Below are positions 1 through 36,612 of a stretch of DNA of 36,612 nucleotides, in pieces. The translations under genes and the position numbers were made by a program. The notes under the pieces are model-generated. The model did no database searches and was not told the origin of the DNA. It worked only from the letters and a program-made list of their open reading frames with translations. The stretch covers positions 1 to 36,612 of IMG/VR virus record IMGVR_UViG_3300037493_004017; one strand, 5' to 3'. The stretch is from a virus. Position 1 is the first letter of the stretch. Every line of letters starts with the position of its first letter.

Positions 1-216
1 GCAGGAAGAATTGTCATCATAACACCAAACAAAGACTGGTTAAAGCTGCAGAAGAATTCAGACTACACACCAGACAACACAGTGATTGAACACTTCACAA
101 AGACTTCATTGAAAGAAATGGTGCAGGAAGCAGGAATGAAAGTCACACTTGAATGCACCTTTGGTCAGCAGACAGAAGACCAGTTTGAAAGAATTTGCAT
201 CAAAGCAACTTGTTGA
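1..216 (+). CDS. SAM-dependent methyltransferase, C-terminal part (cut by window start)
   Basis: The frame is open from base 1 to TGA at 214-216 and encodes the last 71 residues of the protein that is complete at 35988-36542. The amino-acid sequence is identical to that copy; the base differences are silent. It holds the C-terminal strand region of a class I methyltransferase fold, including IVIITPNKDW, but not the SAM-binding glycine motif, which lies before the window edge. Its end overlaps the convergent gene at 200-706 by 17 bases. Confidence 0.85.
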   Translation, partial: AGRIVIITPNKDWLKLQKNSDYTPDNTVIEHFTKTSLKEMVQEAGMKVTLECTFGQQTEDQFERICIKATC

Positions 217-286
217 ACAACCTTGACTTTTCAGAAGCAACAACAATCTTGCAGTTGTTCTTCTTCAACATTGACTGCAGCAACTG
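1..286. repeat. Terminal redundancy, left copy
   Basis: This segment matches 36327-36612 over its full length with five single-base differences (positions 18, 42, 45, 51 and 159). It shows that the contig closes on itself with a unit of about 36,326 bp. All five differences fall at third codon positions of the methyltransferase frame and are synonymous, so both copies are functional alleles rather than sequencing noise. A physical terminal repeat of one phage would normally be identical, so two strain variants joined by the assembly is the simpler reading. Confidence 0.9.
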
Positions 287-706
287 AAAATCTTTCAGTG
301 TAGTTTCAAACAGCTTGTCATCAGAAAGAACTTTGTGTGTGTTGAAGTCTGCACCAAACAACAAGATTTCTTTTGGTCTGTAAACTTTGAAAGCAACAGC
401 ACAAGCAACAAATGGTGAATTGTTTGAACAAGGTGTGTCAACATCATTGATGGTCTTGATGACATTTATATTCTTCAAGTAAAGTTTTCTGAAACCAGTC
501 TTGAAGTTCCAGTCATCAAGATGTGAAAAGAAAATTTTAGCAGGTGAAAAAAATATTGCTTGTCTTCTGTCAATTGCAAATGCTGCAGGTCTGTCAACAC
601 AAACAACTGCATCAGTTCCTTGAACATCATTGACACCAATTGAAAAAAAATCTTGTTTAAATTCTGCAGCACTTTCACCAAGACCAACAATTGCAATTTT
701 TTTCAC
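200..706 (-). CDS. Rossmann-like protein, possibly MptE/DUF115 or sialyltransferase-like
   Basis: This is the only convincing minus-strand gene, 168 residues from a GTG start at 706-704. I chose this start because the protein then begins MKKIAIVGLG, a glycine-rich strand-turn-helix typical of nucleotide-binding Rossmann folds, and is preceded by an A-rich leader. Farther upstream the frame runs into the antisense of the protease gene and looks non-coding. The later segment NNSPFVACAVAF followed by EILLFGADF resembles the pattern of MptE/DUF115-like and sialyltransferase-fold proteins, in which a short helix precedes a strand ending G-D. It converges on the methyltransferase gene and lies beside a two-domain glycosyltransferase, so a role in sugar transfer or surface modification is plausible. 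The family call is an inference from pattern only. Confidence 0.7.
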   Translation of the reverse strand: MKKIAIVGLGESAAEFKQDFFSIGVNDVQGTDAVVCVDRPAAFAIDRRQAIFFSPAKIFFSHLDDWNFKTGFRKLYLKNINVIKTINDVDTPCSNNSPFVACAVAFKVYRPKEILLFGADFNTHKVLSDDKLFETTLKDFQLLQSMLKKNNCKIVVASEKSRLFNKLL

Positions 707-760
707 TTTGTGTTTTTGTATAGTAAATGAATTTGCAAAAATAGAAATCTTTGCACCACA
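707..760. promoter_or_regulatory. Divergent promoter region (candidate)
   Basis: This 54-base spacer separates the divergent genes at 200-706 (minus) and 761-1900 (plus). On the minus strand, 743-736 reads TATTTTTG, a full match to the Bacteroidota -7 consensus TAnnTTTG, about 30 bases before the minus-gene start. On the plus strand, TGAATTTG at 728-735 is one base off, with TTG at 708-710 in roughly the -33 position. In AT-rich DNA such matches arise by chance, so this is a weak call supported mainly by the divergent layout. Confidence 0.35.
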
Positions 761-1900
761 ATGAAAAAAGGTCACCTTCACATTTATGGAACAATTGGTC
801 AACCAGATGCTTTTCTTGAAGCGTTTGGTGCTGACAACAATGTTTCTGCATCGTGGGTGAAAGAACAACTTGCACAAATTACAGAAGAAGAAGTTGAAGT
901 TCACATCACTTCCAATGGTGGAAGTGTTTCAGAAGGTTATGCAATACACGACATTCTGAAAGCATCTGGAAAGAAAATCACAACACTTGGTGAAGGTTAT
1001 GTCAGAAGCATTGCAACTGTCATCTTTCTTGCAGGTTCAAAAAGATTGATTTCACCAAATGCTGACTTCACAATTCACAACCCTTTCATTGACCTTTCAT
1101 TCACCAGTGGTCTTGAAGCATCAGACATTGCAAAGATTGCTTCTGATGTTCAACAACAAGAAGACAAACTTGCACAATTTTATGCTGATGCAACTGGAAA
1201 ACCACTTGATGACATTAAAGCAAAGATGAAAGTTGAAACAACTTTGTCTGCACAAGAAGTCATTGACTTTGGTTTTGCAACTGGAAAAGTTGAACAAACA
1301 AAAGCACTTGCATTCATTAACAATAACACAAATACACAAATAAAAATGTCACAAGAAATCAAAAAAGAACTGACTGGTCTGAAAGCAATTGTCAACACAC
1401 TGGTTGCAAAGTTCAAAGGTGAAATCAAAGCAATGACTTTGACACTGAAAGATGGTGTTGAAAAAGCAATGACTGACAGTGATGCTGCAATTGCAGTTGG
1501 TCAGAAGGTTACAAAAGAAGATGGAACTTTGTTTGAAGCAGGTGACATCACACTTGAAGATGACACTGTCATCACACTTGATGCAGAAGGTGTCATCACT
1601 GCTATTCTGGAAACAGAAGACAAAGCAGGTGAAGGTGCAGAAGCAGCAGCATTGAAAGTTGAAAACACTGAACTGAAAGCCGAAATTCAAAAACTGAAAA
1701 CTGAAAACAGTGCAGTGCAGAATGACATTGCAGAATTGAAAGCAACTGTTTCAGAACTTGCAACATTGTCTTCAAAATACAAAGCAAAACCAGAAGCAGC
1801 AGCATTCAAAAAAACAGCAGCTTCACAAGCAGCAGTTGTTGAAAATGCAGTGACAGCAGCACGTGCAGCACGTGCAGCACGTGAAGCAGCAAAAAAATAA
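761..1900 (+). CDS. ClpP-like prohead maturation protease fused to scaffold-like domain
   Basis: Head maturation protease of the S14 (ClpP-like) type, 379 residues. Residues 1-180 show the ClpP plan: SNGGSV at 51-56, the nucleophile in GYVRSIAT (Ser83), the active-site His in FTIHNP (His106), and ETTLSAQEVIDFGFA at 159-173, which matches the usual C-terminal block of phage S14 proteases. After an Asn/Thr-rich linker (about 187-195), residues 196-379 are acidic and Ala/Glu/Lys-rich with a predicted coiled coil (about 295-340) and end in an Arg-Ala repeat encoded by 9-base tandem repeats. That half fits a scaffold for capsid assembly. It lies directly upstream of the capsid gene, as in many siphophages, and acts in the prohead. 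The ATG at 761 has a short A-rich leader. Confidence 0.88.
   Translation: MKKGHLHIYGTIGQPDAFLEAFGADNNVSASWVKEQLAQITEEEVEVHITSNGGSVSEGYAIHDILKASGKKITTLGEGYVRSIATVIFLAGSKRLISPNADFTIHNPFIDLSFTSGLEASDIAKIASDVQQQEDKLAQFYADATGKPLDDIKAKMKVETTLSAQEVIDFGFATGKVEQTKALAFINNNTNTQIKMSQEIKKELTGLKAIVNTLVAKFKGEIKAMTLTLKDGVEKAMTDSDAAIAVGQKVTKEDGTLFEAGDITLEDDTVITLDAEGVITAILETEDKAGEGAEAAALKVENTELKAEIQKLKTENSAVQNDIAELKATVSELATLSSKYKAKPEAAAFKKTAASQAAVVENAVTAARAARAAREAAKK
1346..1900 (+). CDS. Nested scaffold protein from internal start (candidate)
   Basis: An in-frame ATG at 1346 would give a 184-residue protein made only of the coiled-coil, Ala/Glu/Lys-rich half of the protease polypeptide. The bases just upstream (1320-1345) are A/C-rich, without G, and look like the leaders in front of other genes here (compare 1940-1957 before the capsid gene), although they also encode the NNNTNTQ linker. 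Phage lambda makes its Nu3 scaffold from an internal start inside the C protease gene, which is the precedent. The sequence shows the start and leader; independent translation is inferred. Confidence 0.5.
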   Translation: MSQEIKKELTGLKAIVNTLVAKFKGEIKAMTLTLKDGVEKAMTDSDAAIAVGQKVTKEDGTLFEAGDITLEDDTVITLDAEGVITAILETEDKAGEGAEAAALKVENTELKAEIQKLKTENSAVQNDIAELKATVSELATLSSKYKAKPEAAAFKKTAASQAAVVENAVTAARAARAAREAAKK

Positions 1901-1901
1901 T

Positions 1902-1939
1902 ACAATCAAAACAAACAATAAACAATCAAAACAAACAAT
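1902..1939 (+). repeat. Direct repeat in capsid mRNA leader
   Basis: The 18-mer acaatcaaaacaaacaat occurs at 1902-1919 and again at 1922-1939, a 20-base period, in the short spacer before the capsid start codon. The whole spacer (1901-1957) is A/C-rich with almost no G and should be unstructured as RNA. It may favour strong initiation on the most abundant virion protein. Confidence 0.75.
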
Positions 1940-1957
1940 CAAAAACAACAAACTAAA

Positions 1958-3229
1958 ATGAAAGCAAAACTAATTTTTTCAATCTTCACAAGCATCTTGA
2001 TGTCTTGTCTTGGTGCTGCAGCAGTCACCAGTGCAATTCCTGCACTTCCATTTGAAGGAACAGCAGCAGTGCTTCTTTTGACTGGAATTTTTGTCAACAC
2101 TTTCAGCAATGGTGTGTTGCTTGGTATTCTGAATCCTTCTGACTTGACCTTCAATGGTGAAGAAGTGAAATCACTTTCAGAAGCAATTCAAGAAGCGGTT
2201 TATTCAAAACCTGCATTGACACAATTTCACACACCATACACTGGAATCAAAGCAAGAAAGCAGATTGCTTTGCTTGGTCGTTTGAATGGTCTTGTTGGAA
2301 AGAAGCACGTGCAGTCAGGTGGTGAAGTTACTTGTGCGCCTACAGCAAACACTGCAGGAATAACCAATTCTGAAAAGTTCTGGTCACCTGCTTACATTGA
2401 AGACCGTTTTGCTGAATGTTGGGACAACCTGCTTGAAACATTCTTCATCTATGGAACAATGAATGGTGTTGAAAAAGCTGACTTGACAAAAACAGAATTT
2501 GCTGACTTTTTAATTGGTAGAATTGATGATGAATTATATGAAGCAGTTTTGCGTTTCGTTTGGTTCGGTGATGTTGATGCTGCTGCTTATGATGTTTCAC
2601 CTGCAGGAAATTTCATTTCTGGAATAACACCTGCAAGTTGGAATGCAATTGATGGTCTTTGGAAACAATTGTTCACCATTGCTGCAGGAACACCTGCAAG
2701 AAGGGTGACAATAGCAAGAAATGCACAAGCAACATTTGCACTTCAAGCATTCACAACTACAGACACAACAAATCTGGTGGTGACCAATATGCTTCAATCA
2801 TTGATATTCAGTGCTGACTTTCGTTTGCGTGAAAAAGCTGACAAGATTATCATTGTCACACAATCGGTTGCTGACCAATACGTGAAAGAACTTGAAAGTG
2901 GTTCATCAAATGGTCAACCAGTTTCTTTTGAATACATTCAGAATGGAATTTCAAAACTTTCAAGAATGGGTGTGACAATTTATGCTTTCTCTTTTTGGGA
3001 CAGAATGATACAAGGTTACACAAGAAATTCAACTGGTCTTGGTTGGGACAATCCACATCGTGCATTGTTGTCAGTGAAAAGCAACATTGCAGTTGGAACA
3101 GAAGAAGTTTCAAACCTTGCTGAATTACTTCCTTTTTATGACCAGACATTGAAGCAGTTCTTTGTTGACTTAGGTTTCAACCTTGATGCAAAAATTCTTG
3201 AAGATTACTTGATTGAAGTTGCTTACTAA
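1958..3229 (+). CDS. Major capsid protein (probable)
   Basis: A 423-residue protein directly after the protease/scaffold gene, which is the usual place of the major capsid protein. Length and composition fit an HK97-fold shell protein, but I see no diagnostic motif, so the call rests on position, size and the strong leader. The N-terminus is odd: residues 1-57 hold two hydrophobic stretches (about 4-30 and 36-57) before a polar capsid-like body begins near NPSDLTFNG (residues 59-67). No later start codon would remove both stretches. The prefix could be a delta-domain-like leader cut off by the neighbouring protease, or a membrane-targeting segment. The body is mixed alpha/beta with Trp- and Phe-rich patches. 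Confidence 0.72.
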   Translation: MKAKLIFSIFTSILMSCLGAAAVTSAIPALPFEGTAAVLLLTGIFVNTFSNGVLLGILNPSDLTFNGEEVKSLSEAIQEAVYSKPALTQFHTPYTGIKARKQIALLGRLNGLVGKKHVQSGGEVTCAPTANTAGITNSEKFWSPAYIEDRFAECWDNLLETFFIYGTMNGVEKADLTKTEFADFLIGRIDDELYEAVLRFVWFGDVDAAAYDVSPAGNFISGITPASWNAIDGLWKQLFTIAAGTPARRVTIARNAQATFALQAFTTTDTTNLVVTNMLQSLIFSADFRLREKADKIIIVTQSVADQYVKELESGSSNGQPVSFEYIQNGISKLSRMGVTIYAFSFWDRMIQGYTRNSTGLGWDNPHRALLSVKSNIAVGTEEVSNLAELLPFYDQTLKQFFVDLGFNLDAKILEDYLIEVAY

Positions 3230-3266
3230 TTAAGAAAATTCATCAACACAAAAAAATAAAACTGAA

Positions 3267-3893
3267 ATGAAAACAATTCTTCTGACAATGTTTGCAGGTT
3301 TGCAAAGACAGTTGTCACCACAATGTGATGAAATCAATGCAGGAATTCTTTATGACTGTGACAATCCACCAAGTGGTGGTGCAAATGACAGATTAATTCT
3401 GTTCAACCTTGAAGACCTGCAGAATGCAACAATCACTTACAATGTAAGCAATCCATTGTTGATTGAAAACATTGTTCTTGGTTCTGGTGTTGTCGGTTAT
3501 GTTTTTGAAGGTTTGAATTCATCAGTTGAACCAAGAACTGGACTTGTCAAAGGTCGTTATGTGAATGGTTATGACCACGAAATCAGATTTAAAGTTTTCC
3601 AGAACACACCTGCAATCAAAGCAACATTGAACAAACTTGATGGTGCAAAATTGGTTGCACTTGTTCAGAACAATCACAAAGGTGCAAGTGGAAATTCTGC
3701 ATTTGAATTGTATGGTCTGGAAACTGGTGTTCTTTTGCAGGAACTTGCAAGAACAACTGCAGATGCTGAACTGCAAGGTGCTTATGACCTGCTAATTCGC
3801 AACAACGAAACAAGCAGACCTTCTTCTTTACCAGAAACAATCTTCATCACTGACTTTGCAACAACACTTGCACTGGTGAATTCATTGGTGTAA
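3267..3893 (+). CDS. Virion structural protein, possibly major tail tube
   Basis: A 208-residue protein following the capsid gene. It begins with two cysteines in the pattern QCDEINAGILYDCDN and continues with beta-rich sequence, including a segment (AKLVALVQNNHKG followed by FELYGLETG, about residues 125-155) of the type I associate with tail-tube-like proteins of Bacteroidota phages. No tail tube candidate stands out in the tail module at 25-34 kb, which strengthens this possibility. A head decoration protein is the alternative. The gene is followed by a terminator-like hairpin, as expected for the last gene of a highly expressed structural unit. Confidence 0.6.
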   Translation: MKTILLTMFAGLQRQLSPQCDEINAGILYDCDNPPSGGANDRLILFNLEDLQNATITYNVSNPLLIENIVLGSGVVGYVFEGLNSSVEPRTGLVKGRYVNGYDHEIRFKVFQNTPAIKATLNKLDGAKLVALVQNNHKGASGNSAFELYGLETGVLLQELARTTADAELQGAYDLLIRNNETSRPSSLPETIFITDFATTLALVNSLV

Positions 3894-3925
3894 TTGCTGA
3901 AAAGTTAAACAGTAAAAACAGAAAG

Positions 3926-3957
3926 AAAAGGTTGCTGAAAAGTGACCTTTTTTTTTC
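3926..3957 (+). terminator. Rho-independent terminator
   Basis: AAAAGGT at 3926-3932 pairs with ACCTTTT at 3945-3951 around a 12-base loop, and the right arm runs into a stretch of T residues to about 3956. It lies in the spacer after the capsid/tail-tube pair and before the next gene, so it could cap the abundant structural transcript while letting some read-through proceed to the portal gene. Confidence 0.7.
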
Positions 3958-3970
3958 TTAAAATTTGAAT

Positions 3971-4531
3971 ATGACCTTTGAAAAACTTCAAGACATACTG
4001 CAGAAAGCAAAAGACTTTGTTGTTGTTGCAGGTGGTGCAATTGATAAAAGCAAACCAGAAGTCATTGAATTGTGTGACACTTTCTTTTTCATTTACAAGC
4101 AGAAAGTTGGTGTTGGAACTTGCAGAAATTGTATCTTTGATGCTTACTTTGAACTTAAACAAATCACAAAAGAAAAATTCAACTTTATGACACAAGAAAA
4201 AAAATTCAAACTGAAAAGATTTCCAGTTTACTTTGGTCAAAGACATCAACACTATACCAACGTGAACATCACTGATGAAGTTGCACTTGAAATGGTGCGA
4301 TTCAGCAGAAGCACTGCTGCAAATTTTGAGAATGCAGAAGAACTTCTTGCAGCACTTGATGCACAAACAGTGGTTGCACCTGCAGCAGCACCAAAAGAAG
4401 CAGCAAAAGCACCTGCACCTGCAGCAGAAGTTGTTGTTGCAGAAAAAACTTCAAAAGGAATTGTCACAAAAGCAAAACCAGTTGCACCAGTTGCACCTGC
4501 ACCTGCAAAGAATGTGAAGAAGAAGAAATAA
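3971..4531 (+). CDS. Hypothetical protein with Ala/Pro/Lys-rich tail
   Basis: The protein has 186 residues from ATG at 3971; a TTG two codons earlier is less likely. Residues 1-100 look globular and alpha-helical and contain a Cys pair in GTCRNC. From about residue 120 the sequence becomes low-complexity, rich in Ala, Pro and Val, and ends NVKKKK. This tail is probably disordered and basic, which would suit DNA or capsid-interior contact. It sits between the terminator and the portal gene, so a head-associated role is likely. I do not recognise the family. Confidence 0.75.
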   Translation: MTFEKLQDILQKAKDFVVVAGGAIDKSKPEVIELCDTFFFIYKQKVGVGTCRNCIFDAYFELKQITKEKFNFMTQEKKFKLKRFPVYFGQRHQHYTNVNITDEVALEMVRFSRSTAANFENAEELLAALDAQTVVAPAAAPKEAAKAPAPAAEVVVAEKTSKGIVTKAKPVAPVAPAPAKNVKKKK

Positions 4532-4549
4532 TTCTGAAACAAAAAGAAG

Positions 4550-5980
4550 GTGAGAATTAATTTAGCCAAAATTCAGAAGCGAATTACAAGACGAGATGAC
4601 AAAGTCTTTGGAATCATCAACTATGATGTTGGCAATGACTATCCGCAAAAGGTCACTGACATTGTCAATGGTTCTGGTGTTGCAGTATCTTGTCTTGACA
4701 TCTTCAAAAAGTTTGTGACTGGAAAAGGTTTCAGTGATGCAAGTTTTGGTGAAACAATTCTTGATGGTGAACACCTTACTGCTGACAAATTTCACAGAAA
4801 GATTTCAAAAGACTTCACTTCAAAAGGTGGTTTTGCAGTTCACTTCAATTTCAACTTGCTTGGTCAGGTTGTTTCTTGGTCACACATTCCATTTGCACAC
4901 TGCAGACTTGCAATTGAAAAGAACATTGAAACAGGCAATGAAGAAATCACAAAGATTGCAGTTTATGATGACTGGTCACGTGAAAGAAGCAAGAAGATTG
5001 ACAAAGCTGACATTGATTACATTCATCTATTTGACACCAGACCAGAAGTTGTGATGCAACAGATTATTGAAGCAGGTGGAATTGAACAATATCAAGGTCA
5101 GGTTCTTTATTTTGGTCAAGATGGTGAACTTGTTTATCCACTTGCACCATACGATTCAGAACTTGAAGACATTGAAACTGATGGTCAGATTAAGTTGTTC
5201 AAATATCGGAACATTTCTGGTTCATTTATGGCTTCACACCTTCTTGTGACTTATGGTCAATTTGAAGATGGTGGAAACAATTCAGCAGGAACAGCACCTG
5301 CACTTGGTGGTGTCAGACCAACAACTGCATCAGACCAAGAAAGTGCTTTCATTGCACAAATAAAAGAATTTCAAGGTGCTGAAAATTTCAATCGTGTAAT
5401 GCACATTGAAGCAGAAACACCAGAACAAAAACCAGAACTGATTCCTTTCACACATCAGAACAATGACAAGTTGTTTGAATACCACGAAAAGTCAACACAA
5501 GACAACATCAGAAAAGTCTTCATCATTCCAACTGTCTTCATTGAAGCAATCAGTGGTTCACTTGGTTTGTCTGCACAACTGAAAGATGCTTTCACTTTCT
5601 ACAATAGAATCACACTTGATGAACGTGAAATTCTTCAAGAAGTTTACAAGTTTTTATTCAAAGATTACTTTCCTGCTGCAACTTTTGAAATCACTGAAAT
5701 CAAATTCAATGCAAACAACCTTGAAGTAAAAGATGTTCTTGATGTTGTGTCACTGAATGAAAAGCGTGAAATGGTTGGTCTTCCAGAACAGAAGAACACA
5801 ACAGACACAATTTCACTTGCTCAAAAAATAGGTGTTGGTGGAACACAATCAATGCAATCAATTCTTGTTGACACTGTGTTGACACGTGACCAGAAAGCAG
5901 GAACATTGAAAGTTCTGTTTGGTCTGACTGATGAACAAATAAACTTGATGCTTCCAGTTGTTGAAACAGTAACACCATAA
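4550..5980 (+). CDS. Portal protein (probable)
   Basis: A 476-residue protein from a GTG start with 'agaagg' close upstream. It has the length and layout of a phage portal: an N-terminal region with SGVAVSCLDIFKKFV (about 42-56), a beta-rich wing with KGGFAVHFNFNLLGQVVSWSHIP (in the 90-115 region), and a long helical C-terminal half containing FIPTVFIEA- and SGSLGLSAQLKDAF-like segments (roughly 325-350) that match the clip/stem portion of Bacteroidota phage portals. Portals form the dodecameric DNA gate at the capsid vertex. The order capsid, small genes, portal, connector supports the call. A peculiarity is its separation from the terminase by most of the circle. Confidence 0.75.
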   Translation: MRINLAKIQKRITRRDDKVFGIINYDVGNDYPQKVTDIVNGSGVAVSCLDIFKKFVTGKGFSDASFGETILDGEHLTADKFHRKISKDFTSKGGFAVHFNFNLLGQVVSWSHIPFAHCRLAIEKNIETGNEEITKIAVYDDWSRERSKKIDKADIDYIHLFDTRPEVVMQQIIEAGGIEQYQGQVLYFGQDGELVYPLAPYDSELEDIETDGQIKLFKYRNISGSFMASHLLVTYGQFEDGGNNSAGTAPALGGVRPTTASDQESAFIAQIKEFQGAENFNRVMHIEAETPEQKPELIPFTHQNNDKLFEYHEKSTQDNIRKVFIIPTVFIEAISGSLGLSAQLKDAFTFYNRITLDEREILQEVYKFLFKDYFPAATFEITEIKFNANNLEVKDVLDVVSLNEKREMVGLPEQKNTTDTISLAQKIGVGGTQSMQSILVDTVLTRDQKAGTLKVLFGLTDEQINLMLPVVETVTP

Positions 5981-5993
5981 AAAAAGAAAACAG

Positions 5994-6521
5994 ATGCAGC
6001 CGTTTCTTAGATTGCTTGACTTCACAGAATACAAGTATTTAACACAGAACCTTGACCAAGAAGAACTGGAAACTGTGATTGAAGAAGCACTTGAATTTGA
6101 CATTCTTCCAGTTATTGGTGCAGCATTTATGCTTGACATCACAACAAAACTTGAAGCAGAACCAGTTGAAACAATTTATGATGAACTTCTGAATGGTAAA
6201 ACATACACACCAACTGGTGCAACTGGTGCAATTCATTTCAAAGGACTGAAACAAGTTTTGAAGTATTATGTTTATGCAAGATTGATGGTGCAAGATGGTG
6301 TGAAATCAACAGCTTCTGGTTTTGTTCACAAGGTTCTTGAAAATTCAGAACGTGTTTCATCAACACAAAGAACACAAATGATTGCACAAACAAGGTCAGG
6401 TGCAGCAAAATTTGAAAGTGACTTGATTGCTTTTCTTTGTAATTTTGCAGCAACATATCCACTTTATTGTGGAGGAATAAGAAAGAACAAAGGAACTGGT
6501 TTCAGAATTAATGCAATTTAA
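5994..6521 (+). CDS. Head-tail connector-like protein (probable)
   Basis: A 175-residue protein starting 13 bases after the portal gene. It is mainly helical, with a long acidic helix near residues 20-35, a central TPTGATGAIHFKGL turn and a C-terminal helix bundle. This size and the position just after the portal fit head-completion or adaptor proteins that attach beneath the portal ring; similar proteins in Bacteroidota phages are annotated as DUF6712-like, which I can suggest but not confirm. ATG at 5994 follows an A-rich leader. Confidence 0.6.
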   Translation: MQPFLRLLDFTEYKYLTQNLDQEELETVIEEALEFDILPVIGAAFMLDITTKLEAEPVETIYDELLNGKTYTPTGATGAIHFKGLKQVLKYYVYARLMVQDGVKSTASGFVHKVLENSERVSSTQRTQMIAQTRSGAAKFESDLIAFLCNFAATYPLYCGGIRKNKGTGFRINAI

Positions 6522-6534
6522 AAAACAAAAATAA

Positions 6535-7311
6535 ATGTCAATACTTTCAGACTTGAATTCTTTAGTGTTACGTGACACAAGCAATCCACCTTTGACAAAC
6601 AAAGGTTCAGCACTTGACTTTTCAGAAGCAGATGGAAACATTGTGAAGATATTCAATGCAATTCAAGACATTGTTTCTGGTGCAAATGTTCCTGCTTATG
6701 ATGCAGGTGCAACTTATGACTATTATTCAACTGATGCTGCAGAAAAGTTTGTTTCTTATGACAGCAAGATATGGTCAGCAGTTTATGTTGGTTCACCTTC
6801 TTCATTCAGTGGTCAGACACCTGCAGAAAGTTCTTATTGGTCACAGGTCACACTTGCACAAATGCTTGGAAATCCAATTGCATTGACAAAGATTGCAGAA
6901 AGGTTCAGCACTGACAACAACCCTTCTGCAATTTATGAGTCAGACTGGCTTGGTCTTACAGACAAAGATGTTTTCACAAACCCAGTTGTCTTGACTGACC
7001 TTCCACCAACTGATGAATTCATCATTCCTTTATTTTTGATTTTTTCTTTAGATGCAGGTGGTGTTGCATTTGATTTTGATGCAGCAGGAATTTATGTTGA
7101 TTTCACTGATACAATAGGAAACAAGATGCTTGTAATTTTACAGGCTGATATTAATTCAGCATCTGATAAATATGTAATAATTCCATTTACTTCTTCAAAA
7201 GCAATAAGCAAAAACCAAACACTTTCACTTTCTGCAGATGCAGATGCAACAGTTGGGAATGGAACATATTATTTCAAACTACTTTACACAATCATTCAGT
7301 CACCATTTTAA
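6535..7311 (+). CDS. Fibre or receptor-binding structural protein
   Basis: A 258-residue Ser/Thr/Asp-rich, beta-type protein. Residues 60-110 contain YDYYSTDAAEKFVSYDSKIW and an SSYWSQVT segment, resembling the small carbohydrate-binding-like modules found in phage fibres, in which an aromatic pair frames a short 'what is applied to the surface' loop. The C-terminal 100 residues form an all-beta region with FDFDAAGIYVDF. It opens the fibre region at 6.5-10.3 kb and is likely exposed on the virion. The exact role is not determined by the sequence. Confidence 0.6.
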   Translation: MSILSDLNSLVLRDTSNPPLTNKGSALDFSEADGNIVKIFNAIQDIVSGANVPAYDAGATYDYYSTDAAEKFVSYDSKIWSAVYVGSPSSFSGQTPAESSYWSQVTLAQMLGNPIALTKIAERFSTDNNPSAIYESDWLGLTDKDVFTNPVVLTDLPPTDEFIIPLFLIFSLDAGGVAFDFDAAGIYVDFTDTIGNKMLVILQADINSASDKYVIIPFTSSKAISKNQTLSLSADADATVGNGTYYFKLLYTIIQSPF

Positions 7312-7334
7312 ACAATAACTAAAAACAAGAAAAA

Positions 7335-7571
7335 ATGACAATTACATTATCACTACAATTCAACATCAAGTATTTGACAGTTGGTCAAACTACATCAACC
7401 TTAATCAAAACACTTGGTTCAAATGCAGATGGTGAACTTCAAGGTCTTCCAGAAGGTGCAACAGTGGAAGAACAAAGTGTTGTTCCTGCAGGTTCATTGA
7501 CTTTTTCTGCAATTCCAGAAGATGATGACTATCTTGACAGCAATGGTAATACTTGGACTTCTGTGAATTAA
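7335..7571 (+). CDS. Small hypothetical virion protein
   Basis: A 78-residue acidic protein with alternating hydrophobic residues (beta-type) at the N-terminus and a Gly/Pro turn-rich centre (LQGLPEGATVEE). There is no membrane segment or signal peptide. It lies between a fibre-like protein and further small structural genes with short A-rich leaders, so it is probably a minor virion part or fibre-associated chaperone. Family not recognised. Confidence 0.65.
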   Translation: MTITLSLQFNIKYLTVGQTTSTLIKTLGSNADGELQGLPEGATVEEQSVVPAGSLTFSAIPEDDDYLDSNGNTWTSVN

Positions 7572-7585
7572 AAAAAACTTTCTAA

Positions 7586-7939
7586 ATGTCAACACTTGCA
7601 AGGAAATCTGATGCAGTAATTGAAGTCACAGTTGTTGGTGGTAATGGTTCACCATTGGTCATTTCAACACTTGCAGACCTTGAAGTTGTTGCATACCAGA
7701 AACCAAGAACAATCTTTCAAAGATGGAAGCTGTCTGATGCTGATATCACAGTTGTCAATGATGCAGGTGGAATTGTTGAAGTGAACTTTGATAGGTCAGC
7801 AACAAAAGCAACACAAGTCAGACAGTTGTTTCTTGAAGTGATTTCTTCATTTACAGATGCAGACTTTGCTGACAACATCAGAAGGGAAGTTGCAACATCA
7901 ATTGAATTGACAGAAATTCTTGACAGTCCAACAGCATAA
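7586..7939 (+). CDS. Small beta-sandwich-like structural protein
   Basis: A 117-residue protein with strand-forming stretches (AVIEVTVVGG, GIVEVNFDRSA) and an acidic C-terminus. The pattern of short strands separated by Asp/Gly turns suggests an Ig-like or beta-sandwich domain, common in accessory fibre proteins of Bacteroidota phages. It sits four bases before the next gene in a run of small genes leading to the tail fibre. Function inferred from place only. Confidence 0.65.
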   Translation: MSTLARKSDAVIEVTVVGGNGSPLVISTLADLEVVAYQKPRTIFQRWKLSDADITVVNDAGGIVEVNFDRSATKATQVRQLFLEVISSFTDADFADNIRREVATSIELTEILDSPTA

Positions 7940-7942
7940 AAA

Positions 7943-8179
7943 ATGTTCACAGCAACTGCAACACTTCAACAACTTTCAGCAACTGCACAATTTAAAAGTG
8001 TGTCGGTTGTTGGTGTTGATGCAACAGTCAGAAACACAGACAGCAGTTTTTCAGAACAAGTTGCAGGTGGTGACACATTGGTTCTTGCTGACACCATTAT
8101 CAATGTTTATGTGAACGGAACTTTGAACCAAAGCATCACAAGACCTTCAATGATTAACAGAACAATCAACATTTCATAA
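7943..8179 (+). CDS. Small hypothetical protein before the tail fibre
   Basis: A 78-residue Ser/Thr/Val-rich beta-type protein whose stop codon abuts the ATG of the tail-fibre gene, so the two are translated together. It contains several NVYVNGTLNQ-like hairpin segments and no membrane segment. A role as fibre partner or trimerisation helper is possible. Family not recognised. Confidence 0.65.
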   Translation: MFTATATLQQLSATAQFKSVSVVGVDATVRNTDSSFSEQVAGGDTLVLADTIINVYVNGTLNQSITRPSMINRTINIS

Positions 8180-10276
8180 ATGCCTACAGAAACAATCAAC
8201 ATCACTGGTTCAAATGTGACAAGTTCACAAGACACAAATGTGTTGTTGTCTTTGGGTGGAACACCAACTGGTGCAGCACTTGAACCTTTTTCAATCAATG
8301 TGTCTTGGTCAGGTCAACTTTCTGCAGCACGTGGTGGAACTGGTTTGAATTCAATTGGAACAAGTTTACAACTATTAAGAACAAACACACTTGCAACTGG
8401 TCTTGAATACTTTTCAGCATCAACATCAGACATTCCAGAAGTAAGCAATTTATATTTCACAGAAGCAAGAACAAGGTCAACAACACTGACTGGTCTTTCA
8501 GTCACTGGTTCATCAGTTGTTTCAACAGACACAATTCTTCAAGCGTTTGGAAAGTTGCAGAACCAAGTGAATGGTCTTGTCGGTGGTGTTATTTACAAAG
8601 GCACTTGGAATGCAACAACAAATTCACCTGCACTTGCTTCTGGTGTCGGAACAAAAGGAAATTACTACATTGTTGATGTTGCAGGTTCAACAAATCTTGA
8701 TGGAATTACTGACTGGAAACTTGGTGACTGGTGCATCTTCAATGGTGTAACGTGGCAAAAGGTTGACAACACTGATGCAGTAATTTCTGTCAATGGTTAC
8801 ATTGGTGCAGTTGTTCTTGTGAAAGCAGATGTTGGTCTTGGAAATGTTGAAGACACTGCACTTTCAACTTGGTCTGGTTCTATAAACATCACAACACTTG
8901 GAACAATAGCAAGTGGAACTTGGAACGCAGGTGTGATTTCAAAAACTTATGGTGGAACTGGTGTGAATATTTCAACACAAGCACTGACACTTGGAACAGC
9001 TTCCGCAAATGCAGGTTCAATTATTTTTCAGAATGCAACAAATGCAAACACATTGACAATCAATTCTGGTGTCACTTCTGCTTCTTATTCACTGACACTT
9101 CCAACTGCACAAGGTGGCGCATCAACAGTGCTGACAAATGATGGAACAGGTGTTCTTTCTTGGGCAGCAAGTGGTTCTGGTTTGACAGTTGGAACAACAA
9201 CAGTTGCAAGTGGAACAGACAGAAGATTTTTCTACCAAAGTGGTGCAAGTCCTTCTGGTGTAGTTCAGCAAAGCATAAAAGACTTTTATGCACAAAGTGC
9301 CTCTCCTTTTGCTCACGTATTTGCAAGCGGAAGGAGTGGAACTATAACAGGTGCAAGAAATTCAGCTTTTGGGTATAATGCAGCGTTTTCATTGACAAGC
9401 GGAACAGATAATACAGCGTTTGGTTTCGATGCTCTTTATGCAGTATCTACTTCAAATTTCAGCACAGCATTTGGTTCATCTGCTTTGGAAAATTCAACAG
9501 GAACAAGTAATACTGCAGTAGGCTATTATTCGCAAGGCGTAGGGAGTGGCGCAGGAACGCTCAACACTTCAATAGGCACTAACTCACTTCGCAATAGAAC
9601 ATCAGGACAGTACAACGTAGCTTTAGGAGCAGAGGCACTTTATACAAACCAAACAGGAAGTTTTAATATTGCCATCGGTTTTGAGGCTTGTTACACAGGG
9701 AATTTATCAGGAACAATCGGAATAGGCTATTTTGCAAATCCAACAACAAGCAACACAGGAGTAATAGGTTCAAATCAATCAGAGAGTAGGTTAGATGCGA
9801 TTTACTTTAATTCTCCGACAAGTTCTGGCGGTTCGATTTACGACATTATACTTTCAGGCTCAGGTGGTTCGGGAAGCAATGCAGCCTCAGCAAATATGAG
9901 TTTGCAAGGTGGCGCACCCACAGGGACATCTACCATAGGCGGAGCATTAAATTTAAGGGGATATACCGCTTTAGGTAGTGGTTCAACAGCGCAGACAGCA
10001 ACAACAGTTTTACAGATTACAAATGCAACAACAGTAACCGTTTCCAACGCTGTAAATTTTGTGTTTAACGCAACCACAGGAACAAAGTTAGGAACTGAAA
10101 CCTCACAGAAGATAGCCTTTTGGAATACAACTCCAATAGTGCAGCCAACAACAGCAGTAGCAGCAGCAACAGTTTCTCACGTTGGAGGTGCTGCAATAAG
10201 TGAGAATGACACAATCGGAGGTTACACACTTGCTCAAATTGTGCAAGCATTACGAAATTTAGGAATTTTAGCATAA
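8180..10276 (+). CDS. Tail fibre with YadA-like head repeats (mosaic)
   Basis: A 698-residue fibre. Residues 1-390 carry repeated blocks such as LSAARGGTGLNSIGT and SKTYGGTGVN, typical of fibre shafts in Bacteroidota phages and prophages. Residues about 393-530 contain repeats of the form N-x-A-x-G (NSAFGYNA, NTAFGFDA, NTAVGYYS, NVALGAEA, NIAIGFEA), the left-handed beta-roll signature of trimeric YadA-like adhesin heads. The C-terminus has GTKLGTETSQKIAFW followed by TPIVQP, a common fibre-tip motif. The protein should bind the host surface. The base composition changes sharply near 9300 (residue about 373): a hand count gives CG 3 and TA 9 in 8281-8640 but CG 12 and TA 24 in 9301-9660. The tip and head domains were therefore probably acquired from another genome. 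Confidence 0.88.
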   Translation: MPTETINITGSNVTSSQDTNVLLSLGGTPTGAALEPFSINVSWSGQLSAARGGTGLNSIGTSLQLLRTNTLATGLEYFSASTSDIPEVSNLYFTEARTRSTTLTGLSVTGSSVVSTDTILQAFGKLQNQVNGLVGGVIYKGTWNATTNSPALASGVGTKGNYYIVDVAGSTNLDGITDWKLGDWCIFNGVTWQKVDNTDAVISVNGYIGAVVLVKADVGLGNVEDTALSTWSGSINITTLGTIASGTWNAGVISKTYGGTGVNISTQALTLGTASANAGSIIFQNATNANTLTINSGVTSASYSLTLPTAQGGASTVLTNDGTGVLSWAASGSGLTVGTTTVASGTDRRFFYQSGASPSGVVQQSIKDFYAQSASPFAHVFASGRSGTITGARNSAFGYNAAFSLTSGTDNTAFGFDALYAVSTSNFSTAFGSSALENSTGTSNTAVGYYSQGVGSGAGTLNTSIGTNSLRNRTSGQYNVALGAEALYTNQTGSFNIAIGFEACYTGNLSGTIGIGYFANPTTSNTGVIGSNQSESRLDAIYFNSPTSSGGSIYDIILSGSGGSGSNAASANMSLQGGAPTGTSTIGGALNLRGYTALGSGSTAQTATTVLQITNATTVTVSNAVNFVFNATTGTKLGTETSQKIAFWNTTPIVQPTTAVAAATVSHVGGAAISENDTIGGYTLAQIVQALRNLGILA

Positions 10277-10303
10277 ATAAATAACTTTGTCAAAAAAAAC
10301 TTT

Positions 10304-10744
10304 ATGAAAAAAACAATTCAACAAATTTCAGACTTCAACAAATCAACTGCTAATTACTTAGCACTTAACCAGACAGAAAATAAGTTCACTTATGCACTGA
10401 AAAAAGTTGCAAAAAGAATTGAAGCATTGACAAAACCATTGCTTGAAGAACTTTCTGAAAAGGAAGCAGACATCAACATTGAACTTGCTTCTGTAGATGA
10501 CAAAAAAAACATTGTGTATGAAGTTGAAACAATGACTGATGCACAAGGAAACAAAAAGGAAAGCAAAACCAACATTCCAAAGTTCACACCAGAAAAGTTG
10601 AAAGAAAAAAACAAAAGAATTTCTGAACTGAACAAAGAAATTGTGAAAGCAGAAATTGAATTTGAACCATACTTTGCAACTGAACTTCCAGAAGACTTGA
10701 CCGAAACAGAAACAGACAGCTTTAAAGACTTTGTGATTGAATAA
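10304..10744 (+). CDS. Hypothetical helical protein
   Basis: A 146-residue Lys/Glu-rich protein, mostly alpha-helical with probable coiled-coil segments at about 25-60 and 100-125. No membrane segment. It begins a run of small genes ahead of the lysis group, two bases from the next gene, and returns to the phage's own codon pattern just after the foreign tail-fibre tip. It may be a minor tail or assembly protein. Family not recognised. Confidence 0.7.
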   Translation: MKKTIQQISDFNKSTANYLALNQTENKFTYALKKVAKRIEALTKPLLEELSEKEADINIELASVDDKKNIVYEVETMTDAQGNKKESKTNIPKFTPEKLKEKNKRISELNKEIVKAEIEFEPYFATELPEDLTETETDSFKDFVIE

Positions 10745-10746
10745 CA

Positions 10747-10983
10747 ATGAAGAAGTTCACAGCATACTGGTCAGCAGCAATTGAAGGTTCAGATGGAAAA
10801 CTAAGCATCAGAAGACTGATGTCAATTGCAGTTCTGTTTGGTCTTATCAGACAAGTTGAAACGTGTCCTGACAATGCTGAACTTGCACTTGTGCTTGTGT
10901 CGCTCATTGTGTCACTGCTTGGTTTGACTACTTGGCAAAACATACAAGAAAAGAAAATAAACACTAACACATCAGAACAATAA
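10747..10983 (+). CDS. Holin-like membrane protein
   Basis: A 78-residue protein with polar N-terminus EGSDGKLSIRRLMS followed by two hydrophobic stretches (about 25-36 and 44-62) and a charged C-terminal tail. Size, topology and location three genes before the endolysin candidate and spanin-like pair fit a small holin or holin-like protein that forms lesions in the inner membrane. It directly abuts the previous gene. I rely on topology and context. Confidence 0.55.
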   Translation: MKKFTAYWSAAIEGSDGKLSIRRLMSIAVLFGLIRQVETCPDNAELALVLVSLIVSLLGLTTWQNIQEKKINTNTSEQ

Positions 10984-11029
10984 TTGTTGAACAAAAGCAG
11001 CAGTCAATGCCCTGACCAAAGCAAAATAA

Positions 11030-11266
11030 ATGGAAAAAAATATGATAGATTTTGACACATCAACACATCAAGGTGCTTTGTGTGTAATTGCTTTTTATAT
11101 GTTGACAATGTTTGTGAAGATGCTTTCAATTTCATTGGTTGGTGTTGATGAAGTGCTGCAGTTGCTTCTTCACATCTTTCAATTTGCTTTGACAATTGCA
11201 GGTCTTGTTGCATTCTGGTGGACTTGGAATGAAAGGAAAAGAAAACAAAGAAACAAACCAATATAA
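11030..11266 (+). CDS. Small membrane protein, holin or antiholin candidate
   Basis: A 78-residue protein with two hydrophobic helices (about 15-38 and 44-65) and a strongly basic C-terminus (WNERKRKQRNKP). The first ATG at 11030 is used; a second in-frame ATG lies four codons later, which resembles dual-start holins, although this is not proven here. The endolysin candidate starts four bases after its stop. Together with 10747-10983 it could form a holin/antiholin pair. Confidence 0.55.
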   Translation: MEKNMIDFDTSTHQGALCVIAFYMLTMFVKMLSISLVGVDEVLQLLLHIFQFALTIAGLVAFWWTWNERKRKQRNKPI

Positions 11267-11270
11267 AAAG

Positions 11271-11822
11271 ATGAAAGTTTATTCAGTTGAAGAATTGCAT
11301 TCAAGAATGAAAGCACTTGGTTTTGAAATTCCAGATGTTCACATTGTTGGAATAAGAAACAAAGCAGACAAAGCAGACAGCTTTGATGACCTTCTTTATT
11401 TCATTGACACCAGTGTGAAACAAGCAGTCTTCTTTTCCTGCACCACAAATGCAGGTCAGCACTGGTTGCAGAACTTTATGAATTCAAAAGGTTGTGCAGT
11501 TCTTGAAGGTGGTCAATATGTCAATGCTTACACAATAGGAAAGCACAAAGGAATGTTTGAAGCACTTGTGCAGGTCAGACCAGTCATTGTCAAAAGAGAT
11601 GCAGACAAAGATGCAAAAGCAGGAAATTCTGGAACACTTGAAAGTGGTTTGTTTGGTATCAACATACATCAAGCAAGTCAGACAATCACATCAACAGTCA
11701 TTGGAAAGTGGTCTGCAGGTTGTCAGGTTCTGAACAATCCAAAGCAGTTTGCTGAACTGATGAACCTTTGCAAAAGAACGGGCAAGAAGTTTTTCACTTA
11801 CACACTGCTTGATGAATTCTAA
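11271..11822 (+). CDS. Endolysin candidate with L,D-transpeptidase-like His...Ser-x-Gly-Cys motif
   Basis: A 183-residue protein from ATG at 11271, which follows an A-rich leader; an upstream in-frame extension into the previous gene is ignored. The C-terminal half has GINIHQ (His133) followed by KWSAGCQV (Ser148, Gly150, Cys151). This His...Ser-x-Gly-Cys spacing resembles the active site of YkuD-type L,D-transpeptidases, although other residues differ. A murein-acting role is supported by the neighbours: two small membrane proteins before it and a spanin-like pair after it. No signal peptide is visible, so release would depend on the holin. The reaction (peptide cleavage or exchange) cannot be fixed from sequence. 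Confidence 0.65.
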   Translation: MKVYSVEELHSRMKALGFEIPDVHIVGIRNKADKADSFDDLLYFIDTSVKQAVFFSCTTNAGQHWLQNFMNSKGCAVLEGGQYVNAYTIGKHKGMFEALVQVRPVIVKRDADKDAKAGNSGTLESGLFGINIHQASQTITSTVIGKWSAGCQVLNNPKQFAELMNLCKRTGKKFFTYTLLDEF

Positions 11823-12168
11823 AACAAAGAACATCATTTTGCTTGTGATGACTGCAGCACTTGTGATTGCAATTGTCATTCTGGTTGGAAGCAACAACAA
11901 GACAGCACTTGAATTGAAGTTGCTGAAACAAACAACAGCAGCAGAATTGAAAGCAATTGAAAAGGAAAGAAATCAAATTCAACTTGAAAAGATGTTCTTG
12001 AAACACACTGCAGACAGTTTGCTTGAAGTTGCAAATGCAGTTCCAAAAATAATCTTCAAAAATAAAATTATCTATGTTGAAAAAATTGACAGTGTTCTTC
12101 ACACTTCTGCTGACAAACGTGTGCAGCTATTCACAGACAGAACAAGAAAAGGTTTCAGACACAAGTGA
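11812..12168 (+). CDS. Inner-membrane spanin-like protein (Rz-like)
   Basis: A 118-residue protein starting inside the last codons of the endolysin gene (ATG at 11812, 11-base overlap). It has one N-terminal membrane segment (about 8-27, NIILLVMTAALVIAIVILV) followed by a helical, charged coiled-coil region (about 35-75). This single-anchor-plus-coil plan and the place after the endolysin match i-spanins, which link the inner membrane to the outer membrane during lysis. The next gene begins within its 3' part, as with the Rz/Rz1 arrangement. Confidence 0.55.
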   Translation: MNSKTKNIILLVMTAALVIAIVILVGSNNKTALELKLLKQTTAAELKAIEKERNQIQLEKMFLKHTADSLLEVANAVPKIIFKNKIIYVEKIDSVLHTSADKRVQLFTDRTRKGFRHK

Positions 12169-12490
12169 TGTTGTTTGTGTGCTGCAGTCAGACATTGATT
12201 CAGCACTTGTTGCTTTCCTGCTGCTTGACCAGTGTGAAGAAGACAGAACAACATTGACAAAAGGTTTCACTGACCTGCAGAAAGTGGTGTCATTGAAAGA
12301 CCAGTTCATTGCAAAGCAGCAAGAAGACAGTGTGCTTCAATCAGAAGCAATTGCACAATACATTCTGCAGCAAGACCAGACTGAAAGACTTCTGAAAAAG
12401 CAGAAGAACAAAAGCACAATCAAGTCAGTTCTTCATTACACTTTTGATGCTGCACTTGCTGCACTTCTGGTCTGGTCACTGACCAAATAA
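12074..12490 (+). CDS. Exported spanin-partner-like protein
   Basis: A 138-residue protein whose start lies inside the previous gene in another frame (95-base overlap). Residues 1-21 form a signal peptide (MLKKLTVFFTLLLTNVCSYS), with a Cys at 17 that is near but not a canonical lipobox. The middle is a long charged helix rich in Gln and Asp, and the end has a short hydrophobic segment (about 122-137). An embedded exported partner after an Rz-like gene suggests an o-spanin, but the C-terminal hydrophobic segment is unusual for one. It could also be a membrane-anchored lysis accessory. Confidence 0.5.
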   Translation: MLKKLTVFFTLLLTNVCSYSQTEQEKVSDTSDVVCVLQSDIDSALVAFLLLDQCEEDRTTLTKGFTDLQKVVSLKDQFIAKQQEDSVLQSEAIAQYILQQDQTERLLKKQKNKSTIKSVLHYTFDAALAALLVWSLTK

Positions 12491-12519
12491 ACCTTCACAA
12501 ATACATTGTTTTTTACTTT

Positions 12520-12535
12520 GCAGGTGCAGACCTGC
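12520..12535. promoter_or_regulatory. Perfect hairpin in spacer between lysis and early genes
   Basis: GCAGGT at 12520-12525 and ACCTGC at 12530-12535 form a 6-bp stem with a four-base loop. It lies in the 173-base spacer 12491-12663, the longest gap between the late and early regions. There is no T run after it, so it may be an operator-like or attenuating element rather than an ordinary terminator. The rest of the spacer shows no feature I can support. Confidence 0.35.
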
Positions 12536-12663
12536 TGAATTTATTCTGTCTGAATGTCAGCGACTTACATTCATTCTGCAAAGAAAGTTGCAAAAGAATT
12601 TTGCAGTGTCAAATGAAATGTGTTGCTTTGTCGTGTAATTATTCACAACTAAAAAACAAACCA

Positions 12664-13029
12664 ATGAAAAACAATGCAGCAGTAAAATTCCAAGAACTTG
12701 AACTGAATGTCATTCAAGCAGCAATGATTGCAAACCTTATGCAACAACACCAACACACACAACACATCACATATCAAGACACGTGTAAAATTGCAAACAG
12801 AATTTCAGAAATGGTTGTGAAAAACATTGCAAAAGTTTTTCAGAATGACAACACATTCTTCTTTGTAAAATTTGAAAAGTCTTTTGGTCTGAAAGGTGGT
12901 TCAAAGTCAAATGAATTGTTCTTTACAGCAGACAAACTTGAACTTGCAAACAATTGTGAACTTAGGGTGCTAACTGTAAAAGCAGTCCTTTGGAACAGAA
13001 GACAATTAATTTTAAACCTTAATAAATAA
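12664..13029 (+). CDS. Hypothetical early protein
   Basis: A 121-residue protein. ATG at 12664 is chosen because it follows the standard leader form 'aaacaaaccaATG'; the frame is open farther upstream but without a good start. The N-terminal half is helical and His/Gln-rich, the C-terminal half is mixed with Phe-rich strands (NTFFFVKFEKSF). It opens the early region with the phage's own codon style. Family not recognised. Confidence 0.7.
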   Translation: MKNNAAVKFQELELNVIQAAMIANLMQQHQHTQHITYQDTCKIANRISEMVVKNIAKVFQNDNTFFFVKFEKSFGLKGGSKSNELFFTADKLELANNCELRVLTVKAVLWNRRQLILNLNK

Positions 13030-13033
13030 ACCA

Positions 13034-13576
13034 ATGAAAAACATTCTTCAAAACAAATTGCAATCAGTGCTTGATAAAATGGACTTGATGCACAATGAAC
13101 ATCTTTACTACTTGAAAGACAACTGGAAGAAACTGAAAGCACAACAAGACTTGCTTGAAGAATTGATTGCAGAAGCACCAGAAGAAGCACCAGAAGGTTT
13201 CAGCACTGGTGTCAAAGCAATGCTTGATGAACTTGCTGCAACAAGGTATGTGAAAAGACCTGCAGAAGAACCAGTGATGAATGTTGTTGAAGCATTCAAA
13301 CGTGAAGAACTGAAAGAAGAAATGCTGGAAATACAACTTGAAGACTTCAAGCAATACCCAAATGAAGAAAGACTTGCAGCATTCAAAGCAGACCTTGAAG
13401 TTGCTGAACTGGAAGACACACGTGCTTCTGGTTACAGATGCAGCAGATGCAAGAAGTATTCAATTGCATCAGTTGCTTTCGGTCAACAAGATGTTGTGTT
13501 GTATGCTGACATCACTGGAAACAAGAAAATCATTCTTTGTCACAAGCATTATTGTGGTTGTCGTGGTTGGGAATAA
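13034..13576 (+). CDS. Hypothetical protein with C-terminal zinc-ribbon-like cysteines
   Basis: A 180-residue protein four bases after the previous gene. Residues 1-130 are helical and acidic with coiled-coil character. The C-terminal 45 residues contain CSRC and CHKHYCGC, a Cys-x2-Cys plus Cys/His cluster that could bind zinc. Such an arrangement suits a small nucleic-acid or protein-binding regulator in the early region. Function not known. Confidence 0.72.
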   Translation: MKNILQNKLQSVLDKMDLMHNEHLYYLKDNWKKLKAQQDLLEELIAEAPEEAPEGFSTGVKAMLDELAATRYVKRPAEEPVMNVVEAFKREELKEEMLEIQLEDFKQYPNEERLAAFKADLEVAELEDTRASGYRCSRCKKYSIASVAFGQQDVVLYADITGNKKIILCHKHYCGCRGWE

Positions 13577-13654
13577 ATGCAAACTAATTTGCAAAAAAAC
13601 TTGCAAGTAAAAAAACAAACAGCTATCATTGCAGAAATTTAAAAACAAAATACA

Positions 13655-13927
13655 ATGTCACAAATAACATCACAAGAAAAAATCAAAGCACTTGCAGCAC
13701 AACTGAACTTGAATGAAGTTCTTGCAGAAGCAAACAGAATTGGTGCAAAGAAAAAGACAAAGGTTGTCTTCCATTATTCTGCAATATATGCAACACTGAA
13801 TCGTGTCAGGTCAAAGAAAATCAATCCAATTCTGGTTGAAGCAATTGAAACACTTGCAGCACAAAAGTCAGAAGCATTGTCAAACCTTATCAACACCAAA
13901 GATGCAGCAGAAAAACCATTTGCTTGA
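13655..13927 (+). CDS. Hypothetical early protein, possible first half of a frameshifted gene
   Basis: A 90-residue helical protein with a basic patch (RIGAKKKTKVVFHYSAIY). It overlaps the next frame by 26 bases. Removing one A from the A run near 13911-13915 would join the two frames into a single protein of roughly 180 residues, so the pair may be one gene interrupted by an indel or two overlapping genes. The ATG follows an A-rich leader. Family not recognised. Confidence 0.6.
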   Translation: MSQITSQEKIKALAAQLNLNEVLAEANRIGAKKKTKVVFHYSAIYATLNRVRSKKINPILVEAIETLAAQKSEALSNLINTKDAAEKPFA

Positions 13928-14204
13928 TGCAGTGACTGCTGCAGCACGTGTTGTCAGGAACAGAAACATTATTCTTGAATTGACTGGTCTGACTTCAATG
14001 AAGTTGGTTTCAAAGTGGTTCAATGAATTTGATGAACTGAAAGCAGCAGGAACAACACTGACACGTGACCAATATGTTGAACAAGAAAACAAGAAACTTT
14101 TCAAACTGATGCAGGAATATGAAGACAACCACAAAACCAAAACCAATGAAACAACCGACAATGACAAAGAAAGAATTGAAGAACTACATCAAAGGACTTG
14201 TTGA
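13902..14204 (+). CDS. Hypothetical helical protein, possible second half of a frameshifted gene
   Basis: A 100-residue protein from ATG at 13902, inside the 3' end of the previous gene. It begins MQQKNHLLDAVTAAARVV and is helical throughout, with a turn NIILELTGLTSMKLVSKW that could be a helix-turn-helix. The open frame upstream of 13902 is antisense-like sequence and is not claimed. The next gene overlaps its end. See the previous entry for the alternative that the two are one gene. Confidence 0.55.
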   Translation: MQQKNHLLDAVTAAARVVRNRNIILELTGLTSMKLVSKWFNEFDELKAAGTTLTRDQYVEQENKKLFKLMQEYEDNHKTKTNETTDNDKERIEELHQRTC

Positions 14205-14313
14205 CTTCCTTGCAACACAAGGTTGTTCACTTGAAGAACAGTGTGCAATCAATGATGAAATTCTGAATTCAAGAATGTATCTTGATGCAGCAAATTCAAT
14301 CAAAGCATTCTAA
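14146..14313 (+). CDS. Small hypothetical protein
   Basis: A 55-residue protein. ATG at 14146 is preferred over one nine codons earlier because 'accaaaaccaATGaaa' matches the common leader here. It is helical with Cys at two places and overlaps the preceding gene by about 59 bases. It is followed at once by a perfect 11-bp hairpin, which suggests that it is the last gene of a transcript. Confidence 0.6.
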   Translation: MKQPTMTKKELKNYIKGLVDFLATQGCSLEEQCAINDEILNSRMYLDAANSIKAF

Positions 14314-14318
14314 ATGAA

Positions 14319-14348
14319 GAAAGGTCTGGAAACCAAACCAGACCTTTC
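14319..14348. terminator. Strong hairpin, terminator-like
   Basis: GAAAGGTCTGG at 14319-14329 and CCAGACCTTTC at 14338-14348 form a perfect 11-bp stem with an eight-base loop. It starts six bases after the stop codon of the small gene. The downstream bases are A-rich rather than T-rich, so it is not a textbook intrinsic terminator for the + strand, but its length and place make transcript ending or mRNA 3' protection likely. Confidence 0.6.
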
Positions 14349-14377
14349 AGAAAAAACCACCAAATAAATAACCCGAA

Positions 14378-14641
14378 ATGCAAAACTACAAAAATAAAAT
14401 TGAAGCAATCAAAATAATTTTGCAGCAGCATCTTCTTGCAGCAGAAAGAACAATTGAATCTTGTGAAACAGATGCTGCAGAATTCTTTGCAAAAGGAAGA
14501 AAAGAAGAATGTGAATTTCTTCTTGACTTCCTGCAAGAAGAAGAAGTTCTTGAAGTTGTTTCAGACACACTTTCAGAAGGACTGGTTGACTTCAAAGGTA
14601 AAAGACCAACACCAGAAGACACAAAAACAAACAATCACTAA
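14378..14641 (+). CDS. Small acidic hypothetical protein
   Basis: An 87-residue acidic, helical protein (EEEVLEVVSDTLSEGLVDF near the end). It is the first gene after the hairpin at 14319-14348 and precedes the coiled-coil/RecT group with an A-rich 18-base gap. No membrane segment or metal-binding motif. Family not recognised. Confidence 0.65.
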   Translation: MQNYKNKIEAIKIILQQHLLAAERTIESCETDAAEFFAKGRKEECEFLLDFLQEEEVLEVVSDTLSEGLVDFKGKRPTPEDTKTNNH

Positions 14642-14659
14642 TAAATAAAAACCAAACAA

Positions 14660-15784
14660 ATGAACAACCAAATCACAACAACAGAAAACCAGACACCTGC
14701 AGAACTGGTGAAACAAGAACTGCTGAAAGTAAACATCACAGAAGAACAAGTTGCAGCAATGCAGAAGTTCACTGAACTTAAAGTTGAAGCATTTATCAAT
14801 GATGCAGGTCAGCTAATTGAAAACAAAGAACAAGTTGCTGCAGTCAGGTCTGCAAGACTTGAAGTGAAGAACACCAGAATTGCAATTGAAAAGAAGTGTA
14901 AGCATTTACGTGATGGTGCAAATGACTACATCAAAGAAAACAGAAAAGCAGAACTGCAGCTTCTTGGAATTATTGAACCAATTGAAGCACACTTGCAACT
15001 GGAAGAAAGCAAACCAGAAGCACTGAAAGCAGAACTTGAAGAACGTGAAAGACAGAAAGCATCATTGCTTCTGATGACACGTGCAAAGGAACTGCAGAAG
15101 ATTAAACTAAACAACTACTTTGGTGAACAGTTCATTGAAATTGGTGGAAGGTCAATTGCTTGTCTTGACTTGAAACATAACAGTGAAGAATGGTTTCAGC
15201 AGTTGTTGTCTGAATTGAAAGTTGCAGAACAAGCAGAAGCAGAAAGAAAGTCAAAGGAACTTGAAATGAAAGCAGCAGAAGAAGCAAAACTTGCTGAACA
15301 GAAGAAAGTGCAGGAAGCAGAAAACAAACGACTGGAAGCAATAAGAATGCAGCAGGAAGCAAAGCAGAAAGAACTTGATGCAAAGATTGAACAGATTGAA
15401 GCAGCAGAAAGGAAGATTGCAGAAGAAGCACGTGCAGCAGCAGAACAAGTCAGACTTGCTGAATTGAAGAAGACACTGGAAGAAGAAGCAAGAAAGAAAG
15501 CAGCAGATGAACTTGACAGAAAACAAGAAGAAGAACGTGCAACTGCAGCAAGAATAAAAGCACAAGAAGAAGAACGTGCAAGAAAGAAAGCAGAAGCAGA
15601 TGCAAGAAAAGAAGCAAGAAGACCAGATGCACAAAAACTTCTTGACTATGCTGCAGCAATCAGAAATCTTGCAGCACCAGAATTGAAAGCACAAGAAACA
15701 AACTTCATTGCAGTTCTTGCAGAAAATATGCTTGAAGATGTTGCAAAATTAATTTGCAACAAAGTTGATGAATTACAAAAATAA
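14660..15784 (+). CDS. Long coiled-coil protein, recombination-module partner
   Basis: A 374-residue protein. Residues 1-130 are helical, 140-185 form a short globular part (FGEQFIEIGGRSIACLDLKH), and about 190-320 are an uninterrupted Glu/Ala/Lys/Arg coiled coil. The end is again globular. Its place directly before recT fits the DUF1351-like and related coiled-coil proteins that accompany phage RecT/exonuclease pairs, but I cannot assign it to a family. It probably acts in the cytoplasm as a DNA-processing partner or scaffold. Confidence 0.7.
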   Translation: MNNQITTTENQTPAELVKQELLKVNITEEQVAAMQKFTELKVEAFINDAGQLIENKEQVAAVRSARLEVKNTRIAIEKKCKHLRDGANDYIKENRKAELQLLGIIEPIEAHLQLEESKPEALKAELEERERQKASLLLMTRAKELQKIKLNNYFGEQFIEIGGRSIACLDLKHNSEEWFQQLLSELKVAEQAEAERKSKELEMKAAEEAKLAEQKKVQEAENKRLEAIRMQQEAKQKELDAKIEQIEAAERKIAEEARAAAEQVRLAELKKTLEEEARKKAADELDRKQEEERATAARIKAQEEERARKKAEADARKEARRPDAQKLLDYAAAIRNLAAPELKAQETNFIAVLAENMLEDVAKLICNKVDELQK

Positions 15785-15821
15785 TATTACATTTGACAAC
15801 TAATTAAAAACTAAAAAAACA

Positions 15822-16715
15822 ATGACACAAATTCAATCACTTTCACCAAAACAATTCTTCAATCAAGACAATGTCAAAGCAAAATTTCAAGAACTTCTTG
15901 GAACACGTGCTGCAGGTTTTATGACATCAGTGCTTCAAGCAGTCAGTTCAAATGCACTTCTTGCAAAAGCAGAACCAGAAACAATCTTTCACGCTGCTGC
16001 AGTTGCTGCAACACTTGACCTTCCAATCAACAACAATCTTGGTTTTGCTTACATCATACCTTTCAACCAGAAGCAGTCTGATGGAAACTACAAATGCCAA
16101 GCACAATTTCAACTTGGTTACAAAGGTTTTATTCAGTTAGCACAAAGGTCAGGTCAGTTTCAAACAATAGGTGCAGCACCTATCTTTGAAGGTCAGTTGA
16201 TTGAAAGCAATCCTTTGACTGGTTTTGTTTTTGACTTCACCAAGAAGTCATCTGATGTTGTCATTGGTTATGCTGCTTATTTTAAACTTCTGAATGGTTT
16301 TGAAAAAACACTTTTTATGACATCAGATGAATTGAAAAAACACGCAAACAAATTTTCACAAACCTTCAAGAAAGGTTTTGGTCTTTGGAAAGATGACTTT
16401 GATTCAATGTCACAAAAGACAGTCATTAAGTTGCTGCTTTCAAAGTATGCACCACTGTCAATTGAAATGCAGAAAGCAGTGGTGTCTGACCAGTCTATTG
16501 TGAAGAATGCAGAAGCAACAGAATTTGAATATGTTGACCAAGTTGAAGTGCTGCAAATTGACAAGGTTTCAGAAAGACTTCACTTGATGATTCAAGATGC
16601 AGCAACAATTCCTGCACTGGAAAAATTAAGACCTTCAATGAAAGATGCACCTGCAGATGTCCTTGATGCTTTTCTTGACAAGATGGAAGTGCTGCAAACA
16701 CCAGTGAAGAAATAA
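15822..16715 (+). CDS. recT: RecT-family single-strand annealing protein
   Basis: A 297-residue RecT-type annealing protein. The conserved stretch AVAATLDLPINNNLGFAYIIPF (about 60-85) followed by CQAQFQLGYKGFIQLAQRSGQ is characteristic: small-residue helix, proline-asparagine turn, then the GYKG(F/L) block. The segment MSQKTVIKLLLSKYAPLS matches the later conserved block. RecT pairs complementary single strands for phage recombination or concatemer formation. The PD-(D/E)XK exonuclease gene follows at 29 bases, completing a RecE/RecT-like pair. Confidence 0.93.
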   Translation: MTQIQSLSPKQFFNQDNVKAKFQELLGTRAAGFMTSVLQAVSSNALLAKAEPETIFHAAAVAATLDLPINNNLGFAYIIPFNQKQSDGNYKCQAQFQLGYKGFIQLAQRSGQFQTIGAAPIFEGQLIESNPLTGFVFDFTKKSSDVVIGYAAYFKLLNGFEKTLFMTSDELKKHANKFSQTFKKGFGLWKDDFDSMSQKTVIKLLLSKYAPLSIEMQKAVVSDQSIVKNAEATEFEYVDQVEVLQIDKVSERLHLMIQDAATIPALEKLRPSMKDAPADVLDAFLDKMEVLQTPVKK

Positions 16716-16743
16716 AAAACCAAACATAAAAACCACCACCACA

Positions 16744-17481
16744 ATGAAAAACCAAGCAAAACCAACATTGACCAGTGCAGATGACATTCTTTTCAGATGT
16801 TCAGCACTTGGTCACATTATGACAGAACCAAGAAGCAAGTCAGAAGTGCTTTCTGAAACCTGCAAGAATTACTTGACACAGTTGTATGTTGAGTCAAAGT
16901 ATGGAAGAACTTATGACATTGAAAACAAGTTTGTCAGCAAAGGTCTTCTTGTTGAAGAAGACAGCTTGACACTGTTTAGCAGGAAGAAAGGTGAAGTCTT
17001 CATCAAGAATGAAAAGAACTTCAAAAATTCATTCATCAGTGGAACACCAGATGTGACACCAGACCAAAGAAATGGAATTGTGACTGACATCAAAAGTTCT
17101 TGGAACATCTTCACATTTTTTCAAACAAGAACTGACAAATTGAACAAAAATTATTTTTGGCAGTTGCAAGGTTATTGTGCTTTAACTGGTGCAAAGTCTG
17201 CTTCACTTGCTTATTGTTTAATCAACACACCTGCAGTTCTTATTGCAGATGAAATCAGAAGACTTCAATGGAAGATGAATGTGATTGATGACACTGATGA
17301 AATCTTTCAAGCAGCAGCAGCAGAACTTGAATTTTCAATGTTGTATGATGACATTCCACTTGCAGAACGTGTCAATGAAATTGAGTTTGAAAGAAGTGAT
17401 GCTGACATTGAAAGAATTTATGAAAGGGTGAAGCAGTGTAGAACTTATATGAATGAAACCTTTTTTAAAGCTGCAGTATAA
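16744..17481 (+). CDS. YqaJ/RecE-like PD-(D/E)XK exonuclease
   Basis: A 245-residue nuclease of the PD-(D/E)XK type. Visible residues are Glu71/Glu72 in LLVEED, Asp103 in ISGTPD, and Asp115-x-Lys117 in TDIKSS, followed by a Gln-containing helix (YFWQLQGYCAL). This order is that of YqaJ-like phage recombinases, which resect dsDNA ends to make the strand used by RecT. It follows recT closely. Its TAA stop (17479-17481) is also the left junction of a foreign patch that begins TAACGTT. Confidence 0.85.
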   Translation: MKNQAKPTLTSADDILFRCSALGHIMTEPRSKSEVLSETCKNYLTQLYVESKYGRTYDIENKFVSKGLLVEEDSLTLFSRKKGEVFIKNEKNFKNSFISGTPDVTPDQRNGIVTDIKSSWNIFTFFQTRTDKLNKNYFWQLQGYCALTGAKSASLAYCLINTPAVLIADEIRRLQWKMNVIDDTDEIFQAAAAELEFSMLYDDIPLAERVNEIEFERSDADIERIYERVKQCRTYMNETFFKAAV

Positions 17482-17540
17482 CGTTCCGAGTATTGCCGCA
17501 GTAGCGGAATTAGAATTACAAAACTTTAAATAAATAACAA

Positions 17541-17804
17541 ATGTCAAATAGAAAAACAAAAGTTGAACCTACCACAGAAACCGCTATTGTCGGCAATACT
17601 GTGTTAGCTGCTGGCTGGATTGCAGTAGAAAAACAATTACCCGAATTTGGAAAGCCTGTGCTTATCCTTACTGATTATGGTAAAATGGATGTATGCCGAT
17701 TAAGGTTAGAAGATAATCGGGTAATTGTTTGGGTTAATGATATGCGACCACAACACACCAACGGAAGTGTCATTGCGTGGATTGGTCTGCCAGCTTGCAG
17801 CTAA
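17541..17804 (+). CDS. DUF551-like small protein, cassette gene 1
   Basis: An 87-residue protein with the DUF551 pattern: GWIAVEKQLPEFGKPVLI near residues 25-42 and a final VIAWIGLP block. DUF551 proteins are small, common in phages and prophages, and of unknown function. Codon use is foreign to the phage (AAT-A, TTA, GGC and CGA-type codons present). Its stop TAA lies inside the GCTAAC core at the left end of the attC-like site, a typical layout for cassette genes. The ATG follows a short hairpin leader (TTGCCGC..GCGGAA near 17494-17510). Confidence 0.72.
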   Translation: MSNRKTKVEPTTETAIVGNTVLAAGWIAVEKQLPEFGKPVLILTDYGKMDVCRLRLEDNRVIVWVNDMRPQHTNGSVIAWIGLPACS

Positions 17805-17904
17805 CGGTTTGCAGATTTGTGAAGTTAAAAATGGCTACTTCACATTTCAATATAAGCACTAAACTAAATGCCATTTTTAATTTAACAAATGTGCTGTTAT
17901 ACGC
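17800..17904. other. attC-like recombination site
   Basis: An imperfect palindrome of about 105 bases. The inner arms 17811-17835 and 17870-17894 match at 22 of 25 positions, including an 11-base perfect part (ttaaaaatggc / gccatttttaa), around a 34-base loop. The outer elements are GCTAAC (17800-17805) on the left and GTTATACGC (17896-17904) on the right, corresponding to the AAC and GTT cores of attC simple sites. The spacer is longer on the left than on the right, giving the asymmetry seen in attC hairpins. The right core departs from the strict GTTRRRY consensus. Confidence 0.6.
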
Positions 17905-17916
17905 AGCCTTTATACT

Positions 17917-18222
17917 ATGGATTATAGATTAGACTTATTTAACGCTGTTGAGAAATTTCAAGAGCAAATGACAGAAGATGATGCACTATTTATTATTTGC
18001 CATAATTCAAAACAAGGGGACTTGCTTTTAGGATTAGATGGCGAAGTAAATTTGATTTCATCCGTATTAGCCAACGATAATGGTTATGTAAATATTGAAA
18101 ACAAAGAGCAAAAAGTAAAGCACGAACAAGCCAAAAGAATGGTTTTGAATATGGCAATAAATATTTTAATAACAGATGAAGATTTGCGAAAGAAATTTGC
18201 CATTGGTATGCAGTCTTTTTAA
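17917..18222 (+). CDS. Hypothetical protein, cassette gene 2
   Basis: A 101-residue, mostly helical protein with a beta hairpin (DALFIICHNSKQGDLLLGLDG) near residues 22-42. The codon pattern is foreign to the phage. It is the only gene between inverted 15-base ends (17896-17910 and 18221-18235), and its stop codon overlaps the right end. Single small unknown genes are typical integron cargo, and many have turned out to act in defence or host interactions, but nothing in this sequence shows a function. Confidence 0.7.
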   Translation: MDYRLDLFNAVEKFQEQMTEDDALFIICHNSKQGDLLLGLDGEVNLISSVLANDNGYVNIENKEQKVKHEQAKRMVLNMAINILITDEDLRKKFAIGMQSF

Positions 18223-18304
18223 GGTTGCGTATAACATAGAATATGTAAAAATCAATTCAAACCACTTCAAGAAATAAATTTATAAACCAGACAATTTTCA
18301 GCAA

Positions 18305-18451
18305 ATGAAATACTTCACACGTTTCTGCAAAGAATTTTATGAAAGATATTTTCTTCCAATTGTTGCAGTGTTCTGCTTCATTGTTCTTCCTGTCTTTGTG
18401 TTCTTGTTTTGGTTTTATGTCATAATTCACTTCATTGTCAAATACTGGTGA
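18305..18451 (+). CDS. Small single-span membrane protein
   Basis: A 48-residue protein, MKYFTRFCKEFYERYFLP followed by one long hydrophobic helix (about 19-45) rich in Phe, Val and Ile, ending VKYW. ATG at 18305; the stop TGA is one base before the next start. It restores the phage codon style after the cassette patch. It could be a small inhibitor or membrane anchor; function unknown. Confidence 0.6.
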   Translation: MKYFTRFCKEFYERYFLPIVAVFCFIVLPVFVFLFWFYVIIHFIVKYW

Positions 18452-18452
18452 T

Positions 18453-18809
18453 ATGTCAGCAAGAAGGAAGCAACCAGAAAGTCAATTGCAGCAGCATTGT
18501 GTCAGGTGGTTCAGATATTCCTTTCCACAACACATCATCTTTGCAATTCCTAATGGTGGCAAAAGAAATGCACGTGAAGCAGCAAAGATGAAATGTGAAG
18601 GTGTTCTTGCAGGTGTTGCAGACTTGTTTATTGCAGAACCAGTGAAGAATTGTTCTGGTCTGTTCATTGAAATGAAAGTCAAGACTGGAACACAAACAGA
18701 AAGTCAGAAGAAGTTTGAAGCTGACATCAAGTCAAAAGGTTTTGAATATACAATTTGCAAAGACTTTGATGACTTCAAGAAGAAGGTTGAAAATTATTTA
18801 CAAAAATAA
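18453..18809 (+). CDS. VRR-NUC-type nuclease
   Basis: A 118-residue PD-(D/E)XK nuclease of the VRR-NUC type. ATG at 18453, one base after the previous stop. The motifs are IPNGGKRNAREAAKMK (about 34-49), GVLAGVADLFIA with the acidic residue Asp, and LFIEMKVKTGTQTESQKKF, where Glu-x-Lys completes the active site and the Gln follows. Phage VRR-NUC proteins act as endonucleases on branched or structured DNA, such as Holliday-junction-like intermediates. It fits with the recT/exonuclease pair upstream and the replication genes downstream. Confidence 0.88.
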   Translation: MSARRKQPESQLQQHCVRWFRYSFPQHIIFAIPNGGKRNAREAAKMKCEGVLAGVADLFIAEPVKNCSGLFIEMKVKTGTQTESQKKFEADIKSKGFEYTICKDFDDFKKKVENYLQK

Positions 18810-18816
18810 AAACACT

Positions 18817-19128
18817 ATGTCAACAAAGAAAGAAAGAACCAAACTTGATGAACTGATTTCAGCAAAGATTGTTGAAACAATTCCAAAAGACAACAATGAA
18901 GGTGCAATTTTTATCAGAGTAAATGAAACAGAAAAAGAATTGTTTGCAACAATTTCTGGTTGCAACAACACACTTGCTGTTGCAATGTTTCAGATTGCAA
19001 CACAAGATGCTTTCTTCTTTGAAGTTCTGATTGCTGCTGCAAGTGCTGCTGAAAGATGGAAGGAAAACCAAAATAAAAAGCAAATAAAGTTTGCAACAAA
19101 AGTTGCAAGTGATAAAATTATCAATTAA
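18817..19128 (+). CDS. Hypothetical protein
   Basis: A 103-residue protein from ATG at 18817, seven bases after the nuclease. N-terminus basic (MSTKKERTKLDE), middle beta-like (GAIFIRVNETEKELFATISG), C-terminus helical and Lys-rich. Location between a nuclease and the replication initiator suggests a DNA-replication accessory. Family not recognised. Confidence 0.65.
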   Translation: MSTKKERTKLDELISAKIVETIPKDNNEGAIFIRVNETEKELFATISGCNNTLAVAMFQIATQDAFFFEVLIAAASAAERWKENQNKKQIKFATKVASDKIIN

Positions 19129-19154
19129 CATTGCACCCGAAACAAAACAAACCA

Positions 19155-19853
19155 ATGAAACAACCAAAGTCACCTGCTTTCCTTTTTTACACAAATGACT
19201 TCACCAGTGGAACAATGTTTTTCACTGATGAACAAGTTGGAATCTACATCAGACTTCTTTGTGCAATGCACCAACATTCAAGACTGAATGAAAAACAAGT
19301 GTTGCACATATGTAGAACACTTGACAAAGACATTCTTGCAAAGTTCAAGATTGATGCTGCAGGTCTATACTACAATGAAAGACTTGAAGAAGAAATTCAG
19401 AAGCGAAATTCTTTTTCACAATCAAGGTCTTTGAATAGAAAAGGAAAAACAACAACAAGTGAAGAACATATGTTGAACATATCTGCTGCAGGTGTTAAAC
19501 TTATGGACAATGACAATGAAAAAGAAAATGAAGATGTAAAAGAAGAAGGTGTTGTTGCAGCAATTTCAAGAAAGCACACACTTCAAAAGTTCATCAAGAC
19601 ACTTTCACAAGTTTCAAATATGAAAACACAACCAACTGATGAAGAATGTGAAATGTTGATTGTTCAGTTTGGTCAGTCAGTGGTTGAAACAGTTCTTCTG
19701 CAGATGGAAAACAAACCAAACATCTTGAAAAAATACACTTCTGTTTATGCAACAGCTTTGAATTGGTGCAAGAATTACAAAGCACCTGCAGGTTCACTTG
19801 CTGCACCAACACAATCACAACTTGCTTCAAATGGTTTTGGAAAACTGCAATAA
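19155..19853 (+). CDS. Replication-initiator-like protein (DUF1376-type N-terminus)
   Basis: A 232-residue protein. ATG at 19155 after 'aaacaaaccaATG'; an upstream in-frame ATG at 19131 is less typical. Residues 5-70 read SPAFLFYTNDFTSGTMFFTDEQVGIYIRLLCAMHQ, the winged-helix pattern of DUF1376-type phage replication proteins (PAFxFY..DF...T..ft.e..G.Y..LL). The rest is linker and a C-terminal helical domain that could contact the loader. The DnaC-like ATPase follows after eight bases, matching the usual initiator/loader pair that opens the origin and recruits the host helicase. Confidence 0.82.
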   Translation: MKQPKSPAFLFYTNDFTSGTMFFTDEQVGIYIRLLCAMHQHSRLNEKQVLHICRTLDKDILAKFKIDAAGLYYNERLEEEIQKRNSFSQSRSLNRKGKTTTSEEHMLNISAAGVKLMDNDNEKENEDVKEEGVVAAISRKHTLQKFIKTLSQVSNMKTQPTDEECEMLIVQFGQSVVETVLLQMENKPNILKKYTSVYATALNWCKNYKAPAGSLAAPTQSQLASNGFGKLQ

Positions 19854-19861
19854 ATAAAACA

Positions 19862-20689
19862 ATGGAAAACATTTCAGAAAAAATCAAAGAACAATTTGCA
19901 CTTCCAGTTCAGAATCTTGACCATATTGAATTGACAGAAGAAGAAATGAAGTCTGCAGTGTATGCTGCAATCAGAAAGAAATTCATCTACCTTCCAGAAG
20001 GTCACGAACCTTTCAGTGCAGAAGAACTTGCAGCAATTTATCGTGAAGCAAAGGTTAAGAAACAAGGTGAAATCAATCTTGCATTGTATATGAAAAACTT
20101 GAACACCAAACCAAGACAAGCAACACCATTGACTGCTGAACAAACATTTGACAAGTTAATGTCTTGGTTAAAGGTCAACACTGGTGAAGTTAATCTTGAA
20201 GAAGGAAGAAAAGAAATTTACTTTCAATTGTGTTTATACTTCACCAATGACAAAAGGTTTGAAGGTGACTTGAACAAATCACTTTTGCTGCAAGGTGGAA
20301 TCGGAACTGGAAAGACAACTGTGATGACCTTCTTCCAGAAGAACCAGAAACAAAATTTCAAACTTGTCAGAACAAGGTCAGTTGCTTATGACTTCAAAAG
20401 CAATGGAATTTCTGCAATTGAAATACATTCAAAGAACAATGGTGACACTGGTTTCTGCTTTGATGACTTAGGAACTGAAAGCACCTTGAAGAATTATGGT
20501 GACAGTCTGAATGTGATGACAGAAGTATTGCTGAACAGATATGATGACCAACTTTCACCAACACACATCACAACAAACATCACAGTGCAGCAGATAAAAG
20601 AACATTATGGTGAAAGACTGTTTGACAGAATGAAAGCAATGTTTAACCAGATTGTCTTTCCAGTTGAAGCAAAGTCATTGAGAAAATAA
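19862..20689 (+). CDS. DnaC-like helicase-loader ATPase
   Basis: A 275-residue AAA+-type ATPase. Walker A GGIGTGKT at 145-152 and Walker B FCFDDLG at 198-204 are clear, and Arg residues near LFDRMKAM (254-261) could serve as the arginine finger. The N-terminal 130 residues are helical and probably bind the initiator or helicase. It likely loads the replicative helicase at the phage origin in the cytoplasm. It directly follows the initiator-like gene. Confidence 0.85.
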   Translation: MENISEKIKEQFALPVQNLDHIELTEEEMKSAVYAAIRKKFIYLPEGHEPFSAEELAAIYREAKVKKQGEINLALYMKNLNTKPRQATPLTAEQTFDKLMSWLKVNTGEVNLEEGRKEIYFQLCLYFTNDKRFEGDLNKSLLLQGGIGTGKTTVMTFFQKNQKQNFKLVRTRSVAYDFKSNGISAIEIHSKNNGDTGFCFDDLGTESTLKNYGDSLNVMTEVLLNRYDDQLSPTHITTNITVQQIKEHYGERLFDRMKAMFNQIVFPVEAKSLRK

Positions 20690-20690
20690 G

Positions 20691-20906
20691 ATGCAGACAA
20701 CACTGAACTTTGAAGAACAAACAAGACAAGCACAACTGCAGGAACTTGGAATGACACCAGTGTTCAATGAACCTGCAGTCAGGTTTGCACACATTGTGCT
20801 TCCAGATGCAGTTGTCAATGGTGTGTCTGATGGTGTGTTCACTTCAATGGTGAAACTGCTTAAAACGAAAATAAATAAACTAAAACAAACAGATGGAAAA
20901 CTTTGA
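20691..20906 (+). CDS. Hypothetical protein
   Basis: A 71-residue protein starting one base after the ATPase stop. It begins MQTTLNFEEQTRQAQLQELGM and has a hydrophobic centre (VRFAHIVLPDAVVNGVSDGV) and a basic helical end (LKTKINKLKQ). It overlaps the next gene by 14 bases. It may be an accessory of replication. Family not recognised. Confidence 0.65.
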   Translation: MQTTLNFEEQTRQAQLQELGMTPVFNEPAVRFAHIVLPDAVVNGVSDGVFTSMVKLLKTKINKLKQTDGKL

Positions 20907-21228
20907 ACAATTCAAAACCACAAAACTAATTGTCAGAAAATACCTTGCAGACTTTCCACACCTACGTGACAGTGATGACAAACTTGTTGCTTCATTCTGG
21001 AAAGATGAAATTGGTGCTGACAAAGTGATGTCAATGACTGCTTTCCAGTTGTTGAAGAAACTGTCACTGCAGGAACTGACACCTGCAGGTTCAATCACAC
21101 GTGCAAGAAGAAAGCTGCAGGAAGAAGATGTGACTTTGCGTGGTGCAACGTATGTTGTCAGGAAGAAGGAAGAACAAAACTTCAAAGACAACATCAACAA
21201 TGCACCAGTGAATTTGAACGGACTATAA
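20893..21228 (+). CDS. Hypothetical DNA-associated protein
   Basis: A 111-residue helical, basic protein with DSDDKLVASFWKDEIG (about 26-41) and SITRARRKLQEEDVTLRG (near 68-85), a pattern I have seen in small phage replication-region proteins but cannot name. The Arg-rich helix suggests nucleic-acid contact. It is the last gene before the methyltransferase patch, whose left junction TAACGTT begins four bases after this stop codon. Confidence 0.68.
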   Translation: MENFEQFKTTKLIVRKYLADFPHLRDSDDKLVASFWKDEIGADKVMSMTAFQLLKKLSLQELTPAGSITRARRKLQEEDVTLRGATYVVRKKEEQNFKDNINNAPVNLNGL

Positions 21229-21309
21229 AATTAACGTTGGTGGTATGGTTAGTTGGGGATTAGAACCCACGAAACTATCCAGCGAGTACAAACTTAATAA
21301 ACATAACAA

Positions 21310-21996
21310 ATGATGAATAACGTAGAAAACCCCCAATTAACTATACCACAGGTTAGCCGCTGCCCTTCTATTAATTTTTTCAATGTTGACTGCATTGAGT
21401 TTATGAAGTCGAAGCCCGATAAATGCTATGATTTGGCTATTGTTGACCCACCTTATGGGATTGGAGATGTATTTATACCTGTTTCGACTGGGGCAAAACC
21501 TTGTAAAATAGAAAGAACACACAAAGTAATGGAATGGGATAATGAAATACCAACAGCCGAATATTTTGAACAATTAAAAAGAGTAAGCAAAAAACAAATT
21601 ATTTGGGGTGCAAATTACTTTAATTGCTTTGAAACTGGAGGTGCTTTAATTTGGTATAAAAATAATGGTGCACCTACATTGAGCCAATGTGAAATTGCAA
21701 GTTTATCATTTAAAAAATGTGTTGATTATGTATTTGTGCAACAACTTGGTGGCTTTGTGCAAAAAAACAAACCTATACACCCGACACAAAAACCTATAAA
21801 ATTATACCGCTGGATATTGCAGCAATACGCAAAACAAGGCGATAAGATTTTAGATACACACGGAGGAAGCCATACAAACGCAATAGCTTGTGAAATTGAA
21901 GGCTTCGACTTAGATATTTGCGAAATAGACAAAGAATATTTTCAAGCGGGTGTAAACGCTTTCAATTTGCACAAAAGACAGCAGCGGCTCTTTTAG
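21310..21996 (+). CDS. DNA N6-adenine or N4-cytosine methyltransferase
   Basis: A 228-residue amino-methyltransferase of the N6A/N4C superfamily. DPPYGIGD at 46-53 is the catalytic motif IV; HPTQKP near 157-162 and ILDTHGGSHTNAIAC near 180-194 (motif I-like, with His-Gly-Gly in place of the usual Phe-x-Gly-x-Gly) follow, so the order DPPY then SAM-binding is that of the beta class. The target sequence cannot be read. A solitary methyltransferase with no restriction enzyme beside it fits protection of phage DNA against host restriction. Its composition is foreign to the phage, and flanking signatures suggest that it came as a cassette. Starts ATGATG at 21310. Confidence 0.88.
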   Translation: MMNNVENPQLTIPQVSRCPSINFFNVDCIEFMKSKPDKCYDLAIVDPPYGIGDVFIPVSTGAKPCKIERTHKVMEWDNEIPTAEYFEQLKRVSKKQIIWGANYFNCFETGGALIWYKNNGAPTLSQCEIASLSFKKCVDYVFVQQLGGFVQKNKPIHPTQKPIKLYRWILQQYAKQGDKILDTHGGSHTNAIACEIEGFDLDICEIDKEYFQAGVNAFNLHKRQQRLF

Positions 21997-21999
21997 GGT

Positions 22000-22051
22000 T
22001 GCGGCTAACAGTCAGACTTGTGCAGTTTTAATTGCATCAAGTCTTTTGTTA
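22000..22051. other. attC-like site after the methyltransferase
   Basis: ttgcggctaac at the left is followed by arms agacttgtgca (22014-22024) and tgcatcaagtct (22033-22044), which pair fully except for one unpaired T. To the right, GTTA at 22048-22051 stands where the right core would lie. The left part aligns with the site at 17796-17820 (ttgc.gctaac...aga.ttgtg). Unpaired bases within the stem are the strand-recognition feature of attC sites. The right core is degenerate and may be a junction with phage DNA. Confidence 0.5.
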
Positions 22052-22077
22052 ATTTTGCAGAAACTAAATTTTAAACA

Positions 22078-22194
22078 GTGGCAAAGAAAGAAACAACAGT
22101 CAAGAAACTGGTCAAGGTAAAAAAGAAAGGTGTTGCAAAGAAGCATCTGAACAAGCACCAGTCAGAAAAGAAATACAACAAACAAGGAAGATGA
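22078..22194 (+). CDS. Small basic protein
   Basis: A 38-residue, strongly basic protein (MAKKETTVKKLVKVKKKGV start, Lys and His throughout) from a GTG start at 22078, which overlaps the next start codon as ATGA at 22191-22194. It is in the phage's own codon style. Such small basic peptides often bind nucleic acid or ribosomes, but the sequence does not prove it. No ATG is available, so the start is a judgement. Confidence 0.5.
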   Translation: MAKKETTVKKLVKVKKKGVAKKHLNKHQSEKKYNKQGR

Positions 22195-22376
22195 CACAAA
22201 CAATCTACAACTTCAACTTGAACTGCTTCATTGTTTATGAAAGACACAAGTCATTGATTGTTCTTGATGGTGTTGCTGCAACATTGCACTGTTCATCTTG
22301 TCAGCAAAGAATTATGCACCTGACAATGCCAAACAGACCAGTGCAGATTGTGCTTGAAAATGTGTTTATGAACTAA
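22191..22376 (+). CDS. Small hypothetical protein with Cys pair
   Basis: A 61-residue protein overlapping the small basic protein gene by four bases. It contains CSSCQQRIMH, a Cys-x2-Cys that might bind metal, within a beta-type sequence (IVLDGVAATLH). The next gene begins eight bases later. Function unknown; it lies just before the packaging genes. Confidence 0.6.
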   Translation: MTQTIYNFNLNCFIVYERHKSLIVLDGVAATLHCSSCQQRIMHLTMPNRPVQIVLENVFMN

Positions 22377-22384
22377 AAAACAAT

Positions 22385-22615
22385 ATGAACAGAAAAAAAA
22401 TTGCACTGATTGCTTTCATCTGGTTGCTGACACTGGTGTTGATGTTCTTCATTGCACGTTCTGACAAGACAGTGAATGTTCTGCTTGAACCTGCTTTGTC
22501 ACCTGACTGCATTCTTGTCTTGAACACAGTTGAAAAAGACACTTTCCTGCAGCAATACATTCACAATCCAGAAAGAAGGTGCAGAATTCAAGCAGCAGAA
22601 AGAAAACTTAGATAA
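22385..22615 (+). CDS. Small membrane-anchored protein
   Basis: A 76-residue protein with one N-terminal hydrophobic helix (about 5-24, KIALIAFIWLLTLVLMFFIA) followed by a polar, basic C-terminal part. ATG at 22385 follows an A-rich leader. The cytoplasmic or periplasmic side of the tail cannot be set from sequence. It ends seven bases before the small terminase start. Confidence 0.6.
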   Translation: MNRKKIALIAFIWLLTLVLMFFIARSDKTVNVLLEPALSPDCILVLNTVEKDTFLQQYIHNPERRCRIQAAERKLR

Positions 22616-22622
22616 AACTGTG

Positions 22623-23027
22623 ATGAAAAGAAAACCAAACAATCCAGATGCAGCAAAGAACCTTGTCTTCTTCAAGAAAGGTGCAGATGCAAACAGAAAT
22701 CTTGCAGGAAGACCGAAAGGAAAAGCACTTTCAACAATCTTGTCTGAACTTTTGAGCAAGTCAGCAGGTGCAAAATTGACAGAACTTGCATTTGTCAAGA
22801 AGTTGACAGCTTCAATGACACCTGCACAAAAGAAACAACTGACCACTGCAGACATTGTTGTGTTCAGATTACTTTCAGAAGCAATTGAAACTGGTGACAT
22901 CACTGCAATCAAAGAAATACTTGACAGAACAGAAGGAAAAGCAAAGCAGTCACTTGACATCACATCAAATGGTGAAGCAATTCAAGCAATCACACAAATT
23001 GAAGTGGTGCATACAATCAAGAAGTGA
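22623..23027 (+). CDS. Small terminase-like protein (DUF5681-type)
   Basis: A 134-residue protein from ATG at 22623; an earlier in-frame start exists in the previous gene but is not needed. It begins MKRKPNNPDAAKNLVFFKKG and has NRNLAGRPKGKAL, the G-R-P-K-G motif of DUF5681-type proteins that are often encoded next to a large terminase. The remainder is helical. Its stop TGA overlaps the GTG start of the terminase N-terminal gene. A small-terminase role is inferred from place and size. Confidence 0.68.
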   Translation: MKRKPNNPDAAKNLVFFKKGADANRNLAGRPKGKALSTILSELLSKSAGAKLTELAFVKKLTASMTPAQKKQLTTADIVVFRLLSEAIETGDITAIKEILDRTEGKAKQSLDITSNGEAIQAITQIEVVHTIKK

Positions 23028-23398
23028 AAATTCAGACATCAGTTGTTCTTGAAAAAATTCTTGCAGCACAAGACAAACGTGGAATTGTTCTTGAAGGTGG
23101 TTCAAGGTGCTTTGCTGCAGACACACTTGTTGTGACCAGTGAAGGAAGCAAGAAGATTTCAGAAATAAAGAAAGACAACCTTGTGCTGACATACAATGAA
23201 AGCACTGGAAAGGAAACATTCAACAAGGTTCTTGATGTTATGAAGTTCACTGCATCTGAAAAGAAAGCAGTCAGAATAAAATTGAAGAATGGAAAAGAAA
23301 TTATTTGCACACAAGACCACAAGTTTTTTTTTGATGGTGGTTGGTTGGAAATAAAACAAATACTATCTTTGTGGAATGAAAACAATTCCAAACTTTAG
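23024..23398 (+). CDS. Large terminase N-terminal fragment fused to intein N-half
   Basis: A 124-residue protein. Residues 1-28 end in VLEGGSR, the first half of the terminase ATP-binding loop. Cys29 begins an intein: CFAADTLVVTSEG (block A) and CTQDHKFFFDGGWLEIKQIL (block B, Thr96 and His99 in T-x-x-H). The fragment ends soon after block B, at the usual split point. Start GTG at 23024. The remaining halves are in the gene at 23876-25150, in the same reading frame, so the two products are expected to trans-splice into one terminase. It overlaps the HNH gene by 23 bases. Confidence 0.88.
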   Translation: MKIQTSVVLEKILAAQDKRGIVLEGGSRCFAADTLVVTSEGSKKISEIKKDNLVLTYNESTGKETFNKVLDVMKFTASEKKAVRIKLKNGKEIICTQDHKFFFDGGWLEIKQILSLWNENNSKL

Positions 23399-23891
23399 CA
23401 GGTATGCTGCAGATGAACAAGGAAACATCTATTCTTTGAACTACAAAAGAACGGGCAAAACAAAAATTATTTCACCTTGCATCAGACAAGGTTATTTGCA
23501 ATCAATGTTTCAAAGAGATGACAAAAAGTATTGCACTGAAAAGGTTCACAAGTTGGTGACACTTGCATTCTTTGGTGAAAGACCTGCAGGAACAGAAGTG
23601 AATCACATCAATGGAATAAAGACTGACAACAGAATTGAAAATCTGGAATATGTTTCACATTCAGAAAATTGTTTGCATTCATTCAGAATGAAATTGCAAA
23701 AACCAAAAGCAGGTGAATTGAATGGAATGTCAAAGTTGACTGAACAGCAGGTTGCAGAAATCAGAACCTTTGTTGCAAGTTCAAAAAAACGGTTCTATGG
23801 AAGAAAAGAACTTGCTTTGAAGTATGGAATTTCAGAAGCACACGTGAAAGACATTGTCAGAAGAAGAAGAAATGTATGGTCACACATTTAG
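23376..23891 (+). CDS. HNH homing endonuclease within the split intein locus
   Basis: A 171-residue endonuclease encoded in a different frame from both intein halves and overlapping each (23 and 16 bases). The N-terminus IPNFSRYAADEQGNIYSL is NUMOD4-like. VHKLVTLAFFG with NHINGIKTDNRIENLE (His77, Asn85, Asn89) is the HNH_3 core. The C-terminal part (MSKLTEQQVAEIRTFV, GRKELALKYGISEAH) is a helix-turn-helix DNA-binding tail typical of these nucleases. It should cut intein-lacking terminase alleles and spread the intein by repair. Start ATG at 23376; there is no A-rich leader, so translation may depend on coupling. Confidence 0.88.
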   Translation: MKTIPNFSRYAADEQGNIYSLNYKRTGKTKIISPCIRQGYLQSMFQRDDKKYCTEKVHKLVTLAFFGERPAGTEVNHINGIKTDNRIENLEYVSHSENCLHSFRMKLQKPKAGELNGMSKLTEQQVAEIRTFVASSKKRFYGRKELALKYGISEAHVKDIVRRRRNVWSHI

Positions 23892-25150
23892 AACTGTCAG
23901 ACATTGAAAGTTTTGAAAGCATTGAACTTTCAGAATGCTTTGACATTTCAGTTGAAGGAAATCACAACTACTTTCTTGACTGTGATAAAAAAATTCTTGT
24001 TCACAATTCCAGCAAAACTTGGTCAATCATTCAGTTCTTGGTGTTGTATTGTCAAGCATACAAGAATGAAGGAAAAGAAATTACAATTTGTCGTGACAGA
24101 CTGACTTGGTTGAAGTTGACAGTTTTACGTGACTTTCAAACAATCTTGAAGTTGGTTGGTTGGTGGAATGATGCTGACTTCAACAAGTCAGAAATGACAT
24201 ACAAGCTGTTTGGAAATCGTTTCACATTCATTGGTCTTGATGAACCTGCAAAACTTGGTGGTCTGAAACAAAATGTCTTCTGGTTGAATGAAGTTATTGG
24301 AACTGCAGGTTCTGCATTCAATGCAACAAAAGATGTGTTTGACAACCTTGAACAAAGAACAACTGAATTGTGGTTGTGTGACTACAATCCAAAGGTCACA
24401 AAGCACTGGTTGTTTGACAACATTCTTTCAAGACCAGATGTTGCTTACATTCACAGCACAATGGTTGACAATCCTTTTCTTGAAGAACCAATCAGACAAA
24501 AAATTCTTTCTTATGAACCAACTACAGACAACATCACAAATGGAACTGCAGATGCAGTGAAGTGGAAAGTTTATGGTCTTGGTCAGCGTGGTCAACATCA
24601 AGGTGTCATCTTCACAAATGTTGACTTTGTGAAATTCTTTCCTTCTGATTGCAAACGTGTTTGGTATGGTCTTGACTTTGGTTTCATCAATGATGTGACT
24701 GCACTGGTGAAGGTTGGAATGCAGAACGGACAACTTTATGTTGAACAACTAATTTATGAAACTGGACTGACCAACAATGACATCAGTCAAACAATGATTG
24801 AAGCAGGTCTTCACAACCAGTGTGAAATTGTTGCAGACAGTGCAGAACAGAAAAGCATTGTTGAACTTCAAAGACTTGGGTGGAAGATTGAACCTGCAAT
24901 GAAAGGTGCAGACAGTGTGTTGTTTGGAATTAATGCTTTGAAGAATTACAAAATCAACATTGTTGAAACATCACTTGACACAAAGACTGAATTTGAAAAC
25001 TATGTTTGGAAAGAAAATCAAATGACTGGTGAAGTCAGCAACACACCAGTTGACAAGTTCAATCACATCATTGATGCAATCAGATATGTTGCTTTGAATA
25101 AGTTTGCAATACAACCAAGAAAAACAAAAAGAATAAAAATCAACTTCTGA
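23876..25150 (+). CDS. Intein C-half fused to large terminase C-terminal part
   Basis: A 424-residue protein. Residues 1-44 are an intein C-half: FDISVEGNHNYFLDCDKKILVHN with block F His30 and the terminal His43-Asn44. Ser45 is the +1 residue. The rest (45-424) is a terminase: SSKTW completes the ATP-binding loop GGSR/SSKT, NVFWLNEV holds the Walker B acid, and the nuclease domain has WYGLDFGF, a DSAEQKS region and DKFNHIIDAIRYVAL. This fits PBSX/Terminase_3-like large subunits. The spliced product would have 408 residues (28 + 380). Without splicing neither half has a complete ATP site. Starts ATG at 23876 inside the HNH gene. Confidence 0.9.
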   Translation: MVTHLELSDIESFESIELSECFDISVEGNHNYFLDCDKKILVHNSSKTWSIIQFLVLYCQAYKNEGKEITICRDRLTWLKLTVLRDFQTILKLVGWWNDADFNKSEMTYKLFGNRFTFIGLDEPAKLGGLKQNVFWLNEVIGTAGSAFNATKDVFDNLEQRTTELWLCDYNPKVTKHWLFDNILSRPDVAYIHSTMVDNPFLEEPIRQKILSYEPTTDNITNGTADAVKWKVYGLGQRGQHQGVIFTNVDFVKFFPSDCKRVWYGLDFGFINDVTALVKVGMQNGQLYVEQLIYETGLTNNDISQTMIEAGLHNQCEIVADSAEQKSIVELQRLGWKIEPAMKGADSVLFGINALKNYKINIVETSLDTKTEFENYVWKENQMTGEVSNTPVDKFNHIIDAIRYVALNKFAIQPRKTKRIKINF

Positions 25151-25884
25151 TGAACACCAGTGTCACAATCAATGGTCAAGCAGTCAACCTTCCTTTTGAC
25201 TGGAATGATGTCACTGTTCAGCAGTTCATTTGCATCAAGCAGAACAAGCAAAGTTTTGAAATTCTTTCAATGCTTTCTGGAATAGATAGTGCAATTTGCA
25301 AACACATTGACATTGAAACAATTAGTCTGATATTGTCACCAGTGGCTGCAATGCTTGACACTGAAATTCCAGTTATTGATGTGAATGAAGTTGCAGGTGT
25401 GAAAGTTCCAAACAACATTGGTGTGTTGCAGTTTGCAAGAAAGGTCAATGCAGACAGTGCTTTCAAGAAGTCACAAGATGAATTCTTCTTTCTGAAACTT
25501 GCAGCAATTTATCTTGCTGCAGGAAGTCAAGATGAAGACATTCTTGCAATGGAAGAAAAGTTGTTGACAGAACAGTTTGTGAAAGTTGTTTCAGTTGGTC
25601 ATAAATTATTCAAGAATTATGTTTTACTTTGCAAATCTGAAAGCAAGATTGCTGCACCAGAATATGAACCAGAAGAAATTGCTGCAGGAATTAAGGACTT
25701 TCAGAAATATGGTGTCTTTGGAATTGTAAGGTCTATTGCTTTGCGTTATTCAAAAGACACAGAAGAAGTTTTTGGTTGGTCATACAACAGAGTCTTGCTT
25801 GAATTGAAGATGTCTGCAGATGAAAACAAGTTTGAAAGAAAATTGCGGTCAATAGTGAACAGAAAAAATCAGAACAAGCAATGA
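25150..25884 (+). CDS. Hypothetical tail protein, possible frameshifted chaperone (first frame)
   Basis: A 244-residue protein whose start overlaps the terminase stop. N-terminus beta-like (SVTINGQAVNLPFDWNDVTVQQF), then helical with acidic middle and a final FGVFGIVRSIALRYSK region (about 188-204). It ends ATGA with the next gene. A slippery A-AAA-AAT (25863-25869) near its end could shift ribosomes into the next frame, as in lambda G/GT tail chaperones, and it heads the tail gene block. I do not recognise a family. Confidence 0.6.
   Translation: MNTSVTINGQAVNLPFDWNDVTVQQFICIKQNKQSFEILSMLSGIDSAICKHIDIETISLILSPVAAMLDTEIPVIDVNEVAGVKVPNNIGVLQFARKVNADSAFKKSQDEFFFLKLAAIYLAAGSQDEDILAMEEKLLTEQFVKVVSVGHKLFKNYVLLCKSESKIAAPEYEPEEIAAGIKDFQKYGVFGIVRSIALRYSKDTEEVFGWSYNRVLLELKMSADENKFERKLRSIVNRKNQNKQ
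25863..25869 (+). other. Candidate -1 ribosomal frameshift heptamer
   Basis: In the reading frame of 25150-25884 the bases read A|AAA|AAT, which fits X-XXY-YYZ. A -1 slip here enters the frame of 25881-26204, which is open from 25863 through that gene, so a fusion of about 350 residues would result. The site is five codons before the stop. A-rich DNA makes such heptamers common by chance, and I see no clear downstream stem. Confidence 0.4.
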
Positions 25885-26204
25885 ACAAACAAATGAAAAT
25901 AGTTCATTCACTGCAGAAGAAGCAGAAGAAAGAACAAGCAGGTGTCTTCACACAGATGCTGACTGGTCTTCTTTCAGTGTTCAAGTTTGCAATCAAGAAA
26001 CCAAAAGAAAACAGATTGACAAAAGTGACCTTCACTGAAAAAGAACTGTTTTGGCGCAAAGAAATACAACTAAAACTGCAGAAACAAAAAGCAGAAAAGG
26101 AAGCAAAGAAACTTGAACAACTACTTGACAACACTTCTGAAAAGAAGAAGAAGTCAGTTCACACATTCAATCATAATTTAAACCAAAAAAGAAAAGCACA
26201 ATGA
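25881..26204 (+). CDS. Basic helical protein, possible frameshift extension
   Basis: A 107-residue, Lys-rich, helical protein (QKQKAEKEAKKLEQLL near 68-83). It overlaps the previous gene as ATGA and the next gene by four bases. It could be made separately or as a C-terminal extension of the 244-residue protein by -1 frameshift, in the manner of lambda GT. No other motif is visible. A second ATG four codons later is also possible. Confidence 0.55.
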   Translation: MNKQMKIVHSLQKKQKKEQAGVFTQMLTGLLSVFKFAIKKPKENRLTKVTFTEKELFWRKEIQLKLQKQKAEKEAKKLEQLLDNTSEKKKKSVHTFNHNLNQKRKAQ

Positions 26205-26668
26205 TTGTTTCAGCAATTCAGAATGTCGTTTCACAGATGTCAATTGAATGTTCATTCATTTATGGTTTGAAAGGTTGGCAGAATTTGAAAGCAGACAAGA
26301 CTGCAGTCTTTCCAGTCATCTTCCTTGATGAACCAATTTCATCAGTTGACAACTTTTCACAAGGTGGTGCAGTTGACATCACTTACAATCTGAACATTGC
26401 ATTCTTGACAAAGTCACAATTGTCTTGGACTGCAGAAGAACACGACACTGTCATTCAAGCAATGCGAAATGTCAGAAGGGAATTCATTCTTCGTTTGAAG
26501 AAGATTGCAGACACAAGCACAAATCAACATCTGTTCAGAAGCATTTCAAACATCACAACACTGAATGCAATGAATGTCTTTGATGTGAACTTGTCAGGTG
26601 TTCTTGTTTCGTTTCAAATTGTTCCAATGTCAGAAGATGGAATTTGTCTTGCAGTGTCAGCATCATAA
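26201..26668 (+). CDS. Tail completion or terminator-like protein
   Basis: A 155-residue protein. The pattern FPVIFLDEPISS followed by AVDITYNLNIAFLTKSQL and a helix of MRNVRREFILRL matches the alpha/beta plan of small tail-terminator or tail-completion proteins, which cap the tail tube. It is followed by an HK97 gp10-like protein, the usual partner at the neck. The ATG overlaps the previous gene. Confidence 0.6.
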   Translation: MIVSAIQNVVSQMSIECSFIYGLKGWQNLKADKTAVFPVIFLDEPISSVDNFSQGGAVDITYNLNIAFLTKSQLSWTAEEHDTVIQAMRNVRREFILRLKKIADTSTNQHLFRSISNITTLNAMNVFDVNLSGVLVSFQIVPMSEDGICLAVSAS

Positions 26669-26678
26669 AAATTAAGAA

Positions 26679-27182
26679 ATGTCAGTTCAGCAGAAACTTC
26701 TTGAAAGACTTGGAAAAGCACTGGTGCTGAAATACAAAGCAGCAGCAGCAACAAGAAGTGCAACTGGAAAGACTGCAGCATCAATCTATGCAGTTGCAAC
26801 TGACAACAGTCTTGACATACGTGGTGCAGCTTACATTGGTGTTCTTGAATATGGAAGGAAGAAAACAAGACCAGATGCACCAGAAGGTTCACCAACATTG
26901 TTTGAAGCAATACGTGAATGGTGTCTTGCAAAGAACATTGTGACCAGTGTTGAAAAAGGTTCAAAAGGTCTTGGAATTGTTTATGCAATTACAAGGAAGA
27001 TTCACAAGAAAGGAACTTTGTTGAATTATACTACAGACAGATATGGAAAAACAAAACCTTCTGGTGTCATCAGTGATGTCACAAATTCTTTGTCACTTGA
27101 TGAATTGACACGTGAAGTCACAGCTTTGCACGTGTCAGAATATAGTTCAGAAGTTCTAAAAAGTTTAAAAGGTTTGCAATGA
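26679..27182 (+). CDS. Neck protein, HK97 gp10-like (probable)
   Basis: A 167-residue protein beginning with a basic helix (LLERLGKALVLKYK), then RSATGKTAASIYA and AAYIGVLEYGRKKTRPDAPEGSP, a short helix and turn arrangement like that of head-tail joining proteins of the HK97 gp10 type, in which an N-terminal helix is followed by a strand, a 'GR-x-P' loop and a second helix. It sits beside the tail-completion-like gene. It probably connects head and tail. Overlaps the next gene by four bases (ATGA). Confidence 0.6.
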   Translation: MSVQQKLLERLGKALVLKYKAAAATRSATGKTAASIYAVATDNSLDIRGAAYIGVLEYGRKKTRPDAPEGSPTLFEAIREWCLAKNIVTSVEKGSKGLGIVYAITRKIHKKGTLLNYTTDRYGKTKPSGVISDVTNSLSLDELTREVTALHVSEYSSEVLKSLKGLQ

Positions 27183-28234
27183 TATATATAACCAAAAGAC
27201 CAGAAAAACTTGTTTGGGGAAGTGAAACTTCAAGATGGACTTCATTGTTCAATCCTTACTTGTTTGAAGTTACAAGGAAGGACTACACAGCAATCAACAC
27301 ATTGATCAGACCAGTGTATCATTCAACACTTCCAACTGTGAAAACTAATGCAGACCCTGCAGAACTTCCAACCCAGATTTCAGCAGGTCAAACAATCTTT
27401 CTTTCTTCTGGAATGTATTCTGGTGCTTATGTTGTGCATTCGGTTACTGGTAATTACATAACAATTAACACACCATACATTGGAGTCGGTGGTTCTGGTT
27501 ATGTGAATTTAATGGACTTGCTGCTGAACTTCAAAATGTATTTCAACATTTATGACAAAGCAGGAACACTGATTGAAACACTGTTTCCAAAACCAAACAC
27601 TGCAGGTCTGGTGATGCTTGATGTTTCTGGTGCAATGCAGAAGTTGGTTGACAATAGTGACAGAGCAAGTTTAACATTGATAAATGAAGAAGCAGAAGGT
27701 TTGTCTGGTGAATTTTATCTTGGTTATGGTTTCAGCTACAAAGTAGGTGAAGTTATCATCACCACAACAGAACAGAAAGATGCAGCAAGATATTTCTGGA
27801 CTTCTTCTGCACAGCAAATCACAGGAAAATTTTTCAGCTATGGTCAGAACCTTGCACAGTATGTTCCATTTCCTGTCAATGGAAGTGCTGCAAAATTCCT
27901 GACTTTCTTTGAAGAACCAACAATGTTCATTGGTTTTCCTTTTTCAATTTCAGTTATTTATTCAGAAGCATTTGAAAGCACCTATCTTGCAAGACACCAA
28001 CAGAACAATGACATCAATGGTGTTGCAACAAGTGCTGAAAGTTCACAAGTCTTGAATGTAAATGGTCTTGGTTTTTTAAACTTCCTGCAACTTGAAACAA
28101 CTGATGCAACAACATCAAGTCTTGACCTTTGGCTTGAAACTGCAGGTGCAATTCCAGATGGTGGTGGTTATTATGATAGTGGAATGATGCAGCAAGGTTA
28201 TGTTGACCAATATGCACAACCACTTCCAATGTGA
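27179..28234 (+). CDS. Tail structural protein, distal-tail-like
   Basis: A 351-residue beta-rich protein starting LVWGSETSRWTSLFNPYLFEVTRKDY (near residues 10-35), a pattern found in distal tail proteins of Bacteroidota phages in which the FNP(Y/I) motif is followed by a strand. The middle and end are Ser/Gly/Thr-rich with little helix. It carries the first GATC of the genome (27304). Exact position in the tail is uncertain. Confidence 0.6.
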   Translation: MIYITKRPEKLVWGSETSRWTSLFNPYLFEVTRKDYTAINTLIRPVYHSTLPTVKTNADPAELPTQISAGQTIFLSSGMYSGAYVVHSVTGNYITINTPYIGVGGSGYVNLMDLLLNFKMYFNIYDKAGTLIETLFPKPNTAGLVMLDVSGAMQKLVDNSDRASLTLINEEAEGLSGEFYLGYGFSYKVGEVIITTTEQKDAARYFWTSSAQQITGKFFSYGQNLAQYVPFPVNGSAAKFLTFFEEPTMFIGFPFSISVIYSEAFESTYLARHQQNNDINGVATSAESSQVLNVNGLGFLNFLQLETTDATTSSLDLWLETAGAIPDGGGYYDSGMMQQGYVDQYAQPLPM

Positions 28235-28240
28235 TGACAA

Positions 28241-28396
28241 ATGAAAGAAGAAGAAAAAAGAATTGTGCTTGACAAGGCAAAGGTGTTGATGAAAGACCAG
28301 ATGAATTCACTGCAATTCTTTGACAAATTTTTCATCACAATAGACAGTTGCAACTTCTTCAAAGAAAAAAAACAATTCTTCACTTCAAAAAATTAG
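28241..28396 (+). CDS. Small hypothetical protein
   Basis: A 51-residue protein from ATG at 28241, seven bases after the previous stop, ending TAG at 28394-28396. It is charged at the start (MKEEEKRIVLDKAKVLMKD) and Phe/Lys-rich at the end (FFDKFF and KKQFFTSKN). It fills the gap between two tail genes that would otherwise be 166 bases without a gene. Codon style is that of the phage. Function unknown. Confidence 0.55.
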   Translation: MKEEEKRIVLDKAKVLMKDQMNSLQFFDKFFITIDSCNFFKEKKQFFTSKN

Positions 28397-28400
28397 CACA

Positions 28401-28856
28401 ATGATTGTCACTGAAATAAAAAAAATCAATGTTGTAAACTGCACACCAGAACAACCAGTCTTTTTGCGGTGGTTGAACTCACTTGGTGGTTTTGACAGTT
28501 GGTTGTTTTCCAAAAGTCAGCAGGTTGATGTTGATATGACACAAGGTGACAACTTTCAGCAGGTGGTGAACTATCTTGAAGAAGAAAATTCAAATGTGAA
28601 TGTCATCAAAAAGAATGGAAATTTACTGATGACACTTGGTGCAGACAACCTGACCTTGCAACAACTGCAAGGAATTCGTTCAATTCTTGGTTCACCAAAA
28701 GTTTACTGGTTGCAAGGTCAACCTTCAAGCAATGACTTCATCAGATTGACAGTTCTGGTGAAGACTGGAACATTCAAATTGTATGACACAGAAGACACCA
28801 GACACAGAATTGAATTTCAAATAATTTCACCAAACCTTTACTTGCAAAGCAACTGA
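28401..28856 (+). CDS. Tail protein (unassigned)
   Basis: A 151-residue protein with mixed strands and helices and a Trp-rich pair (FLRWLNSLGGFDSWLF near residues 21-36). The C-terminal half is beta-rich. It overlaps the next gene by one base (TGATG), so the two are coupled. A role in the tail tip is likely from place. No known motif. Confidence 0.62.
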   Translation: MIVTEIKKINVVNCTPEQPVFLRWLNSLGGFDSWLFSKSQQVDVDMTQGDNFQQVVNYLEEENSNVNVIKKNGNLLMTLGADNLTLQQLQGIRSILGSPKVYWLQGQPSSNDFIRLTVLVKTGTFKLYDTEDTRHRIEFQIISPNLYLQSN

Positions 28857-30787
28857 TGTCTGACCTAATTATTTACATCAATGATGAAGCAATTGACCTT
28901 TTAGAAAGTCAGGTGATTGCAATTACAAAACAAGCTGCAAAGGTTGGTGACTTTTCAAAAGTTCTTGCAGATGGAACAAACCAGATCAGTGTTCCTGCAA
29001 CTTCCAGAAACAAAGCAATCTTTCAGAATGCACATCTGGTGCAAACAGAGTCTGGTCTTCCTTATTCAAGACTGTCTGCAAAACTGGTGCAGGAAGGTGT
29101 TGAAACAATTCAAGAAGGTTTTGCAATCATTGAAACTGTTGATGACACCAGATACAATCTTCAAGTTGTTGGTGGAAATGCAAGTTTCTTCATTCTGATT
29201 AAAGATAAAAATTTGCGTGATCTTGACCTGAAAGAATTTGATCACTTCTGGACTAATGCAAATGTGATTGGAAGTCAACCAAACACAGAAGGTTTCATTT
29301 ATGCACTGATGGAACAAAGTCAAGCAGACCAGACACCTGCATCACAAACACTGACTGATGCACCAGACACAGTGCACACTGAACTTCTTCTTCCTTCATT
29401 CTTTGTGAAGACACTGGTTGAAAGAATTTTTTCAGAAGTTGGTTTTGACTTTGTCTGTGACGTTCAAGGTTCAAACCAATATGAAGAATTAACTGTCTTT
29501 GCAGCATCAACACCAAACAGGGGAATTGATCTGTCATTTATGAACTTCACTGTTGAATGCAATGCAATGTATTCTGGAATCGGTGCTTTTGAATTTGCAC
29601 CCTTTCAAGGAAACAACACAATCACACAGCAAGGCAGCAGCTATTGGCAATACACAGTCAATCCATTTGTGTCAGCATACCTTGTTTCAGACAATGCAAC
29701 AATTCACTTCACTGCTGCATTCATAATGACAAACAATGACACTGTTGACAACACTGGTCTGCTTTACATTTACCACACAAATGCAGATGGAAATGCAACA
29801 ATCACAATTCCTTTCAACATTCCAGTTGGAACAAGCACAGTCATCATTGATGAAACTTTTGAATGTGTGATCAACCCTGCAGGTGATTGTGCTTTTGATC
29901 TGGAACATATTTTTTCAGCACTGGTTGATATGGAAGTTGGAAGCACAATGTCTTTTGAATTTGAATTCATTTCAAACAATCCAATCACCACTTCTGGAAA
30001 TTATTATTTCATACGTGGAATCACACCTGTTCCAGATATGTCACAAGTTGATTTTTTGAAAGACTTTGCACGTGTGTTTCAATTGGTGTTTGACACAGAT
30101 GAAGTCAATGGTGTTGTGACTGCAAAAAGGTTTGATGAAATAAAAGAAAACATTCCACTTGCAATTGACTATTCTGCAAAGATGCAGGAAGGAAGTCAGC
30201 AGGTGAAGTTCACTGTTGATGGTTATGCAAAAAGAAATCTTCTGCAGTGGAAACCAGATGATCTGACTGGTTATGATGGTCAATCAATCATCTTCATTGA
30301 CAATGAAAATCTTGATTATGAAAAAACAGTTGTGCAGTTGTCACAGTTTGCAGCAACCAGTCACATTCAGAAGTTGTCAATGTCTGTTCCAAAAGTGTCA
30401 CTGTTTGTTGCAGGTGAACCAAGCAACAAGACAACAGACAGAATGTTTGTCATCAATCGTGTTGCACTTTCATCACCACTTGACTTTGACAGGTATGGTT
30501 CAATTCTGTCAACATCAGATGTTGCAGTTGCTTTCTTTTCCATTGCAGGAAACACAGACAGTCTTGACTTTGAAAATCTAAAATCAAGGTTTTATCAGAC
30601 ACTGGAACAGATGCTGCAGAAAGCAGTGGTGATCACAGCAAATTTCAATCTTGGAATTGCAGATGTTTATTCTTACAATCCTTTTATTCCAGTATATATT
30701 CAGAAATTTAATTCCTACTTTTACCTTGAAAAAATTGAAAACTATCTTAAAGGAAAACTTACAAAAATCAAATTAATCAAATTATGA
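28856..30787 (+). CDS. Tail tip or baseplate protein
   Basis: A 643-residue protein. The N-terminus reads IYINDEAIDLLESQVIAITKQAAKVGDFSKV followed by PATSRNKAIF, the 'mixed strand plus P-x-T-x-x-N' pattern of the large tail-tip proteins of Bacteroidota phages. The centre is an all-beta, Asn/Thr-rich part and the end returns to mixed alpha/beta. It probably forms part of the distal tail or its hub. It carries eight of the genome's 13 GATC sites (28984-30631), so it appears free of the GATC avoidance seen elsewhere. Confidence 0.6.
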   Translation: MSDLIIYINDEAIDLLESQVIAITKQAAKVGDFSKVLADGTNQISVPATSRNKAIFQNAHLVQTESGLPYSRLSAKLVQEGVETIQEGFAIIETVDDTRYNLQVVGGNASFFILIKDKNLRDLDLKEFDHFWTNANVIGSQPNTEGFIYALMEQSQADQTPASQTLTDAPDTVHTELLLPSFFVKTLVERIFSEVGFDFVCDVQGSNQYEELTVFAASTPNRGIDLSFMNFTVECNAMYSGIGAFEFAPFQGNNTITQQGSSYWQYTVNPFVSAYLVSDNATIHFTAAFIMTNNDTVDNTGLLYIYHTNADGNATITIPFNIPVGTSTVIIDETFECVINPAGDCAFDLEHIFSALVDMEVGSTMSFEFEFISNNPITTSGNYYFIRGITPVPDMSQVDFLKDFARVFQLVFDTDEVNGVVTAKRFDEIKENIPLAIDYSAKMQEGSQQVKFTVDGYAKRNLLQWKPDDLTGYDGQSIIFIDNENLDYEKTVVQLSQFAATSHIQKLSMSVPKVSLFVAGEPSNKTTDRMFVINRVALSSPLDFDRYGSILSTSDVAVAFFSIAGNTDSLDFENLKSRFYQTLEQMLQKAVVITANFNLGIADVYSYNPFIPVYIQKFNSYFYLEKIENYLKGKLTKIKLIKL

Positions 30788-31086
30788 TGAAAGGAAACTT
30801 CACTGAACAATTCACCAATGGTGGAAAAGTAAAAACAATTCTTGTTATAATACTTGCACTGATTGCAGCAGTTATGATTGCAGTAATGACATTCAAGTTT
30901 TTCAAAGAATTCATTCCGCAAACAATTTTTATTTTGTGGCGGTTGTGGTTTAATTATCAGACATACATACGTGGAATTGTTGCAAACAAATATTTGTCAA
31001 AGTATCGTGTTGCAGGTGTTATTGCTGCAATCTTAATCTTTGAAGCTGTCTTGACCTTTGTCTTGTGGCTTGGTGGTTTCTATTAA
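30784..31086 (+). CDS. Two-span membrane protein in the tail operon
   Basis: A 100-residue protein overlapping the previous gene by four bases. Hydrophobic segments are at about 17-38 (KTILVIILALIAAVMIAVMTF) and 75-97 (GVIAAILIFEAVLTFVLWLGG), joined by a loop rich in aromatic and basic residues. Membrane proteins inside a tail gene cluster are unusual; it could aid DNA entry or host-membrane interaction, or be a superinfection exclusion factor. ATGATG gives two possible starts. Confidence 0.58.
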   Translation: MMKGNFTEQFTNGGKVKTILVIILALIAAVMIAVMTFKFFKEFIPQTIFILWRLWFNYQTYIRGIVANKYLSKYRVAGVIAAILIFEAVLTFVLWLGGFY

Positions 31087-31108
31087 TCAGAAATAAAAAC
31101 AAAGTAAA

Positions 31109-33724
31109 GTGGAAACAACAAGCATCATAAAGATTGAAATTGACCAGTCAATCATTCAGAAGTCAATTCAGAATGTTGCACAGTTGACCAATGAAATTGA
31201 CAAACTGAAAGTCATTCAGAAGAAACAAAAGGAAGAAGGAAAAGAACTGACTGCTGAATATATTGAACGGAATGCACAGATTGCTGCACTGACAAAGGAA
31301 CAAAGGCAGAACAATGAAGTGCTGAAACAAGCAAACACAATCACAATGTCTGCAGTTGGTTCAAACGAAGAACTTCGTGCACAGCTTTCACTTCTTACAA
31401 AACAATACAATGGTCTATCAAAAGAAGAACGTGAAAATACTGATGCAGGTGTCAAGTTAAAAAACCAAGTCAAAGCAATTTCTGATGAACTGAAAAAGAA
31501 TGAAGGTGCAGTTGGTGACAATAGGCGGTCTGTAGGTTCTTACAAAGAAGCAATGACCAGTGTGTTTGACACGTTGAAGAAGTCTGGCGGTTCTTTTGGA
31601 ACTGCAATCAGTGGAGTGCAAGGTTTCAACACAGCACTTTCAGCGAATCCAATCGGTGCGGTTATTCAACTTATTTCTGCACTGGTGAATGCGTTGAAAG
31701 GCAATGCAGAAGTTGCTGACTTTGTTGCACGTGTGACTGCAGGAATGAACAAAGTCTTTCACTTAATTACAGACACAGTTGTCAACTTAATAAAACCACT
31801 GAAAGCAGTATTTGAGAATCCAAAACAAGCAATCATTGACTTGATTGACTTAATAAAAAACAATCTGGTCAACAGGTTTAAAGCGTTTGGAGTTATTGTA
31901 GATGCAATTGCAAACAAAGACCTAAAAGGTTTAACCAACGGACTGATTCAACTTGGAACTGGTGTTGAAAATTCAGTTGACAAAATTGCTGCACTTGGTT
32001 CTGCACTGGTCAATGCAGGTGATGAAGGTTTTTCAGCAGCAAAGAAACTTGATGAATTCACTGTTTCACAAGCAAGAATGAATGCACAAATGAAGCTGAA
32101 TGAAAAACAGATTGCAGCACTTGAACGTGACTTGAAGAATGTTGGTTTAACCTTTGAAGAAAGAAAGAAAATTGCAGAAGAACTTGCTGACTTGGAAATT
32201 GCAAATGCACAACTTGCACAGCAGACAGCAAAGGAAGTTCTTGATGCAGAAGAATTGAAACTGAAAGGAAAGTCACTGACTGCAGAAGAAGAAGCAAAAC
32301 TGATTGAACTGACAACAGATGTTCAACTTGCTGCAGAAGATGAAAAGATTGCTGCAGCACAAAGGTCAAAAAGAATTGCACTGTTGCTGAAAGGTGAAGA
32401 AGCAGAAGCAAGGAACAGTGATGCAGCGAAAGCAGCGAAAGATGCAAAAGATGCTGCAGACAAAGAATTGAAAGCAGAAGCAGACAGGCTTGAAGCATTG
32501 AAGAAGCAGTTTGATGATGCAATGATTGAGCAATCAAAAGCAAGAAAAGACTTTGCAGATGAAAGACAACTTGCAGGTCTGAATGAACTTGAAAAAGAAA
32601 AGGTTCTTCTTGACAGACGTGTGAAAGAACTGATGATTGCAGGTGTTGAAGAAGTTGACATTCAGAAATTCATTGCTGCTGAAACAGCAAGAATTCAGAA
32701 AGCTGCTGCAGAAAAAAGCAAAGAACTTCTTCTTGAAAGAATTGACACTGAACTGCAGATCAACAAAAACAGAATTGATGCAGAAGTTGGTGATGAAAGC
32801 ATCAAAGCAATTGCAATCAATGAACTTGAACTTGCTGCACTGGTTCAGAAGAAAAAAATTCTTGATGCTGAAGTTGCTGCAACTGGTGTTGCAACACAAC
32901 AGCAGGTTCTGCAGGAAACTGATCTGAATGCACAGATCGCTGCACTGGAAGAAGCAACTGCAAAAAGAAAACAAGACCTTGCACTTGCAGCAATTCAAGG
33001 AACATTTGGTGTTGCACAAGACTTGCTTGGAATGCTGCAGTCAACTGCACAGATGAACATCAAAGCAATTGAAGACCAAGCAAAAGCAGCAGGAAAAACA
33101 CAGGAAGAAATTGATGACTTGACATTGTCAGCAAAGAAGGAAGCAAAAGACCTTGCAGTTGCAGCAGCAATCATTCAGACATTCCAGTCAGCAATTTCAG
33201 CTTATTCATCTGCAGCAGCAGTTCCAATTGTCGGTGTTGCACTTGCACCAATTGCAGCAGCAGCAGCACTTGTGTTTGGCTTCAAGCAGGTTGATGCAAT
33301 CAAGAACCAGAAACTTGCAACAGGTGGAATTGTGAAAGCAGCACGTGGTGCAGTGTTTGGAAGGTTTGCAGGAAGATCACATTCAGAAGGTGGCAACAAA
33401 TACACTGGTGAAGATGGTTCACAGATTGAAGTTGAAAAAGATGAAATCTTTGCAGTTGTAAACAAAAGAAGTTCTGCACTTATTCAGAACCTTTCAGACT
33501 TGAATGAACTTGGTGGTGGTGTGTCGTTTGCAAAAGGTGGTCTGGTTGACAAGTTTGCAGGTGGTGGTGTTGTCAATTCAATTGCAAGTGGTGTGTTTCA
33601 GCAGGAAGACAACACAAGAAATCTTGCTTCACAATTGTCAGGTCTTGTTCCAGTATTGGTCATTGAAGAATTCGAAAGTGTTCAAGGTCGCAAAGTTCAA
33701 GCAATGCAAAACTTGCAAATCTGA
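31109..33724 (+). CDS. Tape measure protein
   Basis: An 871-residue protein from GTG at 31109, by far the longest in the genome. Residues 1-150 and 330-560 are long coiled coils rich in Glu, Lys, Ala and Gln. Two hydrophobic stretches follow the usual plan: PIGAVIQLISALVNAL near 185-200 and AVPIVGVALAPIAAAAALVFGF near 705-725. The C-terminus has LATGGIVKAARGAVFGRFAGRSHSEGG and FAKGGLVDKFAGGGVV, Gly-rich loops common at tape-measure ends. The protein sets tail length and enters the cell on infection. It carries four GATC sites. Confidence 0.9.
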   Translation: METTSIIKIEIDQSIIQKSIQNVAQLTNEIDKLKVIQKKQKEEGKELTAEYIERNAQIAALTKEQRQNNEVLKQANTITMSAVGSNEELRAQLSLLTKQYNGLSKEERENTDAGVKLKNQVKAISDELKKNEGAVGDNRRSVGSYKEAMTSVFDTLKKSGGSFGTAISGVQGFNTALSANPIGAVIQLISALVNALKGNAEVADFVARVTAGMNKVFHLITDTVVNLIKPLKAVFENPKQAIIDLIDLIKNNLVNRFKAFGVIVDAIANKDLKGLTNGLIQLGTGVENSVDKIAALGSALVNAGDEGFSAAKKLDEFTVSQARMNAQMKLNEKQIAALERDLKNVGLTFEERKKIAEELADLEIANAQLAQQTAKEVLDAEELKLKGKSLTAEEEAKLIELTTDVQLAAEDEKIAAAQRSKRIALLLKGEEAEARNSDAAKAAKDAKDAADKELKAEADRLEALKKQFDDAMIEQSKARKDFADERQLAGLNELEKEKVLLDRRVKELMIAGVEEVDIQKFIAAETARIQKAAAEKSKELLLERIDTELQINKNRIDAEVGDESIKAIAINELELAALVQKKKILDAEVAATGVATQQQVLQETDLNAQIAALEEATAKRKQDLALAAIQGTFGVAQDLLGMLQSTAQMNIKAIEDQAKAAGKTQEEIDDLTLSAKKEAKDLAVAAAIIQTFQSAISAYSSAAAVPIVGVALAPIAAAAALVFGFKQVDAIKNQKLATGGIVKAARGAVFGRFAGRSHSEGGNKYTGEDGSQIEVEKDEIFAVVNKRSSALIQNLSDLNELGGGVSFAKGGLVDKFAGGGVVNSIASGVFQQEDNTRNLASQLSGLVPVLVIEEFESVQGRKVQAMQNLQI

Positions 33725-33957
33725 TGCAGCTAAAAAGCATAATTTTAAAACTTCAACAATCTGGTGACCTGCAGGAACTTTTCAAACAAGGTTTCATATC
33801 AAGCAAAGTGATAATTGACAAAGACATCTTCTTGACTTGTCAAACACATCTTCAAACTGGAATGAAGAAAACAGAAGCAGTTTATGCAACTGCAGTTCAG
33901 TGGAAGATTTCAGATGACAAAGTCTGGAAGGTCATCAGAACAATGGAAGAAAAGTAA
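33724..33957 (+). CDS. Small helical protein
   Basis: A 77-residue protein overlapping the tape measure stop by one base (TGATG). Mostly helical with basic and acidic residues mixed; the last part (MKKTEAVYATAVQWKISDDKVWKVIRTMEE) resembles a small DNA- or protein-binding helix pair. Its stop overlaps the start of the glycosyltransferase gene (TAATG). Function unknown. Confidence 0.65.
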   Translation: MQLKSIILKLQQSGDLQELFKQGFISSKVIIDKDIFLTCQTHLQTGMKKTEAVYATAVQWKISDDKVWKVIRTMEEK

Positions 33958-35912
33958 TGCTAAAAAAAGAAATAACATTTCACATCATTGCAACTGGTTT
34001 CAATTGTCATCAGTATGTTGATAAGTGTGTTCAGTCAGTCTTCAACCAGACACAAAGCAATTGGTGTCTGCACCTTGTCAATGATGGTTCAACTGATGCA
34101 ACTGGTGAAAGATGTCTGAACTATAAAGGTCACAACAAAGTTGTTGTTCACAACTACAAAGAAAATCTTGCAGCAGCATTCAGAAGAATGCAGGTCATCA
34201 GAACACTTCCTGCAGAAGATGTTGTCTTGTTGCTTGGTCTTGATGACGAATTGCTTCCAAATTGTCTTGCACGTGTGCAGCAGGAATACAACAAAGGAAT
34301 GTTGATGACCTATGGAAACTGGAAAGACCAAAAAGGTCAGATGCTTCCAAAGACATTCAGTCTTGAATTTGACAACTTCACACATCAAACAAGGAACTAC
34401 AGACAAGTGAAATATCGGTCAACAGCACCAAACACTTTCAAAGTATTTCTTTTCAACAGAATTCCAGACAAAGACTTTCAGCTTGATGGAAAGTGGATTG
34501 ACACCACCACTGAAAGTGAAACAATGTTTTCTTGTCTTGAAATGTCAGGAAAAGAAAGAATTGGTGTCATTAAAGATGTGATTTATTTATACAATCGTGC
34601 TTTGCCAAATGGAACACTGAAAAGACTTGGTGTTGATTACAAGTTGCTTGTGCTTTCAAGAATTGTTGCAAGACCAAAGAAGCCATTGTTCATTGAAACA
34701 GAAAAAATAATTCAAGAACCAGTCAAGTCAATTGTTCTGATTGTTCAGTTTGAAAAAATAATTCAGCAAACAATGGAAGAAATGTGTGCTGAACATATCA
34801 ATGAACCTTATGAATTAGTTATCTATGACAGCAGTGAAGCACCAAAAGGTTTTGAATTTTACAAAACATATTTTGCTGCAATGTATAATTGTTTTAGACT
34901 TATTTACATAAACAACACAAGTCAGGTTTCAGACAACCAAAAAGTGGAACAGTGTCTGCAAGTGATTGAAAACAAAAATGAAATAATAATTCACAAAGAA
35001 GCATTGTCAGTTCTGAATGTCAGCACTTCTGATTGGGCGAATTATGCACAAGACAATTGTGCTGCACTGAATGCTGCAGGTGTAAAGTGTGTTGGTTTAA
35101 AACTGATTCCACATTCCTTTGGTTATGACAGACATCTTCCAGTTGTGTCACGTGAATTGATGAAGGCTGAAATTGCTTCTGGCAAGTTCAATGTCTTGCA
35201 GATATTTAATTCCGACTCAACACTTATTGACTTGATAAAACAATTCAAAGGAAATAAAATAATTTATCACACTGGTTCATCGTATCGTGCAAAGTCAAGT
35301 CAGTTGAATGCAGTTTTCAATCCTATTGTTGACCAAGCAATCATTGCACTTGGTGAATTTGCAAATCTTGGTGCAAAGAAATCAAAGTATATTTCAGTTG
35401 CAGTTGATGTTCCTGCAGAAGAAATAAGGATTGAACACAGACCTTTGAAGTTCCTGCATTGTCCTTCAAATGCAGATGTGAAAGGAACAAGCACAATTGT
35501 CAGGTTGATGAAAAACATTCCTTGTGATTTCACCAGTAACACCAAAATTCTGCAGTATAAAGACAACCTTGAAAGAATGAAGTCTTGTGATGTTTACATT
35601 GAACTTCTGAATCCACAAATCAATGGTGACAAATATGGTTCTTTTGGAACAACAGCAGTGGAAGCTGCAATGCTCGGAAAGATTGTTGTCACACAAAATT
35701 TGTCATCAGATGTTTATGCTGCAACTTATGGTCAAAGTCCTTTGGTGTTGGTAAAAGATGAACAAGACTTTGTTGAAAAGATTAATTGGTTGCTTTCATT
35801 GACACCAGAAGAAATCTTTGAACTGAAAAAAGAACATCAGAAGTGGTCAATCACAAAACATTCTTACCTTGCAACTGGAAAAAGACTAAAAAAAATACTT
35901 GATGAAATTTAA
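33957..35912 (+). CDS. Two-domain glycosyltransferase (GT2-like plus GT4-like)
   Basis: A 651-residue protein. Residues 1-240 are a GT-A/GT2 domain: IATGFNCHQYVDKCVQSVFNQ, VNDGSTD at 41-47 and GLDDE at about 94-98 (D-x-D-like). Residues 420-651 are a GT-B/GT4-like domain, with IIYHTGSSYR, KFLHCPSNADVKGT and GTTAVEAAMLGK (Glu near 569) for the acceptor-site signature. A middle part links them. Such proteins add sugars to phage DNA, virion proteins or host glycans. A methyltransferase and a possible sugar-transfer protein follow, so a modification unit is likely. The acceptor is not shown by sequence. Confidence 0.85.
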   Translation: MLKKEITFHIIATGFNCHQYVDKCVQSVFNQTQSNWCLHLVNDGSTDATGERCLNYKGHNKVVVHNYKENLAAAFRRMQVIRTLPAEDVVLLLGLDDELLPNCLARVQQEYNKGMLMTYGNWKDQKGQMLPKTFSLEFDNFTHQTRNYRQVKYRSTAPNTFKVFLFNRIPDKDFQLDGKWIDTTTESETMFSCLEMSGKERIGVIKDVIYLYNRALPNGTLKRLGVDYKLLVLSRIVARPKKPLFIETEKIIQEPVKSIVLIVQFEKIIQQTMEEMCAEHINEPYELVIYDSSEAPKGFEFYKTYFAAMYNCFRLIYINNTSQVSDNQKVEQCLQVIENKNEIIIHKEALSVLNVSTSDWANYAQDNCAALNAAGVKCVGLKLIPHSFGYDRHLPVVSRELMKAEIASGKFNVLQIFNSDSTLIDLIKQFKGNKIIYHTGSSYRAKSSQLNAVFNPIVDQAIIALGEFANLGAKKSKYISVAVDVPAEEIRIEHRPLKFLHCPSNADVKGTSTIVRLMKNIPCDFTSNTKILQYKDNLERMKSCDVYIELLNPQINGDKYGSFGTTAVEAAMLGKIVVTQNLSSDVYAATYGQSPLVLVKDEQDFVEKINWLLSLTPEEIFELKKEHQKWSITKHSYLATGKRLKKILDEI

Positions 35913-35991
35913 AGCTGGTCACATTTACTTCTTTCTTCTGCTTGGTTGTGTTGCATTCTGGTCAGTTGTCATTTATCTTGTCATCAAATGA
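35902..35991 (+). CDS. Small membrane peptide
   Basis: A 29-residue peptide starting inside the last codons of the glycosyltransferase gene (ATG at 35902) and ending ATGA with the next gene (35988-35991). It has a basic N-terminus (MKFKAGH) and one hydrophobic span (about 8-28, IYFFLLLGCVAFWSVVIYLVI). The double coupling and the phage codon style support it. Function unknown. Confidence 0.45.
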   Translation: MKFKAGHIYFFLLLGCVAFWSVVIYLVIK

Positions 35992-36542
35992 ATTCAACCT
36001 ACAAAGACAAGTTGAAGCAATTCAATTCAACTGACAAATACAAATCAGAACTGAACTTGTTGTTGTCATTGGTTGACCTGCAGAAGAATGACAGGTGTCT
36101 TGATTATGGTTGTGGTCTTGGAACTGCAATGAAATTCTTGCACAACAAGACTGGTTGTCACATCTATGGTTTTGACATCACAGAAGAACTTTATGAAGAA
36201 GACAAATTTTATTTCAGAAAAGAATTGTATTTCAAAGTTGATGTCATTTACTTTCTTCATTCCATTGCACACATTCCAACACCTGCAAACTTATTAAGTA
36301 AGTGCAAAGATTATTTCTTGAATCCTGCAGGAAGAATTGTCATAATAACACCAAACAAAGACTGGTTGAAACTGCAAAAGAATTCAGACTACACACCAGA
36401 CAACACAGTGATTGAACACTTCACAAAGACTTCATTGAAAGAAATGGTGCAGGAAGCAGGAATGAAAGTCACACTTGAATGCACTTTTGGTCAGCAGACA
36501 GAAGACCAGTTTGAAAGAATTTGCATCAAAGCAACTTGTTGA
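35988..36542 (+). CDS. SAM-dependent methyltransferase
   Basis: A 184-residue class I methyltransferase from ATG at 35988 (upstream extension not used). Motif I DRCLDYGCGLGTA lies at 35-47, with the acidic end of strand 2 in GCHIYGFDI near 56-64. The rest follows the class I order with FKVDVIYFLHSIAHI and GRIVIITPN. Substrate unknown: neighbours point to sugar or small-molecule modification rather than DNA, as there is no DPPY. Its 3' end overlaps the convergent minus-strand gene. The last 72 codons, including the stop, recur at 1-216. Confidence 0.85.
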   Translation: MNSTYKDKLKQFNSTDKYKSELNLLLSLVDLQKNDRCLDYGCGLGTAMKFLHNKTGCHIYGFDITEELYEEDKFYFRKELYFKVDVIYFLHSIAHIPTPANLLSKCKDYFLNPAGRIVIITPNKDWLKLQKNSDYTPDNTVIEHFTKTSLKEMVQEAGMKVTLECTFGQQTEDQFERICIKATC

Positions 36543-36612
36543 ACAACCTTGACTTTTCAGAAGCAACAACAATCTTGCAGTTGTTCTTCTTCAACATTGA
36601 CTGCAGCAACTG
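36327..36612. repeat. Terminal redundancy, right copy
   Basis: Matches bases 1-286 with five silent differences. See the left copy for interpretation. It includes the end of the methyltransferase gene and the start of the convergent gene's 3' region. Confidence 0.9.
36526..36612 (-). CDS. Rossmann-like protein, C-terminal part (cut by window end)
   Basis: Second copy of the 3' end of the gene at 200-706, within the terminal redundancy. It encodes the last 28 residues (QLLQSMLKKNN to the end) and is cut by the window edge. It is the same gene on the circle, not a paralogue. Confidence 0.85.
   Translation of the reverse strand, partial: QLLQSMLKKNNCKIVVASEKSRLFNKLL

What the first reader, a model, noticed from the sequence alone, without database searches (positions are those of the whole stretch)
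23024..25150. Fractured large terminase: split intein in the ATP-binding loop with a free HNH nuclease between the halves
The terminase is cut between GGSR and SSKT, inside the Walker A-like loop. Each half carries one intein half (block A Cys29 and block B T-x-x-H; C-terminal His-Asn before Ser+1). An HNH/NUMOD4 endonuclease gene lies between, in a different frame and overlapping both. The two intein halves share one reading frame, so they look like a former continuous intein-endonuclease gene that broke apart. This matches the 'fractured gene' arrangement known for some phage replication genes (gp41, NrdA/J). ATP-driven packaging would require trans-splicing first, which could time packaging.
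Basis: partly seen in the sequence, partly recalled or inferred. Interest (0 to 1): 0.88.

Follow-up and report, generated by a model that had tools for sequence, protein, structure and literature searches.

The report
Split-intein phage terminase with homing nuclease
A phage's DNA-packaging motor gene is cut in two inside its ATP-binding loop by a mobile element made of two half-inteins around a free DNA-cutting enzyme, so the two protein halves are expected to be joined after translation before the motor can work; the parts are known, but this combination, and the related genes in which the cutter is hidden in another reading frame of an unbroken intein, are new or barely described.

Summary
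Window 23024-25150 encodes TerL-N (28 aa) + IntN (96 aa), an HNH gene in another frame overlapping both neighbours (23 and 16 nt), and IntC (44 aa) + TerL-C. Joined halves match the gp41-1 split intein full length; splicing residues are present; spliced TerL reads GGSR|SSKT, like its closest intein-free relatives. Nine further distinct phage loci have the same fractured TerL, so sequencing error is excluded. TerL trees reject grouping the window's TerL with the fractured TerLs whose HNH is closest: the cassette has moved between phages.

Instead, 48 other phage loci, and isolates TJE1 and Highwayman, have an unbroken intein with an HNH gene nested out of frame inside it: zero stops in the intein frame where 336 are expected. 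Fractured and nested forms look like two states of one element; which came first is unresolved. 'Timing of packaging' is untested.

Precedents: fractured genes (Dassa 2009), HNH in a fractured PolB (MIJ3), atypically split AceL/GOS-TerL inteins, out-of-frame HNH in the ShiLan methylase. Verdict: real; new variant of a known kind.

The parts
23024..23107 (+). TerL N-extein, 28 aa, ends ...GGSR (first half of the Walker A-like loop); GTG start overlaps the stop of the upstream gene
   Evidence: alignment of the spliced protein with intein-free TerLs
23108..23395 (+). IntN, 96 aa: Cys1, block B TQDH; stop TAG 23396-23398
   Evidence: Pfam Intein_splicing E 7.6e-9; joined halves vs gp41-1 intein E 5.7e-12
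23364..23371 (+). TATCTTTG box just before the HNH ATG; TATCTT is conserved in all 10 fractured group-A loci, usually with TATCTTT 5 nt from the ATG; resembles the Bacteroidota -7 box TAnnTTTG (from my own knowledge); function not shown
   Evidence: in the window as a whole such boxes are no more frequent than chance
23376..23891 (+). Free-standing HNH homing-type endonuclease, 171 aa, frame +1 relative to IntN; overlaps the IntN ORF by 23 nt and the IntC ORF by 16 nt
   Evidence: Pfam HNH_3 E 3.3e-14; phrog_59 HNH endonuclease E 1.7e-39; AlphaFold pLDDT 86, only PDB match below E 0.001 is I-HmuI 1u3e
23876..24007 (+). IntC, 44 aa, ends ILVHN; own ATG inside the HNH 3' end
24008..25150 (+). 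TerL C-extein, begins Ser+1-Ser-Lys-Thr; rest of the ATPase domain and the nuclease domain; includes stop
   Evidence: Terminase_3 and Terminase_3C above cut-off; spliced TerL 49% identical to intein-free L353 TerL
22530..23027 (+). Upstream gene in the small-terminase position (weak DUF5681 match)
   Evidence: E 4e-5, below the curated cut-off

Best explanation
The locus is a mobile split-intein cassette (IntN - HNH homing endonuclease - IntC) sitting in the ATP-binding loop of the phage large terminase gene. TerL-N-IntN and IntC-TerL-C are encoded as two polypeptides (shown: reading frames and stops). The intein halves associate into a Hint fold and trans-splice, giving an intact GGSRSSKT loop (inferred from conserved catalytic residues, gp41-1 homology and exact match to empty-site TerLs). 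The HNH protein is made separately and cuts intein-free terL in co-infecting phages so that the whole cassette is copied in (inferred; supported by conflicting TerL and cassette trees). Related phages carry the same kind of HNH gene nested out of frame inside an unbroken intein, so fractured and nested forms are probably alternative states of one element.
For:: ORFs, domains, full-length match of joined halves to gp41-1; 82 of 83 TerL relatives align across the junction with no insert; the closest read GGSR|SSKT; nine more fractured loci with the same layout; window vs L001 identity is 37% in TerL but 59% in HNH, 53% IntN, 47% IntC, while a close pair (L001/L239) has nearly equal TerL and HNH identity (83/81%). 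TerL data reject a clade of window with L001 and L239 (p-AU 1e-57), though HNH groups them (97/94) and fractured inteins group together (93/95); isolated Lactobacillus phage CL2 and Brochothrix phage BL3 have TerL fractured before its conserved DATRY tail, so such splits are compatible with a viable phage; the splicing domain of a continuous relative is predicted as a Hint fold.
Against: No splicing, expression or cleavage was measured. Disjunct distribution could in part reflect repeated loss. The CL2 and BL3 splits are at another TerL site and in another HNH subfamily. The HNH cut site is unknown.
Confidence: 0.88

Rival explanations
1. The split is an artefact: two indels in an otherwise continuous intein-endonuclease gene.
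For: IntN and IntC share one frame, and a T9 run lies at about 23325-23333.
Against: Same layout in nine other distinct loci, with different frame relations in L011, L012 and L242; N ORFs in L011 and L012 end before the HNH start; the IntN reading stays in register past the T9 run (GGWLEIKQIL); 9 to 28 stops in the intein frame over the HNH in the fractured TerL-type loci tested.
Confidence: 0.01
2. Programmed ribosomal frameshifting joins IntN, HNH and IntC into one polypeptide.
For: The ORFs overlap by 23 and 16 nt.
Against: In L011 and L012 the IntN ORF stops before the HNH ATG; overlap lengths and relative frames vary.
Confidence: 0.03
3. The halves work as a two-piece TerL without splicing, as in a phage ribonucleotide reductase cut in two by a homing endonuclease gene; the intein pieces are inert remnants.
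For: One phage RNR split by an HEG is known to work as two peptides (described in PMC10448857).
Against: Splicing residues are kept in both halves and across divergent loci; the break lies inside the ATP-binding loop; inert remnants should decay.
Confidence: 0.05
4. The HNH is not a homing enzyme but a packaging cofactor of TerL, like the HNH proteins next to terminase in HK97-like phages.
For: HNH genes near terminase can act with it in cos cleavage (discussed in PMC10448857).
Against: It lies inside the intein, resembles I-HmuI, travels with the intein independently of TerL, and nearly all TerL relatives lack it at this site.
Confidence: 0.06

Closest known systems
Fractured genes with split inteins (gp41-1, NrdJ/NrdA, IMPDH; Dassa et al. 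2009, paper not held, cited)
   Same: Gene broken at an intein, halves split at the canonical endonuclease position, free-standing endonuclease gene between; intein sequence closest to gp41-1
   Different: Host gene is TerL; endonuclease is HNH_3/I-HmuI-like, not the Vsr-like family; the HNH ORF overlaps both halves
Phage MIJ3 PolB split intein with HNH gene (PMC6892783)
   Different: DNA polymerase B host gene, one isolate
AceL-TerL and GOS-TerL naturally split inteins (PMC11766414)
   Same: Naturally split inteins from TerL
   Different: Atypical split with IntN of 25-37 aa; here IntN 96 / IntC 44 aa with an HNH gene at the break
Campylobacter phage IBB_35 terminase with MobE (PMC3322345)
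   Same: TerL interrupted, HNH-family endonuclease gene between the pieces, reported with an intein
   Different: Interpreted by its authors as intron plus intein; two ORFs between the pieces
ShiLan domain, hidden out-of-frame HNH in a phage methylase (PMC11855218)
   Same: HNH gene encoded out of frame in an insert that keeps the host frame open
   Different: No splicing domain; the continuous TerL relatives found here have a full intein around the hidden HNH. A preprint by the same group on 'non-canonical architecture' of phage inteins could not be read

Membership tests
Split intein (class 1) | Block A Cys1, block B TxxH, C-terminal His-Asn and Ser/Thr/Cys+1, on two polypeptides | tested here: met
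   TQDH, VHN|S
Split intein (class 1) | Hint fold from the two halves | tested here: inconclusive
   Full-length sequence match to gp41-1; fold predicted only for a continuous relative, L023
Split intein (class 1) | Trans-splicing activity | not testable with these tools
   needs co-expression
Fractured gene arrangement (features from my own knowledge and citing papers) | Host gene split at an intein with a free-standing endonuclease gene between the halves | tested here: met
Dassa-type fractured genes in the narrow sense | Endonuclease of the Vsr-like family | tested here: not met
   HNH_3 and I-HmuI-like instead; an HNH version has a precedent in MIJ3
HNH homing endonuclease (I-HmuI-like) | HNH domain and related fold | tested here: met
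   HNH_3 E 3e-14; 1u3e is the only PDB match below E 0.001
   no NUMOD model reported by Pfam at E<=1
HNH homing endonuclease (I-HmuI-like) | Cleaves the intein-free allele | not testable with these tools
   only indirect: cassette and TerL trees disagree
Large terminase | Terminase_3 ATPase and Terminase_3C nuclease domains | tested here: met

The most novel reading that the evidence does not exclude
Fractured terminase genes arise from dual-coded inteins: an HNH gene nested out of frame inside a working intein is the earlier state, and when the intein frame over it gains stops (with an ATG available on the IntC side) the intein becomes a naturally split intein. This would give a general, testable route by which split inteins are born, and explain why the halves so often share a frame that skips the endonuclease.
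Probability: 0.4. Interest if true: 0.75.

Novelty: new variant of a known kind. Interest (0 to 1): 0.6.

Why it matters
Split inteins are major protein-engineering tools, but how they arise is unclear. Here one element family shows two states side by side in an essential phage gene: an unbroken intein translated straight through an out-of-frame nuclease gene, and the fractured intein. It also gives ten candidate canonical-site natural split inteins related to gp41-1, and shows that terL genes in public phage records (CL2, BL3, TJE1, Highwayman) hold unannotated intein pieces or hidden nuclease genes.

Tried and rejected
Assembly indels and programmed frameshifting were rejected from relatives. 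Group I introns: Rfam gave no hit in seven loci, including the inteinless HNH insertions. The window has fewer intein-frame stops than a synonymous-codon null (9 vs 19, P 0.001-0.002), which looked like a relic of a once-open frame; its closest relatives are at background (17-27 stops), so I do not rely on it. The TATCTTTG box was tested as a Bacteroidota promoter: 4 sites with the right spacing on the + strand of the window against 1.9 expected, not persuasive. The order nested -> fractured: fractured inteins form one side of a branch (93/95), but a single clade of nested ones is not rejected (p-AU 0.10 and 0.22). A viral-contig search with TerL-C alone found nothing. Literature searches for inteins with out-of-frame nucleases found only ShiLan and a genome note.

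Full report
1. The observation. Window 22530-25150 holds, in order, a small gene in the small-terminase position, then three ORFs on the + strand: GTG 23024-23398, ATG 23376-23891, ATG 23876-25150. The first and third share a frame, with 9 stops between them over the middle gene; the middle one is in another frame and overlaps its neighbours by 23 and 16 nt. Pfam and PHROGs identify an intein N-terminal splicing domain, an HNH endonuclease and a large terminase. Concatenating the 96-aa and 44-aa intein pieces gives a full-length match to the gp41-1 split intein (6qaz, E 5.7e-12) and to the Spl DnaX mini-intein. Cys1, TQDH, the terminal HN and Ser+1 are all in place. The window is a virus record of 36.6 kb, with portal, head protease, RecT, exonuclease, tape-measure and methyltransferase genes.

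2. Empty sites. TerL relatives from viral contigs and isolated Bacteroides phages (about 36-51% identity) are intein-free in 82 of 83 cases, and the spliced window protein aligns with them across the junction. The closest, L353 and L356, read GGSR|SSKT exactly as the spliced window protein does.

3. It is a family. A scan with the IntN half found L001, with the identical layout. Larger scans and a profile search of 345 loci gave ten distinct fractured loci of this group, window included: L001, L239, L009, L011, L012 (same sequence in L013-L015), L213, L242, L250, L255. That excludes an assembly error. The frame relation varies: HNH is +1 to IntN in 8 of 10, IntC is in the IntN frame in 7 of 10. 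In L011 and L012 the N ORF ends before the HNH start, so frameshifting is not the common rule.

4. It is mobile. Between window and L001, TerL is 37% identical but HNH 59%, IntN 53%, IntC 47%; between the close pair L001/L239, TerL and HNH are nearly equal (83 and 81%), so HNH is not simply slow-evolving. The HNH tree groups window with L001, L239, L009 and L213 (97/94, with one long-branched free HNH). The TerL tree puts window among intein-free TerLs and L011 (98/100), and holding window, L001 and L239 together costs 138 log units (p-AU 1e-57). The cassette has therefore moved between TerL lineages; cutting by the HNH is the inferred driver. The same HNH family also sits at the TerL start without an intein in L251, L258 and L259; in L258 and L259 a truncated extra copy of the TerL N-terminus, broken off at the Walker A loop, precedes it.

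5. The unexpected part. In 48 other distinct loci the intein is one continuous ORF from IntN to IntC, and an HNH gene is nested inside it in another frame. Group A (Walker A site, HNH at +1) is related to the window's HNH. Group B (mostly the TerL nuclease motif, HNH at +2, zinc-ribbon-like C-terminus) is a second HNH family. Shuffling synonymous codons of the HNH predicts 336 stops in the intein frame over these 48 genes; there are none. Single AT-rich cases are decisive (L310: 0 against 24.9; L023: 0 against 21; L010: 0 against 18). The 13 split loci tested have 203 against 190 expected. Zero in the first class follows from its definition; the point is that such genes exist at all, and that the distribution is bimodal. 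So both frames are kept. The HNH frame is also under selection: HNH-frame identity exceeds intein-frame identity in every pair compared, and differences concentrate at HNH third positions. In group B, 18 of 38 HNH starts have a GGAG-type Shine-Dalgarno sequence against 1.3 expected, which supports internal initiation; group A shows none. AlphaFold of the continuous L023 intein gives a confident core from the flanks and a low-confidence, probably disordered stretch (residues 113-265, pLDDT about 30) where the intein frame runs through the HNH gene; the core matches gp41-1 and other inteins.

6. Isolated or named phages. The nested form is present, unannotated, in Tetrasphaera phage TJE1, Rhodobacteraceae phage LS06-2018-MD07 and Acinetobacter phage Highwayman, each annotated as one terL CDS. 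The fractured form is present in Lactobacillus phage CL2 (TerL-N+IntN / HNH / unannotated IntC+TerL tail) and Brochothrix phage BL3 (HNH decayed; gp3 is IntC+TerL tail). In both, the missing tail carries the conserved DATRY motif, so in these phages the split must be tolerated or repaired by splicing.

7. Mechanism. Shown: frames, domains, catalytic residues, empty sites, recurrence, cassette/TerL incongruence. Inferred: trans-splicing restores TerL; the HNH cuts empty terL and the cassette is copied in; nested and fractured are two states of one element. Not shown: any control of packaging timing. Whether nested came before fractured is open: fractured inteins form one side of a branch (93/95), the shared frame geometry fits descent from a nested form, but the alternative is not rejected.

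8. What is known. Fractured genes with split inteins were described by Dassa et al. 2009 (not held; cited). HNH between PolB intein halves is reported for phage MIJ3. Naturally split TerL inteins AceL-TerL and GOS-TerL are split after only 25-37 residues. A Campylobacter phage TerL interrupted by a MobE gene was read as intron plus intein. An out-of-frame HNH inside a phage methylase, without any splicing domain, was published in 2025 (ShiLan); a companion preprint on non-canonical phage intein architecture could not be read and may report out-of-frame nucleases in inteins. I therefore rate the finding a new variant of a known kind, not a new category.

Noticed in passing
L002, L010, L016, L023, L244, L247, L256, L307, L310 (group A); L004, L061, L041, L062 and 35 more (group B): HNH genes nested out of frame inside continuous, stop-free inteins, mostly in TerL; two HNH families, two relative frames.
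   Followed up: yes
L345 (Lactobacillus phage CL2) 506-2771; L350 (Brochothrix phage BL3) 727-2607: Named phages whose TerL is fractured near the C-terminus by a split intein; the IntC+TerL tail is unannotated in CL2 and called gp3 in BL3.
   Followed up: partly
L258 3238-5281; L259 350-2420; L251 203-2157: Same HNH family at the TerL start without an intein; in L258 and L259 a truncated extra TerL N-terminus sits upstream and the full TerL downstream.
   Followed up: partly
L213 1851-4409: TerL fractured at Walker A and, in the same gene, what looks like a second intein at the nuclease motif (VHNCDAARY).
   Followed up: no
window 23364-23371 and equivalents in nine loci: TATCTT(T) conserved at nucleotide level before the HNH ATG in all ten fractured loci (TATCTTG in L001), not seen there in nested ones; like a Bacteroidota -7 box, function unknown.
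   Followed up: partly
window 23399-23875: Only 9 intein-frame stops over the HNH where 19 are expected; close relatives are not depleted. Unexplained.
   Followed up: partly
L003 4263-7262; L005 3972-6859: Fractured helicase genes with other, possibly Vsr-like, endonuclease ORFs between the intein halves.
   Followed up: no
L017, L018, L019, L022 (about 3100-6000): IntN ORF runs on through the endonuclease region, then IntC and the C-extein start in another frame: a third type of break.
   Followed up: no
window 33957-35909: Phage gene fusing a family 2 glycosyltransferase with a group 1 glycosyltransferase.
   Followed up: no
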